Shown here one piece after another: positions 1 to 64,000 of a stretch of DNA of 64,000 nt (the stretch's first letter is position 1; each line of letters opens with the position of its first letter). Made by a program: the position numbers and the translations under genes. The notes beneath the pieces were generated by a model that made no database searches, was not told the origin of the DNA, and worked only from the letters and a program-made list of their open reading frames with translations. The DNA comes from a virus, in IMG/VR virus record IMGVR_UViG_3300042502_000732, positions 1-64,000 of that record; one strand, written 5' to 3'.

Positions 1-801
1 AGCTATGGAGCTCCAGTAACTGGGACTTATGGGTTTTGCAACGCCTTACTTGCCGTGATGGCTCAGTACGAGTACGATTGCGTAGTTCCTTGTACAGATA
101 AAGGTGGAAACTTTCGCAAGAAAGAATCCGGTACTTATAAGGCGAACCGAGAAAAAGCCAGCGTTGAGCACTACTCCGACCTTTCCCTCCTGGTTGAAGA
201 CGTCCTTCCAGCTCTTGGCTTTTCGCCAGTGGGTGCCCAGGGTTTTGAGGCGGACGATGTTGTAGCCCATATTTCTCGTAACTCTCCTGGATATAGTGAA
301 GTTCACATTTTGACTTGCGACAAGGACTTGCTTCAGCTTGTCAACGACAGAGTAAAGGTACTGCTTTTCAACTCAGCTAAGAAAATGGAGCTGGTTGACA
401 TTGAGGGGGTTAAAGGGCACTTCGGTGTTCCCCCCTCAGACGTCAAGTTCTTCAAGGCTTTGTCTGGGGACTCCTCAGATAACATATCAGGTGTCTCCGG
501 CGTTGGCCCGAAAACCGCTGTGAAGATAATCCAAGAGTGCCACACCAGCGGTACAAACTCAGAGCTGTCGCTCACCGATCGAATCGCGTTCCATCCTAAG
601 GTGGTTTCAACTGCGTCCACATTCTTTAGTAACCTTCGCTTGGTCACTCTTGAGAACGACGTCCCCGACATGTCGTGGTACGCCTCTTCACCGCCGTCTG
701 AACAGAGTGTAAAAGCAGTCTTTGAGGGCTTAGAGTTCAAGTCATACTTAAAGCCAGCACGGTTGAGCAAGATTCTGGAAACACTCAAGGTTGTTTCGTA
801 G
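1..801 (+). CDS. 5'-3' exonuclease (FEN/T5 exonuclease type), 5' end cut by window
   Basis: The frame is open from base 1, so the gene begins upstream; the GTG/ATG at 55-60 is internal. Visible parts are an early segment with YKANR, as in the PIN/FEN fold of polymerase I 5' nucleases, an acidic pair in EADDVVA, a second acidic site in TCDKDLLQL, and a helix-3-turn-helix DNA-binding loop in SGVSGVGPKTAV preceded by GDSSDN. In this family such residues bind two metals and a 5' flap or RNA primer. With the Pol gamma-like polymerase at 34166, which has no 5' nuclease domain, it probably removes primers during phage replication. The next gene follows after 31 bases. Confidence 0.9.
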   Translation, partial: SYGAPVTGTYGFCNALLAVMAQYEYDCVVPCTDKGGNFRKKESGTYKANREKASVEHYSDLSLLVEDVLPALGFSPVGAQGFEADDVVAHISRNSPGYSEVHILTCDKDLLQLVNDRVKVLLFNSAKKMELVDIEGVKGHFGVPPSDVKFFKALSGDSSDNISGVSGVGPKTAVKIIQECHTSGTNSELSLTDRIAFHPKVVSTASTFFSNLRLVTLENDVPDMSWYASSPPSEQSVKAVFEGLEFKSYLKPARLSKILETLKVVS

Positions 802-832
802 GACGAATAACTACCGATCACACCTTCGGACC

Positions 833-1078
833 ATGAAATACCCACGTGTCCGCCCCAGACTCACTTACCTCCGCATCCTTGGAAATATTGCGTTGGTAGT
901 TGGACAATTTGTTTTGCTTTTCTTGGACCGCAAGGTGGGCCTATTAATTCTGATTACAGGGAGCACTCTGAGCCTTCCATTCTTTGTAAAGAAAAAGCAG
1001 TGGGATGTGGTAGCTGTCATCGTAGTAGGAATTACCCTGAACGTCTTTGGGCTAATACACAATCCAGTCCCTAACTAG
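833..1078 (+). CDS. small membrane protein, unknown
   Basis: This 81-residue protein has a basic N-terminus (MKYPRVRPR) followed by three hydrophobic stretches at about residues 12-29, 32-47 and 55-74. The middle pair is split by DRK and the last by KKKQ, consistent with three short transmembrane helices in the host membrane. I do not recognise a family. The ATG at 833 was preferred over an earlier alternative start because it gives the compact basic leader. A terminator-promoter unit follows, so it is probably last in its operon. Confidence 0.6.
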   Translation: MKYPRVRPRLTYLRILGNIALVVGQFVLLFLDRKVGLLILITGSTLSLPFFVKKKQWDVVAVIVVGITLNVFGLIHNPVPN

Positions 1079-1114
1079 TCCTTGTGGGAGAGTGGGCGGT
1101 TAGCCCTCCTTCAT

Positions 1115-1160
1115 GGGGCGGTTTTCGCCCTTTGTTTCTGCCTCGCAGAAACGGTATAGT
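1115..1160 (+). promoter_or_regulatory. terminator-promoter unit 1
   Basis: The hairpin GGGGCGG-TTTT-CGCCC with a following T run (1115-1134) is a terminator. It runs into -35 TTGTTT (1132-1137), a 17-base spacer containing the inverted repeat TTTCTGC...GCAGAAA, and -10 TATAGT (1155-1160). The next ATG is at 1167, just where transcription should start. Confidence 0.7.
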
Positions 1161-1166
1161 AAATGT

Positions 1167-1325
1167 ATGGAAAACGACTCAGTCCGCTCCAAACTTGGAC
1201 CCCGCCAAAAGGGCCGAAAACGAAAAGGCAGGGCCAAGCCCCAAGCTCTTCGCCAAGCGAGAGCTCGCCGCGCCAGCCTCCTTCAAAAGTTGACCCCTCA
1301 GTCCCACCCGCAAGCAAAGCAATGA
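1167..1325 (+). CDS. small highly basic protein, unknown
   Basis: This 52-residue protein is rich in Lys and Arg (KGRKRKGRAK, RQARARRASL) and could bind nucleic acid; no family is recognised. ATG 1167 lies six bases after the -10 box and has no room for a ribosome binding site, as at 6266 and 27679, which argues for a leaderless message. Its stop overlaps the next ATG (ATGA, 1322-1325), suggesting coupled translation. An overlapping start at 1163 in another frame would fuse through the downstream gene but lacks this pattern. Confidence 0.55.
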   Translation: MENDSVRSKLGPRQKGRKRKGRAKPQALRQARARRASLLQKLTPQSHPQAKQ

Positions 1326-1600
1326 CCTGCACCCCTGCCACTGAGAAGAGTGAAACTAATGCTTCTGCCCTTGCGTCTGAGTACAACGGGGTTTGGGCGT
1401 CTGTTCACGATGCCCGAAAGAAGCTTATCCAAGCGAACTGCCCCTCTCGCGGTACTAGGGATGAGGAAGCATGGGAGTTATTCTGCGAGGAACGGGAAGC
1501 GGCTCTTGAAAAGCTCAGGCAAGTAGAGGACTACCTCATGGACTTGGCTTTCCAGTACTCCTGCGAAGCTTCTCGCAACCTTTCTGTGGAGCATGTGTAG
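1322..1600 (+). CDS. hypothetical protein
   Basis: A 92-residue, mostly helical acidic protein with charged segments (RDEEAWELFCEEREAALEKL). It is joined to the upstream basic gene by an ATGA overlap and followed three bases later by the next gene, so it lies inside an operon. No known domain is seen. Confidence 0.6.
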   Translation: MTCTPATEKSETNASALASEYNGVWASVHDARKKLIQANCPSRGTRDEEAWELFCEEREAALEKLRQVEDYLMDLAFQYSCEASRNLSVEHV

Positions 1601-1603
1601 GAC

Positions 1604-1933
1604 ATGGAAAACAGCAACTTAAGCAAAATTAAGCCGAAACTGCGAACGAACGGCAGAGTCTCGGGGAACTTCGGAAGGAACAAAATCCAAGGTAAACTAG
1701 GAACCCTGGACATCAGCTCTGAGGTACTGAACAAGGAAAACCTGCAGATCCCAAACCGGGCCGCAGTTTACGAGCGACTCGAACAAGCCTATAATACCAC
1801 CACGGACCCTAAACTTAGGGCCACCCTGGCTGAAATGCTTAGAAAGCGAAAAGCTACGGTCCGAGTCAGAGATGTGACGAAAACCAGCAAACCACGATCA
1901 GACTACTGGGATGAGGTCAACCGTGTTCGATAA
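1604..1933 (+). CDS. hypothetical basic protein
   Basis: A 109-residue basic protein with RKRKATVRVRDV near the C-terminus. The ATG follows the previous stop by three bases and the end overlaps the next gene by 23 bases. I recognise no family; nucleic-acid binding is only a guess from charge. Confidence 0.6.
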   Translation: MENSNLSKIKPKLRTNGRVSGNFGRNKIQGKLGTLDISSEVLNKENLQIPNRAAVYERLEQAYNTTTDPKLRATLAEMLRKRKATVRVRDVTKTSKPRSDYWDEVNRVR

Positions 1934-2162
1934 ACCTGCCCCGTACAAGTCACCCCTTCGAGTTGGGTTTAACTTCCCATCGTTCGTAACCTACAAGTGC
2001 CCCACTACGGATGTACTCGTGGGAAAAGTTTACAAAAATGCCGAAGGAAAGTGGTATCTTACCTCTTCGTACCTAAGGTGGCAACCAATCGAGGTTTTCA
2101 CTAAGATAGGGGGCTTTCTCTTCCTAAACCAACTTCACAAGAGGCGACACCATACCCAATGA
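1911..2162 (+). CDS. hypothetical protein
   Basis: An 83-residue protein with a beta-rich middle (SFVTYKCPTTDVLVGKVY) and a basic His-rich tail (HKRRHHTQ). It overlaps the upstream gene and ends in an ATGA junction with the next. Function unknown. Confidence 0.55.
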   Translation: MRSTVFDKPAPYKSPLRVGFNFPSFVTYKCPTTDVLVGKVYKNAEGKWYLTSSYLRWQPIEVFTKIGGFLFLNQLHKRRHHTQ

Positions 2163-2278
2163 AACCAACAAACCCCACTCGAACACTCAACCATCTGAAC
2201 CTTGTTAAGAAGGGTACCCAGAAGAGGGTGGCACTCTACAAGGCTCAGCTTGAAATGGCCAAAAAACCACAATCCTAA
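2159..2278 (+). CDS. very small basic protein
   Basis: A 39-residue ORF starting in the ATGA overlap with the previous stop. It reads MKPTNPTRTL to KKPQS and has eight Lys or Arg in its second half. The evidence is the overlap and the tight fit to the next gene (three bases); there is no recognisable domain. Confidence 0.45.
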   Translation: MKPTNPTRTLNHLNLVKKGTQKRVALYKAQLEMAKKPQS

Positions 2279-2281
2279 CCC

Positions 2282-2545
2282 ATGAGCCATACTTCCGCGA
2301 TTACACAGGTCTTTACACAAGGTGAAGGTGAAGAAATTCACCGTTCGGTGAGTCTCCCCAACTCAGACTGGCTCGTTTTAGCTCAGTGTGCCGAAGCCTT
2401 TTCCTCCACCTTTAGGGCACAAGCGAGTCAGGTAGTTGCCACTTATGTGACACGTGGACAGCTTGATTTGGCTGTGAGCGAGGCAGCGAAAATGAACATA
2501 TTGCTTCAACAGCTAGACAGCATTCACATTGCCCTTATGTCGTGA
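2282..2545 (+). CDS. hypothetical helical protein
   Basis: An 87-residue protein with a mixed N-terminus and an amphipathic helical C-terminal half (LDLAVSEAAKMNILLQQLD). It overlaps the HAD gene by four bases. No family is recognised. Confidence 0.6.
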   Translation: MSHTSAITQVFTQGEGEEIHRSVSLPNSDWLVLAQCAEAFSSTFRAQASQVVATYVTRGQLDLAVSEAAKMNILLQQLDSIHIALMS

Positions 2546-2943
2546 CGCCTAAAAATAACCCCTTAGTGGTGTTTGATATTGACATGACACTCACGAGTGA
2601 GTGGTATTACGAAGACAATGTTGCAACGCTTCGAGCCAATTTGCCACTCGTTCAACTTGCAGTATCTCTAGCTGTATCCGGTGTTACAATCCTTATATCC
2701 ACTGCTCGCCCAAATCGTCTTCGAGCCGACTCAGAAAACTGGCTACAAAGTGTGGGTGTTAAGTTCGACGCCTTATACATGAGAGAGGACGGGGACGATC
2801 GCCCCGACCACTACGTTAAGACCGAGCAAGCTCTCGCAATTATTGAAGATTTCGGACGTCCTTCACTTTGGTACGACGACAACCAAGACAACTGTAAAGT
2901 TGTGAGAGAACTTGGGATTCCTTGTGTTCAGGTTATGCAATGA
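2542..2943 (+). CDS. HAD-superfamily phosphatase (polynucleotide kinase 3'-phosphatase type)
   Basis: This 133-residue protein starts at GTG overlapping the previous stop. HAD motif I is FDIDMTLT (nucleophile Asp12, acid Asp14), motif II is ISTARPN, a Lys lies in HYVKTEQ, and motif III is YDDNQDN. The pattern resembles the phosphatase domain of T4-type polynucleotide kinase and similar stand-alone phage HAD proteins, which remove phosphate from DNA or RNA 3' ends or from nucleotides. No kinase domain is fused. A second HAD protein at 11843 has a different context, so the two probably act on different substrates. Confidence 0.75.
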   Translation: MTPKNNPLVVFDIDMTLTSEWYYEDNVATLRANLPLVQLAVSLAVSGVTILISTARPNRLRADSENWLQSVGVKFDALYMREDGDDRPDHYVKTEQALAIIEDFGRPSLWYDDNQDNCKVVRELGIPCVQVMQ

Positions 2944-2986
2944 TTCATACACACTCGCACCACCCCCTAGGAAAAGAAGAGACATA

Positions 2987-3352
2987 ATGGCTACCATGGC
3001 CGAAATGAGCTTCCACCTACCTAATGTCGTGCCAGAGAGACAGGAGCTTGTTGCAAACCTTATGGTAGAGCAACTTCGTGGTGCTTCCCACCTGCCAAAA
3101 CAACACCCTCAACGCCAAACAACAACCATGAAAATTGATTCCGTTATTTCTGTTTCACTTCCTCGCGAGACATGGTCGCTCATAAACGACCTTCTCAAGG
3201 AGAAGCAAGCGTCTTTCGAACGTGACATTGACCGAGTGGACGACATCGGTAGGGCTGACTACGCTCAAGTTCTAATTGATTGCGCCGAGCAATGCAAGCA
3301 AGCATCAGACGAAATCTGTTTAGCACATTCCCTGGCGTCTTTCGACCTTTGA
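2987..3352 (+). CDS. hypothetical protein
   Basis: A 121-residue protein. I chose ATG 2987 because AGGAAAAGAAG lies just upstream and an upstream in-frame start would overlap the HAD gene. The C-terminal half is helical with ETWSLINDLLKEKQ and several Cys and His residues. Function unknown. Confidence 0.55.
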   Translation: MATMAEMSFHLPNVVPERQELVANLMVEQLRGASHLPKQHPQRQTTTMKIDSVISVSLPRETWSLINDLLKEKQASFERDIDRVDDIGRADYAQVLIDCAEQCKQASDEICLAHSLASFDL

Positions 3353-3408
3353 GCACAGACGCTGAGCGGAGCTCAACTTCCAGGTTAGTACCCCAACCCT
3401 TCAGTCAA

Positions 3409-3717
3409 ATGTTGTCCACTGACACACGACTCCAGCTACAAGATATTGCCGACCGTATCTCAAGACACGAGGAGATTTCCCTTAAGGAGATTTCCCTTAT
3501 TCAGAAATGGTCAGACCACAATCGCCACGCCTACGAGATCCTTCAGAAGGCACGTCGGAGGGCAATCTCGGGGGAGCCTGAGCCGGGGTCTCTCGACGAA
3601 CTTCTCGACGGGATGAACCTCGGCTTTGCGGACCCCTCCTCTCATTTAGTTGGACCCCAGTCCCCAGACGATCTGGCAAACTTCTTCAGAGCACCCCCTT
3701 GGCTGAGACATGACTAA
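3409..3717 (+). CDS. hypothetical protein
   Basis: A 102-residue protein from ATG 3409; an upstream ATG in frame at 3280 would overlap the previous gene by 73 bases. It contains a short tandem repeat, EEISLKEISLIQ, encoded by two near-identical 12-base DNA repeats at about 3472-3500. The stop lies in an ATGA overlap with the next gene. Confidence 0.55.
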   Translation: MLSTDTRLQLQDIADRISRHEEISLKEISLIQKWSDHNRHAYEILQKARRRAISGEPEPGSLDELLDGMNLGFADPSSHLVGPQSPDDLANFFRAPPWLRHD

Positions 3718-3889
3718 GGGCCATGGTACTTCTGAGACATGGGCAGAGGCCAAGCTCGAGACTTTAGATCCCACAACCCCGTGGTACGAGTTTCTCTCCT
3801 ACTGTGAAGCTTGTCGGAGCTTAAACGTGAAAACGTCTGTAGGTCGCTTTACCCGTTACCAAAACTATATTCGAACAATTTCGCTATGA
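3710..3889 (+). CDS. small hypothetical protein upstream of tmk
   Basis: A 59-residue ORF overlapping the previous stop at its ATG (3710) and the tmk ATG at its TGA (ATGA, 3886-3889). It has a Trp-rich start and CEACR in the middle. Position in the operon is the main evidence. Confidence 0.5.
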   Translation: MTKGHGTSETWAEAKLETLDPTTPWYEFLSYCEACRSLNVKTSVGRFTRYQNYIRTISL

Positions 3890-4689
3890 GTTACACAGGA
3901 CAGTTAATAACCTTTGAAGGTCTTGACGGCTGCGGAAAGACAACACAGCTCCACGCTGTGTTTGACTGGCTATCACGTAGTGGGAGACTACCCGAAGGGA
4001 CCAAGGTTGTTAAAACTCGAGAACCAGGATGTTTACCCGGTGTGCGAGACTTGCTTAAGGACCCTAAGGCTGCGATCACACCGAAAGCCGAACTTTTACT
4101 GCTCATGGCCGACCGGGCTCAGCACGTTGCAACAGTAATAATGCCGGAGCTAGAAAAGGGCAACTGGGTGTTATGCGACCGATTTTACGCAAGCACCTTA
4201 GCCTATCAAGGGTGGGGACGAGGTTTGGGATCTGAAGCGGTAGAGAAAGCCCACGAACTTGCCTGCGGAGTCTTGTACCCTGACTTAGAACTGTTTTTCG
4301 ACGTTCCCGTTGATGAGTCTATGAGACGGCTCTCAAGGCGAGAAAACGACGGGCTGACTGTCCGAGACAGATTTGAGCGGTCAGAACGACCTTTTTTCGA
4401 CCGTTTGCTTACAGGGTTTCAAACCCCTAACGAACAACTGGGACTGAAATGTTACCCCGTGGTTACAATCGACGGGTGTCAAACGGTTGACGAGGTTACT
4501 CAGGAATGCATACGACAAGTGTCCAAGCTTTTACCACGTGAGGAGAACTTCACGAATGTGCCACCGTGCCGAGCAAAAGATCCTGAGTTTTGGTACGACA
4601 CTTCTAAAGAAACTTACAAAGTTCGGCTTGAGCGGGAGACCTCATGGAGTCAGCCACGATCTTGCAAGACTGACGAAAAACTTTGTTAA
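3886..4689 (+). CDS. tmk: thymidylate kinase
   Basis: This 267-residue protein should phosphorylate dTMP to dTDP. It has the P-loop FEGLDGCGKTTQ at residues 10-21, the dTMP-site TREPG, and the DRFYASTLAYQGWGRG segment typical of thymidylate kinases, followed by a lid-like Arg-rich stretch (RRLSRREND). About 45 extra residues at the C-terminus, past the usual family length near 210, include an odd Cys-rich end. The start is the ATG in the ATGA overlap, since a longer upstream reading lacks family similarity. In a phage with a possible base-modification pathway it could supply or exclude particular pyrimidine nucleotides; that is inference. Confidence 0.92.
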   Translation: MSYTGQLITFEGLDGCGKTTQLHAVFDWLSRSGRLPEGTKVVKTREPGCLPGVRDLLKDPKAAITPKAELLLLMADRAQHVATVIMPELEKGNWVLCDRFYASTLAYQGWGRGLGSEAVEKAHELACGVLYPDLELFFDVPVDESMRRLSRRENDGLTVRDRFERSERPFFDRLLTGFQTPNEQLGLKCYPVVTIDGCQTVDEVTQECIRQVSKLLPREENFTNVPPCRAKDPEFWYDTSKETYKVRLERETSWSQPRSCKTDEKLC

Positions 4690-4705
4690 AACTTCCACAT
4701 TTGAT

Positions 4706-5068
4706 ATGAAACCTTTTCTACACGGGAGGATACATGCCAGAAAGTATGGAGGCTCTCCCAACGACTACGCCGATATCGACGACTTTATTGACAGTAGCAA
4801 GATTGCCTTTCCCGACATTCGTCACCGGGCATTGCTGCACTCGTCGTTCGGGTGTTTTGTCGTTGAGCAGATGTTCGGTCGCACACGCACAAACTCTGCC
4901 GGAATAACTTATTCTCCCCGAGACATCGCCGAAGATCACATTATTCAAGACCTCGGGTTCATTCCCACGGTCGAAAAGTACTTAAACAACATGGTTGCAC
5001 AACCGTGGATGTCTGGTACTAACAAGTCACCCAACAAACAAACCAAATTCATTCCAATCGGAGACTAA
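4706..5068 (+). CDS. conserved small phage protein (DUF6915-like)
   Basis: A 120-residue protein from ATG 4706. It shows HARKYGGSPNDY, the DSSKIAFPDIRHRALLHSS block and HIIQDLGFIPTVEKYL. This arrangement matches a small conserved phage/bacterial family that I recall as DUF6915, whose function is unknown. The conserved His and Asp residues could bind metal. It sits between tmk and another unknown gene in one operon. Confidence 0.65.
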   Translation: MKPFLHGRIHARKYGGSPNDYADIDDFIDSSKIAFPDIRHRALLHSSFGCFVVEQMFGRTRTNSAGITYSPRDIAEDHIIQDLGFIPTVEKYLNNMVAQPWMSGTNKSPNKQTKFIPIGD

Positions 5069-5071
5069 ACC

Positions 5072-5521
5072 ATGTCACAATCCCTCGACTTACTTATTCA
5101 AGAGTTTACAGAGCAACAGGAGAAATTTCAAAGGGTCGCTCAGGAGAGGCTAAAAGAGTACTTTGTGGAGTTCTGGGAAAAGAACCCTGCAATTAAGGCC
5201 ATACACTGGTCTCAGTACGCCCCGTATTTCAACGATGGGGATCCGTGTACGTTTAGAGTGCATGACCCGTACTTCACGAACGCCGAAGGAGACGACCTTG
5301 ACGACCTGACGAGCTGGGGTGAGTACGACGGTGAGAAGGATGGGGTATGGTCGGACCAGGACCCTAAGTTTGATGGGGTGGACGTTGAGTCCACACAATC
5401 CCTGGCGAAACTACTCACATCAGGTGTTATGGAGCCGATCATGAAGATCATGTTTGGTTCTGACAACGTCATAGTTGCGACTCGGGAGGGTTTCAGCGTA
5501 GACTACGCTGAACATGACTGA
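5072..5521 (+). CDS. hypothetical acidic protein
   Basis: A 149-residue, very acidic protein. An N-terminal helical region is followed by WSQYAPYFNDGDPCTF, a sequence style I have seen in other phage proteins of unknown role. It starts three bases after the previous stop and precedes a terminator, so it ends the tmk operon. Confidence 0.65.
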   Translation: MSQSLDLLIQEFTEQQEKFQRVAQERLKEYFVEFWEKNPAIKAIHWSQYAPYFNDGDPCTFRVHDPYFTNAEGDDLDDLTSWGEYDGEKDGVWSDQDPKFDGVDVESTQSLAKLLTSGVMEPIMKIMFGSDNVIVATREGFSVDYAEHD

Positions 5522-5529
5522 CTTGGTGA

Positions 5530-5601
5530 AGGGGTTGAACGGTTAACCCCTGCCCTAGGGCGGTTTACCCCCTTTGCTCTGCTCCACAGAAACGGTATAG
5601 T
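5530..5601 (+). promoter_or_regulatory. terminator-promoter unit 2
   Basis: A GGGGTT...AACCCC hairpin (5531-5550) is followed by an AGGGCGG...CCCCC hairpin with T run, then -35 TTGCTC (5574-5579), a 16-base spacer containing CTCTG/CAGAA arms and -10 TATAGT (5596-5601). Confidence 0.65.
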
Positions 5602-5624
5602 TAAAGGGTCAATCAGACAACGAA

Positions 5625-6155
5625 ATGAAAACCCCAACTGCCCAGCCCCGTGACAACCAGACCGCAGGACAGACTCTCATCCGCGCTACACGCTTTCTGG
5701 CCGACCGCCACTCTGGTCAGCAGCTACCGGGGGATGTAGCACTCGACACCCGCTGGCTGGGGCGAGACCTCGTGCGTGAGGTATTCCAAGGCCGACCCGC
5801 CAACCAGACTGACGGGAAATACGTGGATGTTGTTACGCAGGGTGGGAAAAGGCTGCGAGTGATCACACGAGTTGTTGTGACTAACACTCAGAACAAGCTG
5901 GTGGCCAAAGCTAGTGCTACCGAGCTCTCCGTCATCGGCTTCGCTGCAGACGATGACAGACCAGACTCTGTGATGCTGGTAGCGGTGCACCCTGATCGGA
6001 ACACGGTTGACATACTCGAGTTCCCCCTTGAGGTTGATGCCCGAGTCGGCAAGAAACCGGCAAGCATGCCAGTTGTGCAAGCGAGCTGGTCCATCAAAAA
6101 CCGAAACTACGGTAAGCACCAAGCAAAGCTCACGTACAGCTACAAAGCTAACTGA
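5625..6155 (+). CDS. hypothetical protein
   Basis: A 176-residue protein opening its own transcription unit 24 bases after the -10 box. The N-terminus is Gln/Thr-rich and probably flexible; from about residue 60 it alternates short beta-like strands (KRLRVITRVVVT, DSVMLVAVHPDRNTVDIL). No catalytic motif is visible. Followed by another terminator-promoter unit, it may be transcribed alone. Confidence 0.65.
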   Translation: MKTPTAQPRDNQTAGQTLIRATRFLADRHSGQQLPGDVALDTRWLGRDLVREVFQGRPANQTDGKYVDVVTQGGKRLRVITRVVVTNTQNKLVAKASATELSVIGFAADDDRPDSVMLVAVHPDRNTVDILEFPLEVDARVGKKPASMPVVQASWSIKNRNYGKHQAKLTYSYKAN

Positions 6156-6211
6156 GATCGCTAATCTCTAGCAGCACTTTCACCGGGCAAGCGACGGTTA
6201 ACCGAACCTTT

Positions 6212-6259
6212 CGAGGACGGTTTCCCCGCTTGCCTTTTTCACTCGTAAGACGCTATAGT
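6212..6259 (+). promoter_or_regulatory. terminator-promoter unit 3
   Basis: GACGGTTTCCCCG-type hairpin sequence and T run lead to -35 TTGCCT (6230-6235), an 18-base spacer and -10 TATAGT (6254-6259). The ATG of the SprT-like gene is six bases downstream. Confidence 0.65.
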
Positions 6260-6265
6260 AGTTGT

Positions 6266-6871
6266 ATGGAACTAAAATCGACCCTTTCTGAGTCGTTCTT
6301 TCGCCGGTTCTGCCCAGATCCCACGGTGATGTACGATCTTGGAGAGATCTACGCAGAATTTAACGCCCGTTACTTCAACGGGGACTTACCCCTTCTTCCT
6401 TGTAAGATTCGGACAGACGAAAACGGAGAAACTTGGTCGCGATATGACACTCTAAAGTGGGATGGTCGCATGGGTCGCAGAATCCTTGGCACATACAAAA
6501 CGTCTGCACGACGTGGGTTCGGAACAATTCGCCTCTCTCGCGTAATTGCAGGTGACCCTGTAAAAACAAGAAGCATTCTCTTGCACGAGATGCTTCACAA
6601 GTACCTTGATCTTGAGTGTCGAGACGACGGCATTAAGGGCCACGGTGAAAATTTCGTATCCGAAGCAAAGAGAATCAACGAACTTTGTGAAAGCACCAGA
6701 GTTAAGCACCGCATTTACTTCTACAAAGACGAGATTACACAGAGTCAGCCATTCGTCATACCTGAGCTTTTGGACGACAAAGTTCATTGCAGCAAAGACC
6801 TCGATATCGCTCGCAACATGCAGTCTGTGATGAGGGCCGCGTTCTCACAAAAATTCGAGTACTTTCAGTGA
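6266..6871 (+). CDS. SprT-like zinc metalloprotease
   Basis: This 201-residue protein has the N-terminal IYAEFNARYFNGDLP typical of SprT/Spartan-like proteins and the zinc site HEMLH (His107, Glu108, His111) followed by GHG with His126 as third ligand. Spartan-type enzymes cut proteins cross-linked to or bound on DNA; in a phage it might clear host DNA-bound proteins, which is inference. The usual C-terminal zinc ribbon of bacterial SprT is not visible. The ATG at 6266 is six bases after the -10 box and lacks a Shine-Dalgarno site, suggesting a leaderless message. A clear terminator begins at the stop codon. Confidence 0.85.
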   Translation: MELKSTLSESFFRRFCPDPTVMYDLGEIYAEFNARYFNGDLPLLPCKIRTDENGETWSRYDTLKWDGRMGRRILGTYKTSARRGFGTIRLSRVIAGDPVKTRSILLHEMLHKYLDLECRDDGIKGHGENFVSEAKRINELCESTRVKHRIYFYKDEITQSQPFVIPELLDDKVHCSKDLDIARNMQSVMRAAFSQKFEYFQ

Positions 6872-6890
6872 GACCTTCGGGTCTCTTTTT
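6870..6890 (+). terminator. rho-independent terminator
   Basis: GAGACC-TTCG-GGTCTC stem with tetraloop followed by TTTTT, beginning inside the SprT-like gene stop codon. Confidence 0.85.
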
Positions 6891-6911
6891 ATTTCAACCA
6901 AAACATGTACT

Positions 6912-7253
6912 ATGAGACCTAAACAAGAACAATTGAACGAATGGGGAGAACGTTACTTCTGTGAAGACCAGTCTAAAACCGAACTTTTTGTGCAAGAGGT
7001 GGCAGAGTGGGTAGTCAAGGAAATTGCACAGGAGTTTGACAGGAAAGAACAAGCAGGTGCAAAAGGTTACGGGCCGAGTCTTCCCGCTAAGCTAGTACGA
7101 CAGTTTGGTTCGCCATCTGGCCCAACACTCAAGCAGCTTTCCTTGCTTGCTCTAAACGAACTTGTGCCTCTCGAGGACAGGGAGAAAAGTTCATACAAGC
7201 TGCTGCTAACCGTTGTTTCAACCTTACCTGAATCACCAACCAATACTCTTTAA
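6912..7253 (+). CDS. hypothetical protein
   Basis: A 113-residue, mainly helical protein with an acidic and aromatic N-terminus (EWGERYFCED) and no visible catalytic motif. It sits alone between a terminator and a 118-base gap before the dioxygenase gene. The gap is AT-rich and probably holds the dioxygenase promoter, but no unit like the others is seen. Confidence 0.55.
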   Translation: MRPKQEQLNEWGERYFCEDQSKTELFVQEVAEWVVKEIAQEFDRKEQAGAKGYGPSLPAKLVRQFGSPSGPTLKQLSLLALNELVPLEDREKSSYKLLLTVVSTLPESPTNTL

Positions 7254-7371
7254 GAGTGTGTGATTGATGTTAATTAGTGACACCTTTTACTAGGGTCAAC
7301 TCTTTTGTTTAGTCGCAAGAAAAAGAGCCAGTTAACATCGTTGGGTAATAATTCCTCCCGATCAACCAAAG

Positions 7372-8859
7372 ATGACATTTGTGACAGAAAACTTAACGAA
7401 GAGTTCTAAAGCCGCTTCAACCGGAAATGAAAAATGCAACGATAACTGTTCTGTAAGTGAAGCCGTTGTCTGTGATTTACGCTCTCGCCAAGAGCCCCGC
7501 CGAATCGACCTCGACAAACTATACGAGTGCGACCCGAAAGACTATATTGGCTATTTTGCCGACGAAACCTCTTACGACAACCTTATTCAAGAAGACTGCG
7601 ACGTTTATGTGGGCGGAGTGAAAGTTGTTGCCTTTCGTAAGGCACTTTTTCCGAAGCTGCGCGATGGTTCGAAAGGTAGCCCGGAAACTTGGAAATACTT
7701 CCGCTGGGCAGCAAGAGACTTGTACTCAGACCAACGAGGCCTAGTTGCTGGTAGAGAACTAACTACCCAACTCGAGATAAGGGTAACCAACGGTATTCTA
7801 AACTTCTTCAAGAAGGCGATGGCCGGTCAAGTCACTGACTTGGAAGAGGCACTGAAAATTGCTTCTCTCTCCCCCGACATGTCAAAGCTCACTGTCCGAG
7901 TGAATGATGTTAAAAAGGACTTCCCAGAAATTGAGAAAGCTTTAGAATCTATCGAGAAGGAACTTCGCAAGAAAACGCTGAGCGAAGAAAGAAAGGTAGA
8001 GCTGAAGGAAGCGAAGGGTAGAGAACTTGCGAAGTGGTTCCCGACGTGGCTATCCAAGACTTGGAGTGTATCTAAGGACAAGGTTTCTGAGGCGAAACGT
8101 GCCGACGACAGGTATGTGGGAAAACAATACCGTTCAAACAAGTGCTATTCCAACGTGATTGGTGCTTTTGATAGGGGTGCACGTAACCCTTACGGTCGTT
8201 TGACCGCAACAACTGTAAAAGACTATGAGGGGTTCGTAAGCCACACGGATATTTATCAGACAGCTTGTTCCGCACTCAAAGAGACCCTAAACACTCCGGA
8301 AAACCCTCGGTGGGACCGCCTTCACGAACGGTTCAGTAACGTGAAAGACCCGCACTATAACCTCTTCGGTACGGTGTTCACTGCCCTTACGTTAAACTGG
8401 AACTTCCGTTGTGCGATGCACTACGACGGTAATAACTGCGAAGGTGGTATTGCCGTTCTTACTGCAATTACTCAAGGGGAATATGACGGCCATTACCTTG
8501 TGTTCCCTGAAATTCGTTGCGCTTTCGACCTTCGTGATGGGGACTTTATTGCCGGTGACAATCAGGGACTGATTCACGGTAACACTGCAATGATTCCGAA
8601 GACGCCTGACGCTGAACGAGTTTCGTTCGTTTTCTATTCACGAGAGCGCATGACCGCTCTTGACGATATGGAGTGTGAGGAGTGCCGCCGAGATTTCATG
8701 CGATACGCAGCAGACAATCACAAGGAGTATGGAAAGGGTCACAAGACCTGGAATGGTGTTTGGAGCGGAATGTGGAAATCACCGGAATGGATGACGTATA
8801 AAGCCGAACACGGCTTAGAACGTTGCTCAAATACTAACTATTGGGGCACCGAGAATTAA
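7372..8859 (+). CDS. TET/JBP-family 2-oxoglutarate/Fe(II) dioxygenase
   Basis: This 495-residue protein has a C-terminal double-stranded beta-helix core. MHYDGNN gives the H-x-D iron ligands (His350, Asp352), YLVFPEI and FDLRDGD are typical strands, LIHGN gives the distal His402, and Arg416 in ERVSF can hold 2-oxoglutarate. This layout is that of phage TET/JBP enzymes, which hydroxylate the methyl group of 5-methylcytosine or thymine in DNA. Residues 170-245 are rich in Lys and Glu and may be a coiled linker or DNA-binding insert. Downstream are a glycosyltransferase, ATP-grasp protein and kinase/nucleotidyltransferase genes, consistent with further decoration of the oxidised base. No cytosine-C5 methyltransferase is in this window, so the substrate base is open. 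Confidence 0.8.
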   Translation: MTFVTENLTKSSKAASTGNEKCNDNCSVSEAVVCDLRSRQEPRRIDLDKLYECDPKDYIGYFADETSYDNLIQEDCDVYVGGVKVVAFRKALFPKLRDGSKGSPETWKYFRWAARDLYSDQRGLVAGRELTTQLEIRVTNGILNFFKKAMAGQVTDLEEALKIASLSPDMSKLTVRVNDVKKDFPEIEKALESIEKELRKKTLSEERKVELKEAKGRELAKWFPTWLSKTWSVSKDKVSEAKRADDRYVGKQYRSNKCYSNVIGAFDRGARNPYGRLTATTVKDYEGFVSHTDIYQTACSALKETLNTPENPRWDRLHERFSNVKDPHYNLFGTVFTALTLNWNFRCAMHYDGNNCEGGIAVLTAITQGEYDGHYLVFPEIRCAFDLRDGDFIAGDNQGLIHGNTAMIPKTPDAERVSFVFYSRERMTALDDMECEECRRDFMRYAADNHKEYGKGHKTWNGVWSGMWKSPEWMTYKAEHGLERCSNTNYWGTEN

Positions 8860-8911
8860 CCCTGAAGCCGCCGAAGCGGCAGTTAACGAACAAAACACAG
8901 CATTACTAACA

Positions 8912-9244
8912 ATGGACACAAACAAACAGCTTAACGGTGGCGATGCGGAGCGGCAAGTTGCCTCGGAGAGTATTGAACCCATTGAAGCAACAACAACCAT
9001 TACGGTGGAACTCCCGGTAAGCTTCGCTGAGGCTTTCCGGGCACTTGCTCAACGAGAGGGCTTGTCGGAGGGTGACCTTATTGTACGATCGCTGGGGCTC
9101 TACTCCGTTGCATCTCAAGCCGAGAGTGAAGGGTACGGACTAACGTTTACTCGCATCGAAGGAACCAACGACCTGACCGCCAAGGAAGCAATTCGCATTG
9201 AAGACGAACCTGCCTCAAATTTGTTCATTCCGGGTAAGAGGTGA
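8912..9244 (+). CDS. possible ribbon-helix-helix protein
   Basis: This 110-residue protein has a flexible start, then TTTITVELPVSFAEAFRALA followed by GLSEGDLIVRSL, a strand-helix-helix order like RHH/CopG DNA-binding proteins. It could regulate the dioxygenase region. The match is by pattern only. Confidence 0.45.
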   Translation: MDTNKQLNGGDAERQVASESIEPIEATTTITVELPVSFAEAFRALAQREGLSEGDLIVRSLGLYSVASQAESEGYGLTFTRIEGTNDLTAKEAIRIEDEPASNLFIPGKR

Positions 9245-9245
9245 G

Positions 9246-9288
9246 ACGGTTTCCCGCCCTTGCTTCTACAGCGTAGACACGGTAAAAT
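9246..9288 (+). promoter_or_regulatory. terminator-promoter unit 4
   Basis: A GACGGTTTCCCGCCC hairpin remnant, -35 TTGCTT (9260-9265), 17-base spacer with CTAC/GTAG arms, and -10 TAAAAT (9283-9288), starting two bases after the RHH-like gene stop. Confidence 0.65.
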
Positions 9289-9311
9289 AACCAAAGACAA
9301 ACGAGCCACAG

Positions 9312-9905
9312 ATGGAAATCTACTTCAGCACAGACGTTGAGACCGACGGACCGATCCCCGGACCTAACAGCATGCTTTCGCTTGGGTCGGCTGCGTTTTC
9401 CCCTGACGGAAAACTCCTGGGCACCTTCTCTGTGAACCTAGAGACCCTCCCCGGAGCCGACCCGGACCCCACTACCCAAGCGTGGTGGGAGTCTCACCCG
9501 GAGGCCTACAGAGCAACCAGAGAGAAGGTTTTACCTGCCGACCGAGCCATGCTCGCCTTTTCTCAATGGGTCAGTGCTACAGCAAGCTCGTTCTCTCAAG
9601 CGAATGTTCGAAAAGTTTCTCCAGTGTTCGTGGGTTTTCCTGCAGGGTTTGACTTTCTTTTCGTGTATTGGTACCTTATTCGGTTCACTGGACAGTCCCC
9701 ATTTAGCTTCTCGGCGCTTGACGGTAAGACCTATGCTATGGCCTTGCTCAAAAGAGGATACCGGGAGTCCACCAAACGGAACTACCCGAAAGAGTGGTTT
9801 CCCCTCGAAAACAAGCATACTCACATCGCTGTAGAGGATGCTATTGAACAAGGTCGTATTTTCTGCAATATGCTTCGATCCAATCTTGACTCTACGTGTC
9901 AATGA
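9312..9905 (+). CDS. DEDD-family 3'-5' exonuclease
   Basis: This 197-residue protein has the exonuclease I motif FSTDVETDG near the N-terminus (Asp and Glu metal ligands) and, near residue 175, a motif III of the DEDDh kind in [13 protein letters not shown]. The middle part ([17 protein letters not shown]) carries the expected motif II Asp. Such enzymes degrade single-stranded DNA or RNA from the 3' end. It overlaps the next gene by ATGA. Confidence 0.8.
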
Positions 9906-10081
9906 CTAACAAAGTTAAAGATTACTGCGAAAAACTTAGCTTGTCCCTGAAGTTAAGGGGAGAGGGAAACGAGGACGCGGAGGAGGCCTTGCTCGACGAG
10001 CTTGACCTTCTGTGGCTGAAGTTGTCGAGAGAAGAGGCCCAGTGGGTTAATGCCAATATACTGTCGTTGTTTCCTAACTAA
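9902..10081 (+). CDS. small acidic helical protein
   Basis: A 59-residue protein starting in the ATGA overlap with the exonuclease stop. It is rich in Glu and Leu ([18 protein letters not shown]) and probably forms a helical hairpin. It may partner the exonuclease, but only the overlap supports that. Confidence 0.5.
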
Positions 10082-10093
10082 TTACCCACCGTG

Positions 10094-10855
10094 ATGAAAA
10101 ATCCTACTTTCCTACTCCAGTCCGGAGGACCACTACAAATCGAAAAGGTTGCGTGTAGTTTCTCCTGTTACCCTGTCCAATATTGCTCGTTTTATGATCT
10201 GTCGAAGTTAGACCCTAAAGGTTTCATGGCTACATTGATTCCTGTGGGATCGGTGGAATTTGTTCAAGCTTACAGTGAACACGTAGGTATTGTGCTACCT
10301 GAGGACTTTTCCTACGGGTGTAATGCAGAACTGAAAAAGTACCTTATGAGGTCCGTTCGACAAGGAGTGTACGGTGAAGCAACCTTGGAAGACTTTGTGA
10401 AGCCAACCGCAATAAAGTTGTTTACCGGGGACATCAAGAGAGAGCTCGAACTGAAGATACCTGGACTAATTTCTGATAACACTTCAGTGTGGATCTCTCA
10501 GGCTGTGCCCTTTGAGTCGGAATTTCGGTTCTACATTCACGACTTCATTGGGGGTGGTAAAATTCAGGGGTGGTCGCGGTATGACGACAAGCCCGTAAGA
10601 AACCCCGAACCCGACTTCGGCCTGATTGAAGAGATTATGGGTGTGCTAGAGGCAAATATTGCGCCTGGTGCTTACACGATTGACATCGGCTGGAGGCCTG
10701 ACCTGAATCGGTACTGCCTAGTTGAACTTAACGATGCGTGGTCGCTTGGGTTCTACGAAAATAGCGACCCGCAATCGAACCCACCAACTCGACAGCAGTA
10801 CGCTGACATGCTGGTGTCTCGCTGGAGACAAATTATCTTTTGCAACTTAGTTTAA
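10094..10855 (+). CDS. ATP-grasp domain protein (DUF4343-like)
   Basis: This 253-residue protein matches, by my reading, the ATP-grasp type known as DUF4343: a central AIKLFTG strand, WISQAVPFESEFRFYIHDF, then YTIDIGWRPD and VELNDAWSLGFY, where Asp, Glu and Asn would bind metal and ATP. ATP-grasp ligases join a carboxylate to an amine. In this neighbourhood, just before the glycosyltransferase, a role in adding an amino group or amino acid to a modified base is possible, as proposed for amidoligases in phage base-modification loci. I chose the second of two adjacent starts (GTG ATG). Confidence 0.7.
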   Translation: MKNPTFLLQSGGPLQIEKVACSFSCYPVQYCSFYDLSKLDPKGFMATLIPVGSVEFVQAYSEHVGIVLPEDFSYGCNAELKKYLMRSVRQGVYGEATLEDFVKPTAIKLFTGDIKRELELKIPGLISDNTSVWISQAVPFESEFRFYIHDFIGGGKIQGWSRYDDKPVRNPEPDFGLIEEIMGVLEANIAPGAYTIDIGWRPDLNRYCLVELNDAWSLGFYENSDPQSNPPTRQQYADMLVSRWRQIIFCNLV

Positions 10856-10943
10856 CCACCGGATAACACAGTCGGAGATAAGAGGACGCAGCAGACGTCT
10901 ACTCTTGACGCTCCATCAACAGTCACATCAACTACACTTAAAT

Positions 10944-11771
10944 ATGGACTATCAGATTGCCATCCCAACTTACGGGAGGCCCGACGGAGTGAAGAAACTC
11001 ACTCTGAATTACCTTGAAAAAACAGACATTAATTGTTCCCACGTGACTTTGTTCGTGGCAAACGATGAAGAGAAGGAAATTTACCAGAGTTCAAATCCTA
11101 CATACAATATCGTTGTTGGTGAAAAGGGTTTGACAAAACAACGTCACTTCATCTCTAACTTTTACGACAAAGGGACTCCTGTTTTTTCGTTCGACGACGA
11201 CGTTAGCGCCGTTGAGGAACTTGAGCTCTTAAAAGACCTTGAGGGGACTCAGAAGCCACTCGACCACCCGTGTCGCCTGAAAACCGTGGTGGAGCTATCA
11301 GAGCTTATTGATCGAGGATTCCGAATGTGCAAGCGGCGCGATATTGGCCTGTTCGGTTTCTATGCCGTTCGCAACAAGGGTTTTCTTCACCCAAAGGTGA
11401 CTGTGGGGCTCAAGTTCATTATGGGCCACGCATTTGGTTTCTACGCAGGCGACCCAGCCTTTGAGCTAATCACTGAGTACAGTATGAAGGACGACTACTT
11501 CTTGTCTCTGTACCACACTGTTAATGGAAACGGGACACTGCGATTCGACAACATCTGTGTGAAAGCTAAACAGCACACAGGCGGTGGCGGAACCTGCGAA
11601 GACCTGGAGCGAAAGCTTCAGATTAATAACCAAACCGTAGAGAAACTTTGTGCTGAGTTTCCGGACCTCGCGAGTCCAAAGAGCCGTCGAACAAAGGATG
11701 AGTGGCTTTCCCGGTATTCGGAGATCCGCCTCAAAACCATCACAAACGAGACAATCTCAGTGCTTAACTGA
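10944..11771 (+). CDS. glycosyltransferase, DDD motif (possible DNA-base glycosyltransferase)
   Basis: This 275-residue GT-A-type enzyme opens with IAIPTYGRPDGV, carries a metal/nucleotide-sugar motif FSFDDDV (Asp84-86) and a later KDDYFLSLY acidic site that could be catalytic. The order resembles the TET/JBP-associated glycosyltransferases described in phages, which glucosylate hydroxymethylated pyrimidines in DNA. With the dioxygenase 2 kb upstream this is the reason to propose glycosylated DNA. A conventional small-molecule or protein glycosyltransferase cannot be excluded. Start ATG 10944 was preferred to an upstream in-frame one because similarity begins there. A terminator follows. Confidence 0.75.
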   Translation: MDYQIAIPTYGRPDGVKKLTLNYLEKTDINCSHVTLFVANDEEKEIYQSSNPTYNIVVGEKGLTKQRHFISNFYDKGTPVFSFDDDVSAVEELELLKDLEGTQKPLDHPCRLKTVVELSELIDRGFRMCKRRDIGLFGFYAVRNKGFLHPKVTVGLKFIMGHAFGFYAGDPAFELITEYSMKDDYFLSLYHTVNGNGTLRFDNICVKAKQHTGGGGTCEDLERKLQINNQTVEKLCAEFPDLASPKSRRTKDEWLSRYSEIRLKTITNETISVLN

Positions 11772-11777
11772 TCACCA

Positions 11778-11821
11778 GGGCGGTTTTCCGCCCTTTACTA
11801 TAAGCTCCTCTCCCCTATGTT
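11778..11821 (+). promoter_or_regulatory. terminator with possible promoter (unit 5)
   Basis: GGGCGG-TTTT-CCGCCC followed by TTTA (11778-11797) is a clear terminator. A weak promoter may follow: TTTACT (11794-11799), 16 bases, TATGTT (11816-11821), ahead of the HAD gene. Confidence 0.55.
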
Positions 11822-11842
11822 TAGAACAGCTTCCGGCTACCA

Positions 11843-12199
11843 ATGATTCCCGACCCAAAGAAAACCATCGTTTTCGATGTTGACGACACCATCCTCACAA
11901 CAGAAAACCGCGATTACGAAAACTCTCTACCGAAGATGGAAGTAATTGTGGGTATGCGAGCAATGAAGGATGCAGGGTGGACGATCATCTTGAATACAGC
12001 GAGGGGAATGGGTCGTTCAGACGGTGACATCGAAAGTGTGAGACAAGAAGTTATCGAGGAAATCGAAAAGTTCTGCACTAAATTCGATGTACCCTACGAT
12101 ACCATCTTGGTTGGAAAACCTTGGGCGGCATACTATGTAGACGACAAAGCAATGACTCCCGCTCAGTTCTCCGCAAAATATAAGGAAATTGAACAATGA
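11843..12199 (+). CDS. HAD-type phosphatase (capsule/sugar-phosphate type)
   Basis: A 118-residue protein with HAD motif I VFDVDDTIL (Asp12, Asp14), motif II LNTARGMG, the Lys-containing ILVGKPW, and motif III YYVDDKA. Close relatives by this pattern sit in polysaccharide gene clusters beside nucleotidyltransferases. It overlaps the next gene by four bases, and with it and the APH-fold kinase forms a three-gene set able to make or recycle an activated phospho-alcohol or sugar. The true substrate is unknown. Confidence 0.75.
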   Translation: MIPDPKKTIVFDVDDTILTTENRDYENSLPKMEVIVGMRAMKDAGWTIILNTARGMGRSDGDIESVRQEVIEEIEKFCTKFDVPYDTILVGKPWAAYYVDDKAMTPAQFSAKYKEIEQ

Positions 12200-12909
12200 A
12201 GAACGCACTCATTCTTGCTGCCGGTCGTAGTACTCGGTTTGGCCGAAACAAACTTGAGGAAAAGTTTGACGGGGTGTCACTTCCTTACCTGGCTGCCAAG
12301 TTCGCTCTTGAAAACGGTGCGGAAAACATCTATCTGACGCTCTCGCGCTCGGCGATTAAGACCGACGGGACTCGCATTTACCACCCTGTTCTAGATGAAG
12401 TTTCCAAGATTTGCGACCCGATCGTTCGTTTCCAGAGTGAGGAAACTTACGGACCAGGAGCTGCGATCACTACGTGGGCAGGCGTGATCAACGGCCCATT
12501 CACTGTGCTGTTTGGGGATAATTACTACCACGGAACGATCCCCCATGCCGAACGAGTTTTACTTGGCTCTGACCTTGAGAACTCAGTGTGGTTTTCATAT
12601 CTTCGTAAGTCACTAAATCCACGAAATCTTCAACTCGCCACAGTAATCGACAACTATGTGATTGAAAAACCACACGGACAACTCGAAGGCCGTTACTTCT
12701 GTGGTTTTGCCCGTTTCCCTGCGGGATACCTTGACACCATTGGTGACCTTCGCAAGAGCGACCGTGGCGAGGTTGAAATTACGGATATGATAAACATGGC
12801 GGAGAATCGTCAAGCAGTATCACTTTCTTCCATGGGTGTGATATGGGGAGACTTAACTTACGAGGCGGATTGCGCTCGCATTCGGGAGCTTGTTAGTGAA
12901 GGGAAGTAG
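12196..12909 (+). CDS. sugar-1-phosphate / phosphocholine-type nucleotidyltransferase
   Basis: This 237-residue protein starts in the ATGA overlap with the HAD gene. ALILAAGRSTRFGRNK at residues 4-19 is the nucleotide-binding signature of GT-A-fold nucleotidyltransferases, with Lys19 as expected for the activating Lys. VLFGDNYY (about residues 98-105) holds the metal-binding Asp, and EVEITDMIN is the usual later acidic motif. These enzymes transfer CMP or another NMP to a sugar phosphate or phosphocholine. The overlap with the kinase gene downstream recalls the LicC-LicA pair of choline activation. Confidence 0.8.
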   Translation: MKNALILAAGRSTRFGRNKLEEKFDGVSLPYLAAKFALENGAENIYLTLSRSAIKTDGTRIYHPVLDEVSKICDPIVRFQSEETYGPGAAITTWAGVINGPFTVLFGDNYYHGTIPHAERVLLGSDLENSVWFSYLRKSLNPRNLQLATVIDNYVIEKPHGQLEGRYFCGFARFPAGYLDTIGDLRKSDRGEVEITDMINMAENRQAVSLSSMGVIWGDLTYEADCARIRELVSEGK

Positions 12910-13642
12910 TGGGGCCACCCTGGATTTCTCTGGGGATTTCATACGGAAAAAGTGTAAGGATGCCGGTGAGCAGTGCGAGTGGTTTCGCATTGCTTCTCGG
13001 TATACCTTGGCACCAAGTGTTCGCCTCCCGCAAACAATCTGTGTGTCGGACTCAGATTACGACATTGAGTTTATTGAAGGTGTTTGTGGAACACAAATTG
13101 AATCTACACGTTTGATTGACACTTTGGTAGACCAGGTCTTCATTTGGTCTAAGCTCCCAGCGTCAAGACACACGGACTGGGGGTCTTACAAAGAGCGTCT
13201 TCACTTAGAGCACGTTTCTCTGACAGACAGCGAGATAGTTCGTCGAACTTTCGATTTCCTCGACGAAATAGTTCCACTACCTTCCTCCTTCTCGCATGGT
13301 GACCTAACGCTTGAAAACATCATTGTAGAAAATAACGGGGGAATAGTTCTGATCGACCCTAATTTCAAGACTAATTTGTTTCAGTCTTACGTTCTCGACT
13401 TAGGTAAATTGCTACAGTCTGTCCACAGCGATTATCACCGGTTGTTCAAATCACACCCAGGATGTGACCCTGCGCCTCTGTGCGCCCACTTGAGACAACG
13501 GCTAGGCGAACCCTTATGGACTCAGGCGCTGGCCGCTGAGATATCGCACGTGATCCGCCTGCGCAAGTACCGCACTTCCGACCAGTGGCCGGTGGTTGAC
13601 CGGCTGTTGGGGCAGCTTCTGGCTGAAGTCCAGGGATGTTAA
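12896..13642 (+). CDS. APH/choline kinase-fold phosphotransferase
   Basis: This 248-residue protein overlaps the nucleotidyltransferase by 14 bases; the start is GTG 12896, with TTG 12890 possible. VKGSSGATLDFSGDFIRKK resembles the ATP loop and Lys strand of the APH fold, SHGDLTLENIIVE is the catalytic loop (Asp base and Asn) and VLIDPN the metal-binding Asp. Family members phosphorylate choline, ethanolamine, aminoglycosides or sugars. Paired with a nucleotidyltransferase and a HAD phosphatase it may charge a small alcohol for transfer to DNA, protein or host surface; this is inference. Confidence 0.75.
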   Translation: MKGSSGATLDFSGDFIRKKCKDAGEQCEWFRIASRYTLAPSVRLPQTICVSDSDYDIEFIEGVCGTQIESTRLIDTLVDQVFIWSKLPASRHTDWGSYKERLHLEHVSLTDSEIVRRTFDFLDEIVPLPSSFSHGDLTLENIIVENNGGIVLIDPNFKTNLFQSYVLDLGKLLQSVHSDYHRLFKSHPGCDPAPLCAHLRQRLGEPLWTQALAAEISHVIRLRKYRTSDQWPVVDRLLGQLLAEVQGC

Positions 13643-13744
13643 CCTTGCCCTCGCGGTGCGGTCCACCCACTTTCGACAACTTACTAGCATTATTATTACG
13701 ACCCCAAGTTTGAATACCGTACTCCGCAACAACGAAACTAAGCA

Positions 13745-14263
13745 ATGTCAAACTCCCAAGAACTAATTGAAAAGCTTAAGGAACAAATTTCGTTCCTAAC
13801 CGCTGAGCTCGAACGGGCCCAACGAAAGTCAAATTCCCTTTGGAGCCAAATTCAAGGTGCATTTCTCCAGGAGGGCAACGACGAAGAGAACGCAGACTTT
13901 TGGGCCGACAAAATTTCGCAGATTTTGTCCGAGTGGGTTCACACTCAGAGGACGAGCCTCTCCCAGAAGATAGTAGAAACGGGTGCAATGCCCCCTTATA
14001 CCGACTGTCTCAACCACCTTGTGGTTAGTCTCTCGCCCCCTGGCTCAGCTCCCCCGAGCCTTCCCCCTGAGTTCACAGAGCTTTCCAACACTCCCTCACC
14101 TGGACCAACTTTCAGTCCAACAGGCTTGGAAGCACCGGCTTACGGGGGCCTGTCCGCAGACGCGCAAGTGGGACCGCCGAAAGAGCGCAAGATCGGGGTG
14201 CCTAAGGCTATTCCCGGTGCGGTACCATTGCCGTTGCCCCCACTTTCAGAGGGTTCCCCTTAA
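13745..14263 (+). CDS. hypothetical protein, coiled coil plus Pro-rich tail
   Basis: A 172-residue protein. Residues 1-35 form a probable coiled coil (QELIEKLKEQISFLTAELER); the second half is Pro/Ser-rich and probably disordered (PPGSAPPSLPPEF, VPLPLPPLSEGSP). No family recognised. The preceding 102 bases hold no clear promoter, and a terminator-promoter unit follows. Confidence 0.6.
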   Translation: MSNSQELIEKLKEQISFLTAELERAQRKSNSLWSQIQGAFLQEGNDEENADFWADKISQILSEWVHTQRTSLSQKIVETGAMPPYTDCLNHLVVSLSPPGSAPPSLPPEFTELSNTPSPGPTFSPTGLEAPAYGGLSADAQVGPPKERKIGVPKAIPGAVPLPLPPLSEGSP

Positions 14264-14298
14264 GCGAGTCATTTGCTTAGGCGGTTTCCCGTTCACCC

Positions 14299-14344
14299 TG
14301 GGGCGGTTTCCCGGCTTGTCTCTGCGGAGCAGAAACGGTATACT
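14299..14344 (+). promoter_or_regulatory. terminator-promoter unit 6
   Basis: GGGGCGGTTTCCCGGC hairpin, -35 TTGTCT (14316-14321), 17-base spacer with the inverted repeat TCTGC/GCAGA, -10 TATACT (14339-14344). A further GGCGGTTTCCCG half-unit lies just upstream at 14280. Confidence 0.7.
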
Positions 14345-14377
14345 TAGTGTAACTCCCGAGTCAAGTACCCAACAACA

Positions 14378-14665
14378 ATGCTAAACCTTGAAGTTTCAAA
14401 CCGAATCACAGCTGCTGAAGCTTCACAGAGGTTTGTAACTCCCCCGGACCCACAAGCTAACCCTGAAACCGTGAGGAGATTTTTGGAGCACTGCTACAAA
14501 GCCATACGTGAGGATATTAATAGGGGTTACGGTGTCAAGTATACGAACGTTTACCTTGGAGACTGCGATTACTCCACTAAAGGGGAAGTTGCTAGAGTTC
14601 TAGAAGAAGAAGACGGGTACAAGGTTAGACTAGTTGGGACCCTTCACATTTTAATTTCCTGGTAA
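14378..14665 (+). CDS. hypothetical protein
   Basis: A 95-residue protein, helical in the first two thirds with a beta-like end (YKVRLVGTLHILISW). First gene after promoter unit 6. No known family. Confidence 0.6.
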   Translation: MLNLEVSNRITAAEASQRFVTPPDPQANPETVRRFLEHCYKAIREDINRGYGVKYTNVYLGDCDYSTKGEVARVLEEEDGYKVRLVGTLHILISW

Positions 14666-14694
14666 TTTAATCACAACTACTTAACCTTGAAACC

Positions 14695-15237
14695 ATGGCA
14701 ACTATTTACAAACCACCGGCACAGCTACCCCCTTTCTCGTCGAGGCTCAGTGTATTTCTTGCAGGTTCAATAGAAATGGGCTCTGCACCCGACTGGCAAG
14801 CTGACCTCGAACGTAGTCTTGCTGACATTGACATTGACATTTACAATCCGCGACGCGACGATTGGGACCCAACTTGGGTTCAAAGCGCCGATAACCCGGT
14901 GTTTCGAGAGCAGGTTGAGTGGGAGCTTGATGCCCTAGAGATGGCTGGCATGGTTGTCATGTATCTGGCACCGGGTACCATTAGTCCTGTTTCTTTGCTC
15001 GAACTTGGCTTCGTCGCCGGATTCGGTTTCTACGCTGTCAGAAAAACGGTTGTGTGTTGCCCAGAGGGGTTCCACCGCAAGGGCAACGTTGACATTTTCT
15101 GTGGCCAATACGGAATTCCCCAGGTTTCAAGTCTTGACGGGCTTGAACTGGCTATACGACGAGAAAATGCAAGGGTACAGAAACTCAAGTCTCAGGGGAA
15201 TCGTGGGAGCATTGAGACGAGAAACCCTGGAGAGTAA
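14695..15237 (+). CDS. nucleoside 2-deoxyribosyltransferase-like protein
   Basis: This 180-residue protein has VFLAGSIEMG near the start, NPRRDDWDPTWVQS, and EQVEWELDALEMAG with VMYLAPGTISPVSLLELG. These are the signature blocks of the Nuc_deoxyri_tr2 family: an N-terminal substrate loop, a catalytic Glu in SLLELG and an acidic site. Family members swap or hydrolyse bases of deoxynucleosides or nucleotides. In phages it could salvage host nucleotides or remove an unwanted modified nucleotide. It ends two bases before the next ATG. Confidence 0.8.
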   Translation: MATIYKPPAQLPPFSSRLSVFLAGSIEMGSAPDWQADLERSLADIDIDIYNPRRDDWDPTWVQSADNPVFREQVEWELDALEMAGMVVMYLAPGTISPVSLLELGFVAGFGFYAVRKTVVCCPEGFHRKGNVDIFCGQYGIPQVSSLDGLELAIRRENARVQKLKSQGNRGSIETRNPGE

Positions 15238-15239
15238 GC

Positions 15240-15599
15240 ATGACCGGCACCACCTTTAACTATCCACCCCATTTACCCGACTTCGATGACATGGACCCGG
15301 ACGGTGCCATTGAAGTTTTGTTGGGAGAAGACGAGAACGGGTACCTACATACTCGTTTCGAGAGCGTGGCCTACTACCGGAACACAGGAAAGACCCACCC
15401 TTGGCGCCACACCACAGACTGGGCTCCTCGCTCAAACTACACCGAGGAGGACTTTACCTGGGCTTTGTCGAGAATTTTGAACACAGTTACCTGTTCTCGT
15501 GACCTTCGTAGCAAGGGCCTTGGGCTCACCGACGATGAATGCCGACGCATATACTCAATGCGGGACCGGGCTAGGGAGGTAGCGAAGCACGATGGGTGA
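15240..15599 (+). CDS. hypothetical protein
   Basis: A 119-residue acidic protein with many Trp and Asp residues, directly after the deoxyribosyltransferase-like gene and before a terminator. No motif recognised. Confidence 0.55.
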   Translation: MTGTTFNYPPHLPDFDDMDPDGAIEVLLGEDENGYLHTRFESVAYYRNTGKTHPWRHTTDWAPRSNYTEEDFTWALSRILNTVTCSRDLRSKGLGLTDDECRRIYSMRDRAREVAKHDG

Positions 15600-15610
15600 C
15601 CGGTTGCTCC

Positions 15611-15655
15611 GGGGCGGTTTCCCGCCTTGTTTTCTCGAAGAGAAAACGCTATAGT
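15611..15655 (+). promoter_or_regulatory. terminator-promoter unit 7
   Basis: GGGGCGGTTTCCCGCC hairpin, -35 TTGTTT (15627-15632), 17-base spacer with TTTTCTC/GAGAAAA arms, -10 TATAGT (15650-15655). Confidence 0.75.
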
Positions 15656-15685
15656 AGTTACAAGACAAACGCTCCCGAGAAAGAC

Positions 15686-16147
15686 ATGAAAGGACAACTC
15701 CTCAATAAAATGCTGGTACTGGCGACCAACTCCCACGCCGATCAGTACGACAAGGGTGGCAACCCTTACATTTTGCACCCGCTCAAGGTGATGCATTACC
15801 TGAAGACCGACGATGTTGAGCTTCAGTGCATTGCGCTCGGTCACGACATTATTGAAGACACCAAGGTCACTTACGCAGATTTACGTGATCAGGGGTTCAC
15901 TGCCCGAATTATCGAAGGCATTCGATGCCTAACGAAAGCACCGGGGGAAACCTACGAAGAGTACAAGTTCCGTGTTTTCTCAAACGAAGACGCCATGAGA
16001 GTGAAGCTCTGTGACTTGAGGCACAATACTGACGTTCGGCGTCTGAAAGGTGTCACCGAAAACGATCTCAAGCGAATGGCCAAGTACCACATGTTTTACA
16101 TGGAAATACAAGCCCGGTTACAAAATTCCGACGAAGGTGATTCTTGA
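15686..16147 (+). CDS. HD-domain hydrolase, SpoT/MESH1-like
   Basis: This 153-residue protein carries the HD-fold metal site of (p)ppGpp hydrolases: HADQYDKGGNPYILHPLKV (first His ligands), LGHDIIEDT (HD at 53-54, ED at 57-58) and the late block VKLCDLRHNTD. There is no synthetase domain. Stand-alone SpoT-like HD proteins remove the 3' pyrophosphate of (p)ppGpp or related nucleotides, so the phage could lower a host starvation signal, or the enzyme may act on a nucleotide. ATG 15686 lies 30 bases after the -10 box. It ends in an overlap with a TTG-started gene. Confidence 0.8.
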   Translation: MKGQLLNKMLVLATNSHADQYDKGGNPYILHPLKVMHYLKTDDVELQCIALGHDIIEDTKVTYADLRDQGFTARIIEGIRCLTKAPGETYEEYKFRVFSNEDAMRVKLCDLRHNTDVRRLKGVTENDLKRMAKYHMFYMEIQARLQNSDEGDS

Positions 16148-16494
16148 GGAGACTTAATCGAGTTCGCAAAAAGCCAGAATGCTACAGCCCCGGCAGGGCC
16201 AAGTCCTACACCGAAATTGCAGAGAACGACTGCTTTACGTGCCCTGAAAGAGTAACTTGCCTTGAATTTGTTGCTGAAGTTAAGGAAATGGTTGCTGCCG
16301 GTGTGTCAACCAGTCACCGTCCCCCACCACTCCCTACCCCTGAGCAAATCATTGCACTGGCTGAGTCTACGGACCTAGTCTACGTGAATAACTACGGATG
16401 CGTCTATTCACCCTACGTTGAAGATACAGATATTCGCGACATCGTGGTGAATTTTGCCATCAAGCTCCTATACACTTACGGTAACTTGCCATGA
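16144..16494 (+). CDS. hypothetical protein with Cys pair
   Basis: A 116-residue protein probably starting at TTG 16144, overlapping the upstream stop. CFTCPERVTC has three Cys that could bind metal or a cluster. It overlaps the next ATG by four bases. Function unknown. Confidence 0.55.
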   Translation: MRRLNRVRKKPECYSPGRAKSYTEIAENDCFTCPERVTCLEFVAEVKEMVAAGVSTSHRPPPLPTPEQIIALAESTDLVYVNNYGCVYSPYVEDTDIRDIVVNFAIKLLYTYGNLP

Positions 16495-16925
16495 CTGACC
16501 CCTCAAAGCCCAAACTAACTTACCTCAAGCCTGTCAAGGAGTACAAGAAACTCGATTGCGTACTCCCTTTTCGTTATTTGTATTGGAATACTCTAGAGGA
16601 ACTGAATACACAGCTTGAAGATTTCAGAGAAAAACTTAATCAGTTTAAGGAAGAGGGTTGGGAGGGCATTATGGTTAACTACGCTGAAGGCCACCCTGTG
16701 GTCAATCTCTATAAAACTCACTTCGTAGAAGACGAGGAGTACGACAGGGCAATTACTGCTGCCTTGCAAAATAAGCCTAGTTGGGATGATTTAGAAGAAG
16801 AGGTGATGGCCATCGGACTTCCCCTTTGGGAGTGTGACTATCAATATGAATGGACGTTTTTCTACCACACTGACCCCTCTAATTGCAGTTTTGTCGAAAA
16901 CAGACCCAAAACTAATGACAACTGA
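16491..16925 (+). CDS. hypothetical protein
   Basis: A 144-residue protein with an acidic helical centre (TQLEDFREKLNQFKEEGW) and aromatic ends. Overlaps its neighbours on both sides. No family recognised. Confidence 0.55.
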   Translation: MTDPSKPKLTYLKPVKEYKKLDCVLPFRYLYWNTLEELNTQLEDFREKLNQFKEEGWEGIMVNYAEGHPVVNLYKTHFVEDEEYDRAITAALQNKPSWDDLEEEVMAIGLPLWECDYQYEWTFFYHTDPSNCSFVENRPKTNDN

Positions 16926-17205
16926 ACAAAACCTAAAGGAACCCATAGAAATCCTACTCAGAGTCCTGCTGTCGGGACACACCGTTACTGACGTAACGGG
17001 GGAGGAATACGGTATGGACAACGAAGGGCACCTTTGTATGAAAGCAAGCCGGTTCTCCCTTGGATACACACCAAACAAAGACCCAGAGGAAACTTGGCTA
17101 CAGGTACCTTGTGATGTATCTGAGCTGAAGACGATCGCCGACAGGATTGGCCGTGACACCCTTTGGTTGAAGGCTTGCGAAGTTTCAATGAGATCTCTAT
17201 TATGA
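16915..17205 (+). CDS. hypothetical protein
   Basis: A 96-residue protein from ATG 16915, overlapping the previous gene by 11 bases and the next by four. It has alternating beta-like strands (GHTVTDVTGEEY, LCMKASRFSLGY). Function unknown. Confidence 0.5.
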   Translation: MTTEQNLKEPIEILLRVLLSGHTVTDVTGEEYGMDNEGHLCMKASRFSLGYTPNKDPEETWLQVPCDVSELKTIADRIGRDTLWLKACEVSMRSLL

Positions 17206-17306
17206 CCCACACTGAAGAGGAGCGAGCTAGACGCGTAAGGCTATATAAGCTGGCTACAGATAGTGCCAAAACCACTCTGAAAAAAGGGGAGACAGGCTAC
17301 GAGTGA
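17202..17306 (+). CDS. very small charged protein
   Basis: A 34-residue ORF bounded by ATGA and GTGA overlaps on both sides. Very rich in Arg, Lys and Glu. Support comes from the perfect overlaps, not from similarity. Confidence 0.4.
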   Translation: MTHTEEERARRVRLYKLATDSAKTTLKKGETGYE

Positions 17307-17458
17307 CCGGGTGCCTTGGCACAAAGCGATGGGTCACATTCGACCATTGGGACGGATGCTGGATCGTGACCAAGTCTGGAATTGATGACATTCATGCAAT
17401 TAACGTTGACAGGGTTAACACTGAGAGTGTTGACTTTACTACGAAAGGGGAGCAATGA
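17303..17458 (+). CDS. small hypothetical protein
   Basis: A 51-residue ORF starting at GTG in a GTGA overlap and ending in an ATGA overlap. It looks like a small beta barrel or strand pair (KRWVTFDHWDGCWIVTKSG). No family recognised. Confidence 0.45.
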   Translation: MTGCLGTKRWVTFDHWDGCWIVTKSGIDDIHAINVDRVNTESVDFTTKGEQ

Positions 17459-18024
17459 GTAACTGCCCAGACTGGCTGAAACCCTTTCAACGAGAAACAG
17501 AAGCGCTGGCTGCTCGAAATGCCGCGTTCAGAGAAGAAACTGAGAGAATTAGACGAGAAAATGAGAAAATGGGGCGGTTATCTCGATGTCACCTTAAGCA
17601 AATTGTCCAAGCTTGTACGCTCGATCCCGGTCTCCAGGCACCCGATTCCTCTATGATAAAATCAACAACAACAGCACCTTTCGACAACCTAAAGCAAACA
17701 GGTCGCACTACTCGAATGCTCAAGGAAGCGTATTGCCTTGCTTCCGAGGGGAGGGCGGTTTATGTCCTGGCCTGCCATCACGACTACGCACTTAAAATGG
17801 AGTGCGAATTCGACAGTATGTTCGGGCCAGGGGAATCCCGTAGGCTGGGCATAAAGTTCGAGACTCCAGGTAGGCTACAAAACTTTGACTTCCAGGCAAT
17901 GCAACTTCAGGGAGCCCACCCAAACTGTCGTGTTTTAGTCGATCATTACACGATTGAGTCCATGTACGCTAGAATGCTTCAGGAACTTCACCGGTTTGAC
18001 CCTCCTTCGGAAACTAACCAGTAG
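17455..18024 (+). CDS. P-loop-like protein, unknown
   Basis: A 189-residue protein. Residues 15-45 are a charged helix (REETERIRRENEK); then QTGRTTRMLKEA followed by strands (GRAVYVLACHH) looks like a degenerate Walker A of the GxTTR kind seen in some phage ATPase-like proteins. RVLVDHYTI may stand for Walker B. ATP binding is plausible but not shown. Confidence 0.55.
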   Translation: MSNCPDWLKPFQRETEALAARNAAFREETERIRRENEKMGRLSRCHLKQIVQACTLDPGLQAPDSSMIKSTTTAPFDNLKQTGRTTRMLKEAYCLASEGRAVYVLACHHDYALKMECEFDSMFGPGESRRLGIKFETPGRLQNFDFQAMQLQGAHPNCRVLVDHYTIESMYARMLQELHRFDPPSETNQ

Positions 18025-18074
18025 CGCCCCCCGAAAGACCCACCGGGTAAACCTTATAGCCCTGACATAACACG

Positions 18075-18479
18075 ATGGATTACTCAGCACCTTCCGATTC
18101 AATAACTGTTGCGGAAAGAATCCGAGACAACAATGCTGTTCTGCAATCGATAGCTGAAAATTTCTTTCTCGTGTCAAAAGCAGACCTATACGACTCTGAG
18201 CAAGCTACAGCTTTCCTTGAGATTGACTCCGACGAAAGTGTCAGTAACTGGCTTGAAGGCGGGTACTTTCCCGGTGCTTTTCAGTCTGATGGGAGGTGGT
18301 TGTTCCCACTCGCGTCACTCATCAAGGTGAGGGAGCGGTTAGATGAACTTCAGTACAATAACAAACATCGGCTTCTAACCCTTGAAACTGAACCCGAGGA
18401 CTACTGCAAAGTTTGCGGTGGAACCCCTGTCGTCTTACCGAATAAGTTAGGGATCCTAACTAGAGACACAACAATTTAA
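18075..18479 (+). CDS. excisionase-like helix-turn-helix protein with CxxC
   Basis: A 134-residue protein. AFLEIDSDESVSNWLEGGYF followed by GRWLFPLASLIKV fits the winged HTH of excisionase/MerR-like proteins, where the second part is the wing. A CKVCGG pair at the C-terminus could be half of a zinc site. It may regulate the accessory genes. A GGGTAAACCTTATAG sequence 30 bases upstream (18045-18059) resembles the late-region motif. Confidence 0.6.
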   Translation: MDYSAPSDSITVAERIRDNNAVLQSIAENFFLVSKADLYDSEQATAFLEIDSDESVSNWLEGGYFPGAFQSDGRWLFPLASLIKVRERLDELQYNNKHRLLTLETEPEDYCKVCGGTPVVLPNKLGILTRDTTI

Positions 18480-18504
18480 TTCAGGCCACACGCGCCAAGA
18501 CACC

Positions 18505-18774
18505 ATGCAATCCGTTAAACCTCTCGCAAACGAAACCGAGTACGACCTTGCCCTTAAGGACATCGACCGCTACTGGGACGCTTCGAAAGGTAGCCCCGAG
18601 TACAACCGGTTAGAGACCTTGATAATTTTGGTAGAGGAATACGAGGCTAAGCACTGGCCCGTTGCGCCTCCAGACTCAACGGGTCTTGGGGAGTGGGCCG
18701 AACGACTCCAGTCGCTGGTGGCGAGTGTCGAAGTAAACCTCGACGGGACCCTATCGGCGGACGAGCCCGACTAG
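18505..18774 (+). CDS. HigA-antitoxin N-terminal-like protein without HTH
   Basis: This 89-residue protein reads VKPLANETEYDLALKDIDR, then GSPEYNRLETLIILVEEYE and KHWPVAPPD. This is the pattern of the N-terminal dimer region of one HigA antitoxin type, but the protein stops where the HTH domain would begin. It could be a free domain that interferes with host HigA dimers, or a remnant. The resemblance is by eye. Confidence 0.55.
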   Translation: MQSVKPLANETEYDLALKDIDRYWDASKGSPEYNRLETLIILVEEYEAKHWPVAPPDSTGLGEWAERLQSLVASVEVNLDGTLSADEPD

Positions 18775-18847
18775 GGGGACCTCGCCAGGGAACCTTTACC
18801 TCGACTCCGGTCCAGCATACTAATTCACACCCCTAGACCACTGAAAA

Positions 18848-19441
18848 ATGAGAAACGCCACAATATACACTCTAACTAAAACGGTCGTACCCGTTTATGA
18901 CAATGACAAATACGTCAGGTACGCTCCACTCTTAGACCCTGACGAGCTATTCCGCATACCTACAGGTGACCCGGATAACAAGGTTTCACTCACGAGGAAG
19001 AATCACGTAGAAAGTCTCCCACTACACGAGGTTGGTTTCTGCTCAAGTTTACCTCTTCATGATCTTCCTGAGGTTGAACGTTTATACTTGGAGAGTTACG
19101 ACGGGGGCCGGAAGTCTGGGAACTACGACCCCTCCTACCTTCACTTATTTGCGATTGAGCCTCAGACCGAAAGGATACTATCCACCTACATTAATTCCAA
19201 ACTCCGTAATAAGGTGGTTAAGCTTGAGGACAAAGTGTATGATCAAGGGCAGAAACTTTGGACGCTAGGGCGAAACCTTGAGAAGTCCCAGAATGATGCT
19301 CGTGCCTTAGTAAACTCCCTTAAGGTTACTGAAGGGAGGTTAGAACGGTACAGAAAAGAACCGCTGCTCAAGAGACTATGGATTGCCCTTCGACTCCGGC
19401 AAGACGGTTCTAACTGTGCGACCTTGATGCCACACTTTTAA
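18848..19441 (+). CDS. hypothetical protein, coiled-coil end
   Basis: A 197-residue protein with a beta-rich N-terminal half and a coiled-coil C-terminal third (LRNKVVKLEDKVYDQGQKL). No family recognised. It is separated from its neighbours by 73 and 30 bases. Confidence 0.6.
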   Translation: MRNATIYTLTKTVVPVYDNDKYVRYAPLLDPDELFRIPTGDPDNKVSLTRKNHVESLPLHEVGFCSSLPLHDLPEVERLYLESYDGGRKSGNYDPSYLHLFAIEPQTERILSTYINSKLRNKVVKLEDKVYDQGQKLWTLGRNLEKSQNDARALVNSLKVTEGRLERYRKEPLLKRLWIALRLRQDGSNCATLMPHF

Positions 19442-19471
19442 CTCATTTAAGCCAACACCGAAGGTTCTAGT

Positions 19472-19663
19472 ATGGAAGAAACTGACTACAAAACGGAGTA
19501 TATGAGAATTTCAACCCTTATCGGGTCGCAATTCCCAGAATGCGAAGTTACTACGCCAGATATGGTAATACTTTTGATACACGAAAACGACACGTTGCGC
19601 ATGGCACTTAATTTACCCACGAGACGTGAGGTTCTTTCCAAACTTGACAAGTTTTACGAATGA
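19472..19663 (+). CDS. small hypothetical protein
   Basis: A 63-residue acidic protein ending in an ATGA overlap. No family recognised. Confidence 0.5.
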   Translation: MEETDYKTEYMRISTLIGSQFPECEVTTPDMVILLIHENDTLRMALNLPTRREVLSKLDKFYE

Positions 19664-19917
19664 CAAACCGAGAAGAAAGAATTAAACTCCAAACAACCGT
19701 TACAGCAGTGATTCATCAGGAAGGCCCATGGTGGGTGGGCCGGACTGAAGAGATTCCAAGGGTGGTTGCCCGGTGGCGTACTAGTGCGGGTGTTTACACT
19801 ACCTTGAGAAGGCGCTACGTGGTGAATCAGCGAGTACACTTGACAGCTGGTCACCACAACCACAAACCCTTGAGCAAGTTGACGAAGGACTGCGCACAGC
19901 GTTTCGAGAGTCCCTAA
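19660..19917 (+). CDS. small protein with HicB-like start
   Basis: An 85-residue ORF in an ATGA overlap. Its first 35 residues (VTAVIHQEGPWWVGRTEEIP) recall HicB-type antitoxin domains, but the expected helix afterwards is replaced by a basic sequence. A frameshifted or diverged HicB is possible; confidence is low. Confidence 0.4.
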   Translation: MTNREERIKLQTTVTAVIHQEGPWWVGRTEEIPRVVARWRTSAGVYTTLRRRYVVNQRVHLTAGHHNHKPLSKLTKDCAQRFESP

Positions 19918-19997
19918 AAGAGTGGGATTTGACTAAAGATGGTTCTCCCCCTTCTGGCCCGAATGTATCTAATCCAGTTGAACAAAATTCCGACGCA

Positions 19998-20378
19998 ATG
20001 ACTCAGCACAATTCGATTGAAGTCCCCGACGAACTAGTTCATAGTTGGTGGCCTAGCGAGGGGTATTATGAGCGAGATGGTGATCTAAACATCCTCGCCG
20101 ACAAGGCCGCACAATGGGGCGCCGACCAAGAGCTTGATGCTTGCTGCGAATGGTTGCGCCTACAAGAAGATCCTCAGTTTAGTTCCGACGACGGGTGGGT
20201 GGGTAAAGACCAGGAACTTCGTGAAGCACGCAGGCCCAACGTACCTTCACTTAATGAAATCGCCCTGCAATTCATGGGGAATATTGTGAAAGACGGACGG
20301 TACCTACCCGAGATTACAAGCACTATTGTGAAAGCTTTGATAGAAGGTGGCAAAGCTCTAAAAGAGCTCAATGGCTGA
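19998..20378 (+). CDS. hypothetical protein
   Basis: A 126-residue acidic protein from ATG 19998. It contains DELDACCEWL-like helical segments and a C-terminal helix. A longer in-frame reading upstream from TTG 19929 is possible. Overlaps the next gene by eight bases. Confidence 0.55.
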   Translation: MTQHNSIEVPDELVHSWWPSEGYYERDGDLNILADKAAQWGADQELDACCEWLRLQEDPQFSSDDGWVGKDQELREARRPNVPSLNEIALQFMGNIVKDGRYLPEITSTIVKALIEGGKALKELNG

Positions 20379-20607
20379 TACATTGTACAAACAGGGGTGC
20401 CCGTGCTTTTATTGTGTCAAGGAAAGGGCAAACGCCACAGCGCAACCTTTGGTTCATCCTATGGCCGTTTGTCCAACTTGCGGCAACAAAAGGTGTCCAA
20501 AAGGAACTCACCACTCGTTCAACTGCAGCGGAAGCAACGAAGCAGGGCAATTGGGAAGCCGCTACACCTTACCTAGCATTACATACACTGACCTTTCTCC
20601 AGCATGA
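20371..20607 (+). CDS. zinc-ribbon-like phage protein
   Basis: A 78-residue protein with two CxxC pairs (CFYC and CPTCGNKRCP) and a following HHSFNCSGSNE block. This matches a small conserved phage protein type with CPxCGxxRCP and HH...C that probably binds one or two zinc ions. Role unknown. Overlaps the next gene. Confidence 0.65.
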   Translation: MADTLYKQGCPCFYCVKERANATAQPLVHPMAVCPTCGNKRCPKGTHHSFNCSGSNEAGQLGSRYTLPSITYTDLSPA

Positions 20608-20819
20608 CGACGCAAGTACCCGTACCCTTTACCGAGCGGTACCCTGGACCGGAAGACTGTAGTACAAACGGGGAGTTTTGGGTGTTTTGCCCAGGAATCG
20701 GTTGTAGCGACTGTTGGGAACTTATGAGGTACGACAGCCAGAACTTAGAGTCTCGGGAAGAATACGGTCTCACTCATTGGTTGTCATACAACTCAATTCC
20801 CTGCCCCCGTTTAAAATGA
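20604..20819 (+). CDS. DUF551-like small protein
   Basis: A 71-residue protein with PFTERYPGPEDC, EFWVFCPG and a final THWLSYNSIPCP, the order of the DUF551 phage family (start block, W/Y-rich centre, HW near the end). Overlaps both neighbours by four bases. Function of the family is unknown to me. Confidence 0.6.
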   Translation: MTTQVPVPFTERYPGPEDCSTNGEFWVFCPGIGCSDCWELMRYDSQNLESREEYGLTHWLSYNSIPCPRLK

Positions 20820-21157
20820 ACTTGCGCGAAGCACGAGAGAAAGCCTTGCAGATTTCTGCTAAAACTGAGCATGGCTTGGTGAAAGATAGAGAAGCAGAGA
20901 GTAAGCTCTACAGAGCTGCTCCCGGTGAAACCTTTGACCCTGTAAGTGTTTCTGACCGTCTACCTACGCTCTCCGATTCTGACGTCGAAGAACTATGTTG
21001 GTGGTGGAGAACCGACGCAGACGGATCAGCAGTTGAGGGTACGTGGGAAATGTTACAATTTGACTGGCCAGTTAGAAAATATAACCTCTCAGGGAGCGGT
21101 TACAACTACACTCACTGGTTACCTTGGTGGGCAATTGTAAACCCCAGTGCGTCTTAG
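20816..21157 (+). CDS. DUF551-like protein with helical N-terminus
   Basis: A 113-residue protein from the ATGA overlap. The C-terminal part has VSVSDRLPTLSDSDVEELCW and THWLPWWAI, the same DUF551-like pattern as the gene before it, so the two are probably tandem relatives. The N-terminal 45 residues are helical and charged. Confidence 0.6.
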   Translation: MNLREAREKALQISAKTEHGLVKDREAESKLYRAAPGETFDPVSVSDRLPTLSDSDVEELCWWWRTDADGSAVEGTWEMLQFDWPVRKYNLSGSGYNYTHWLPWWAIVNPSAS

Positions 21158-21166
21158 TGAAAGAAC

Positions 21167-21367
21167 ATGGACAATAAGAGACAATGCTCAACTTGTGACT
21201 ACTCGGTTTCTACCCTAGTTATAAACCCTGTACTAGCCTCGATTCCTAACACACACGGCCTGGTAGCGGAACGAATTTCCACAAAGTGCCACATACAAGG
21301 TCCACCGAAGGAAGTCAATGCCGACAAAGATTGGTGCTACCAGTGGCGATCCAGAGACCGCATATGA
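21167..21367 (+). CDS. Cys-rich small protein
   Basis: A 66-residue protein with CSTCDY, KCHIQG and DWCYQW, four Cys that could form a zinc knuckle. Function unknown. Confidence 0.5.
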   Translation: MDNKRQCSTCDYSVSTLVINPVLASIPNTHGLVAERISTKCHIQGPPKEVNADKDWCYQWRSRDRI

Positions 21368-21456
21368 AAAAGGCGACAAACTTTACCAGAAAAATCCCAA
21401 GCTATACTACCGGCATAGTTAACCGTAGACCCCCATGCTCGCCCTACTTGCCGTAA
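21364..21456 (+). CDS. very small basic ORF
   Basis: A 30-residue ORF in an ATGA overlap, basic, overlapping the next ORF by 22 bases. Weakly supported. Confidence 0.3.
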   Translation: MKKATNFTRKIPSYTTGIVNRRPPCSPYLP

Positions 21457-21614
21457 CTTACCTGCTTGTGGGCTTTGCAAGGCTCCTTTCCGCACTCCCA
21501 GACTACGATCTACCTGTTATCGGGCACAGGGTGAGAATTTTGGACGTTTGTGGTCACGTTTTACTCTGGCCCTGCCCAGCAACCGCAAAGTTTCTAAGGA
21601 AGCTACGCCGTTGA
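21435..21614 (+). CDS. small membrane protein
   Basis: A 59-residue ORF: a hydrophobic N-terminal segment (LALLAVTYLLVGFARLL), a second hydrophobic patch (VCGHVLLWPCP) and a basic tail (KFLRKLRR). Likely one or two membrane helices. Too short to be placed in a family. Confidence 0.45.
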   Translation: MLALLAVTYLLVGFARLLSALPDYDLPVIGHRVRILDVCGHVLLWPCPATAKFLRKLRR

Positions 21615-21672
21615 CCCGCTGATCCGGAACCTGGCTCCGCTCATTTAAACTTGAACACCACTAGACCCTAAG

Positions 21673-22056
21673 ATGAACGAAAAAACACCTCTACAGCAAC
21701 TCCAAGAATGGCAAGAGCTTTCTGACCACTTTCGAACCTTGCACACGAAAGGTGTCGCTGCCCCCGAAAACTCACTGAGTGTTGGAGTTGAAGGGTACTT
21801 AGACCCTCTTTCCAGGGAAACCACCCTAGAAGCAGGGTGGACCCTAAATGGAAAGAAATTCACACGATCTACAACTTTCTCAACCATTTTATCGGAGTAC
21901 AAAAACGGGCGGTGTGAGGAGAGTGCAGAAGCCGTTTCAAGACTCGCCGGACTAATTGCTAAAGATGTCACAAGGGGGCTCGAAGAAGAAATGTACCGTC
22001 TTTTGCTGTCGTCCCCCAATTCAGTCCTACCTCGAAACTTTGCGACACCGGAATAG
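21673..22056 (+). CDS. hypothetical protein
   Basis: A 127-residue protein, helical ends around a beta-like centre. No family recognised. A terminator-promoter unit follows. Confidence 0.6.
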   Translation: MNEKTPLQQLQEWQELSDHFRTLHTKGVAAPENSLSVGVEGYLDPLSRETTLEAGWTLNGKKFTRSTTFSTILSEYKNGRCEESAEAVSRLAGLIAKDVTRGLEEEMYRLLLSSPNSVLPRNFATPE

Positions 22057-22100
22057 TTCTGTGTCCTTCCCTGTGTAAAGTACGGTTGACCGTTTGCTTC

Positions 22101-22145
22101 GAGACGGTTTCCCGCCTTTACTTCTCTGGAGAAAACCGGCATACT
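22101..22145 (+). promoter_or_regulatory. terminator-promoter unit 8
   Basis: GACGGTTTCCCGCC element, -35 TTTACT (22117-22122), 17-base spacer with TTCTC/GAGAA arms, -10 CATACT (22140-22145). A weaker copy than the others. Confidence 0.6.
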
Positions 22146-22180
22146 TAGTGAAAGATGGCCTAACACGTGGGGGGCGAAGC

Positions 22181-22408
22181 ATGAGCAAAAGCTGTGGATC
22201 CTGTGCCTGCTACACCAAGTGGAAAAAAGATCCCCTTGTGGCAGAAAACGGCGGTAAAGGAGGTGAATTAGCCTCAGGACTGTGTGAGTTTCTCGACACA
22301 CGCACAAAGCCCGACTGGGGTCACAGCTGCCCACACTGGGTTGGTAAGCGATACGACCGGACCTCCTTGAAAAGGCAAACACTGAGCGAAATCAACGAGA
22401 ATGATTAA
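22181..22408 (+). CDS. Cys-rich small protein
   Basis: A 75-residue protein from ATG 22181, preceded by GGGGGCG. CGSCACY at the start and GLCEF...CPHW later give five Cys and suggest metal binding. It overlaps the next gene by eight bases. Confidence 0.55.
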   Translation: MSKSCGSCACYTKWKKDPLVAENGGKGGELASGLCEFLDTRTKPDWGHSCPHWVGKRYDRTSLKRQTLSEINEND

Positions 22409-22916
22409 CCGAACTTTGATAGCGAGAATCCAGAGCTACTACCCGAACTGGTTCCAGGACACGAATTGGAGTGACGAGGACGTTCTCGATGCCATTGCCA
22501 TAGCAAAGCGTGTTGAGTCCGGAGAAGAAAAAACATATTCCTTTGAGGAAGCAATGGAAGATCTCGAACTCACCGGGGAACTTGGGTTGGTGACCCGCAC
22601 CGAGAGGGGATTTGAGGTCATTGACTTTCAAGATCTATACAACAAGGAGTGCAGCCTGCAACAAAGCTCCCTTGCCGTTTATTGGGAGCCAGGGACGTCT
22701 GCGGTTTGGTTGGGCCAAGGGGAAGATAGAATGCACCTTGGGGAAGAACAGGTTCAGTCCCTGGTTACTGTTTTGCAAAGGTGGCTGGACACAGGTTCTT
22801 TCATTCCCTACCCTACTACAGAAGTATCACCCCTCTCAAAACTTGCTGGGCGCCTTAAGAACATTTTTGGGCTTGCCTTAAGACCACTCAAATCACTTAC
22901 AAACCGAAACCAATGA
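22401..22916 (+). CDS. hypothetical protein
   Basis: A 171-residue protein with an acidic first half and a basic, hydrophobic C-terminus (AGRLKNIFGLALRPLKSL) that could be an amphipathic membrane or nucleic-acid binding helix. Overlaps the next gene by four bases. Confidence 0.55.
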   Translation: MINRTLIARIQSYYPNWFQDTNWSDEDVLDAIAIAKRVESGEEKTYSFEEAMEDLELTGELGLVTRTERGFEVIDFQDLYNKECSLQQSSLAVYWEPGTSAVWLGQGEDRMHLGEEQVQSLVTVLQRWLDTGSFIPYPTTEVSPLSKLAGRLKNIFGLALRPLKSLTNRNQ

Positions 22917-23206
22917 CTTACGATGAAAAGACCCTTCAGTGTATTAAAGAGATTGGGGAGAAGGTTGATCTTAGGTTGGTTCAGGAATTCACCCTTGAGC
23001 AAGAGAGCTTTTTAAGGGCCATCCTGAAACAGGAAACCTTAGCAGCTTTGGACGAGGGATTAGCCCTTGCGGTTCTAATGATAAGGGAATCCCCACCTGG
23101 CTTAACTCGTGACCAACTGGCTAATTTAATTGAGAACTGTATTGGCGACAAAAGAGCCTTAGAAGTTGTTTTATCCTCACTGGATCTTTTAACGACCCTA
23201 GACTAG
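22913..23206 (+). CDS. hypothetical helical protein
   Basis: A 97-residue, almost entirely helical acidic protein in an ATGA overlap. No family recognised. Confidence 0.55.
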   Translation: MTYDEKTLQCIKEIGEKVDLRLVQEFTLEQESFLRAILKQETLAALDEGLALAVLMIRESPPGLTRDQLANLIENCIGDKRALEVVLSSLDLLTTLD

Positions 23207-23228
23207 TTTAAAACCAAATGGAAGCTTA

Positions 23229-23429
23229 ATGACACTACACCCTTACAGCTATTACACAAAGCCCGAAGAGTGGCAAACGTGTTACACCAAGCATTCAGAA
23301 GACAGAGAGTCTCCGACTCTGTGTTACGAAGACCTAATTGACACCATTGTAGACCTTTACGAAAAGATCGCTAAGCTAGAGGCGAGGCTGGACCAAGATG
23401 ACTCTTATAGGCACGAACAAAATGACTGA
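23229..23429 (+). CDS. small hypothetical protein
   Basis: A 66-residue protein with a C-terminal helix of the coiled-coil kind (TIVDLYEKIAKLEARL). The N-terminus PYSYYTKPEEW recalls short phage proteins with helical tails. Overlaps the next gene by eight bases. Confidence 0.5.
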   Translation: MTLHPYSYYTKPEEWQTCYTKHSEDRESPTLCYEDLIDTIVDLYEKIAKLEARLDQDDSYRHEQND

Positions 23430-23709
23430 CGACGACAAGCTCCTTGCTGACTACGACTCCGAAATTCACGGAGAATATACACCCCTGGAACCACTTACTG
23501 TTGCATCTCTAATTGAGAGTCACAGACACTTAAGACAAAAAAACTTAGAGTGGCACGGGGCGTATAACGAAGCAGGAAGAGAAGGTTATGAGCAAGGTTA
23601 CTCCTTTGGACTGAAGATGGCAACAGAAGCCATGATCATGATCGAAGACCTTCGCAAAATGACTATTCAGGAACTTGTAAATCTAATCGGAGACGAGAAT
23701 GCCTACTGA
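23422..23709 (+). CDS. hypothetical protein
   Basis: A 95-residue protein from ATG 23422. Helical, with EAGREGYEQGYSFGLKMA in the middle. Overlaps the next gene by 11 bases. Unknown function. Confidence 0.5.
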   Translation: MTDDDKLLADYDSEIHGEYTPLEPLTVASLIESHRHLRQKNLEWHGAYNEAGREGYEQGYSFGLKMATEAMIMIEDLRKMTIQELVNLIGDENAY

Positions 23710-23926
23710 GTCATCTGAGAGCCTAAGTCCTGATGCACAGTCAATAGACGATGCTTTTAACGGGTACCATGAGCTGGTGAATCGTCGTGTAAAGATTGCC
23801 GCTGTACTCCGCGCAATTGCTGAGCTGTGCGAGCCCGACCTTGTGTTCGGGTTAAAGACAATTCGCCAGGGGAAACTAATATCTCTTGCCATCGAACTTG
23901 AGGGGCCGACGGGTCCCCAAGGCTAG
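23699..23926 (+). CDS. small hypothetical protein
   Basis: A 75-residue ORF overlapping the previous gene. Helical centre and Gly/Pro-rich tail. Unknown function. Confidence 0.45.
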   Translation: MPTESSESLSPDAQSIDDAFNGYHELVNRRVKIAAVLRAIAELCEPDLVFGLKTIRQGKLISLAIELEGPTGPQG

Positions 23927-23957
23927 AACGAAAACCTATTGATGAATGGTGAAGTAA

Positions 23958-24317
23958 ATGAGTAGCATCCCTGGTCTCACCCTTGAGTCCTACGTAATGT
24001 GGAATCACAATCTTGTCGTTATTGGGTATCTCAGTGCAAACACATCTCTTCAGATTGCTGAAGCACTCGGGATAAACACATATAGGGTGAGCTTGTCCCA
24101 GGCGCAATTTGACACGATCCTCGCGATTTACGAACCGTACCGAACAATCGTGGAGACCCGGTTGGAAGACTTTGACGAAGAGACTCAGTCGTGGCGAACC
24201 TACGCTGGTTCCTGCTTCAATGACATAGAGGACGCCATTGGAGACGAGGTGTCACTGGCTTTACACAATTTTTCTACTGAGAGGGCCATGAAACAACTGC
24301 CAGGCAACAATGTTTGA
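23958..24317 (+). CDS. hypothetical protein
   Basis: A 119-residue protein. No motif recognised. It overlaps the short membrane ORF that follows. Confidence 0.5.
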   Translation: MSSIPGLTLESYVMWNHNLVVIGYLSANTSLQIAEALGINTYRVSLSQAQFDTILAIYEPYRTIVETRLEDFDEETQSWRTYAGSCFNDIEDAIGDEVSLALHNFSTERAMKQLPGNNV

Positions 24318-24402
24318 AATTTTGTACTCAACCCTTGGTACTATCGCCGGTTGTTTCTTGCTGTCCCTTCTAATTATCAACCTTTTGGGAATAAATGACT
24401 AA
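24310..24402 (+). CDS. single-helix membrane peptide
   Basis: A 30-residue ORF overlapping both neighbours by eight bases. Residues 4-27 (ILYSTLGTIAGCFLLSLLII) form one strong transmembrane helix. Confidence 0.5.
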   Translation: MFEILYSTLGTIAGCFLLSLLIINLLGIND

Positions 24403-24628
24403 GAACAAACTCAGCCCTGAAGCCGAAGCCGCATGGAACGCCTACTGCGACGTTGCAGACCGCATCGGAGTTTTTGAAGACACCGGTGAAGCACTGGCTG
24501 CGTTCCTTCGAGAACTGATAACGCAGATCGAATTTCGAAGTGAACTCGGACTAACGCCACTTGGCGCACACGGGCACTACCAAGAGAAGTTGTACGCGAT
24601 TGCAACTGAGTTGGATGGGTACGGTTAA
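24395..24628 (+). CDS. small acidic protein
   Basis: A 77-residue helical, acidic protein. Overlaps the membrane peptide gene and ends 12 bases before a terminator-promoter unit. Confidence 0.55.
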   Translation: MTKNKLSPEAEAAWNAYCDVADRIGVFEDTGEALAAFLRELITQIEFRSELGLTPLGAHGHYQEKLYAIATELDGYG

Positions 24629-24637
24629 CCGCTTGCT

Positions 24638-24684
24638 CTGGGGCGGTTTCCCGGCTAGGTTTCTCGAAGGGAAACCGGTATAGT
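24638..24684 (+). promoter_or_regulatory. terminator-promoter unit 9
   Basis: GGGGCGGTTTCCCGGC hairpin, -35-like TAGGTT (24656-24661), 17-base spacer with GTTTCTC/GGGAAAC arms, -10 TATAGT (24679-24684). Confidence 0.65.
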
Positions 24685-24720
24685 TGCCTTATACGTACTC
24701 GTGCAGACTCAACTTTTAAC

Positions 24721-25497
24721 ATGCAACCGGCAGACTTTTACGTTCGACTTTCGAAGTCCATTGAGTGGCTCGGGTCTATTTCATCCGACGGTGGTGTTCT
24801 TGAAACTATTTGTCCGGAAATCACGTTCGTCACCTCCGCGCACGAGTTCCGGTCCGAACTCAGGCGCATAGCCAAACGGGACGACTTTCACTCTCCTGAA
24901 GAGGGTTGGCCCTGGAAATGGGAAACCAGCGCATCTACCGACTTTTGCTATGTCTTTACGAAGGACCAAGTGGAGGTCTACAAGTTTGGCCGAAAGAGGT
25001 CTTTCACCGAAGACGACACCGCCGTATACTCTAGCCGAAAAGACACTTGGTTCCCGGACATGTCGAGTGCTAAGAGCACGGTTAGCCTCTCCGGCACTAA
25101 GACTCCAAAACTAGAGTATCTTGAGCTATCCGCAGAAGTGCGGTACTGGGAAGACGCGACAGTCAATGAGACGATTGATAAAGAGGGGACACTCATCCCC
25201 TTAAGGACCGGTAAATGTTGGACTCCAATAATTCGCCTGAAAGACGGCCAGGTAATGGAGTGGCCCTATGGAGTCACTGCCGAAATTTACTACAAAGTGT
25301 GCGACCAAGGTGAGTACTGGCTCAGAGACTCGGAGCACCGCTTATTTAAGTACCGTGGGGATTACGTTCCTGACGAGTATTTGTGCAAAGGTGGCGCGGG
25401 GTTCGGCGACTACATTATCTTGTCTATCGACAAAGCCGGTAAAGTTCGAAACTGGTGGCGACCGAAATTCAAGGCGAACGAGTGGGAGGCTGTATGA
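24721..25497 (+). CDS. hypothetical protein
   Basis: A 258-residue, Trp- and Tyr-rich protein with a beta-rich C-terminal half (GEYWLRDSEHRLFKYRGDYV). No catalytic motif recognised. It is first after promoter unit 9. Confidence 0.65.
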   Translation: MQPADFYVRLSKSIEWLGSISSDGGVLETICPEITFVTSAHEFRSELRRIAKRDDFHSPEEGWPWKWETSASTDFCYVFTKDQVEVYKFGRKRSFTEDDTAVYSSRKDTWFPDMSSAKSTVSLSGTKTPKLEYLELSAEVRYWEDATVNETIDKEGTLIPLRTGKCWTPIIRLKDGQVMEWPYGVTAEIYYKVCDQGEYWLRDSEHRLFKYRGDYVPDEYLCKGGAGFGDYIILSIDKAGKVRNWWRPKFKANEWEAV

Positions 25498-25574
25498 GCG
25501 ATCCCCCAGGTATTAAGGAAGATTGTCCCATAACATTTCGCCTAGCATTTTCTAGGTAACACTACTGCAACACA

Positions 25575-26681
25575 ATGAAAACAAAAACCGCAGCAACCGC
25601 AGCGACTGCCTTGGCTTTGACTTTCGCCTTAGCAACCCTGCTCTCGGCAACACCAGCACTCGCAGCGTCAGCCGGACGAATAAGCGGACGGAGCTTTCGC
25701 AGTTCGTCTAGCTATAGCCGACCATCTCGGTCCCCAAGTTTCGGGAGTAGTCGCTCCAGCTCTCCAAGCTATAGGACCTCTCCCTCACCGGTGCTAAGAA
25801 GCACCCCTGCACCGGGGCTGAGTAGAAGTCCAAGCTACTACGGTGGTAGCCCTTCGATGCCGTACCGAACAACACTACCCTACAGCAACCCTGGGAGCAA
25901 CAGAACGAACATCATTGTGATGCCTGACATGACACCGAACGTTTATCCGATTGCTCCTCCACTTTATTCGTCGCAAGTGGCACCAGTGCCGCAAACACCT
26001 GTGAGTCCTGCATTCTTTTTTGGGATCCTTGCTGTGTTGGGGGTTGGGGGCTTGGCTCTCTTTCTGTTGGCTGGTGGTTGGGACGACTTTGTGAGCCCAT
26101 GGGTGAGTACTCAGCGGGACAAGCTTAGAAAGACGACCGTGGTGAGGCAGCGAGTGGCCTTGCTCGCCTCTGCAAAGGACCTACAAACAGACCTAATTCG
26201 ACTGGCTCGGCGAGGGGACACGGACAGTGCTGAGGGTCTCTCGAAGATCCTGCAAGAAACTTCCCTCGCCCTTCTTCGCCACCCCGACAAAGTTGTTTAC
26301 GCGTGGAGCAGTATTGAGCAGGTGGCGTCAGGAGAGGCAGAAAGCCGATTCGACCAACTTTCCATGGAAGAACGCTCGAAGGCATCAGAGGAAGTTCTCG
26401 CGAATGTGGGCGGGAGCATCTCAGAGCGTAAGGTCAAACCACAAAGAGACGTCACGGAAAACGAGTATATCCTTGTGAGCGTTCTTGTGGCGTCGGACCG
26501 GAAACTGGATATCAAACTGTCGGACTCGCACGAGAGCTTGAACGCCAATCTTGTGAAACTTGGATCTGTCTCTCCCGAGGATCTGGTGGCACTGGAAGTT
26601 ATTTGGCAGCCCGAAGACGAGTATGATGTTCTGTCAAAGGATGAACTTTTGAACCTGTACCCTGACTTAAACGTTCTTTAG
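25575..26681 (+). CDS. DUF1517-type secreted membrane protein (host-derived)
   Basis: This 368-residue protein has a signal peptide (MKTKTAATAATALALTFALA, cleavage near TPALAAS), a long Ser/Arg/Pro-rich low-complexity segment with repeated SRSPS and SYR blocks (about residues 35-95), a transmembrane helix at about 148-167 (FFFGILAVLGVGGLALFLLA), and a C-terminal domain of about 190 residues. That domain contains VALLASAKDLQTDLIRLARR, SALLRHP-like and AESRFDQLSMEERSK segments that fit the DUF1517 family of cyanobacteria and plastids. Its role there is unknown to me. A phage copy is likely an auxiliary host gene acting at the membrane. It follows a 77-base gap without a clear promoter unit. Confidence 0.75.
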   Translation: MKTKTAATAATALALTFALATLLSATPALAASAGRISGRSFRSSSSYSRPSRSPSFGSSRSSSPSYRTSPSPVLRSTPAPGLSRSPSYYGGSPSMPYRTTLPYSNPGSNRTNIIVMPDMTPNVYPIAPPLYSSQVAPVPQTPVSPAFFFGILAVLGVGGLALFLLAGGWDDFVSPWVSTQRDKLRKTTVVRQRVALLASAKDLQTDLIRLARRGDTDSAEGLSKILQETSLALLRHPDKVVYAWSSIEQVASGEAESRFDQLSMEERSKASEEVLANVGGSISERKVKPQRDVTENEYILVSVLVASDRKLDIKLSDSHESLNANLVKLGSVSPEDLVALEVIWQPEDEYDVLSKDELLNLYPDLNVL

Positions 26682-26732
26682 GGGTAAAATAAAAAAAGAG
26701 GTGAACACCCCGTAACTTTCACACTTCCAACC

Positions 26733-27461
26733 ATGAATAAACTCGACCACTGTTACCTCAAAGCCCTTTCTGAAGCACTGAAAGGTAACCTTAGAGAGGC
26801 TTTAGAACTCCGCAATGAGGCGGATGCGTTAGCATCCGAAGGTTTCTCCTTCTCTGAAAATTACGGGAATAAATACCCATTCATTGAAGAAGCGGTGAAT
26901 ACACTCCTTGGCTCTTTTGACTTTACAAGATGTGTCCGAGCCGACGGCTCGGCCTATGGCACCCGAGGAAAGTGTAAGAAGGGCACTGAAGAAGCCAAAC
27001 AACCGGTAGAAAAGAAAGCCACAGCTCAAAAAAGTGGGAGAAAGGTTACATCACCGTCCATGGTTAAAGCTGGTCGCGAGTACAGCACTGAAGAAAGACT
27101 CGCCATGCTTGAGCAGGTTCAGAACTCCAAGTGGGCGCACATGGTCGTACCTGCCCGGAATCCCAAATTCCGTCTCAAGCAATCTTGGCCCCCTCCTTCT
27201 ATTGGGCCTGACGAAAGTGAAGAAAAACTCCCCAAAGTTACAAACGAGGAAAGAAACATAAGACGAGCAATGGATCGTCGTAGTTTGGCGTTGATGAAGC
27301 AAATCTCGAAAGAACTAAACAAAGACGAGGGAAGTTTAGAGGTTTTAAAAGAACTAAGCAAACGACAAAAAACTGATGAAAAGTTTACAGCTTTGCGTTC
27401 CAGAGCTGTAGAAATTGTTAAAGGACTAAGGGCACAACAAAAGAAAAAGACAGACCTTTGA
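26733..27461 (+). CDS. hypothetical protein with DGSAYGTRGKC motif
   Basis: A 242-residue protein. FTRCVRADGSAYGTRGKCKK (residues 68-87) resembles a short Cys-containing block I have seen in phage and cyanophage proteins of otherwise different architecture. The rest is Lys/Glu-rich and mostly helical, with a coiled-coil C-terminus. Role unknown. Confidence 0.6.
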   Translation: MNKLDHCYLKALSEALKGNLREALELRNEADALASEGFSFSENYGNKYPFIEEAVNTLLGSFDFTRCVRADGSAYGTRGKCKKGTEEAKQPVEKKATAQKSGRKVTSPSMVKAGREYSTEERLAMLEQVQNSKWAHMVVPARNPKFRLKQSWPPPSIGPDESEEKLPKVTNEERNIRRAMDRRSLALMKQISKELNKDEGSLEVLKELSKRQKTDEKFTALRSRAVEIVKGLRAQQKKKTDL

Positions 27462-27473
27462 CTGTTGGATTAA

Positions 27474-27671
27474 ATGAAAGGGGAAAGTGCCACTTGGCAG
27501 TGGGATGACGAGTTGCTGGAACGAAAGCTGCCGTCTCCTGAGGAACAAGCCTTAGCTGAAGCTGAGCACTCACTGCGAATGGTAGCGGCAGGCCTACAGC
27601 TAGAAAAAGCGGATAACCGCCCTGAGCGGGGCGGTTTAGGCCCTTGCTTTAACGCGACAAAAACGCTATAG
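27474..27671 (+). CDS. small protein reading into a promoter unit
   Basis: A 65-residue ORF that begins 12 bases after the previous stop. Its last 20 codons run through terminator-promoter unit 10 and its stop is the TAG inside the -10 TATAGT. Helical acidic first half. Real translation of the end is uncertain. Confidence 0.4.
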   Translation: MKGESATWQWDDELLERKLPSPEEQALAEAEHSLRMVAAGLQLEKADNRPERGGLGPCFNATKTL

Positions 27672-27672
27672 T
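27625..27672 (+). promoter_or_regulatory. terminator-promoter unit 10
   Basis: GGGGCGGTTTAGGCCC hairpin, preceded by GCGG-ATAA-CCGC (27609-27620), then -35 TTGCTT (27644-27649), 17-base spacer, -10 TATAGT (27667-27672). The next ATG is six bases downstream. Confidence 0.7.
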
Positions 27673-27678
27673 AAGTGT

Positions 27679-27912
27679 ATGGAAAACTTCCGCGCCATTT
27701 GCGCTGCCCTACTCGACGAGATACCCTACGAGTCCGCTACAACATGCCTCGCACTTGCAGCGTTGAAAGAGTCGCAGGTAAAGGGACCGACTGAAAAAGA
27801 CATCTTCAATCTCATTTCTTGGATTATTGACCAGGACGTTATTGATAACGACTCCGGTGAAATATCTGAGGCGATACAGAGAGTAATTGACTTGTTTAGG
27901 GAAACACTGTGA
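27679..27912 (+). CDS. small acidic helical protein
   Basis: A 77-residue protein starting at ATG 27679, six bases after the -10 box, so probably from a leaderless message. No family recognised. Its stop overlaps the GTG of the phosphoesterase gene. Confidence 0.6.
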   Translation: MENFRAICAALLDEIPYESATTCLALAALKESQVKGPTEKDIFNLISWIIDQDVIDNDSGEISEAIQRVIDLFRETL

Positions 27913-28544
27913 AAATCAGATTTATTGGTGATGTACATGGCAAATGGTCGAAGTATGAAAAGTTGATTAAAGGCTGCGACCGCTCAGTCCAAGTGGGAGA
28001 CTTCGGTGTGGGTTTCATCGACCCGAAGACCGAGAAGCCATACAGCAGCCCACCCTACGACGCGATGTCAAAGGGTGAGCATTTTTTCGTGAGAGGGAAC
28101 CACGACAGTCCCAGTGCCTGCAAAAGACACCCCTACTGGGTAAAAGACGGGGGATCGGTTTTCGGTCGCGACGACATTTTTTGTGTGGGTGGAGCTTACT
28201 CCATCGACAGGGACCGACGCACCGAGCGCTACGACTGGTGGCCCGACGAAGAGCTGGCTTTCGGTGAGCTTTGCAACATTATGGACGCGTACGAGCTTGT
28301 GAAGCCGAAGGTTGTCGTCACGCATGAGTGCCCGGACTCTGTAATTTCACGGGTTTGTCACAAAGTGGGGAAGCACAAATTTGACATCCCTTCGGTAACA
28401 CGAAGGTGTTTCGACAACATGCTCGAGATCCATAAACCGGACCTTTGGATTCATGGCCACTGGCATCTAAATCACCATACGGTGTACAAAGGTGTGGAAT
28501 TTATTGGTCTTGGTGAGCTATCCTTCCTCGACATGGACGTTTAA
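27909..28544 (+). CDS. calcineurin-like metallophosphoesterase
   Basis: A 211-residue protein starting at GTG in a GTGA overlap. The metal-site motifs occur in order: GDVHG, VQVGDFG, RGNHDS, VTHE and HGHWH. Such enzymes cut phosphomonoesters or phosphodiesters; phage versions include protein phosphatases, cyclic-nucleotide phosphodiesterases and polynucleotide phosphatases. The exact substrate cannot be read from the sequence. Confidence 0.85.
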   Translation: MKIRFIGDVHGKWSKYEKLIKGCDRSVQVGDFGVGFIDPKTEKPYSSPPYDAMSKGEHFFVRGNHDSPSACKRHPYWVKDGGSVFGRDDIFCVGGAYSIDRDRRTERYDWWPDEELAFGELCNIMDAYELVKPKVVVTHECPDSVISRVCHKVGKHKFDIPSVTRRCFDNMLEIHKPDLWIHGHWHLNHHTVYKGVEFIGLGELSFLDMDV

Positions 28545-28671
28545 TCAAGCCTCCACTCACAGGGAATGTCGTACGAAGGTCAGTTACAAGGAAGCTACAC
28601 CGCTATACTAAGTTTGTGGCCCCCTTTCTTTATCCCTATGAGCCTTAAATCAAAACCACCATTAAAGCAAA

Positions 28672-29241
28672 ATGACAACAGTAATTAACCTCTTCGGCGG
28701 TTCCGGTTGCGGAAAATCAACCACAGCTGCGCTCCTCTTCGCCAGAATGAAGCTAGCCGGCATTCACGTTGAACTTGTAAGAGAGTATGTGAAGTACTGG
28801 GCGTGGAACGACCGCAAGGTGCGCGAGTGGGACCAGCTCTACCTTCTCGGTAAGCAAAGCGCGTATGAGAGCATGCTGTACGGCAAAGTTGACTACATTG
28901 TTACCGACAGCCCTATACTTCTGGCAGGAATCTACCAAGACTACCGGTCTCAAGGCAAAGACACGTACGTAAGTTCCGCCGCTCAATCCTTCATGGCTCA
29001 CGCAGAGGAAAGGGGTGTAACGTACAAGAATTTCTTCCTAAATCGCATCAAGCCCTTTGATACTCGTGGACGTTACGAAACCGAAGACCAAGCCAAAAGA
29101 GTTGACGAGTTTGTCTACGACTATCTGTGCAAGTACAGTGGGTTCAGACCAATCACAATATCTGGACCGGACGAACGCAGGGACACAGAGATTTTGAGCT
29201 ATCTTGGTGAGCTGCATTTTAAGGAGGCTCCGTCACTGTGA
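28672..29241 (+). CDS. P-loop nucleotide kinase-like ATPase
   Basis: A 189-residue protein: INLFGGSGCGKSTTAALLF is Walker A at residues 5-23, VELVREYVKYWAW resembles the substrate segment of NadR-like/AAA_28 phage kinases, and DYIVTDSPILL holds the Walker B Asp. A late Arg-rich part (KPFDTRGRYETEDQAKR) may be the lid. Related phage P-loop kinases phosphorylate nucleotides, or hydroxymethyl bases within DNA. It could therefore belong to the modification pathway, though it lies 15 kb away. Confidence 0.7.
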   Translation: MTTVINLFGGSGCGKSTTAALLFARMKLAGIHVELVREYVKYWAWNDRKVREWDQLYLLGKQSAYESMLYGKVDYIVTDSPILLAGIYQDYRSQGKDTYVSSAAQSFMAHAEERGVTYKNFFLNRIKPFDTRGRYETEDQAKRVDEFVYDYLCKYSGFRPITISGPDERRDTEILSYLGELHFKEAPSL

Positions 29242-29423
29242 CACTAACTTTCCGAGAACTTTTAGAAAGTTTGCAGACTTTTTCTAACGATGACATGGAC
29301 AAGGACGCTACTGTGGAGGTAGACGGGGAATTTTTTGGAGTGGCACACTTTGGAGTGTCTACCTGTGCAGACGACACACCGCTTGATGAAGGTCACCCTT
29401 TTCTTTCAATAGCAACAAGATAA
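29238..29423 (+). CDS. small hypothetical protein
   Basis: A 61-residue protein starting at GTG in an overlap with the kinase stop. LTFRELLESLQTF and ATVEVDGEFFGV follow a common small phage-protein pattern of unknown role. A promoter unit follows. Confidence 0.55.
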   Translation: MTLTFRELLESLQTFSNDDMDKDATVEVDGEFFGVAHFGVSTCADDTPLDEGHPFLSIATR

Positions 29424-29433
29424 AGTGTTGCCT

Positions 29434-29479
29434 TAGGGCGGTTTCCCGGCTTGCTTTGCTGGGGCAAAACAGCTATAAT
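29434..29479 (+). promoter_or_regulatory. terminator-promoter unit 11
   Basis: AGGGCGGTTTCCCGGC hairpin, -35 TTGCTT (29451-29456), 17-base spacer with TTTGC/GCAAA arms, and the only perfect -10 of the series, TATAAT (29474-29479). Confidence 0.75.
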
Positions 29480-29502
29480 ACGTCCATAACTCCTGAAAAC
29501 CA

Positions 29503-29679
29503 ATGTCATACAACCAGGACTCAGATACCTACCCCTTCAACGACAGCGAGACTCTGTTAAACTTCCTGGACCGTCTTCTTCTGGAGTCCGTGTCGTGCGA
29601 AGGCGGACTTGTGCCTCTCACTTCTTCTCGGTTTCAACGCCTTTCCAGGCTTGTTGAAGGGGTTGTAATTGACGATTGA
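29503..29679 (+). CDS. small acidic protein between two promoter units
   Basis: A 58-residue ORF transcribed alone between two terminator-promoter units. Helical (SETLLNFLDRLLLES). No family recognised. Confidence 0.5.
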   Translation: MSYNQDSDTYPFNDSETLLNFLDRLLLESVSCEGGLVPLTSSRFQRLSRLVEGVVIDD

Positions 29680-29723
29680 CCTTGACCCCCCGTTGGGCGG
29701 TGAGCGGTTAGCCCCCTTGCCTT

Positions 29724-29766
29724 GGGCGGTTTCCCCGTTTGTTTTTCAGAAGGAAAACGCTATAGT
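29724..29766 (+). promoter_or_regulatory. terminator-promoter unit 12
   Basis: GGGCGGTTTCCCCG element, -35 TTGTTT (29739-29744), 16-base spacer, -10 TATAGT (29761-29766). A degenerate half-unit (GGGCGGTGAGCGGTTAGCCCCC) lies just upstream from 29695. Confidence 0.7.
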
Positions 29767-29790
29767 ATTTACGTGACCTTAGAAGAACCA

Positions 29791-30057
29791 ATGTCATTCA
29801 ACCCAGACTGGGCTTCACCTCCAGGGTCTATCGTAGGGGAGTTACGTCTAGAGCGTAGAATTTCTCTTCACGACTTTGCGGGAGAAACAGGGTTAACCGT
29901 ACCCGAAGTCCTTGAACTTGAGGAGGGGACCCTTCGCATCGACCCCCATCTTGCTGAGCGCCTTGAGTACGTGTTCGGACAACCCACTGAAAAGTTTTGG
30001 CTCACCCTTCAACTAAACTACGACAATGACCTTAAAAGAGGAAGAAAGCATGATTGA
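29791..30057 (+). CDS. HigA/XRE-type helix-turn-helix protein
   Basis: An 88-residue protein: SPPGSIVGELRLERRISLHD followed by FAGETGLTVPEVLELEEGTL and HLAERLEYVFGQPTEKFWL. This is the whole HigA/VapI antitoxin fold, ending in the usual FWLxLQxNYD. No HigB toxin gene is next to it, so it may act as a phage regulator or as an antitoxin against the host. Start ATG 29791. Confidence 0.75.
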   Translation: MSFNPDWASPPGSIVGELRLERRISLHDFAGETGLTVPEVLELEEGTLRIDPHLAERLEYVFGQPTEKFWLTLQLNYDNDLKRGRKHD

Positions 30058-30325
30058 GCTACTTGTAACGGAGAACAAAAGTATTGATCCCGCACGATTT
30101 TACCGAAACCGAGTTCGTGTCTTTCTCGATAGAAACTACAACTATGGTATGTGGGTAGACGAAGACAAATTGTTTGACCTTTTGTCGCTGGAGCAGAAAA
30201 AACAGTACCTTGTTGACAGATCCCCTAGTGGATGCAAGTACAATGTTACACGAGAGGTAGCACAGAGGGTTCTTGCAGTGGGGCACACTCACCTCAGTAA
30301 GCAGAAACTTCGCCCATGCTTGTGA
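30050..30325 (+). CDS. hypothetical protein
   Basis: A 91-residue protein. ATG 30050 was chosen because GAGGAAG lies eight bases upstream; ATG 30026 is possible. Overlaps the next gene by ten bases. No family recognised, and it does not look like a HigB toxin. Confidence 0.5.
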   Translation: MIELLVTENKSIDPARFYRNRVRVFLDRNYNYGMWVDEDKLFDLLSLEQKKQYLVDRSPSGCKYNVTREVAQRVLAVGHTHLSKQKLRPCL

Positions 30326-30546
30326 CTCCTCGCAGGGCCGGTGACGCTGCTAGAAAAGTTATTGAGACACTTCACGAGCTTGGTCTATCCCACTTGTACA
30401 AAGAGGACCAAGTTCTGAGAGAGATGCTAGAAAAGTTTAACAGCAAGGACTCATGGGGTTGGACCTCCCAGACTCTTGCCGATCACTGGCTGCAGAGCAA
30501 TGGCTTGTGGGATTTGAACGACAATAACAAAGCCACCCTTCTTTGA
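30316..30546 (+). CDS. hypothetical protein
   Basis: A 76-residue helical protein overlapping the previous gene. Unknown function. Confidence 0.5.
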   Translation: MLVTPRRAGDAARKVIETLHELGLSHLYKEDQVLREMLEKFNSKDSWGWTSQTLADHWLQSNGLWDLNDNNKATLL

Positions 30547-30578
30547 CAATCGAATTAATCTTGTAATTACCCCATGAA

Positions 30579-32600
30579 ATGACAAACACTGTCAATGTAA
30601 ACCTAGTCCAGCAAATTCAAGACGACTACCTTGCCTACTCGCTCAGTGTAATCGTGGGGCGAGCATTCCCCCGGTACACGGACGGGTGTAAGAGTATCTC
30701 TCGACGCATTGTAACAGCCATGAAGTGGCTCAACTTGAAGCCGGACGGTCGCTACATGAAGAGCGCCAGGGTAGAGGGGGAGGTTATGGGTAAATTGAGC
30801 CCCCACGGCGGAAGCTACAGCTCTATTGTCACTTTGGCTGCCCCGTGGAATAATATGGCCCCGCTCGTAGACGGGCACGGGAATTGGGGGTCTTCGACAG
30901 ACTCTGCGGCGTCGTCAAGGTACACTGAGTGCAAGCTCTCCCCTTTCGCCTGGGACTGCCTCCTCGACGACTCAGAAACCTGGGAGACGATGCCAAACTA
31001 CGACGGTACGCTGCAGGAGCCAATCGAGTTGAACGCAAAGATCCCTTACGTTTTGCTCAATGGTCAAGAGGGCATTGGCGTGGGATACGCCTGTAAAATC
31101 GCCTCTCACAGTCTCCGTTCTATTATTGAAGCAACCAAGCTGGTTTGCAAGGAAGCAATAACGTTTGAAGCACGCGCAGAAAACCTACGAAAAGCACGGG
31201 AGGTTCTCTTCCCTGACTTTCCAACTGGGACCCAGATTGTAAAAGACGATCAGTTGGAGCAATACTCATTAACAGGTATTGGCAGCATTCGCTGCATGGC
31301 GAAGGTTGAGATTGGTACCCAGACCCGTAGTGGAAAGGCAAAGGACCGTCCGTCCTTAACCTTCACGAACTTACCGCCAGGAACCAATCCTGAGAAAATC
31401 GGTGAGCAAGTGAAAAATGAGGTTGAGCGAGGGAGGGTTGAGGGTGTCGCTGAAGTCAATGACCTGTCAGATCTTACAGGGGACTGCGTTCAAATTGTGG
31501 CCAAGCCCGGTGTAAGCCCGGACAAGCTAAGAGACCAACTTTATGCCTACACCGACCTTGACACTAAGTTCTCAGCGAGAACCTTAGTTATCGATGGCAC
31601 GAAGCCCATAGAGCTCTCCCCGGTGGAAATTGTAGAGAAATGGGTGACATGGAGGTTGGGTAGATTACAAGTTAAATTCGAGAATGAGCTCACTCATCGA
31701 GAGGCTCGCCTGGAAATTGTTCAGGGACTGCTCAAGGCCATTGACAAGATGGACCTTATTATCAAAAGGATTCGTGCGGCGAAAGACAAGTCTGAGGCGA
31801 AAGTCGCACTAACAACCGCACCGCTGAAGTTCTCAGATAAGCAAGCTGAGGCCATTCTGGATATGCGCTTGCGTCAGCTTACGAACCTTGACCAAAACGA
31901 CCTTATTGTTGAGGATAACTACCTTCAAGGTCGGATTCAAGAGCTGGTAGAGCTGTCCAGCGACGAAACCAGCGGGACTACCGCGAGACAAGTGTATATG
32001 CTCAATGAGCTCACTGAAATAGGAAAGCGCCACGGAGAGGCTCGCCGAAGCCCCCTCATAGACCCCCCAACTGGCGGTGTGACCCGTGCTCCTGGGGAAA
32101 GCGTGAAGCGCCCCGCAGCCGCACCAAAGCCACGGTTCCTGAAGATTGACTCGAAGAAGGGCACTGTTGAGCAGGTGAAAGGGCCACGTGGAGCTCTTGT
32201 CGTAGACCCCAAAGACAAGGTTATTCTTATGACTGAGGACGGAACCTTGAAGAAGGTACCGGCAACTTTCAAGGGAGTTATCTCAACAGCGTACTCCGCT
32301 GTCTGCTTGGCGAAAAAGGAGTCTGAGGTTTCCTTGAAAAAGTACCTAGTTGTGCTCGAACTCGACGGGCAGCTGAAAGCACTAACCCTGAGCGGAGAAG
32401 ATCTTTGCAAGGTGACGAGTAAAGGCAAGAGATGGCTACCCGAAGGTTCCACACTGAGGCACTTTGGGGAGGGGTGTTTCACCCTGGACTGGGTTTCCAC
32501 TCGAAAGAAGGCAACGAAACTCGACCTGTCAGTAAAGCTCGGGAAGCCGGGGGGCAAAGGAATTAAAGTCGCAAGTATTGACGAGGTGAAACTACCTTAG
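30579..32600 (+). CDS. type II DNA topoisomerase subunit A (GyrA/ParC-like)
   Basis: This 673-residue protein begins with the breakage-reunion domain: FPRYTDGCKSISRRIVTAM, PHGGSYSS, the GNWGSSTDSA loop and active-site Tyr115 in SSRYTECKL, followed by a tower/coiled-coil part with many Glu and Lys around residues 370-420. The C-terminal 150 residues have only a partial beta-pinwheel (TEDGTLKKV, LDGQLKAL). It is shorter than cellular GyrA (about 870). The partner ATPase subunit is not in this window, so it must be elsewhere or come from the host. It would relieve supercoils during phage DNA replication. Confidence 0.9.
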   Translation: MTNTVNVNLVQQIQDDYLAYSLSVIVGRAFPRYTDGCKSISRRIVTAMKWLNLKPDGRYMKSARVEGEVMGKLSPHGGSYSSIVTLAAPWNNMAPLVDGHGNWGSSTDSAASSRYTECKLSPFAWDCLLDDSETWETMPNYDGTLQEPIELNAKIPYVLLNGQEGIGVGYACKIASHSLRSIIEATKLVCKEAITFEARAENLRKAREVLFPDFPTGTQIVKDDQLEQYSLTGIGSIRCMAKVEIGTQTRSGKAKDRPSLTFTNLPPGTNPEKIGEQVKNEVERGRVEGVAEVNDLSDLTGDCVQIVAKPGVSPDKLRDQLYAYTDLDTKFSARTLVIDGTKPIELSPVEIVEKWVTWRLGRLQVKFENELTHREARLEIVQGLLKAIDKMDLIIKRIRAAKDKSEAKVALTTAPLKFSDKQAEAILDMRLRQLTNLDQNDLIVEDNYLQGRIQELVELSSDETSGTTARQVYMLNELTEIGKRHGEARRSPLIDPPTGGVTRAPGESVKRPAAAPKPRFLKIDSKKGTVEQVKGPRGALVVDPKDKVILMTEDGTLKKVPATFKGVISTAYSAVCLAKKESEVSLKKYLVVLELDGQLKALTLSGEDLCKVTSKGKRWLPEGSTLRHFGEGCFTLDWVSTRKKATKLDLSVKLGKPGGKGIKVASIDEVKLP

Positions 32601-32686
32601 GCAAACGGAGTGAAACCGGGTAAAAATGGGTACGGGACTTTACGTTGGACATTGCCCGGCTAAACTCTTAATAGTTGAACAGAACC

Positions 32687-33232
32687 ATGACTGTAGTCTA
32701 TCCGGTTTCCAGGTTACTTTCAAACCCCCGAATTTTCCTAGCTATCTCAAATCATTTGGGAGGAGTTCTAGATGCAGAGGTACTGAGAGACGTTTTTTAC
32801 GAACTCCTGGAAGTAGAAATTAACGGGTCTCCTGACGAAGAATGTGAGTTTTCCGCAGAAGAGGCGTGCTTTGAAGTTGAGGAGGACGGACTTGTTTACC
32901 ATATCTACTTTGACACGGGTGCGTCGTTCAAACTCGAAGTTACAGAAGACGGTTTCCACCCTCAAATTTCCACCGAGTTTGAGTTGGCGACAGCATCTGC
33001 GGTGAACAACCGGCTCATCTCAGCAATCGAAGACTCCCACCCAGAGCTCAAAGACGATATTTCGTTTGAGCACCCTCCGACACCCGGCAACAGCTTCTTA
33101 AGCTCAAAAGACGGGGAAGGATTCTCCGGTAGTTTTCACCTTCGATCGGACCCCGACAAAAAGTTTTCCTTTACAATAACCTCAGTAGACCCTGAGTCCG
33201 ACCACTTAGAAGCCAAAATCAAACCCCTTTAA
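32687..33232 (+). CDS. hypothetical acidic protein
   Basis: A 181-residue, acidic, beta-rich protein between the topoisomerase and polymerase genes. ATG 32687 was chosen over a TTG four codons upstream. No family recognised. The 86 bases upstream hold GGGTAAAAATGGG, a sequence like the late motif. Confidence 0.6.
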   Translation: MTVVYPVSRLLSNPRIFLAISNHLGGVLDAEVLRDVFYELLEVEINGSPDEECEFSAEEACFEVEEDGLVYHIYFDTGASFKLEVTEDGFHPQISTEFELATASAVNNRLISAIEDSHPELKDDISFEHPPTPGNSFLSSKDGEGFSGSFHLRSDPDKKFSFTITSVDPESDHLEAKIKPL

Positions 33233-33244
33233 AGCGAAACACCC

Positions 33245-34111
33245 ATGATGGATAACATAGTGTTTGCAACCGATAGCATGAGGTCTTCGGTTTCTTCACT
33301 TAAGAAAAAAATATCAAATTTCAAGATCAGCATCGAACAACTCAGTTCGGAAGTAGAAAAAATTGATACAAAGTTTGACAAGCTTTTAACACAAACTGAG
33401 ATATACAAGGCTAAGCTAGAACGAGAAATGGGTCGCGAGGTGAGGCGTCTTGAGCTTGAACTTACCAAGCTTCGAAAACAAGTGAAAGAGTCACTCCCCC
33501 CTGAATCTCCTTTGGAGGACGAGACAGAGCTCGGAATAGCGTCAACACTTGCCGTTATCGAGTGCCTTCTGAGGCACATATGCGAAGGGGCAGACGACTT
33601 CAGGCTAATGAGTTACTCGTTTCTTTTTCCGGCTGTGATAGAAAGAGTTGCATCGTCTGACGACCCCGCGTACTTCATGGAAACTCTCCCAGAGTCTGCA
33701 CAAGTTGTGATTGACCGGGGGAGGCAGTACGTTGCATACCTAAGAGAAGACTGCAAAACTCACGTCACAGATCCCGACGCATGGGAGCAGTACATAGACC
33801 AAGTTACAGACTGGTGGAGGAACGACGCTCTTCCTTTGCTTTACGGGCAACGAGACGAACAATGGGACACAGACGTCCCGCTCTCTCTTGTTGAGATTCT
33901 AATGTGGCGTGACGAACCGGGTGAGCGACCCCTACATTTCTCTCCCATTTTCGACGCCTATGAGACCTACAAACTTCACAAAGACGCAGTTTACACAAGC
34001 AGTGGTGTTCGGGCTTTTGACTTGAAAATGCACAGATTTGACTCCAAGGCTCCCGAGGAAGAAGTGAAGCCCCCAGTCATTCTAACACGACCTGTTTACA
34101 GGAAGCCTTAA
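33245..34111 (+). CDS. hypothetical protein, N-terminal coiled coil
   Basis: A 288-residue protein. Residues 15-100 form a long coiled coil (SSLKKKISNFKISIEQL; REVRRLELELTKLRKQ); the rest is globular with several Trp. It starts with two adjacent ATGs. Position before the polymerase suggests a replication role but nothing in the sequence proves it. Confidence 0.6.
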   Translation: MMDNIVFATDSMRSSVSSLKKKISNFKISIEQLSSEVEKIDTKFDKLLTQTEIYKAKLEREMGREVRRLELELTKLRKQVKESLPPESPLEDETELGIASTLAVIECLLRHICEGADDFRLMSYSFLFPAVIERVASSDDPAYFMETLPESAQVVIDRGRQYVAYLREDCKTHVTDPDAWEQYIDQVTDWWRNDALPLLYGQRDEQWDTDVPLSLVEILMWRDEPGERPLHFSPIFDAYETYKLHKDAVYTSSGVRAFDLKMHRFDSKAPEEEVKPPVILTRPVYRKP

Positions 34112-34165
34112 AGCTTCCGCTACGACAACCCCCTAAGATAAACTAAATCATAACAACTCAACGAC

Positions 34166-37096
34166 ATGAGAACCAGCGAACTCGGCTACCCTGTTCTGTC
34201 TACCCCACTGCACACTAAGGTTTTCGGCAGACAAAAGGCAGCTTCAATGGGAGTTAAGGCACGTCAAAAGGCCGAGCGACTCTTAAAGCAATTTGGTATA
34301 TCTGTCCCTGTTGATCACCCAGACAACCTGTACGATGGTCCCTTGCCCCTTCCAAGCTTAAGGGGTAGCAATTTACAGGAGCACTTTGAAAACATAGCAA
34401 CAGAGCAGGTAGGGGTATACAAAAACCTTGCGAATTCTCTAGCGGGGTGCAAACTCCCAAAACTCCCTGCAGTTTCCGACTTCGTCTATCAGGCGGGATG
34501 GACACGCTATGAGTTTGTAGACGGAAAGTTTCTTGTAGAGTCCGTACCATACCCACTCGAAGAAGCTTTCACGTACGACACTGAAACCTTCGTGAAAGCG
34601 GGTGCGTTTCCGATTATTGGGACGGCGCTAAGTGAAAAAGCAACCTACATTTGGCTCGCGGCAGAGCTTATTGACCCAACCATACCGGAGGAAGAGTGGG
34701 ACCAACACGATCTCATTCCCATTGGTGAGAACAGGTTTGTAGCGGGACACAATATTAGCTACGACCGAGTGAGAACACGGGAAGGATACTCACTTAACCG
34801 TAACAAGCCTGAAAACTTCTACTTTGACACACTCTCCGCGCATATCGGAGTGTCGGGTTTGGCTTCAGGTCAACGGTGGTTGTACCTTCTTGCGGCGAAA
34901 GACCCCGAAAACCTGACTGAAGAGGAAAAGAGAAAACTCAGGTATGCTCCAAAGTGGCTAGACGAGGGATCAACAAACAGTTTGGTGCAATGCTACAACT
35001 TTCACGTTTACGAGGTTCGTAAGTACTTCGGCGATGACACTGTCCGCCCACTCAACCAAGGGGACAAAAAGGTACGGGACATTTTTGTAGACGCTACGCA
35101 TATCTCGCAAATCACCGCAGTTCTTGAGAAGGCCGTAGAATACGCGGTAAGGGATGCTTTTTACACGGCGGAGCTTTTTCAGGCTTTGTGGCCGAAGTAT
35201 CTTGATAGTACACCGTCAATGGTTGGACTTTGTGGTCACTACCACCTGAACGGATCAGTCGTCCCCTTGGTGGAAGACTGGGCTGAGTGGATTCAGAACA
35301 CAGAAAGAGTGTTTCATGAGCACAGCCAGGAAATGACTGAGCTATGCAGGGAGCTTGTGTGGAAAACGTACAACGAGTGGAAGGCTGTCCTTAACAGCGT
35401 GGAGGACCCGGAGCGGGGCCTCGCGAAAGCGCAGAAATGGGCAGAACATGACCCCTGGGTGTCCCAGCTTAACTGGGAGATTCGGAGCAGAAAAGGCAAG
35501 TACGCTTGGGTTCCCTCTTGGGTGCAACCCTTTGTGAAAGACCCGCAACAGCACATCGGAGTCAAGTCGCAATTGGCTCACCTGCTACTGAAGCTCAAGT
35601 ACGAGGGATCACACATTGTTCAAACCAAAACAGAGGGCTGGTGCTACTACGATGAAACAGGTAGCCTTGTAAAAGTTCCCCACCCCAAAGGAACCGGGGA
35701 TAATACCGGAGTGTTACTCAGCAAGGACTTTGTCCAAGATATGGAAACCGGGAGGCTAAGTAGCGATCTCACTGAAGCTAAGAGAGCACTGGAGATTTCA
35801 AACGCTATTTCTTACTGGACTTCTGTTCGTAAGCGGGTGATGGACCGGATCTTCCTCCGCGCTGAAAACCCGCATGGTTCGTCCGCTCTCGTGACTCTTC
35901 CTGAGATTCTCTGCCACGGAACGGTAACTCGTAGAACCGTTGAAAGCTTGATGGCAACCTTGTGCTCCACGAAAAACTGGAGAATTGGCACGGAGCTGAA
36001 AACACGAGTGCAGGCACCAGAAGGCTGGAAAATTATAAGCGCCGACTACGACGGTCAAGAGCTTCAAATCGCATCCATATACAGCGATACTTGGGAGGGT
36101 GGCTTTGTTGGGTGCTCGCCAATGGGGTACAACGTTCTGTCTGGGTCCAAGGAAAATGGCACCGACCCTCACACCGCCCTTGCTCGGGCCATTCTCCCCG
36201 AAATTTACAAAGGGTTGGTGTGGGACAGAAAGCTGGGAATTTGTTACGGGCATGAAAGTGAGCCGTTGAGCGTACAAAACTGTGTAAGGGTTGGGGACTT
36301 CTGGTTAAGCCCAATTGAACCCCAGTTGTACAAACTCCTGGCGAAAGCCAGAGACCTGAGCAAGATTGTAGGCTTCGCAACCTTGTACGGAGGTAGCGTA
36401 AGAGCCCTAAGCACTCCAATTCGACGAACTTTTCCTGAGAAAGGAGAGAGAGAAGTTAAGGATTTCGCACTGAAAGCACTGTCCTCGAAAAAAGGTGTTC
36501 TGGTAAACGGAGTGTATGAAGGTGGTTCTGACTCCGGCGCATTCAACTTGATGGAGCAAATATCCATGAAGACAAAGGTTCCTCAGCTGCCTTGCCTTGG
36601 TACCAAAATTTCCACTGCAATGCGACCTGCGGCAGTTGGCACTGATTTTAAGAATGGACGCACAAACTGGGCCATTCAAGCATCGGGTGCCGAAATTCTA
36701 TCTATAACGCTCACGGCTGTCGCGTGGCTAGCGGAAGAGTACAAAATCCCCTACCGCTTCATTATCAGCATCCATGATGAGCTCCACTTCATGACACCTG
36801 AACGGTATGCCACTCAGTTTGCCGTTCTGTTTCAAATCGCTCACATGTATACCTGGTCTCTCTTTCAAAGCACTGTGGGTATTCCTGAGCTGCCTTTGAG
36901 CAGAGCTTACTTCTCCTCAGTAGCAATTGACTCTCGGATTCGTAAGTCCCCGAAAGAGTGCACAGTTACACCTTCAAACCCCAACGGTGCGAAAGAACCT
37001 AACGGAGTTGAGTACTCGATGACCGAACTCGGTGAGATTGGGGCTGTAGACAAGCTAAAGACACGATACGAAGCTATTCAAAAAGGACTGATTTGA
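34166..37096 (+). CDS. family A DNA polymerase, mitochondrial Pol gamma-like
   Basis: This 976-residue protein has proofreading and polymerase domains. Exo I is TYDTET (Asp138, Glu140), Exo II VAGHNISYDR (Asn196, Asp200), Exo III YAVRD (Asp330); motif A ISADYDGQEL (Asp627), motif B RDLSKIVGFATLYGG (Arg729, Lys733, Phe737, Tyr741), motif C ISIHDE (870-872). Blocks outside these motifs match animal Pol gamma rather than Pol I or T7: the N-terminus (LPSLRGSNLQEHF), LSAHIGVSGLASGQR, ALEISNAISYW, GTVTRRTVE, GTELKTRVQAP, and the tail TPSNPNG after a PLSRAYFSS block. The spacer between exo and pol is shorter than in human Pol gamma, and a roughly 45-residue insertion precedes motif B (about 680-727). 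Phe737 stands where human Pol gamma has Tyr. Confidence 0.93.
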   Translation: MRTSELGYPVLSTPLHTKVFGRQKAASMGVKARQKAERLLKQFGISVPVDHPDNLYDGPLPLPSLRGSNLQEHFENIATEQVGVYKNLANSLAGCKLPKLPAVSDFVYQAGWTRYEFVDGKFLVESVPYPLEEAFTYDTETFVKAGAFPIIGTALSEKATYIWLAAELIDPTIPEEEWDQHDLIPIGENRFVAGHNISYDRVRTREGYSLNRNKPENFYFDTLSAHIGVSGLASGQRWLYLLAAKDPENLTEEEKRKLRYAPKWLDEGSTNSLVQCYNFHVYEVRKYFGDDTVRPLNQGDKKVRDIFVDATHISQITAVLEKAVEYAVRDAFYTAELFQALWPKYLDSTPSMVGLCGHYHLNGSVVPLVEDWAEWIQNTERVFHEHSQEMTELCRELVWKTYNEWKAVLNSVEDPERGLAKAQKWAEHDPWVSQLNWEIRSRKGKYAWVPSWVQPFVKDPQQHIGVKSQLAHLLLKLKYEGSHIVQTKTEGWCYYDETGSLVKVPHPKGTGDNTGVLLSKDFVQDMETGRLSSDLTEAKRALEISNAISYWTSVRKRVMDRIFLRAENPHGSSALVTLPEILCHGTVTRRTVESLMATLCSTKNWRIGTELKTRVQAPEGWKIISADYDGQELQIASIYSDTWEGGFVGCSPMGYNVLSGSKENGTDPHTALARAILPEIYKGLVWDRKLGICYGHESEPLSVQNCVRVGDFWLSPIEPQLYKLLAKARDLSKIVGFATLYGGSVRALSTPIRRTFPEKGEREVKDFALKALSSKKGVLVNGVYEGGSDSGAFNLMEQISMKTKVPQLPCLGTKISTAMRPAAVGTDFKNGRTNWAIQASGAEILSITLTAVAWLAEEYKIPYRFIISIHDELHFMTPERYATQFAVLFQIAHMYTWSLFQSTVGIPELPLSRAYFSSVAIDSRIRKSPKECTVTPSNPNGAKEPNGVEYSMTELGEIGAVDKLKTRYEAIQKGLI

Positions 37097-37104
37097 GACT
37101 AACT

Positions 37105-37302
37105 ATGAAAACACCCATCAAGATCAAAAAGCCACGAGTTCAATCCGCAGACATATACCCATGCAGAACAAAAGTAGGCATGTACTGGTGGCCGATCCCG
37201 TTTGACAAGAACGGAAGATTCATCCCGTCGTCTGTGGACTGTTTGTATTCACAAGAGTACTTCTCCCAAGGTGATGCAATTCGCATGCTTCGTTCTCTAT
37301 AA
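37105..37302 (+). CDS. small basic protein downstream of polymerase
   Basis: A 65-residue protein. ATG 37105 is preferred, but TTG 37093 overlaps the polymerase stop and would couple the two genes. Basic start (MKTPIKIKKPR), aromatic centre. Unknown function. Confidence 0.55.
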   Translation: MKTPIKIKKPRVQSADIYPCRTKVGMYWWPIPFDKNGRFIPSSVDCLYSQEYFSQGDAIRMLRSL

Positions 37303-37319
37303 CTAACAAGAGCTTAATT

Positions 37320-38303
37320 GTGGGACACTACTTAGAAAAGCTACTAAAGTGGTTGGGGTTTGGTTCTGATAAAAGGGACTCAGTTTGCGCAGATTCGGGT
37401 AGCTCTATCGAGTTTTTAGAAAGCTGTGACGACTTTCTTGAGTGGGTGAATAACCCGACCACGTCTATCGCCGATCTTGAAAATTACGGAAAAGACAATC
37501 CCATAACATTTTTTGATAAAACCCTAACTTTCCCACCAAACCCATCGAAAGGGCAAATATACCACTGTTCAGCCGAGGGTAGGAGGTATATTTGGATGGA
37601 GACCGCGAGTAGCTCAAACTGGGTGCCCCTGCTCGACCAAGCTTGTGTCTCACCCTTGGGGAGTCTTGTGCAGGGGTCCGGTGGTGCAGGTGGTGCTGGC
37701 GTAGTTAGTCTTATGCAGGGGTCCGGTGGCGCGGCGGGTGCGACGGGGATAGAGCTCGCGTACACTCCGTGGAACTACCTACCACCCACAAAAGCTGTTA
37801 CAATTCTGGCGCACGAGAGCGGCGACAGCAACCACCCACCTTCGGGATCCTACATAGATGGTTCCACATGGATTCACCCGTTGTCAGAAGAATCCCACCG
37901 ACTTGTACTTGTGGTGAAAGAGGGTAAATGGCGGCTCACTCATGAGTCAGCCGAAGAGTTAGAGACCTACTTGCGTTTGTATCCCAACACAAGATTCAAC
38001 ACTTACTTGACCGACGCGCAAATTAGAGATGCTGTAGAGATAATCATGCTTAACACTCTTGGAAGTTTGACTCACCCATACCACAAAAGTTTAACTAAGC
38101 TGCTTGTATTTGGGAATGGGGGCAAAGCCTTGTGTATACCTAAGGAGAATTTGCACGACATGACACCTTCTTTATTTGTCAAGCAGCTGCAAAAGCTGAA
38201 AAGAAGTAAGGGTGAAGACCCTGGTTATGAAAAAATGAGGTACATGTCTCAACCTTTGGACGACTTTCACACTCCCCCAACATGCCGTTCCCCCTTCCCC
38301 TAG
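37320..38303 (+). CDS. hypothetical protein with Gly-rich repeat
   Basis: A 327-residue protein from GTG 37320. A central low-complexity part is a two-copy repeat, SLVQGSGGAGGAG and SLMQGSGGAAGAT, encoded by a DNA direct repeat around 37660-37740. The C-terminal part is helical. Position at the start of the virion region and the Gly repeat would fit a minor structural or fibre-related protein; this is a guess. Confidence 0.5.
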   Translation: MGHYLEKLLKWLGFGSDKRDSVCADSGSSIEFLESCDDFLEWVNNPTTSIADLENYGKDNPITFFDKTLTFPPNPSKGQIYHCSAEGRRYIWMETASSSNWVPLLDQACVSPLGSLVQGSGGAGGAGVVSLMQGSGGAAGATGIELAYTPWNYLPPTKAVTILAHESGDSNHPPSGSYIDGSTWIHPLSEESHRLVLVVKEGKWRLTHESAEELETYLRLYPNTRFNTYLTDAQIRDAVEIIMLNTLGSLTHPYHKSLTKLLVFGNGGKALCIPKENLHDMTPSLFVKQLQKLKRSKGEDPGYEKMRYMSQPLDDFHTPPTCRSPFP

Positions 38304-38497
38304 ACCCCGACTTTAGGGAAGAAGTCATAGAGAGTTGGATCGAGGACATTTACGATCGCCTGGAACTAGGTGACAGGGAAAGTGCGAAGAAAAGTTGGGA
38401 AATAGCAAATAATCTTTATCTCTCCCTCCCAGTTGGGCAGGGGGATTTTTTCATTGAGGAAAGGCTCTTAGAAGCTAGGGTAAAACTAGAGCGGTAA
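38282..38497 (+). CDS. small acidic helical protein
   Basis: A 71-residue protein overlapping the upstream gene by 22 bases, acidic and helical (FREEVIESWIEDIYDRLEL). Unknown function. Confidence 0.5.
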   Translation: MPFPLPLDPDFREEVIESWIEDIYDRLELGDRESAKKSWEIANNLYLSLPVGQGDFFIEERLLEARVKLER

Positions 38498-38512
38498 AGA
38501 TACAACATCACC

Positions 38513-38836
38513 ATGCGAACTGTAACTACAGAACCAAACCCACCCGCAGAACCAAACACCCGTCACGATCTTCTAACCTTTAGCGGAGCCTTGTCGGACG
38601 GAAGGCAGATCACAGTTCGTGAAATGACTGGACGAGACCTGCTCTATATCGAGGACGAATTGTCGGCACTCGGGGAGACACGGCAGAGCTTTCACCTTGT
38701 TGAACGACTAAACGTGGGGCCTGAAAAAGTGTCCTTTGACGAAGTTGCAGACATGGGTGCTCGAGACCTGAAGGTTGTAGTCGGGTTGATTAAACAGGCT
38801 AACGGGTCCGACGAAGGAAAGAAAGACCCAAAATAA
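38513..38836 (+). CDS. tail assembly chaperone, short form (gpG-like)
   Basis: A 107-residue protein that fits the small tail assembly chaperone of long-tailed phages: a disordered start, then a beta part (GRQITVREMTGRDLLYIEDE) and helical end. The last codons contain CCCAAAA at 38827-38833, in frame as C CCA AAA immediately before TAA, a classic -1 slippery heptamer. Ribosomes that slip extend it with the downstream frame. In long-tailed phages the two products coat the tape measure protein during tail assembly. Confidence 0.7.
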   Translation: MRTVTTEPNPPAEPNTRHDLLTFSGALSDGRQITVREMTGRDLLYIEDELSALGETRQSFHLVERLNVGPEKVSFDEVADMGARDLKVVVGLIKQANGSDEGKKDPK

Positions 38837-39258
38837 CCGTTGAGGAACTCGAAGACTTTTCCTTTTTAGTCTCAGTGGGGCGAAATGAGCCAGTCCATGT
38901 TCGGGATATTGTTCCGAAAGACTTTATCTTCGCTAGAGTTCTACAAGATAAGGGTTTAAGTGCCATGGGACTACTTGTTAGGTTAATAAAGAACCCTGAA
39001 AGTCTTGAGACTTTATCTTCAACAAACTTTCGAGCACTCTACAAGTGGGTCACGGATAATATTCTCAACGAGAGTATTCTCACTCCGGAAAGTTGGATGG
39101 AGATTTCGTTTCACTTGAACAAGCAACGCTGGGACGGCGGAATAGACTGGTTGGACTCTCAACCAATGGCACGAATAAAGCGCATGATCGAAATAAACCA
39201 GAAAGTTGCTGAGCAGCAGCAAGACGAGATCAAAAAGTCAAGGAGAGCAGGCCGCTAA
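38513..39258 (+). CDS. tail assembly chaperone, frameshifted long form (gpGT-like)
   Basis: After a -1 shift at 38827-38833 the ribosome reads ITVEELEDFSFLVSVGRNE and on to 39258, giving about 248 residues (107 + 141). The extension has no good start of its own near the junction and is open back to the slip site in exactly the -1 frame, which is the main evidence. The extension is helical and ends basic (KKSRRAGR). It overlaps the next ATG by one base. A stand-alone start at GTG 38875 is the alternative. Confidence 0.7.
38827..38833 (+). promoter_or_regulatory. -1 ribosomal frameshift slippery site
   Basis: CCCAAAA read as C-CCA-AAA directly before the TAA of the short chaperone. It matches the X-XXY-YYZ rule and links the two frames. 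Confidence 0.7.
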
Positions 39259-39668
39259 TGTTCAAGTTTAGCCTAAGAACACCTTTCAGAGGTGAGCCAT
39301 TCAACCCGAACTGGTGGGAGCCCACAAAACTGGAGTGGGCCCCTGTACTCCTAAACGAAAACAAACCGTACTGGAAAAACCAGACTGACACGAACGGTCG
39401 AGCCTGGCGCCCACTTACAACACAGTACCGTGCTTGGAAAAGACAACGGTACGGCGATCTCCCAATCCTCAGGGTAACAGGAAAGATGCAGGATACTGCA
39501 AAAGTCTTATCTTACCTTAAAAACGATCGCTTTGCGGTCCTTACAACTAGTGTAGGACCCTACCACCAGTTTGGTACAAAAAACATGGCTGCAAGGCCGT
39601 GGATGGGGGTGCCTAAGTCATCTCTCGAAAAACTTTCAGGAATTGCCTGGAAACACATTCTCAATTAA
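39258..39668 (+). CDS. virion morphogenesis / tail completion protein (Mu gpG-like)
   Basis: A 136-residue protein. YWKNQTDTNGRAWRPLTTQY, then LRVTGKMQDTA and VGPYHQFGTKNMAARPWMGVP follow the order of phage virion-morphogenesis proteins (Mu gpG/tail completion), which fit between head and tail or trim tail length. One-base overlap with the chaperone. Confidence 0.75.
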   Translation: MFKFSLRTPFRGEPFNPNWWEPTKLEWAPVLLNENKPYWKNQTDTNGRAWRPLTTQYRAWKRQRYGDLPILRVTGKMQDTAKVLSYLKNDRFAVLTTSVGPYHQFGTKNMAARPWMGVPKSSLEKLSGIAWKHILN

Positions 39669-39677
39669 CTCATAACC

Positions 39678-40091
39678 ATGACAAAGACAAGAGCTAAGGA
39701 CGACAAGGGACAATTTCTTGGAGACAACCCCGCAACGCCGGACGTAGACGAGGCGTGGGTCGAAGACAAGAGCGAAGTTGCACCTGCCGAGGGGAACAAC
39801 GCCGATTCAACCGTTGAGGACAAGGTTGAGAAACTGTCGCAAGAGCCCGCCACGGTGGAGCTTAAGACATCTGAAACGACCGTAGTTAAAGAAAAGCAGA
39901 GCAAGGAGTCCATTGAAGCTTCCGTGCAAGAAAAGCTCTCAAAAAGACTAGACGGTGAAGTAGACCCCTTCATCCCGTCGGCACAGCTTCAAAAAGAAGT
40001 TAAAGAGATTGCAAGTCAGGAGGGTTTCCAACTCACACGTGGAACCGAAGCTGGTGCGGCTCTCATGGCCCGCGCACGTAGGTCTGCTTAA
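39678..40091 (+). CDS. hypothetical, mostly disordered protein
   Basis: A 137-residue protein rich in Glu, Lys, Ser and Asp, probably disordered for 90 residues, with a helical end. In the virion operon; may be a scaffold or tail accessory protein. No family recognised. Confidence 0.55.
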   Translation: MTKTRAKDDKGQFLGDNPATPDVDEAWVEDKSEVAPAEGNNADSTVEDKVEKLSQEPATVELKTSETTVVKEKQSKESIEASVQEKLSKRLDGEVDPFIPSAQLQKEVKEIASQEGFQLTRGTEAGAALMARARRSA

Positions 40092-40093
40092 TC

Positions 40094-40456
40094 GTGAAAT
40101 CATTTGTCTTCCAACCTGGAATGACCTGGAGAAAGCTAGGGTACGGGTTTCACTCGGACTCCTTGGCTTACCGTGAAGTTCTAAACTACAACCCCAAGTG
40201 GTCTGTCGTCGAGCTTCCCCCTCCAGGGACAGTTCTTCAAGAGGGGGCAAACACAGCAGGGTCAGGGGCATCACAGCAGTCCCCAATATTCGGTAGAAGT
40301 TCAGGGCAGACATCCTTGGACTTCTACCCCTTTTCAAGCGAAGCAGAATACTTTTTGTCCTTGTCATCCTACAATCGGTCCGCCCTTCGTGAAGTGAGCA
40401 GGTTGAACGGGTGGTCACTCGATAGCTCCGAAGTTGTTACCGGACAGGTAGGGTAA
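40094..40456 (+). CDS. LysM-like tail protein (gpX-like)
   Basis: A 120-residue protein from GTG 40094. FQPGMTWRKLGYGFHSDSLA followed by REVLNYNPKW and PPPGTVL is the layout of a LysM-type domain as in phage tail protein X, which binds at the tail/baseplate hub. The remainder is Ser/Gly-rich. Confidence 0.65.
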   Translation: MKSFVFQPGMTWRKLGYGFHSDSLAYREVLNYNPKWSVVELPPPGTVLQEGANTAGSGASQQSPIFGRSSGQTSLDFYPFSSEAEYFLSLSSYNRSALREVSRLNGWSLDSSEVVTGQVG

Positions 40457-40464
40457 AACCTCTA
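40451..40464 (+). promoter_or_regulatory. late-region motif, copy 1
   Basis: GGGTAAAACCTCTA, about 90 bases before the sheath gene. Part of a set of six in front of late genes; a late promoter or transcript-processing site is possible. Confidence 0.5.
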
Positions 40465-40554
40465 GGTATACACCCTAAACCTTTGGCCTACGGGCACCAC
40501 CGCCGGACTTATCCTCGCCGGCACAAAGGTAAGGAAAAGGAGGAATCTACCCAA

Positions 40555-43500
40555 ATGGCAACTTTTTCTTTCGGCACCGGTATCGTCCCCGGAGCACCAG
40601 GTACATATATCAACGAGCGTGTTGGAAATGTAGCTTCCGCAGGTATTGCCTCGTTCAACACAACTTACATGTTGGTTGAAACTGAGGAAGACGTCACCGT
40701 CGCACGTTTCCCCTTCAACACACCAGTTCCAGTATCTTCACTAACCGACTACAAAGCCTTGGTAGGGAAAGTTCCCGAAACTCGTATTCCCCTCCTTAGC
40801 TACAACTGTGTGAATGCATTCTTTTTGAATGCGCAAGTTGGCGATCTTCGAGTCGTTCGTGTTGGAACTCCAAATCAGATTGTAGAAATAGAGATTCTTC
40901 CGTCGGGCTCCAAGATTAGTAGCACCGGCATTCCATCTACCCTTAAAGCTGGCGACGTAGTTTATGCTCAGCTTATTTTAAACGGGTTGAAGCTTGTTGC
41001 TGGAGACGGCTCAAATGGATACACATCCGAAGGGGAATGGCTCGGCGTGCCAACAGTAATTCCTGTTGATTACATTTCCGGTGACAAGGTCAATAACCGC
41101 AAAATTTCTGCCGCAATTTCAAGCTCAATCGCCACAGCTATTCAAAGTAACCCAAGTGTAAGCAGTGCCATATTCGTTCGTGACTCGGGCCTCGCAAACG
41201 ATTTGCTCCCTTCCTCAAACTCGGAAAGCGGCTACGTAACAATTGCAGCAGCCACCTACGACGGGAGTGTTTCCGTAGTAACCGAGCAGCTGCCAGTTGG
41301 AGCGCAAAAGGTCTTAATGCAGACCGCGTACAGTATTCAAAATGTCGTTGGCCTTCAAAACAATCTTGAGCGAGTTCCTCAGGATTACGTTCAGTGTATT
41401 AACACTGCCTTTGACGGACAAGCAAACCAAGGGTACCTTGTAACTCCCACCGCGTACGCTCAGTTCGACGCCGAAGGCCGGTCCCTAGTTGGAGCAGCAG
41501 CTGCCGCACACTGTCAGGACAACAACTTTAAGTGGATGGCCGCAGCAGACCCAGGCTCCTTCCTTGTTACCGACGTAAACAAGTACAAAGAGTACACTCC
41601 GCATCAGCCCGCAGAAGACCTTGTAACCGACAACCTATACCTGGTTGATAACGCCATCTATCAGTGGAAGGGTGAAGAAGTAACATACGACCGTCTAAAA
41701 CACCAGACCCTAGTTCCCGGCTACGACCCTAAGGTTGCTGTTCAGTCGTCAGTGGAGGGAGTAGCGGAGGGCGAAACTGTTGGCCTCCTGGACTTAGCCA
41801 AGTTCACAGTCACATCCTCTGCCTCTCTAGCCAACCGGGGAGTCTTCGCCCTGGGGTCAAGCACAGTTTGGCCGGTAGACTACCAGATTCAACGAGTAAC
41901 ATTGAGTGGCCTTGGCGCGGATTTTCTGCCCCTACTTCCACTTGGAGAAACCTCAACTGAGGTGTACTTCGTAGCACCCCCACTTTCCAGTGCCCAATAC
42001 GGAACGTACCCATCAGACGGACAAGTACAATACGTTTATATCGCACAAACTTCTACTCAAGCTGTGTCAATTCTGGCTGAAGTTACAGCCTTGGGGGGTA
42101 CCAGTGCTGCATTAAACGCACCTCTAACTCCCTCCGGAGCATTCAGTGTTGCATCCCCAACTTCAAGTACAGCTCAAGCGACTTATACCACACCCCAGTG
42201 GGATTTACCTGTAACTATTGAGGGTCAGACCTCAAACTTGATTCACAATCTGACTGGTGCTCCTGCTTTTGTGAACACTCTCCACTTACCTGGAAGCTTA
42301 CAGAACACCACCGATGACTACCGCTTATCCTTTGTAAGCCGCTCACTATTCAACCCTTCAACTGTGCTTTCCTCAAGCACTGTCCCAGGATACACCGGTG
42401 CCGTTTCCTTCGGAGTAACATCTCACAAATTAGTTAACGGACAGAAACTTTTCTTTACTAAGCCCATTCTGGCAGGCACTGCAACCCTCTTTAAGGCAAC
42501 AGTTAGAAACAATCTACAAGCTTATTATGTTAAGGTAATTGACCCCGATAAGTTTGTACTTGCAACTTCTAGCTCCAACTACCTTGCAGGTTCTTACGTT
42601 CCCTATCCTGTTGGGATGGTAAGCATTTCCACGAGTCCCACCATCCTATACACTTCGGTCCTAGGCGGCGGGTTAACTACTGTAAACCTCTCAGAGTTGA
42701 GCGTTGTTCCGTTGGTTCGAGGGAGAAAGTACGGACTGGCTTCAGGTACAATCGCAGACCGTGCGTACGATCACAACTTGCTCACGGCGAACGACGATCC
42801 AACTGTATCCCTGTACCTGAACTCAAGTCCTTTAGTTATTGGGTCGGAGCACGTCTACCCGTACGGTGAAACTGCTAACGCGGGGTGGTTACCCTCTTTA
42901 GAACTTGTGGGGCCTGGGGAAACCTCAACGAGTGTTGAGAACTTTCTTTGCACCCCCACTGTGGACCAAAACTTCTCCTCGGAAGCACACATCGTCCCGG
43001 TGATTGATCCGATTTTCGGAGGAAACTTCAGCGCAAGTACCACTGTTGTCCTCGGAACGCTTACTTCTGTAACGCCATACGTCACCGCTTGTGGTCTCCT
43101 CGTTGACAGCACTGGAGTTGCAATTCAAGCAGCTCTCTCAAAATTGAGCGGAGTTTATTTTAACGTTACGGTTGCACCGGCGAACTCCGTTGCTCCTGAC
43201 GGAGTTACACGAGTCGTTGTCGGGGACAGGTTGGCGGTTACATTTGACGGCTCATCCTACAGTTGGGTTGTTGTGCCGGCGAACACCCTTGGCGGTGACT
43301 TGAGCACAGTTTCCACTGTTTGTTACGGTTCACAAGTTGAATTTGCCCTCACTCCTGAACAAACACCAAGCGCAAATCTGTGGAGATTCGAGACCATCAC
43401 GTCTACCGAAATTATCGACGAAGCACTTCGTGGTGTTGGATTTGCAGGCGAACCCCAAGCTGTGTTTGTAGAAGCGGGTGTTGACACTGTAAACAGACTG

Positions 43501-44208
43501 TTCGAGGACAGTCAGCGCTACTTCAATGCCTTTGGCTTCATCGCTTTCTACGGCCCATACGTGGAGAATTCGGCAGGACAATTTGTTCCCCCCTCTCCGT
43601 ATGTGACCGGGATCGCAGCTCGCCGTTACCGCTCCGAAGGGTTCCAGTTCCCCCCGGCAGGTACCAAGTATCAACTCGCAGACGCTGCTGGCGTTCAAAT
43701 TTCTGTAAACTCGGCTCAGCAAAACTTGCTCAACCCTGACGGCTGCAATGTTCTTCGTTCCTTGCCAGGGTACCCTAACACTGCGGTGTTCGTCTGGGGT
43801 GGACGCACTCGAATCAACAAGGCAGTTGCGGATCAGCGTAAGTTTCAATTTGTGAACACTCGTGTGATTCAGAATGTTGTTTACGGTTCTCTTCGCAATG
43901 CTTTCGACAACCAGATCTTCTCGGTTGTTGATGGGTTTGGTATTGTGTTCAACCAAATTGTTTCCATTGGGAACAGCGTTCTGAGCCAGCTTTACCTCTC
44001 CGGTGCACTCTTCGGTGCGAGACCCTCGGACGCATTCCAAGTGATTTGTGACGAGCGCATTAACAGCGGAGACAACCTCGAGAACGGTGTTGTGTTTGTG
44101 AAGGTGTTTGACACCCCCGTACCAACACTGGAAAGAATCGAGGTTGATCTTATTCGCGTCTCTGTTGGCCAAATGAACAGAGAACTTGATTCTCAGGGCC
44201 TAGGTTGA
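40555..44208 (+). CDS. tail sheath protein (very long)
   Basis: A 1217-residue protein after a strong AAAGGAGG site. The N-terminus (GTGIVPGAPGTYINERVG) and the last 250 residues (GFAGEPQAVFVEAGVDTVN onward, ending in VDLIRVSVGQMNREL) fit contractile sheath proteins, where the C-terminal domain makes the interlocking handshake. Usual sheaths have 400-700 residues; the extra 500 or so lie in the middle, in Ser/Thr-rich beta repeats that probably form surface domains. It shows the phage is a myovirus. Confidence 0.85.
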   Translation: MATFSFGTGIVPGAPGTYINERVGNVASAGIASFNTTYMLVETEEDVTVARFPFNTPVPVSSLTDYKALVGKVPETRIPLLSYNCVNAFFLNAQVGDLRVVRVGTPNQIVEIEILPSGSKISSTGIPSTLKAGDVVYAQLILNGLKLVAGDGSNGYTSEGEWLGVPTVIPVDYISGDKVNNRKISAAISSSIATAIQSNPSVSSAIFVRDSGLANDLLPSSNSESGYVTIAAATYDGSVSVVTEQLPVGAQKVLMQTAYSIQNVVGLQNNLERVPQDYVQCINTAFDGQANQGYLVTPTAYAQFDAEGRSLVGAAAAAHCQDNNFKWMAAADPGSFLVTDVNKYKEYTPHQPAEDLVTDNLYLVDNAIYQWKGEEVTYDRLKHQTLVPGYDPKVAVQSSVEGVAEGETVGLLDLAKFTVTSSASLANRGVFALGSSTVWPVDYQIQRVTLSGLGADFLPLLPLGETSTEVYFVAPPLSSAQYGTYPSDGQVQYVYIAQTSTQAVSILAEVTALGGTSAALNAPLTPSGAFSVASPTSSTAQATYTTPQWDLPVTIEGQTSNLIHNLTGAPAFVNTLHLPGSLQNTTDDYRLSFVSRSLFNPSTVLSSSTVPGYTGAVSFGVTSHKLVNGQKLFFTKPILAGTATLFKATVRNNLQAYYVKVIDPDKFVLATSSSNYLAGSYVPYPVGMVSISTSPTILYTSVLGGGLTTVNLSELSVVPLVRGRKYGLASGTIADRAYDHNLLTANDDPTVSLYLNSSPLVIGSEHVYPYGETANAGWLPSLELVGPGETSTSVENFLCTPTVDQNFSSEAHIVPVIDPIFGGNFSASTTVVLGTLTSVTPYVTACGLLVDSTGVAIQAALSKLSGVYFNVTVAPANSVAPDGVTRVVVGDRLAVTFDGSSYSWVVVPANTLGGDLSTVSTVCYGSQVEFALTPEQTPSANLWRFETITSTEIIDEALRGVGFAGEPQAVFVEAGVDTVNRLFEDSQRYFNAFGFIAFYGPYVENSAGQFVPPSPYVTGIAARRYRSEGFQFPPAGTKYQLADAAGVQISVNSAQQNLLNPDGCNVLRSLPGYPNTAVFVWGGRTRINKAVADQRKFQFVNTRVIQNVVYGSLRNAFDNQIFSVVDGFGIVFNQIVSIGNSVLSQLYLSGALFGARPSDAFQVICDERINSGDNLENGVVFVKVFDTPVPTLERIEVDLIRVSVGQMNRELDSQGLG

Positions 44209-44210
44209 AA

Positions 44211-44492
44211 ATGAGTGAGTTAACAAACAAGGAAGTAAATCTACAGATTCCTGACTCACTCTTCCTTTCCCTTACAAGAAAAGCAAAACAGCAGGGTGTC
44301 TCAATTGAGGCACTCTGTGTTTCTTTACTTGAGGGGGAGCAAGTTTTCGTAGAGCCGTCCCTCTACCCCTCGATGGGTAATGGGGACTTGCGAACGGAAA
44401 TTCAAAAGCTTATGCAAAGCTCCCTGCCGAAAGACGAGGTGAACAAGCGAGTGCGGAAGTTGGAAGCACAACTCTTAAGGCTAATACGATGA
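44211..44492 (+). CDS. ribbon-helix-helix-like protein in late operon
   Basis: A 93-residue protein from ATG 44211 (TTG 44205 possible). NKEVNLQIPDSLFLSLTRKA followed by GVSIEALCVSLL has the RHH strand-helix-helix order; the C-terminus is a charged helix. Between sheath and gp25 genes it may be a late regulator or a structural adaptor. Confidence 0.5.
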   Translation: MSELTNKEVNLQIPDSLFLSLTRKAKQQGVSIEALCVSLLEGEQVFVEPSLYPSMGNGDLRTEIQKLMQSSLPKDEVNKRVRKLEAQLLRLIR

Positions 44493-44866
44493 CGGTACCG
44501 CAAACTTTATCACCCTTAGTACGAGGCTTGTCTTACCCGTTGAGGGTGTTGAACGGAAATTTAGCCACAAGTACGGACTATGACTTGAAGACGCAGGAAA
44601 TTCGAAGTGTCGTTGAAACGAGGTTCTTTGAGCGAGTAATGAGGGCGGACTACGGCGTCGGAGACCACACCCTCGACATAATCGACCCCGGACAAATTAA
44701 CTCAGAGTTTCAAAATTCGATACAAACCCATGTGTCCGGGTTGTCGTCCCTCGTCGTGAAAGGGGACTGGATCACCTCGGGAGAGGACGGAATATACAAA
44801 GTGTACATAATTTATCAAGTCAACGGGATACCTCAACCGCCGCTCGAATTCTCCCTCGGAAACTAA
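44489..44866 (+). CDS. baseplate wedge protein, gp25/W-like
   Basis: A 125-residue protein. GLSYPLRVLNGNLATSTDYD, then IRSVVETRFFERVMRADYG is the block typical of T4 gp25 and P2 W, which start sheath polymerisation on the baseplate. It overlaps the RHH-like gene by four bases. Confidence 0.85.
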   Translation: MTVPQTLSPLVRGLSYPLRVLNGNLATSTDYDLKTQEIRSVVETRFFERVMRADYGVGDHTLDIIDPGQINSEFQNSIQTHVSGLSSLVVKGDWITSGEDGIYKVYIIYQVNGIPQPPLEFSLGN

Positions 44867-44868
44867 GC

Positions 44869-44882
44869 GGGTAAAACCTATA
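44869..44882 (+). promoter_or_regulatory. late-region motif, copy 2
   Basis: GGGTAAAACCTATA, 46 bases before the portal gene start. Confidence 0.5.
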
Positions 44883-44927
44883 CAGGAAATAAATGCCGAA
44901 ACCAAACACGTGTGAAAAGAGGTAACT

Positions 44928-46427
44928 TTGGCAAATAGGTTTAAGACAGCTCCGGTACCGAAGGGGGAGATCTCAAGTTATACGAGCGACCCTTATAACT
45001 TATCCAGTATTTACATGTTTGGGAGCTCTTCTCCCTTTACTGGATCCGGAAATAGCATCGTTCGACCAAGTGACGACCTTCTCATCCAGAAGGGAGGGAA
45101 CCGTGCGCTTTCCGTCTATCAGCGGCTTTTCTTTGACGAGCACGTACAAAGTTCGTTCTCAAAGTTAGTTCAAGAGGTTGTATCGAGACCGTGGTACGTT
45201 GAGGAATACAGCTCAAAGCCTGGCGATACTGCAGTAAGGGACTTCGTAGCAGAAATCCTCGAAGAACTACCCTTAGACGAGATATATAAGGGACTTGCTG
45301 AAGCCCTTATCGTGGGGTTTAGTGTTGGCGAAATAATGTGGAAGAAATCAAAACGCGGGGTAATACCCTTTGACATAAGAATTAGAGACCAGCGCCGATT
45401 TGTTTTCCAAGAAGCGGAAGACTCACAAACGGGCTTCACAATGAGGTGCTTAACCTTTAATCGTATGTTTGAGGGGGTTGAGCTCCCTGCTCGAAAATTC
45501 GTCGTAAATCGCTACTGGACTCAGCACAACGGGGACCCATACGGAACTTCGCTAGGGCGAGTTCTGTATCCCTTAGTAAAGTTTCGGAGAAGAGCCCTAG
45601 AGTCCTACGTTCTTTACGGGGACCGGTATGCGACACCCACAGCTGTTGCGACCGCACCCCTAAGCGCGTCCTCTGCCGAAATTGACACGATCTATGACCA
45701 CATCTCAAACTTATCTCAGGAAACTGCGCTAATTTTGCCGGATGGGTACAAGCTTGAGTTTGTCAACCCGAGCGGAACTCCGGATGTGTTTAAGGGACTG
45801 ATTGACTATATCGACAAGGAAATTAGCCTCATACTTTGCGGGGAAAACGAGGCTGGGCAAGCTGAGTCTGGATCCAGAGCTTCTTCACAGGTTGCAAACG
45901 TTGTTCGAGTTGTGAAGGCAGCGGAAATTTCCGAAGCGATCTCTCACACTTTGACTCGCACTCTGGTACGATGGATTGTAGACCTTAACTTCGGTGTAGA
46001 CGTTGCAGCGCCAACCCTCACAAGGGAGTTTCGAATTGAGGAGTCTTCCCTCACTGCCACCGACCTGGGTTCCCTTATCGACAAGGGGTACAAACCGCGT
46101 AGGGAGTGGGTTGAGAGGCATTTTCGTATTGAGCTTGAAGACGAAGCTCCTGAGTTCACGACGAAAGAGGAAGAAGGGAATACCACCTATAGCCCTGACG
46201 AGGACGAGGACCTTTACGGATCTATTTTTGGTGCTGACGGGGAGTACCCCGAAGGAAGTCCGGAGGACGAGCCGGAGGGTGGCGACGAGCCAAAGCCGAA
46301 GGAAGAACCATCCGGTGAGCAAACCACGTACAACCCTGAAGAAGATGGAAACCTTTACGACTCAGTGTTCGGGAATGACTTAGAACCCACTGAAGAGGGC
46401 AAAAAGAAGGGTAAAAAACGTATATGA
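44928..46427 (+). CDS. portal protein (Mu gp29/DUF935-like)
   Basis: A 499-residue protein starting at TTG 44928 after AGAGGTAAC. The conserved centre reads ALIVGFSVGEIMWKKSKRG, RDQRRFVF, ARKFVVNRYW and PYGTSLGRVLYPLVKFRR, the pattern of Mu-like portals that form the 12-fold DNA gate of the head. The last 90 residues are acidic with a two-copy motif (TTYSPDEDEDLYGSIFG and TTYNPEEDGNLYDSVFG), perhaps binding the scaffold. It overlaps the protease gene by four bases. Confidence 0.88.
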   Translation: MANRFKTAPVPKGEISSYTSDPYNLSSIYMFGSSSPFTGSGNSIVRPSDDLLIQKGGNRALSVYQRLFFDEHVQSSFSKLVQEVVSRPWYVEEYSSKPGDTAVRDFVAEILEELPLDEIYKGLAEALIVGFSVGEIMWKKSKRGVIPFDIRIRDQRRFVFQEAEDSQTGFTMRCLTFNRMFEGVELPARKFVVNRYWTQHNGDPYGTSLGRVLYPLVKFRRRALESYVLYGDRYATPTAVATAPLSASSAEIDTIYDHISNLSQETALILPDGYKLEFVNPSGTPDVFKGLIDYIDKEISLILCGENEAGQAESGSRASSQVANVVRVVKAAEISEAISHTLTRTLVRWIVDLNFGVDVAAPTLTREFRIEESSLTATDLGSLIDKGYKPRREWVERHFRIELEDEAPEFTTKEEEGNTTYSPDEDEDLYGSIFGADGEYPEGSPEDEPEGGDEPKPKEEPSGEQTTYNPEEDGNLYDSVFGNDLEPTEEGKKKGKKRI

Positions 46428-49003
46428 GTACAACGAGTAGCAAAGTGTTTTCAAAACGTGTTCATGTTTTTACGGCGGGACCCCAGGTTTCTGCTCAGGG
46501 CGTGGAAAGGAACTTCACACCTCAAGACCTTCAGCAAGTTGTTGATTCCTACGACCCCCAAACACATGAGGCACCCCTTGTTATTGGTCATACTGGGGAC
46601 AACGACAGTGTTCCTTCTTTTGGGTGGGTCAAAAAGTTGGTCAGAAGCGGAGAGAAGCTATACGCAGACGTTGACTTCACTGACACTGCTAAAGATTTAG
46701 TGAAAAAAGGGCATTACCGCAAAGTCTCCATATCCTTCTACTCTCCGAACTCTCCAATTAACCCGCATGAGGGACAGTGGAGCGTTCGGCACTTGGCACT
46801 TTTGGGAGCGTCGCCCCCTGCGGTTAAGGGCCTGGAGCCTTTCTCGTTCTCTGAGGAAGGTAACGGAGTGTTCAACTTCGCTTCAGCTCTATCTCCAGAA
46901 GACATCTTTGACGACGAGCTTGGTCCCACACTTCTTGTTGAGCGAAGCCCGTTAGAAATCCTAAAGGAAAAGCTTGAGGAAATTCGTGGAGACATGAGTT
47001 CTTCTCTTCAAGAGCTACAAGAAAACCAAGACGATCAGACTGAAACAGACGTCGATTCGACACAAACTACAAATTCGGCGGATGAAAGTACCGCCCCCGA
47101 AAACCCTAACCAGCAATTTTCCGAAATGAAAAAGAAAATGGGGCGTGAAGGAGCTGAAGTCTCCGAATCCGCTCAAAGTCTAGCAAACATGGAAGACAAA
47201 TTTCCAGAAGAGAAGTTCGACGAAGGAGTCTCTCGCAAAGTTGCGAAAGGGGCTCACGGCCACCACGTACAAGTTGTGGAAGAGGTTTTTGAAGAGGGCG
47301 ATGAAGAACTCTCGGACGAGCACCGTGAGATTCCCGCTGCTTTCAAGAAAAATATCGCTAAGATGAAAGCTAAGCACAAAGCCCACGATGAGGACGGGGA
47401 AGATGATGAAGACGAACTTTCCGAGGAACACGGAGAAGTTCCTGCTGCTTTCAAGAAAAATATCGCTAAGATGAAGGCCAAGACAGCGAAGGTGGAAGAA
47501 TCCGACGAGGAAGACTCTGAGGGCGACTACGCTGAGGTAGGGTTTAAGAAAACTGCGAACAGGCAGGCATCGTTTGGAAAACGTGCTGAGAAGGATCCAG
47601 GGGATCCAGCTGGTCGTTCTAAAACAGCACGGTCATCCGACGATAGCTACGGGGACCGTCAGTCGGTTGGACAAGGGGGTGAGGAAGACCGCGAAGGTTT
47701 GACTTCAGACGTGGCGCAAGACACGGACCGTTTAAACACTGCTAAGGACGGTGACCAGGAGCAAGACCGAGAAGAGCTGGCGAAGGCACTCGACGGTGAA
47801 GGGGACGAAGATTCCCGTTGGGCTGACCAACCTGAGGGTCGCCGCCGTTCAATGGAAGACGACCAGTACAACGATGGTGAGTACGGACTTCCAGGAAGAA
47901 ACAAGCCGGGAACCTCCGATGGAAACGACCCCCACGGTCGCGATGGCGGGCCAACTTCAGTTTCTGAGGACTCTGAGGAAGAGCCCGACACCGAGGACAT
48001 TGCTGTGCCACTTCAGAGCACCAAGGGCAACAAAGTTTCTCGCGTTCTTCACCAAACCTCCGGACAAAAGAGGGCGTCTGTCAAAGGTAAGGAAATTGCG
48101 GATCACAGCGAAGAGTCCGACGGTGTTACACGAACTGCGAAAAAGGCAGGTGTTTCGGCGGGGAACGACCCCCACGGTCGCGAAGACGGACCCACAAACT
48201 TCCCTGACCGCTCTGAGGAAGAGCCGGACGACCTCGACATTGCTGTCGACCTAGAAAGTGTCGTTGGTAGTCGCAAAGTTCGTGTGCTGCGTCAGCGATC
48301 GGGTGAAAAGCCTTCGATTGACCACGCCGAAGAAGACGATCTTGACATGGAAGAGTGTGGGACTTCCAGGAAAGTTTCTCGCAAGTTTGCAGAACGCGAT
48401 CCAATGACTCGAACCGGAAAGGGCTCGACTTACGGGCAAAAGCGTCCCGTTATGGAAGAGGATGACGATGAGGAGATGTACGATGAGGACGACGATTTCT
48501 CTGAAACTGACGACTTTTGTGGAATGGGGTCAATGGGCCAGGCTAAGCCTATGGGTTATCCCACCCAAATGTTCGAAGAGTTCCAACGTGAGCTGGAAAA
48601 TCTTAAGAACGAAAATTCTCGCCTGAGGAAAGAGTACCAGGAGCACCAAACCAACTCCCGTAAGCAACGCATCGCCGACTTTGTCGACAGCCTCTACACC
48701 GAAGGAAAGATGACTGACGGAGTAATTCCTCAGAGAGACCTTCAAAACTACTGCGAAGGTCTTGAGTTCGGTACACTTGACTTCGCAGAAGGCGAAACAC
48801 CAACAACCAAGTTGTTTGCGCTTCTTGAGCGTTTGCCCAACATGGTTCACTTCGGGGAAGTTGTCGCCGAGGGGCGTTTCAGCGACCCTGAAGATGACGA
48901 AGATCTAGACCCCCATTCTCGTGCAATGAAGATGGTTCAGGCCGGAGAGTGCGATTACGTTGAGGCAATCAAGCGTTCCATTCCTTGGGGAGGTCGGGGC
49001 TGA
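46424..49003 (+). CDS. prohead protease-scaffold fusion (Mu I-like) with long acidic repeats
   Basis: An 859-residue protein. Residues 1-155 match Mu-type head maturation proteases (VERNFTPQDLQQVVDSYDPQ, APLVIGHTGD, VSISFYSPNS, VRHLALLGASPPAVKGL). Residues 200-690 are acidic and contain two sets of repeats: EIPAAFKKNIAKMKAK / EVPAAFKKNIAKMKAK and GNDPHGRDGGPT / GNDPHGREDGPT followed by SEEEPD. The last 120 residues include a coiled coil (ELENLKNENSRLRKEYQEH), as in scaffold domains. It should guide capsid assembly and then cut itself away. The acidic middle is far longer than usual. Confidence 0.8.
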   Translation: MSTTSSKVFSKRVHVFTAGPQVSAQGVERNFTPQDLQQVVDSYDPQTHEAPLVIGHTGDNDSVPSFGWVKKLVRSGEKLYADVDFTDTAKDLVKKGHYRKVSISFYSPNSPINPHEGQWSVRHLALLGASPPAVKGLEPFSFSEEGNGVFNFASALSPEDIFDDELGPTLLVERSPLEILKEKLEEIRGDMSSSLQELQENQDDQTETDVDSTQTTNSADESTAPENPNQQFSEMKKKMGREGAEVSESAQSLANMEDKFPEEKFDEGVSRKVAKGAHGHHVQVVEEVFEEGDEELSDEHREIPAAFKKNIAKMKAKHKAHDEDGEDDEDELSEEHGEVPAAFKKNIAKMKAKTAKVEESDEEDSEGDYAEVGFKKTANRQASFGKRAEKDPGDPAGRSKTARSSDDSYGDRQSVGQGGEEDREGLTSDVAQDTDRLNTAKDGDQEQDREELAKALDGEGDEDSRWADQPEGRRRSMEDDQYNDGEYGLPGRNKPGTSDGNDPHGRDGGPTSVSEDSEEEPDTEDIAVPLQSTKGNKVSRVLHQTSGQKRASVKGKEIADHSEESDGVTRTAKKAGVSAGNDPHGREDGPTNFPDRSEEEPDDLDIAVDLESVVGSRKVRVLRQRSGEKPSIDHAEEDDLDMEECGTSRKVSRKFAERDPMTRTGKGSTYGQKRPVMEEDDDEEMYDEDDDFSETDDFCGMGSMGQAKPMGYPTQMFEEFQRELENLKNENSRLRKEYQEHQTNSRKQRIADFVDSLYTEGKMTDGVIPQRDLQNYCEGLEFGTLDFAEGETPTTKLFALLERLPNMVHFGEVVAEGRFSDPEDDEDLDPHSRAMKMVQAGECDYVEAIKRSIPWGGRG

Positions 49004-49035
49004 TAGCTCCGATACTGCTGCCCGGAGATTAAGCT

Positions 49036-49743
49036 ATGGACCTTCTAACTTTGGTCGGGCAGGTAACAAAAAAGCGAGCGGACTACTTCTCTCAAGCCGA
49101 GGTCTTAGCTCGCAAAGCGAAAACACAAGAGAAGCTGGAAAGTCTCATGACGGACCAGTCGAAAGTTCTTGTGAAGGCTTTGCGAGACAAGGATATTCGC
49201 TGGGAGGAGTACTCTCGAACTTTGATTGATAAGACACTGTCTGCAGCCCTCGCTGCCGTTCACCTAGGGGCAGGAAAAGCCTCGCCACAAGCAAAAGTCG
49301 AACGGGCATGGGGCACTGTAACCGGGCAAATTCTCCCACCTTTGTTAGAATTCTTGAGCCAAACCGAACTAGCACTAAACGACGGATCCCTAATGCTCGG
49401 CGACGACCGCATAAATTTCTCGGAAATTGATCTTGAAGATATGTACGAAGGGGGCGAAGAGGTACTTCCACCGAAGCCGAAAATGTCTTGGCTGAGCCTT
49501 GTTACCAGAGTCGTTCGCTACCTTGCAAACCCTTCCTACTCATTTTTCAACCTTGGTGACTCCTACGTGAAACAAGAGCAGGGTTACCGGGAGATGCGAC
49601 GAGTGCCAGTGTTGGACAGGAGAACTTGTCCTGACTGCATAAAGTTTGGGGAGAAGGGGTGGCAGCCCTTTGGAACCCTGCCGATGCCGGGGCAAGAGTG
49701 CCGGTGCTACGATCGCTGCCGCTGCCGAATCGACTACCGTTGA
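49036..49743 (+). CDS. minor head protein (Mu gpF / SPP1 gp7-like)
   Basis: A 235-residue protein, mostly helical, ending in VLDRRTCPDCIKFG and MPGQECRCYDRCRCRI. This Cys-rich C-terminal block is the hallmark of the Mu F / SPP1 gp7 minor head proteins that attach to the portal. It follows the protease by 32 bases. Confidence 0.8.
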   Translation: MDLLTLVGQVTKKRADYFSQAEVLARKAKTQEKLESLMTDQSKVLVKALRDKDIRWEEYSRTLIDKTLSAALAAVHLGAGKASPQAKVERAWGTVTGQILPPLLEFLSQTELALNDGSLMLGDDRINFSEIDLEDMYEGGEEVLPPKPKMSWLSLVTRVVRYLANPSYSFFNLGDSYVKQEQGYREMRRVPVLDRRTCPDCIKFGEKGWQPFGTLPMPGQECRCYDRCRCRIDYR

Positions 49744-49784
49744 CTTTTAAACGAACCCACCATGGTTCAAACTAAGGTGAAGCA

Positions 49785-49798
49785 GGGTAAAACCTGAT
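49785..49798 (+). promoter_or_regulatory. late-region motif, copy 3
   Basis: GGGTAAAACCTGAT, about 70 bases before the decoration-type gene. Confidence 0.5.
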
Positions 49799-49867
49799 TA
49801 ACTAAGCTAGGTGAAAAACAAGTCCTAGAGGAAACAACAAAACCAATAACCCTTTGAAAATATCAAA

Positions 49868-50341
49868 ATGTCTTTGAACATCGCACCAGTTTACGGTAAG
49901 CAATTCATTCGTTACGCGGAGACTTTCACCGCTGCTACTGACAACCAAGGTGGAACGGCTGGAGTCGTTGAAATTCCTGAGTTTGCAGTTGTTGCTTACG
50001 CAACCTACGCCGGAGCAAACAAAGTTTGCGCCCCTGGCAACCTGACCGCGTTTGATGGGAAGATTGTAGGTGTGAACCAGGCCTACATTCCCACAGCCCT
50101 GTCTCAACCTCGCACCGCTCGTCAAGCTTCTGTGGCCACTAGTGGCTCCTTGCTTGTTGAAGTGAGCGCCAGCGCCGTGGCCCCCTTCGTACTCAACGCC
50201 CAGCTTTCAGTTGGTGCTGACGGCAAGGCGCTACCCACTGCGAATACCGGGACCAACGTCACTCTTGACGGCACTATCCCGCTCATTCGTGAAATCGTGC
50301 GAATCGGGGGTCGCACTGTCTTGCTGGTTTCATTCGCCTGA
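49868..50341 (+). CDS. capsid decoration-type protein
   Basis: A 157-residue, beta-rich protein (VVEIPEFAVVAYATYAGANK; PFVLNAQLSVGADGKAL) between the minor head gene and the MCP. Position and composition fit the small capsid-cement/DUF2190 type of protein. A double terminator follows, so it is transcribed apart from the MCP. Confidence 0.65.
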   Translation: MSLNIAPVYGKQFIRYAETFTAATDNQGGTAGVVEIPEFAVVAYATYAGANKVCAPGNLTAFDGKIVGVNQAYIPTALSQPRTARQASVATSGSLLVEVSASAVAPFVLNAQLSVGADGKALPTANTGTNVTLDGTIPLIREIVRIGGRTVLLVSFA

Positions 50342-50349
50342 GGAATGCT

Positions 50350-50407
50350 AACGCATTTCGGTGCGTTTTCACTAAGAGCCTTCAACTTTCGAGTTGGGGG
50401 CTTTTTT
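50350..50407 (+). terminator. double rho-independent terminator
   Basis: First hairpin ACGCA...TGCGT then TTTTC (50351-50369), then AGCCTTCAACT-TTCG-AGTTGGGGGCT followed by a T run (50377-50407). Confidence 0.85.
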
Positions 50408-50419
50408 CGTGAAAAAGAA

Positions 50420-50433
50420 GGGTATAACTACAG
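50420..50433 (+). promoter_or_regulatory. late-region motif, copy 4
   Basis: GGGTATAACTACAG, just after the terminator and 83 bases before the MCP start. One of the less exact copies. Confidence 0.45.
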
Positions 50434-50515
50434 TGACCCCAAAGTTTTCGGACTCGCGGGTCGGATTGCTTCGGCAATCTTTGAAGTCAACTTTACACAC
50501 AAGGAAACATCTATT

Positions 50516-53500
50516 ATGATGAATCATAAAGGTTCCACTCAGAGGTGACTCTGATTGAAAATCGGGTGAATTGCTGGGACACCTGACGGCTTTGTATTAC
50601 AAGGCGCAAGGCAATCAGCAGCCAAGTTTACTTAGGGTCTCTACTAACTATAGTAGTGTTAAGTAAAAAGGTTCAACGACTAGAAAGTGATCAACCCTGA
50701 AATAATCTTTCCACGAGCGCCCGACTCTCGTAACAACCACTTCTTAAGAAGATACCTAAGAATGTGCTTTAGCATAAGATCCTTATCTCGCGTAAAATGC
50801 AAGAGGGATGGTTTAGAAAAGCACAGAATTCTACCTAAATGTATGGGTGGAACTTACAACCCCGAAAACGTAGTTTTAACTACAAGAAGAGAACATACAG
50901 TTCTTCATTTAGTACTTCATAAAGCTTTCCCCACTAATATAAAACTCGCTGAATGCGCCTCCTTAATGAACGGATCCAAAGGGTCCAAGTTCTACAAGTC
51001 TCTGGAGTATTGTCAGAAAAACGAGGAAAAGTCAAAACGGATAGCTGAGTCTAACAGAAGAAGGGAAGTTTCTTGGGGTCATAAAATTTCCAGCTCCCTA
51101 AAAGGTAGAACCAAAGACAAGGAGCACAGAGGTAAGATAAGTAGCACTATGAAAGAAGTGTGGAAAAATAATCCCACAATGATTGACAAGTGCTCTCGTA
51201 AAAACTCTACCCATAGCGATGAGTCAAAGCGAAAAATTTCCTGTGCGATATCAAAACAAAGATGGTACTGGAAAATCGAAGGTACAGAAGTGATTAGAAC
51301 TCGGTCAGAAAAACACCCCGGCGAGGGGTGGCAGCTGGGCCGTAATCCGAGATGATGATATAGTCTGAACTTTACAGAAATGTAGAGAAGTAAAGGATAA
51401 AGAGCCTTTACGATAACAAGTTGCTACAACAGACTTATGCAGGTGTGGATTAATTAGGGTCCCAACTTCCAAACAAAGTTGAAAATCGGGTGAATTGCTG
51501 GGACACCTTAGTTTTGCTTTTGCAAAATAGGCAATCAGCAGCCAAGGCCCCTAGGGATAGGGGCAAGGTTCAACGACTAGATTAAGTAGCCTAGAACAGG
51601 CGAACAATCCACGAGCGCCCGACTCTTTGCTCAAGCAAAGATGATGATATAGTCTGACCTGTATGGAAACATACAGAAGCAAAAGATAAAGAGCTTTTGC
51701 GATAACACTGGCCAATCCTCACAACACTCGCACAAGGCTTCATGCTCCCTTTGGTGTAGGGGAAAAGAAATTGGGTGAACTGCGGGAAAGCCTACTTTTG
51801 CTTAGCAAAAGGGTCAATCCGCAGCCAAGCTTCCGGTACACCGGAAGAAGGTTCAGAGACTACCTGGGGGATTTAGTTCCCTTAATAACAGGCTAGAGCG
51901 CCCAACGTTTTGTAAAGAAACGATAAGATAGTCCGACACTCTGTGTAAGCAGAGAGAACATATTGTCCACCAACATTGCGAATCGATAGGGTTCCACTCA
52001 GAGGTGACTCTGATTGAAAATCGGGTGAATTGCTGGGATACCTTAGTTTTGCTTTTGCAAAACAGGCAATCAGCAGCCAAGTTTACTTAGGGTCTCTACT
52101 AACTATAGTAGTGTTAAGTAAAAAGGTTCAACGACTAGAAAGTGATCAACCCTGAAATAATCTTTCCACGAGCGCCCGACTCTCCCTTACACTACCAACG
52201 GTACATAAAGTTTATCCTCTCCAGACCCCCAAGGAGTTTGACACGAGAACCCGGACACCACATTCACCATATAGTGCCCAAGTGCATGAAGGGTGGAAAT
52301 GAAGATGGTAACCTAATCAAACTCACCTACAGAGAGCACTACCTGTCTCACTGCCTGCTGGCTCTAGCTTTCTCTTCCATAAAGAGGTTAGGCAAAGCTA
52401 TAAACTCTTTCAAGGAGTCTTCGAAAAACTCCAGAGTGTACGAAACCTTAGCTCATCATAAACACTCGGACGAAACTAGGTTTAAAATTGGCAAATCCAA
52501 TAAAGGAAAGGCCAGACCCAGGAAAGTTCCAATGTCTGATAAAGAAAGATCCGCTCGTGCAGAATTATGCAAGAACAGAGTGTGGAGTGCAGAATCAAGA
52601 CAGAAACTTAAAGATAAGGCACTTAGTAAACCAACTATACAATTCGCCTTGCAAGCCGCTAATAGACCCGACCGGGATCGAACAGGCATTAAAAACCCTC
52701 GGGCTAATGTCGAAGTTTGGTCTAATTTAGGTTTATTGCATGAAGTTTGGGTTTCTAACGAGAAGTGTGGGGCCAGGAAGCTGTTCCGGCTAACCGGTCT
52801 AGGTAATACTTGGCAGTCTCTGCGAACCGTTGTTAAAAAGTTTAAGGAAGATGATGATATAGTCTGATCTTTGCAGAAATGCGAAGAAGTGAAGGATAAA
52901 GAGCCTTCACGGTAACAAGTGTTTATCGCACCGGTTGTGGACACCCCTACCCGCGCTGGGAGAATTCTCAGATTTGGGAAGGAGCAGTTTGCTATAAACG
53001 ATTTCCGTCGTGCTTACGGAACTAACATCCCATACGTCCAAAGCCGCTACGACTCTGAGCCTTATGCTCTAGAGCAGGAAGTGGTCGCCTGGGAATTGCC
53101 TGAAGAGGTAATTGAAAATGCCGGGGAAGGGCCCGCGCAGGTGGATTATTTTTTACGTGCAATTTCGATCGCAGCGTAGGTCCACTATAAATTGGGTGAA
53201 TTGCTGGAACCCCCGTGTGGGAAATCAGCAGCCAAGGCCCCTAGGGATAGGGGCAAGGTTCAACGACTAACAGCATACCACTAGAACAGTGATGAAGCTG
53301 ACACGAGCGCCCGATGTTTTGTAAAGTGAACACTAAGTTCACCTCACAGAACAATGATATAGTCTGAACATTGCCGACAACAAGGTAATGAATCAGCGGA
53401 TAAAGAGCCGCTGAGTTAACAAATTGCTTCGCGCAATCGAAACCAGGAATGCAATGTCCAGATTGATGAACAGCTACGAGTACACCGTTGCTCAAGCTGT

Positions 53501-54493
53501 TTCCGTCACCGCGACTTACAACCCTTACGAGCCCTATAACGGAACCGCAGGTTCCCAGACCGGACTCGGTTTCACAACCTGGACAAACTTCAAGACAGCT
53601 TACGGCTCCGTTGCTGGAGACGCCGCCTGGTCTGGTGCTACTTCTAACCCAATTGAAGACATCCTCACCCTCAAGCGTGCAGTCGCCAACCAAATCGGTA
53701 TCCGTCCAAACTCCGCAGTCGTCGGTACTGCCGTGTTTGACCTCTTGCTGACCAACGAGAAGATCCTTGATCGTATCAAGTACACATCTGCAGACAGCGT
53801 CGACACTGACGTCATTGCTCGCTACTTCGGTCTTGAGCGTGGCCTACGTGTTGCCGAAGGTCGTTACTTAGCGCAAGATGGAACCCTACAGCCGGTATTC
53901 CCAGCTAACGGTATCCTTCTGTTCTACAGCCCTAACGGTCCTTCTGATTCCATCATGCCTGCTGGTGGTGCGAATGCTGCGACTCCTGCCTTCTCTTACA
54001 CGTATGCTAACAACATCGTTTCTTTTAAACGAGCTGAATGCGTGGTTTGATGGTAACATCAAATTACTCGCCTGATCCGCGAGTCAATGGGGTGAATTGC
54101 TGGGAAGCCTACGGCTTCAAACGAGAGTTTGAAACTATGGTAATCAGCAGCGAAGCGTTTTCGGGAGAAAACGAACGTTCAACGACTAACAGCATACCAC
54201 TAGAACAGTGATGAAGCTGACAAGAGTGCCCCACTCCCTAAACCCTCAAAGTTAAAGGGAAGAAGATATAGTCTGATCTTCACAGAAATGTGAAGAAATA
54301 AGGGATAAAGAGCCCTTATGATAACACAAATGATCAGCTCACAGGCACCCCCGCCGTCCGTCCCGAATACTACATTCGTGAACGCCGCGTTGTTCGTGCT
54401 GAAATCACAATTGAACGTGTGGTTAACCTAGTTGGCCTCGGCGCAACTGGTCTTATCGGTTCTGGCGCTATGATCACCAACATCCTATCCTGA
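50516..54493 (+). CDS. major capsid protein, seven exons split by six group I introns
   Basis: Predicted exons: 50516-50524, 51424-51450, 51712-51750, 51966-51983, 52922-53158, 53427-54048 and 54333-54493 (1113 nt, 370 residues). AAGGAA lies ten bases before the ATG. Joining gives MMN + LQQTYAGVD + PILTTLAQGFMLP + STNIAN + FIAPVVDTPTRAGRILRFGK and onward, a continuous start typical of one MCP type (LTxLAxGF, FIAPVV, RAGRILRFGKE). Exon 6 carries SYEYTVAQAV and ILTLKRAVANQIGIRPN; exon 7 ends in GSGAMITNILS. None of the unspliced pieces makes sense alone. Introns 1-5 are in phase 0 and intron 6 in phase 1. The intron 2 and 6 edges are the least certain. Confidence 0.85.
50525..51423 (+). ncRNA. 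group I intron 1 of MCP (with HNH gene)
   Basis: P1 is GAAUC/GGUUC with the U-G pair at the splice site after GAAU. P2 is CAGAG/CTCTG with a GTGA loop. Core: P GAATTGCTGGGA (about 50570), Q AATCAGCAGCC (50612), R GTTCAACGACTA (50671), S GATATAGTCTGA (51356). The HNH ORF lies between R and S (P8 loop). Ends at G51423. Confidence 0.85.
50687..51355 (+). CDS. HNH homing endonuclease in intron 1
   Basis: A 222-residue protein from GTG 50687 in the P8 loop of intron 1. KHRILPKCMGGTYNPENVV with REHTVLH is an HNH fold of the phage intron type; HKISSSLKGRTKDKEHRGKI and a second similar stretch match NUMOD3-type DNA-binding repeats; GEGWQLGRNPR is at the end. Its first 14 residues are encoded by intron core sequence and are identical to those of the intron 4 protein. 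It would cut intronless MCP alleles to spread the intron. Confidence 0.85.
   Translation: MINPEIIFPRAPDSRNNHFLRRYLRMCFSIRSLSRVKCKRDGLEKHRILPKCMGGTYNPENVVLTTRREHTVLHLVLHKAFPTNIKLAECASLMNGSKGSKFYKSLEYCQKNEEKSKRIAESNRRREVSWGHKISSSLKGRTKDKEHRGKISSTMKEVWKNNPTMIDKCSRKNSTHSDESKRKISCAISKQRWYWKIEGTEVIRTRSEKHPGEGWQLGRNPR
51451..51711 (+). ncRNA. group I intron 2 of MCP
   Basis: A small 261-nt intron without ORF. P1 GGAUU/GGUCC, P2 CAACTT/AAGTTG, core GAATTGCTGGGA, AATCAGCAGCC, GTTCAACGACTA, GATATAGTCTGA. The P5 arm is shared with intron 4 and the P6 arm (CCCCTAGGGATAGGGG) with intron 5. Confidence 0.8.
51751..51965 (+). ncRNA. group I intron 3 of MCP (distinct lineage)
   Basis: A 215-nt intron without ORF. 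P1 UCCCU/AGGGG with U-G at CCCU. Its core differs from the other five: GAACTGCGGGAAA, AATCCGCAGCC, GTTCAGAGACTA, AAGATAGTCCGA. Ends at G51965. Confidence 0.85.
51984..52921 (+). ncRNA. group I intron 4 of MCP (with HNH gene)
   Basis: P1 GAAUC/GGUUC and P2 as in intron 1, and the same 5' arm for about 190 nt except for the P5 arm. Core at about 52028 (P), 52070 (Q), 52127 (R), 52853 (S). Ends at G52921. Its 5' exon is an 18-nt micro-exon. Confidence 0.85.
52142..52867 (+). CDS. HNH homing endonuclease in intron 4
   Basis: A 241-residue protein from GTG 52142. HHIHHIVPKCMKGGNEDGNL with REHYLSHCLLA is the HNH core; SDETRFKIGKSNKGKARPRK resembles a NUMOD3-type repeat. After the shared first 14 residues it is clearly different from the intron 1 enzyme, although the two introns are nearly identical around it. 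Confidence 0.85.
   Translation: MINPEIIFPRAPDSPLHYQRYIKFILSRPPRSLTREPGHHIHHIVPKCMKGGNEDGNLIKLTYREHYLSHCLLALAFSSIKRLGKAINSFKESSKNSRVYETLAHHKHSDETRFKIGKSNKGKARPRKVPMSDKERSARAELCKNRVWSAESRQKLKDKALSKPTIQFALQAANRPDRDRTGIKNPRANVEVWSNLGLLHEVWVSNEKCGARKLFRLTGLGNTWQSLRTVVKKFKEDDDIV
53159..53426 (+). ncRNA. group I intron 5 of MCP
   Basis: A 268-nt intron without ORF. P1 UACGU/GCGUA with a U-G pair at the splice site after CGT, core GAATTGCTGGAA, AATCAGCAGCC, GTTCAACGACTA, GATATAGTCTGA. Shares the P3/P8 segment with intron 6. Ends at G53426. Confidence 0.85.
54049..54332 (+). ncRNA. group I intron 6 of MCP
   Basis: A 284-nt intron without ORF. Possible P1 TTTGATG/CATCAAA and P2 ACTCGC/GCGAGT; core GAATTGCTGGGA, AATCAGCAGCG, GTTCAACGACTA, GATATAGTCTGA. 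The 5' edge is less certain because no U-G pair is seen at the site. Confidence 0.75.
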
Positions 54494-54521
54494 TAAGGGA
54501 AGGTACTAAGGAGGTGACCCA

Positions 54522-54965
54522 ATGGCAATTCTCAGACCGATTACAAAGTCTCAGTACGAAGTTAGCTTCGTAGCTCCTGACGGACCCACACTAATCGCCA
54601 CGTTTACAAAATTCAGCGGAATCAAGGATTCCTCAAGTAGCAGTGACTACGCCAATGGTACTGGTAACCGTATTTACAAAGTTGTAGGCCCCAAAAAGGT
54701 AGACAACATCTCCCTTTCTGCTCCGTACGATCCCACGATCTTCAAGCAGTTGGAAATTTACTGGTTGCAGTATAATTGCAGAGAAATCACAGTTACAGTC
54801 ACTCCGAAAGACTGTGTTGGAAACGGATCAGCACCCGCTGGCGGCCAATACACTTGCTACGGATGTCAGTTCATGTCTCTTAATACCGCCGATGTTGACC
54901 GTGAAAGCGGCAATGTTCAGGAAATTGAGATTCAGCTAACCGTGAATTCTTGGGACCGAACCTGA
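54522..54965 (+). CDS. tail tube protein
   Basis: A 147-residue protein after GGAGGTGA. TLIATFTKFSGIKDSSSSSD, VGPKKVDNISLSAPYDP and a final EIQLTVNSWDRT fit the small tube proteins of contractile tails. Directly followed by a strong terminator. Confidence 0.75.
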   Translation: MAILRPITKSQYEVSFVAPDGPTLIATFTKFSGIKDSSSSSDYANGTGNRIYKVVGPKKVDNISLSAPYDPTIFKQLEIYWLQYNCREITVTVTPKDCVGNGSAPAGGQYTCYGCQFMSLNTADVDRESGNVQEIEIQLTVNSWDRT

Positions 54966-54976
54966 TTCTCAACTCG

Positions 54977-55002
54977 AAAAGCCCCCTAACCGGGGCTTTT
55001 TT
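54977..55002 (+). terminator. rho-independent terminator
   Basis: AAAAGCCCC-CTAACC-GGGGCTTTTTT, perfect stem with T run. Confidence 0.9.
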
Positions 55003-55014
55003 GTGTCCACAAGA

Positions 55015-55028
55015 GGGTAAAACCTCTG
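55015..55028 (+). promoter_or_regulatory. late-region motif, copy 5
   Basis: GGGTAAAACCTCTG, 22 bases before the next gene and just after the terminator. Confidence 0.5.
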
Positions 55029-55050
55029 TAAGAACGAACCTTAAGAAGAA

Positions 55051-55527
55051 ATGGCCAAAACTCTGTTTTCAAGTGGCGTTGTCGTAACAAGCGAGTGGCT
55101 AAATGGTGCAAGGAACATTGTTTTCGACGGCCAAGACCTTGACTGGCACTACGACCCCTTGGGTCTCGACGACCTTGAAAAAACAGGGCCTACAGGCTTA
55201 GACAGCCGCTACGTCACACTAACCACTGAGCAACCCACTTTGTCGGGCACCGGTCAACTTCTGTCTGGTATTCCGGTTTCCGGTTCAAAAGTTGTCACAG
55301 GGTACTGGGGCTTCGGATTTGACCCCGCTTCAAACCCCACACTCACTCAGAACTATAACAAAGCTCCGAGAAGTTTTCTAACAAACCTTAAGTATAGCAA
55401 CGCCAACGGCATCAGCCCTTCCTCGGCTAGCCAGAAATTCGCAGCGTTAGCAGACGCAGACTTGGTAACGAAAAAAGTATTGTCCGACCAGCTCGACGCT
55501 CTTGTGGTGGATAACGGTACATACTGA
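55051..55527 (+). CDS. tail fibre/baseplate-associated protein
   Basis: A 158-residue protein. FSSGVVVTSEWLNGARNIVF and DGQDLDWHYDPLGLDDLE recall the N-terminal or attachment parts of tail-fibre proteins of cyanophages. Short, so it may be an adaptor. It precedes the baseplate J gene. Confidence 0.5.
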   Translation: MAKTLFSSGVVVTSEWLNGARNIVFDGQDLDWHYDPLGLDDLEKTGPTGLDSRYVTLTTEQPTLSGTGQLLSGIPVSGSKVVTGYWGFGFDPASNPTLTQNYNKAPRSFLTNLKYSNANGISPSSASQKFAALADADLVTKKVLSDQLDALVVDNGTY

Positions 55528-55540
55528 ACGGAGAATCTAA

Positions 55541-58366
55541 ATGCCACGTTACTCACCGCTACCGTCGGTTTCCATTGACCCGCGCAATGAAGCTGACTTG
55601 GTCCAAGCAGCGGCTCAAACCGTTTACGAAGCGTCCAACAAAACCCTTAACGACTTCAGTGCGGGAAACCCCCTAGCAGTCCTCCTTGAGGGGCAAGCTT
55701 TTGCGCAGGGAGAATTCTTGTTCTGGGCCAACCAGCTCCCTGACAAAATCCTTATCGAGTGGATCGGACCCTTCTTAGGTGCCATGAGAAGGCTTGGGAC
55801 AACCTCAACAGCTGAGCTGGTAATTTCGGTCCCGCCAACAAAGAGCTCCACGGTTATTCCCGCAGGGTCCCTATTCTCTACGAACCCTCAGCTAACAGCA
55901 GGAGAAAGCTACGAGTTTGTTACAAGCTCCGACCTGGTGATTCCGCCTGGGGACCTCACCGGTAGAGTCCCAGTTTACTCAAAGTTTGTAGGATCCGCCT
56001 ATAACGTTCCCGCAAACTCAATCACCGGAACTTCAAACACAGGGACACTCAACTTATCCGCAACAAACCCTCAACCGTCTGTCGGCGGAAGTGACGTCGA
56101 GACTTTTCAGGAAGTTCAGGAAAGATTCTTCACTCTAATTCGCAGGAGAAACCCCGTCAGTGGGTCCGACTGGCAAGATTTTTTCACTGACTTGTATGGC
56201 ATAGGCACTTTGACATCTGTCCAGCCGAACCGCTCCAGCTTCTACGGATACAACTACACACAAGACTACCTTCGCCCCAATGGGCAGGTGTCTTTTTTCG
56301 TGCTTGGGCCAAACGGTCAAGAACTTACAACTCAGCAACTGTCGCTGGGCCAAAACGCAGTAAATTTCTCTGTCCCGATTGAGAATCAAGGGCACCTATT
56401 CCCCATTACGCTAAGCCAAGTTCAGTACAACTTAACCGTTGAAGTGGACTCCAACGGGACTTTCGGGTCGAACTTTAAGGAGTCTGCACTCAATTTTCGA
56501 GACCGTCTCTTCTCAGTTTTGACTCCTGGGCAGGTTTTTCCTGCGAACGTGACTCCGACTGTGAGTGACATCGACGCAGCGTTCTACGCAACTTTCGACA
56601 CGAACACAAGATTCAAAGATCCATCTGTAAAAGTATCGACCGCTTACAACACTCCGAACTCTCTCAATAAGGACGCGTCGGTATACACAAACATCTACGA
56701 TTTTTCCGCGTCTGACAACCTGCTGGAAGAGGGCAACCTTATATTCATCAATAACCCTGCACCGACTTTCTACCCGGTAGAGTCAAACTTTACACCCTAC
56801 TCTTCAAACAAGAAGGATCAGACGATATACGGCAACCTTACGCTCAAACAGATAAGACCGCTAACATCCGGGTCCTACTCCCTTGGTGACATAGTATATC
56901 ATGATGGATCCGGGGATCTAGCCCAGCAAGGGTTGCACATCGTCCTAGAAAACTTAAGCATCGGTTCTTCTTCCGCCGTTTCTTCATACATTCTGAACGG
57001 GAAGATCTCCGCAGTGAAAACCTTTTCGCCGTGGGAAATTGGAAACTCTTTCACATATTCCTCTGGCGGTACACTAGACCCTGAAATTGTGGAGTATGAC
57101 TACTCATCAGGGGAGTTCGTTCCTCAAAGTCCCTCTGCAGTACCCTTAAATAGCCGTGCAGGAGGATTTGCCTGGCTAGTTTCAAAAAACTTTACACTCA
57201 ACCCGTCCACCAACGATATTACTGGTGCTCAGGCAGAGTTTTTAGTCGGGCTTCCCGTGGTTCCTGCTCAGCTCACTGAAGGGTTGTCCTATGCCCAAGG
57301 AACGTGGGTTTCCACTCCCCAAGTAGGGGGAGGGCCCAATCCCGTTGTTGACCCTTACTACAACTACGTTGACTTAACAAAAGGCGCAATTGTGAAGTAC
57401 GCCCGTGTAAATGCTGGTTTCACCTATAGTCCAAACCAGCTATCTGTTAAGGAGTACTTTAGTAATCTTGTTGACACGGGGATCTTATCGGAAACTCTTG
57501 TGTTCAACGGTGACGGGGGCTTACCCTTGTACAAGTACAAAGCACGATTCAAGCCAGGGCAGTACCTGCTGTATAAGGAAACTTCATCTTCGCCAACCAC
57601 TTACTACGTTGCGTCTTCTCACTTTACACCGAATAGCACCAACATACAAGATTTGCTTAGCGAGGGTTTGGTTTACAACCTTGCTCCTAACCCTGCGCTT
57701 CAAACTCAGCTAGATTCAGAACTAACGAACAACCCGCTCCTGCGAAAATTTGACAGAATGTTCACCTTTTTTCAGGGTGATCGCACGTTCTTTCGAGAAG
57801 GTTCCGATGTGCAATCCTACACCGCCACCTCCGCAGTCACCCCCCTATTTGACTTTAGCATATATCTGAATAACGGCGTGTTCGTAAAGTCCGAGGAATT
57901 CGGCCCATCCCTTCTCCCCGTAGACGACTACATTCCTTACTTCAACCCTGCTTACTTAAACGCCACGGAAGACACGATCTTGAGTGAAGACGGTCGGAAC
58001 TATTACAGAGTCATGAAGTCATTCACACCCCAGAAAACAGTGACGAACTGGTCCGGCCTGCCCGCAGACAACACTGCGCGGTATGAAGAGTACGCGGGTA
58101 ACTTGCTGCGACATGTAGTTTCCTATCGCTGTGAAGAACCGGTGCTATCCCAGTACGGTGTGGAAACATCTTCGATTAAGCTTGGATCCTGCCAAATAAC
58201 TGTTGTTCCTCGGAACTCCGGAAGGAACTTTAGCTCGTCACCAAATTTAACATACGTGTGGGAAAACACCTCAACCTTGAGTCAAATTCCTGACTTATCC
58301 TGGTACACGGGAACAACTTTTGCGCTTAGCCCGCCGAACTACGGGGAGGGGACGTTAGCACTATGA
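55541..58366 (+). CDS. baseplate J/gp6-like protein, extended
   Basis: A 941-residue protein. The first 350 residues (LLEGQAFAQGEFLFWANQLP, LGTTSTAELVISVP, VIPAGSLFSTN, then VGGSDVETFQEVQERFF) fit baseplate J/gp47 family proteins, which join the inner baseplate to its wedge. The usual length is 300-500; the extra 500 residues are beta-rich and probably form a peripheral baseplate or fibre-holding domain. It overlaps the next gene by four bases. Confidence 0.8.
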   Translation: MPRYSPLPSVSIDPRNEADLVQAAAQTVYEASNKTLNDFSAGNPLAVLLEGQAFAQGEFLFWANQLPDKILIEWIGPFLGAMRRLGTTSTAELVISVPPTKSSTVIPAGSLFSTNPQLTAGESYEFVTSSDLVIPPGDLTGRVPVYSKFVGSAYNVPANSITGTSNTGTLNLSATNPQPSVGGSDVETFQEVQERFFTLIRRRNPVSGSDWQDFFTDLYGIGTLTSVQPNRSSFYGYNYTQDYLRPNGQVSFFVLGPNGQELTTQQLSLGQNAVNFSVPIENQGHLFPITLSQVQYNLTVEVDSNGTFGSNFKESALNFRDRLFSVLTPGQVFPANVTPTVSDIDAAFYATFDTNTRFKDPSVKVSTAYNTPNSLNKDASVYTNIYDFSASDNLLEEGNLIFINNPAPTFYPVESNFTPYSSNKKDQTIYGNLTLKQIRPLTSGSYSLGDIVYHDGSGDLAQQGLHIVLENLSIGSSSAVSSYILNGKISAVKTFSPWEIGNSFTYSSGGTLDPEIVEYDYSSGEFVPQSPSAVPLNSRAGGFAWLVSKNFTLNPSTNDITGAQAEFLVGLPVVPAQLTEGLSYAQGTWVSTPQVGGGPNPVVDPYYNYVDLTKGAIVKYARVNAGFTYSPNQLSVKEYFSNLVDTGILSETLVFNGDGGLPLYKYKARFKPGQYLLYKETSSSPTTYYVASSHFTPNSTNIQDLLSEGLVYNLAPNPALQTQLDSELTNNPLLRKFDRMFTFFQGDRTFFREGSDVQSYTATSAVTPLFDFSIYLNNGVFVKSEEFGPSLLPVDDYIPYFNPAYLNATEDTILSEDGRNYYRVMKSFTPQKTVTNWSGLPADNTARYEEYAGNLLRHVVSYRCEEPVLSQYGVETSSIKLGSCQITVVPRNSGRNFSSSPNLTYVWENTSTLSQIPDLSWYTGTTFALSPPNYGEGTLAL

Positions 58367-59634
58367 GTCAGAATCTGGTCGCATTGAACGGGGGGACTGC
58401 GCAAATTGAAACATCTTCCACTTTCGAGCAGGGTGTGAACCTTTCCCCCCAGTACGTGAATGCGCTTAAACTCAACCCGCACCCCACTGAGTGGGTTGAA
58501 AACGGGAGGCCAATCTACGCACGTTTACCGTCGGCTTCGCAGCTTTACAAACTGGACTTCGGACTCGACGACGAGTTTGCCTACACTTACCTTCCCGTGG
58601 GCGATGGCCGCACGGGAACAGGGTCGCTTCAGGTTCAGTCTTCCGGGGAGAACAAGTTCCTGACAGTTCAGTCCGGAGTTGTGGTTTGGAAGTATGGGAG
58701 CTTAACGGTTGACCCTGTGATTATAAGCTTGGAAGAAATGGAAATGGTAAGTACGAAGTATCTTCTGGCCTACCAACTTTATTACGACGACTCACCCTTT
58801 GTCGCTGAGTACTCTGTCAATAAATTTTCCTTATCTGGATACGACATAAGAGTGGAAAGTAGCACAGATGCTGTGCCAGGGTGGAGGTACAGTCCCGCTT
58901 TTGCTTTCACAGACCTTGAGTCTCAAGCGTGGAGAAACTTTGACGGTGTATTTCCGTCTTACGCGGGGCAAGCCTACCTGTCGTGGCAAAGCCCGCACCC
59001 CGCCGCTTACACCGAAGTTGAACTACGGTGCCCCGATGGCTCCTCGGTAACAGGCTCAGCGTCGCTTTATGTGTCGTCCAACCTCCTCGAAAGCGACGAC
59101 CTCTATTGCTCAAACCCGGTTTGGGTCTTACAAGGTTCTTCCGACGTTGCGTCCGACGCTAACGGGCAGTACTTCAAGTTTTCAATTCCTGAACCCTCGT
59201 ACAACCGTGGGTGGAAAGTAGTATGGACGGATACCAAAGTGGCGATCAATCGTGTGCTTGTGAGTGGTACCCTGCCCTTGCTTAGAAAGCCCGCAGCAGC
59301 AACCTCCGTCATCAACCTAGTTGCTTATCCTGAAAACAGCGTACCGAAAACCGTTAGGAACAGCGCAGGAAAGGAAGTACCGGTCACTCTGTGCAAACTG
59401 GCCTACGTGAGTATTGACGGGGCTTACCGTGTTGAAAAGATCACAGACCTGAGAGAGGTGGTTCACACAGACCACCAGCCTCTGGCTGATTGGCTTACCC
59501 GTGCCTTGGATACAAACCTTATCAACCTATTCTCGCAGGTAAAAGGGTACTCTTCTGTGTGGATGAGCCCGCAAAACTGCATGAGACACGAATACGCCGC
59601 TTTGCAGAACAATCTTGTAGCAGTGAAGGAGTGA
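58363..59634 (+). CDS. baseplate/tail protein, unknown
   Basis: A 423-residue, beta-rich protein starting in the ATGA overlap. No clear family; position suggests a baseplate or tail-fibre subunit. Confidence 0.55.
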   Translation: MSQNLVALNGGTAQIETSSTFEQGVNLSPQYVNALKLNPHPTEWVENGRPIYARLPSASQLYKLDFGLDDEFAYTYLPVGDGRTGTGSLQVQSSGENKFLTVQSGVVVWKYGSLTVDPVIISLEEMEMVSTKYLLAYQLYYDDSPFVAEYSVNKFSLSGYDIRVESSTDAVPGWRYSPAFAFTDLESQAWRNFDGVFPSYAGQAYLSWQSPHPAAYTEVELRCPDGSSVTGSASLYVSSNLLESDDLYCSNPVWVLQGSSDVASDANGQYFKFSIPEPSYNRGWKVVWTDTKVAINRVLVSGTLPLLRKPAAATSVINLVAYPENSVPKTVRNSAGKEVPVTLCKLAYVSIDGAYRVEKITDLREVVHTDHQPLADWLTRALDTNLINLFSQVKGYSSVWMSPQNCMRHEYAALQNNLVAVKE

Positions 59635-59635
59635 A

Positions 59636-61693
59636 ATGACCGACTTAAACCCCTCGTTCAGTATTAGTGACTTTGAGGACTACGGTACCACAAACCTTTA
59701 CCTAACTGCCGAGCAACTCAACTCAGTGGCTCTAACCGAGAGCCGCGTAAACGACCAGCTTGACTGGCTCGCCCAGCTTTTGGGCTGGAGCGGTCCTGAA
59801 TACTGGGCCAACCTAGCCTCGACAGTCTCCCAAAAGCGAAACCTTTTGACGGGGTCCTTTGGTGTGTACGACGGGTACATTCACCCGGAAGTTGTCGAAG
59901 TTCACAACTGGGACGGCACAGTAATTGTAAAAGCAGACCCAAGGATACAAGTCGGTCAGACCTTTTACTTAGGGGACTTTTCGTACCTTTTGGCGGATGT
60001 GTCCCAAGACGGCACCAACTATGTCCTAACCTTCGAAGGTTTGGGAGAGCAGTTCTTCACTGATCTCTCGGAAAATAAGCAGCTTAAGGTGATAGCTCCT
60101 GGCGCTCTGCCCAGCCCATTCTTTCGCCCCGAACCAGGTTCGACCGCCGACGCTTCCTTCCTCTGCGAAGTCCAGGGGTCCGACCTTGTCCTGTTCCCGA
60201 AGTACAACACAGCGAGGACAATACCTTACAAGTTTAACACATTTTTAGCGGGTGCACGGTACTTTTTCAGCCTCCCTGTAACTTTCACCACCTCTTCAGT
60301 ATCAATTAATCCGACTTACGACTTTTCGAGAGAGGGCTGGTACCTTGATATTCCCTCAGATCTTTCCTCTAACGGGTTCGGTCTCGAAGGGGAGCTAACG
60401 TACGAAAGTTCCACCTTGCGAGTGAGGGTATCCCCTTGGTCAAACCCTTCTGACTGGACCACTCGAGAAAAGATCGATAACTTTTACGGAGTATGGTCGA
60501 ACAAAGGTGGAAGGTTGCCCTTTAACTTTGTTTTTGATGCCCTAGGTATCCACGGGTTTAACGAAAGGGTCTCTGTCCATACGAGCGATGTCGACAAGTA
60601 CATAAGTTTTTACGATGTCTTGGCTTACATAGAAAGTGCGAGCGAGGGGCCAATTCCAGACTTTGGGGACTTTGGTGCCGCTGTAATTTACTGTGGTGGG
60701 GCTAGAGTTTTTGAAGGAGTTTCTCACGTCTCCGACAACTTTCAGTTTTGGTACGAAATTGACACCCCATCTCAAACTTTCCGCTTTGTTTACACAGGTT
60801 CTGTGGGAGAGCCCGTAATAAGCATATCTGACTCGCTAGCATCGAGCTTCAACTGCAAAATATCCGACCTCGTACTCAGTGGCCGCACTCACTACATGTC
60901 TCCGAATGTGGAAGATAGCGGGACCCTCTTAAGGCCATGGAAAAGTGAAGCTTTGCAGGTAATTAGCTCTCCAAGCGAACTTGAGCTTCTTCGGAGCCCT
61001 AACTCTCTTCGGGCCGACACAAACCACGGACCTAGTGACCCGAACTGGGAGCGGTACTTTGTGCGCCTTCCACCTGAGTATGGAAGAAACGATAGTGCAT
61101 GGCAAAAGGTAAACCTTGTGTGCAAGAACTTCGGGTACTGGGGCTCGTCACTCAACCCTGAGAAGATGTCATGCCCCCCGGAACAGTCGGAGCCACTTGT
61201 GTACGAACAAGTGGTTTTGTACGGCGGTGAAAAGGGATTGCTGCCGTTTTTGTACTCGGAACCTTACCTATTCTCAGACATTTTGTACGGCCAAGGGACG
61301 TCGGACGACTACGACAATTCGGATATTGCCCCTGGTTTTGACACTCCCTACGACGACTTTGATGAGGCCGAGCTTGTGAGCTACGACCTTCTTCACAGTC
61401 GCACAGCAAACACTTCCTTACCTGGGGAGACTTACGGTGACTGGGATGGGGAGTACTTACGCTCGCCTTCCTCTGAGAACTTACGTGGATTCCTCGTCAA
61501 TGATCTCAAGGAAGAAACACTCGAAGTCGTTCCAGCACCAGTGTGGGACGCGAGCATCTATAAGTACCCCCCAACTTGCAAAGATGATGGCGCCTCGTCA
61601 ACTGTTGACGCGAATCACTACAAAGTAGGATATTCACTATTTGCAGCCGATCTGTCTGCGTCAGAAGAAGGCGTTTTCGACTTTGAGACTTGA
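59636..61693 (+). CDS. large tail/baseplate protein, unknown
   Basis: A 685-residue, acidic, aromatic-rich protein. VNDQLDWLAQLLGWSGPEYW near the start looks helical; the rest is beta-rich with many Tyr and Gly. Placed between baseplate genes, it is likely a structural protein of the tail tip or fibre. No motif proves a role. Confidence 0.55.
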   Translation: MTDLNPSFSISDFEDYGTTNLYLTAEQLNSVALTESRVNDQLDWLAQLLGWSGPEYWANLASTVSQKRNLLTGSFGVYDGYIHPEVVEVHNWDGTVIVKADPRIQVGQTFYLGDFSYLLADVSQDGTNYVLTFEGLGEQFFTDLSENKQLKVIAPGALPSPFFRPEPGSTADASFLCEVQGSDLVLFPKYNTARTIPYKFNTFLAGARYFFSLPVTFTTSSVSINPTYDFSREGWYLDIPSDLSSNGFGLEGELTYESSTLRVRVSPWSNPSDWTTREKIDNFYGVWSNKGGRLPFNFVFDALGIHGFNERVSVHTSDVDKYISFYDVLAYIESASEGPIPDFGDFGAAVIYCGGARVFEGVSHVSDNFQFWYEIDTPSQTFRFVYTGSVGEPVISISDSLASSFNCKISDLVLSGRTHYMSPNVEDSGTLLRPWKSEALQVISSPSELELLRSPNSLRADTNHGPSDPNWERYFVRLPPEYGRNDSAWQKVNLVCKNFGYWGSSLNPEKMSCPPEQSEPLVYEQVVLYGGEKGLLPFLYSEPYLFSDILYGQGTSDDYDNSDIAPGFDTPYDDFDEAELVSYDLLHSRTANTSLPGETYGDWDGEYLRSPSSENLRGFLVNDLKEETLEVVPAPVWDASIYKYPPTCKDDGASSTVDANHYKVGYSLFAADLSASEEGVFDFET

Positions 61694-61694
61694 C

Positions 61695-61708
61695 GGGTAA
61701 AAACTCTT
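61695..61708 (+). promoter_or_regulatory. late-region motif, copy 6
   Basis: GGGTAAAAACTCTT, 15 bases before the next gene. Slightly different from the others. Confidence 0.45.
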
Positions 61709-61723
61709 AGCCACCTTACCGAA

Positions 61724-61999
61724 ATGACCACACGAAGAAAAAGTGCACCCGACACAGAAACAGTTCCCCTAGATCACACCGAGGAAACACCCACCGCCAC
61801 ATCTGCACCTGAACACCCTATCGAGGAACTAGGCGAGTCTCACCTGGAGCCTCACCAGGAAATCCCTCAGGAGGGCCACCCTGAAGCAAGCTCTGAGGTG
61901 CCCCCTGTGAAAGAAGCAGAGGCGGCACTACGACCACCCGCACTCGCTAAGCGACTACCGTCAAAAAACACTCCGAAGTTTTCCCTCAAGATACGGTAA
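61724..61999 (+). CDS. small disordered protein
   Basis: A 91-residue protein rich in Glu, Pro and His, probably disordered, with a basic end (LAKRLPSKNTPKFSLKIR). Unknown function. Confidence 0.5.
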   Translation: MTTRRKSAPDTETVPLDHTEETPTATSAPEHPIEELGESHLEPHQEIPQEGHPEASSEVPPVKEAEAALRPPALAKRLPSKNTPKFSLKIR

Positions 62000-62002
62000 A
62001 CT

Positions 62003-63199
62003 ATGGCCCAAAGCCTGAGAAACATTCCATGGATTCGACAACAGGCCGAGATGGCGAAAGCCATCGAAGCCAACGCGAGGTACACCGGGTCACCCAGGGG
62101 AACTGTTCGTGGGACCATAATTAGTGTTGAAGACCCTGAAGACTTAGGGAGAGTCAAGGTTCTGTTCGACGCCATGAACCCTCAGGACATTCCGTCAGTC
62201 GAAGGTGCTGGAGAGTTTTCTCTACCGAGGCCAGGAGAGTCAAGCAACTTGTCACACTGGCTCGATGTTTCCCCGGCTTTCAAGGGAAAGCAGCCGAAGT
62301 CCCTCGAAGGAAAGAGAGTGAATATTTCTCTGAGCAACGGGGAGTACCACTATGCAGTTTTGCAAGACGTACTGTACGACCCTCAGAATTTAACCGACGG
62401 CTCTCAGCAAGCTCTACAGATTCCGAGCAACAGCACAATGACTCGGCTGCCGATATACGAAGCTGGCGGTCTGCCCCCGGCATGCAAGGAGAACCACGGC
62501 TGCACTGTTGTTGAAGAAAATGGTCCAATGAACTCAGATTGGGTGTGTATTTGTCTGAAGAGAGACGGACAGTACATATGGGTAAGGCACGCAGATTTGG
62601 CGCACGGGCACGCAGGCGGAAACGATGTTACATCGCAGGTTGACTCTGCTGGAAATCGTCTCAGCCCTGGACAAATGGCTGCAACATACGACCACGTCTT
62701 TGTTACAAGTCATCAGGAAATGAAAAAAGAGGGGCGAACCGGGTACTCTACTGCCCCTGCCGGTAATCCTTGGGGGTCTGCTGCAGCGTGGGCACCGCCC
62801 CCGATGAGCACGATACAAGCGTTCAAGTTTGTGGAAGGGCCTTTGTTCAGCCAAGACACTGCCCTTAGCTTTGCACGAAATTCTGGTTTTATCGATAATA
62901 TAACCGGGTCGTTCATAACCACCTACAACCCTGAAATTCTTGCTGCAGTTGAGAGTGTCCCAGGGTCGAATTTTACGAAGACGGCGATTCAGCAAGCACA
63001 AAAAGTTCTAAACTTCTCAGAAGTTCTCAGAAAAGTCATAGCAGACCCCACTGACTTTGTGAAAAATGCGGCAGAGAAGTCGCTGCCGTCCTATGTTCCG
63101 GGTGCCACCAAGTTTGTCATCTCGACGCTTCAGAACCCTGCGGCAACAATAAAAACTGTTTTCTCTAAGCTACCCTCCTTACCAAACCCATTCAAATGA
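62003..63199 (+). CDS. baseplate hub/spike protein (gp5 OB-fold-like)
   Basis: A 398-residue protein. GTVRGTIISVEDPEDLGRVK near residue 31 matches the OB-fold of gp5/VgrG-type spike and hub proteins; the later Gly/Pro-rich part ends helical. No lysozyme domain is visible. Follows the previous gene by three bases and overlaps the next. Confidence 0.7.
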   Translation: MAQSLRNIPWIRQQAEMAKAIEANARYTGSPRGTVRGTIISVEDPEDLGRVKVLFDAMNPQDIPSVEGAGEFSLPRPGESSNLSHWLDVSPAFKGKQPKSLEGKRVNISLSNGEYHYAVLQDVLYDPQNLTDGSQQALQIPSNSTMTRLPIYEAGGLPPACKENHGCTVVEENGPMNSDWVCICLKRDGQYIWVRHADLAHGHAGGNDVTSQVDSAGNRLSPGQMAATYDHVFVTSHQEMKKEGRTGYSTAPAGNPWGSAAAWAPPPMSTIQAFKFVEGPLFSQDTALSFARNSGFIDNITGSFITTYNPEILAAVESVPGSNFTKTAIQQAQKVLNFSEVLRKVIADPTDFVKNAAEKSLPSYVPGATKFVISTLQNPAATIKTVFSKLPSLPNPFK

Positions 63200-63567
63200 C
63201 TTTCACCGAGGATTACGACCCAGGCTTTGTCAACTCTCCAGGGTTCGGCCAGAGTGCTACAAACCCATTGGCACCAGTGTTCTACAAGTCCCTCGGAGTC
63301 GTTGAGAACCTCTGTGTATACGACTCAATTTACGCGGCCAACTCTGTAAGTGCCCACGTTTCTTTCTCCATCGGAAAAAGCTTCCTGAGTCAGGAAAGAT
63401 TCTATGTTGCTGTGCCCACTACTTTTCTTGAGCCGGTAACTTGCGAACAGGACCTGAGAGTCGAGGCGATAACCAACACGGACCGACTCATTGTGGACGG
63501 AAAGGAGTACCGAGACCGGGTAATTGTGGGGAGAAATGGAACTTTTCATGCATTGGTGAGGGTCTAA
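63196..63567 (+). CDS. hypothetical tail protein
   Basis: A 123-residue, beta-rich protein in an ATGA overlap. Unknown function, in the baseplate region. Confidence 0.5.
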   Translation: MTFTEDYDPGFVNSPGFGQSATNPLAPVFYKSLGVVENLCVYDSIYAANSVSAHVSFSIGKSFLSQERFYVAVPTTFLEPVTCEQDLRVEAITNTDRLIVDGKEYRDRVIVGRNGTFHALVRV

Positions 63568-63977
63568 TGGCAGTACGTCGTCCTTCTGTCTATCGCCAAG
63601 GGGGATTTATCTTTCAGGACTTCTTGTACTTTCAGGACGGGGCAAGTGAGCTGCGGTATGTCCTAGGAAAGTATGATGGGGAGCCCTACGAGTCCGTTGC
63701 TCAAACTTTCGATTACCCCGCACCAGGTTTAAGGGGAGGGAGCATAGTATCCCGAGTAGACTACACAGTGAGCGGTAAGTTGCTCACGATTGATAGTTGG
63801 GAAGTTAACTGGAGAGACGAGTGGCCCCTTCGTCTGGCTTTCCAATTCCTTATAAATTGTCTCTACTCCCCCGCCCAAGGGTACTCGGTACGAGTCCACA
63901 AGGATGTCTACTCGTTCTGGGTGTCCGAGAATCTCTCTCCCGTGTCAAACGACCCGAACGACTTCCTGCTGCGTTGA
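63567..63977 (+). CDS. hypothetical tail protein
   Basis: A 136-residue protein, aromatic and beta-rich. Overlaps the previous stop by one base. It ends 23 bases before the end of the window. Confidence 0.5.
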   Translation: MAVRRPSVYRQGGFIFQDFLYFQDGASELRYVLGKYDGEPYESVAQTFDYPAPGLRGGSIVSRVDYTVSGKLLTIDSWEVNWRDEWPLRLAFQFLINCLYSPAQGYSVRVHKDVYSFWVSENLSPVSNDPNDFLLR

Positions 63978-64000
63978 CTACCTAGACCTGGTCCGCAAAG

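Follow-up and report, generated by a model that had tools for sequence, protein, structure and literature searches.

The DUF1517 membrane protein gene found in the window analysed here (the whole stretch of 64,000 nucleotides, taken from a virus record of 64,187 bases) is carried by a phage, recurs in other viruses, evolves under purifying selection, and has been exchanged between phage lineages. The gene lies at positions 25575..26681 on the plus strand. We hypothesize that it is an auxiliary gene of large cyanophages encoding a FLAP1/FlpA-type regulator, which would keep photosynthetic membranes productive during infection; we give this explanation an even chance of being correct.

From an ATG start, the open reading frame (ORF) encodes 368 amino acids that match the Pfam family DUF1517 (PF07466) with an E value of 7e-55 and a score of 186 bits, against a cut-off (gathering score) of 23.3. 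The match runs over residues 187-367 and positions 2-183 of the 184 in the profile, and hence covers a near full-length domain; a genome-level Pfam search placed DUF1517 at the same site (26133..26675, +). The original prediction had described a phage-borne DUF1517 membrane protein with a signal peptide, a Ser/Arg-rich region and one membrane helix, and had named a profile search as the check able to refute it; that search found the similarity, and hydropathy and composition agree with the remainder of the description. Residues 5-31 are hydrophobic and end in ATPALAAS, and the N-terminus (residues 1-31, up to ATPALAA; 25575..25667, +) is signal-peptide-like, the cleavage motif being judged by eye. 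The following linker (residues 32-143; 25668..26003, +) contains 29 serines, 20 prolines, 11 arginines and 7 glycines in 112 residues, differs by insertions and deletions between phages, and is fast evolving according to both alignment and dN/dS. One strong hydrophobic helix peaks at residues 142-170, with its core at about residues 144-166 (26004..26072, +). Lysine and arginine together number 11 in the linker and 6 just after the helix, so that the charge rule leaves the topology unsettled.

By sequence, no relative of the phage protein was found in the PDB, nothing scored above the curated cut-off in NCBIfam, and the gene is absent from PHROGs. A structure model of the full-length protein was unusable (pLDDT 34); a model of the domain alone, of modest confidence (pTM 0.68, pLDDT 66), shows a partial alpha/beta fold with four strands, for which a Foldseek search of the PDB and BFVD at an E value of 0.001 returned no match, while the best fold comparison reached a Z score of 3.6, from which no functional hint was drawn.

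The membrane role of the protein had been put down as unknown, a view that is outdated, as the family includes FLAP1 and FlpA/Slr0404, which have been studied in Arabidopsis and Synechocystis (PMC9174948, PMC9764255). FLAP1 is described in a review as having one transmembrane helix and a DUF1517 domain (PMC9174948), an architecture that hydropathy and Pfam also find in the phage ORF. Arabidopsis flap1 mutants show abnormal relaxation of quenching, which suggests an over-acidic lumen, and a Synechocystis FlpA mutant departs from normal in its light-induced proton extrusion and uptake, with slow growth under fluctuating light (PMC9174948). Slr0404, the FLAP1 homologue, has been placed near the oxygen-evolving complex of photosystem II (PMC9764255) and located in the thylakoid and inner membranes (PMC7880944). 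On the basis of Pfam and these published descriptions, the phage protein resembles FLAP1 (Arabidopsis At1g54520) and FlpA/Slr0404 (Synechocystis) in its near-full DUF1517 domain, its single helix and its export-signal-like start. It differs from them in being encoded by a phage and in its Ser/Pro/Arg-rich linker, whereas the homologue of PCC 7002 is listed as a glycine-rich membrane protein (PMC7880944).

Genes for tail sheath, portal, head protease, major head protein and baseplate identify the window as phage DNA, and the DUF1517 gene sits among these structural genes and near the gene for DNA gyrase/topoisomerase subunit A (gyrA; 30579..32600, +), a phage-genome setting of the kind expected of an auxiliary metabolic gene. 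The cyanophage-type DNA polymerase gamma gene (polG; 34166..37096, +), used to place the phage, matches only cyanophages in INPHARED (11 of 11 records), the best being Synechococcus phage S-CBWM1 at 57%; in a sequence search the portal protein (44928..46427, +) is also closest to S-CBWM1 (61%). An intact psbA is carried by the contig G001, whose DUF1517 protein is 93% identical to that of the window. Because of these affinities of polG and portal, and of psbA in a close relative, we consider a Synechococcus-like cyanobacterium the most likely host. The photosynthetic host that had been read from DUF1517 thus finds support as a cyanobacterium in these other genes, whereas DUF1517 alone is uninformative on this point: it occurs in the control genomes of Thermus composti and Deinobacterium chartae (same Pfam search) and on a Deinococcus plasmid, all from non-photosynthetic Deinococcota.

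The D1 protein of G001 (L018:1420-2499) shares about 76% identity with the D1 proteins of other cyanophages, and reads AEHNILMNPLHM where cyanobacterial D1 has AEHNILMHPFHM, at position 195 in D1 numbering. Among the DUF1517 records psbA was found in one of 17, and it is missing from the closed genome G006 (279,339 bases), in which the first 100 bases are repeated 124 bases before the end, as fits a closed genome of more than 200 kb. In another record, G009, a 67-amino-acid ORF is Hli-like by its motif, and this too fits a cyanobacterial host.

Several further features of these genomes were observed. The gene set of G001 (L056-L063) is unusual for a phage: among the Pfam matches listed are elongation factor Ts, NadA, NAPRTase, an ADP-ribosyltransferase-type domain, an ADP-ribosylglycohydrolase, and a Tet_JBP oxygenase with a TET-associated glycosyltransferase, in a survey that covered 177 of the 212 ORFs with a length of 130 amino acids or more and in which one of three tables gives 25 of 31 families. 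Two neighbouring ORFs at 12196-13642 of the window have weak matches, one to a nucleotidyltransferase family (25.7 bits, where the cut-off is 27) and the other to a phosphotransferase family (24.5 bits, narrowly over its cut-off of 23.2), and perhaps serve sugar or head-group modification. Six group I introns match above the Rfam cut-off within less than 4 kb of the window (50511-54295), at 50511-51387, 51427-51676, 51730-51955, 51971-52886, 53100-53390 and 54011-54295, and apparently interrupt the gene for the major head protein; of the 315 positions in the profile of that protein, the ORF at 53424-54050 covers just 109-270, and some of the exons between introns would have lengths of roughly 15 to 53 bases. 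Two of the introns contain ORFs (50687 and 52142) with an identical 121-base repeat, one of them with a NUMOD3 motif.

Four pattern scans each revealed the same 16 other viral contigs with the DUF1517 gene, at 52-93% identity, a recurrence that excludes a chance ORF, and widening the patterns to cover the Crinalium and Deinococcus proteins yielded these 16 viral contigs again. PF07466 scores above its cut-off in all 17 viral records, with one copy in 16 and in none two intact copies; in G015, two fragments reflect a frame break near the start of the contig (L016:10001-11057), which may be a sequencing error. The order of genes around DUF1517 is alike in all contigs where it is visible. By Pfam and locus comparison gyrA is the syntenic anchor downstream, and DUF1517 lies 2.5-4.1 kb upstream of it in each of the 15 gyrA loci with the gene. 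A scan for gyrA found 48 related contigs (the gyrA tree omits the partial L129), of which 15 are the known DUF1517 holders; the remaining 33 have no DUF1517 anywhere on the contig, so the gene is dispensable for this group of phages, with 14 of the 33 extending 5 kb or more beyond gyrA on its upstream side and many of the others being too short there to judge. S-CBWM1 has no PF07466 match, and tblastn searches of INPHARED (50,697 records) with the window protein and with the Crinalium protein found no DUF1517. Our literature search on DUF1517 and on cyanophages with FLAP1 turned up no description of FLAP1 in a phage; the phage gene, most likely of FLAP1/FlpA type, would be an addition to the known cyanophage habit of carrying photosynthesis genes.

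As is expected of an auxiliary metabolic gene, the gene is intact, with G015/L016 alone showing a frame break, and its DUF1517 domain is under purifying selection: dN/dS is 0.07-0.23 in nine of 11 pairs, the other two being saturated, and the linker is under looser constraint (0.11-0.46 in the seven pairs with a value). Across 13 sequences, 23 domain residues are invariant, and residues conserved throughout the family are kept in the phage copies; alignment A1 omits L016 because of its frame break, as well as rows with the same protein (L003 and L004, equal to L002; L012 and L015, equal to L011; L014, equal to L013; and L006, equal to L007). The history of the gene differs from that of its carriers. 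L009 and L007 are 86% identical in DUF1517 but only 58% in gyrA and 65% in polG, whereas the window and L009 are 67% identical in DUF1517 but 81% in gyrA and 85% in polG; because the DUF1517 identities contradict those of gyrA and polG, the gene has been exchanged between phage lineages while its position was kept. Exchange with retained position suggests selection to keep the gene. L010 has a gyrA that looks mosaic (69% identical to the window, 71% to L007 and 78% to L009), the respective figures for its polG being 86%, 68% and 95%.

Between the two groups of phages, the DUF1517 proteins are about 66% identical. They cluster together, apart from the protein of a Crinalium plasmid, the one cyanobacterial sequence in the comparison, with which their domain is 35-38% identical; with the protein of a Deinococcus plasmid, with which they have the Pfam domain in common and whose host group is non-photosynthetic, domain identity is 25-27%. 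A scan of plasmids detected DUF1517 only in these two, Crinalium and Deinococcus. On the mobilizable Crinalium epipsammum plasmid pCRI9333.01 the gene (L036:3491-4594) adjoins a site-specific integrase, and the family therefore also moves on plasmids.

How a FLAP1/FlpA-type regulator might serve a phage can be outlined as follows. The host secretion pathway would export the phage protein, and its one helix would anchor it in the thylakoid membrane, the cytoplasmic membrane, or both, with the basic Ser/Pro/Arg-rich tail in the lumen or periplasm and the DUF1517 domain on the cytoplasmic side. In this position the protein would replace or supplement the host FlpA, together with the host partners PxcA/PxcL and Vipp1. 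Infected Prochlorococcus cells are thought to shift toward cyclic, ATP-making electron flow with carbon fixation held back (PMC5082946). Under such cyclic flow protons would build up in the lumen, and a phage FLAP1/FlpA could relieve the excess acidification and balance the flow of protons; alternatively, the same end might be reached by keeping the membrane sealed through Vipp1. Either way, light-driven ATP synthesis would go on during the shutdown of the host genome. We also considered whether the phages bring the partners themselves, and rejected phage-borne PxcA/CemA, CP12 and Vipp1: among 18 phage records, none had a match above cut-off to CemA/PxcA, to CP12, or to Vipp1/PspA, with four PspA_IM30 matches that are weak (12.5-15.3 bits) and fall far under the cut-off of 33.9. 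With these absent, the wider pathway is not carried and the protein would rely on partners of the host. This counts against the FLAP1/FlpA explanation, as do the low identity to the Crinalium domain, the occurrence of DUF1517 in non-phototrophs, the presence of psbA in only one of 17 records, and the 33 gyrA-related contigs that lack the gene. Scans for a promoter of its own counted five sites in the window, against 3.0 (sd 1.8) in shuffled sequences, and four in L011, against 2.3 (sd 1.5), and we make no claim from them.

The sealing of membranes might instead be the main function. The phage protein would then be chiefly an adaptor that recruits the host ESCRT-III protein Vipp1, along with PspA, to leaking membranes or for the remodelling of thylakoids, any effects on protons being secondary to sealing; we consider this explanation rather doubtful. 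In its favour, FLAP1/CPLD42/Slr0404 has been named as a prominent partner of Vipp1, and carpets of Vipp1/PspA block proton leak (PMC13051332). The likeness to partner proteins of PspA/Vipp1 extends to some of the DUF1517 phages, which also encode an SPFH/Band_7 protein, and in Bacillus an SPFH protein is required for bringing PspA to the membrane (PMC8581546). Of the 17 DUF1517 records, five encode SPFH/Band_7, among them each of the four contigs with a length of about 190 kb or more; of six DUF1517-negative gyrA-related records (S-CBWM1 plus five contigs with lengths of 90-136 kb), none does. Against this, most DUF1517-negative contigs are fragments, and all but S-CBWM1 may be incomplete; the main text of the Chlamydomonas proxiome names neither FLAP1 nor CPLD42, so that the interaction rests on the wording of a review; and with no phage PspA or Vipp1 above cut-off, a putative Vipp1-binding adaptor would depend totally on the host.

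The SPFH gene lies at L136:1327-2145 (-) in G001, and others are found in G004, G006, G009 and G015. The SPFH protein of these DUF1517 phages is 68-71% identical to those of the cyanophages S-CREM1 and B23, neither of which has a DUF1517 match, and this weakens both the adaptor explanation and the idea of SPFH as a dedicated partner of DUF1517; the association of the two is a lead only. That membrane-anchored adaptors (the FLAP1 homologue and, in the larger records, SPFH) jointly enlist host Vipp1/PspA and so keep photosynthetic membranes proton-tight in infection seems to us unlikely. Were that so, the phage would be turning the membrane-stress repair system of the host to its own use.

It is quite improbable that the gene encodes an envelope protein of general function with no tie to photosynthesis, for instance a factor of the cell wall or cytoplasmic membrane retained for other reasons. 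The occurrence of DUF1517 in Thermus, Deinobacterium and Deinococcus, the lack of a functional hint from fold searches, and the lack of psbA in most DUF1517 records are all consistent with such a role; yet the carrier phages infect cyanobacteria, to judge from polG and portal, the phage domain is closer to the cyanobacterial protein than to the Deinococcus one, and the cyanobacterial and plant members that have been studied act in photosynthetic membranes (PMC9174948, PMC9764255, PMC7880944). Very unlikely, finally, is a decoy or dominant-negative copy that displaces host FlpA and blocks its action (for example, in order to hold a high proton gradient or to stop the building of thylakoids): the distance of the phage domain from the one cyanobacterial copy compared and a Ser/Pro/Arg-rich linker that is poor in glycine, where the PCC 7002 homologue is listed as glycine-rich (PMC7880944), would agree with it, but purifying selection over the whole domain and its 23 invariant residues fit an active copy better.

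A FLAP1/FlpA-type regulator would have counterparts among the auxiliary photosynthesis genes of cyanophages, psbA, hli and CP12. The likeness lies in a host-type gene of the photosynthetic membrane being carried by a cyanophage, and psbA and the Hli-like ORF are themselves found in G001 and G009; the difference is that a phage DUF1517 protein would affect proton balance or the upkeep of membranes, and neither a reaction centre nor the fixation of carbon. The photosynthesis genes known from cyanophages serve reaction centres, light harvesting or carbon metabolism; a FLAP1 protein, if that is what the gene encodes, would add control over the proton gradient or over membrane upkeep, a step that sets the ATP yield of infected cells. 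The phage proteins also offer a natural set of divergent sequences in which key residues of the family may be located. A phage FLAP1 would suggest that these viruses have a hand in running the energised membranes of infected cells.
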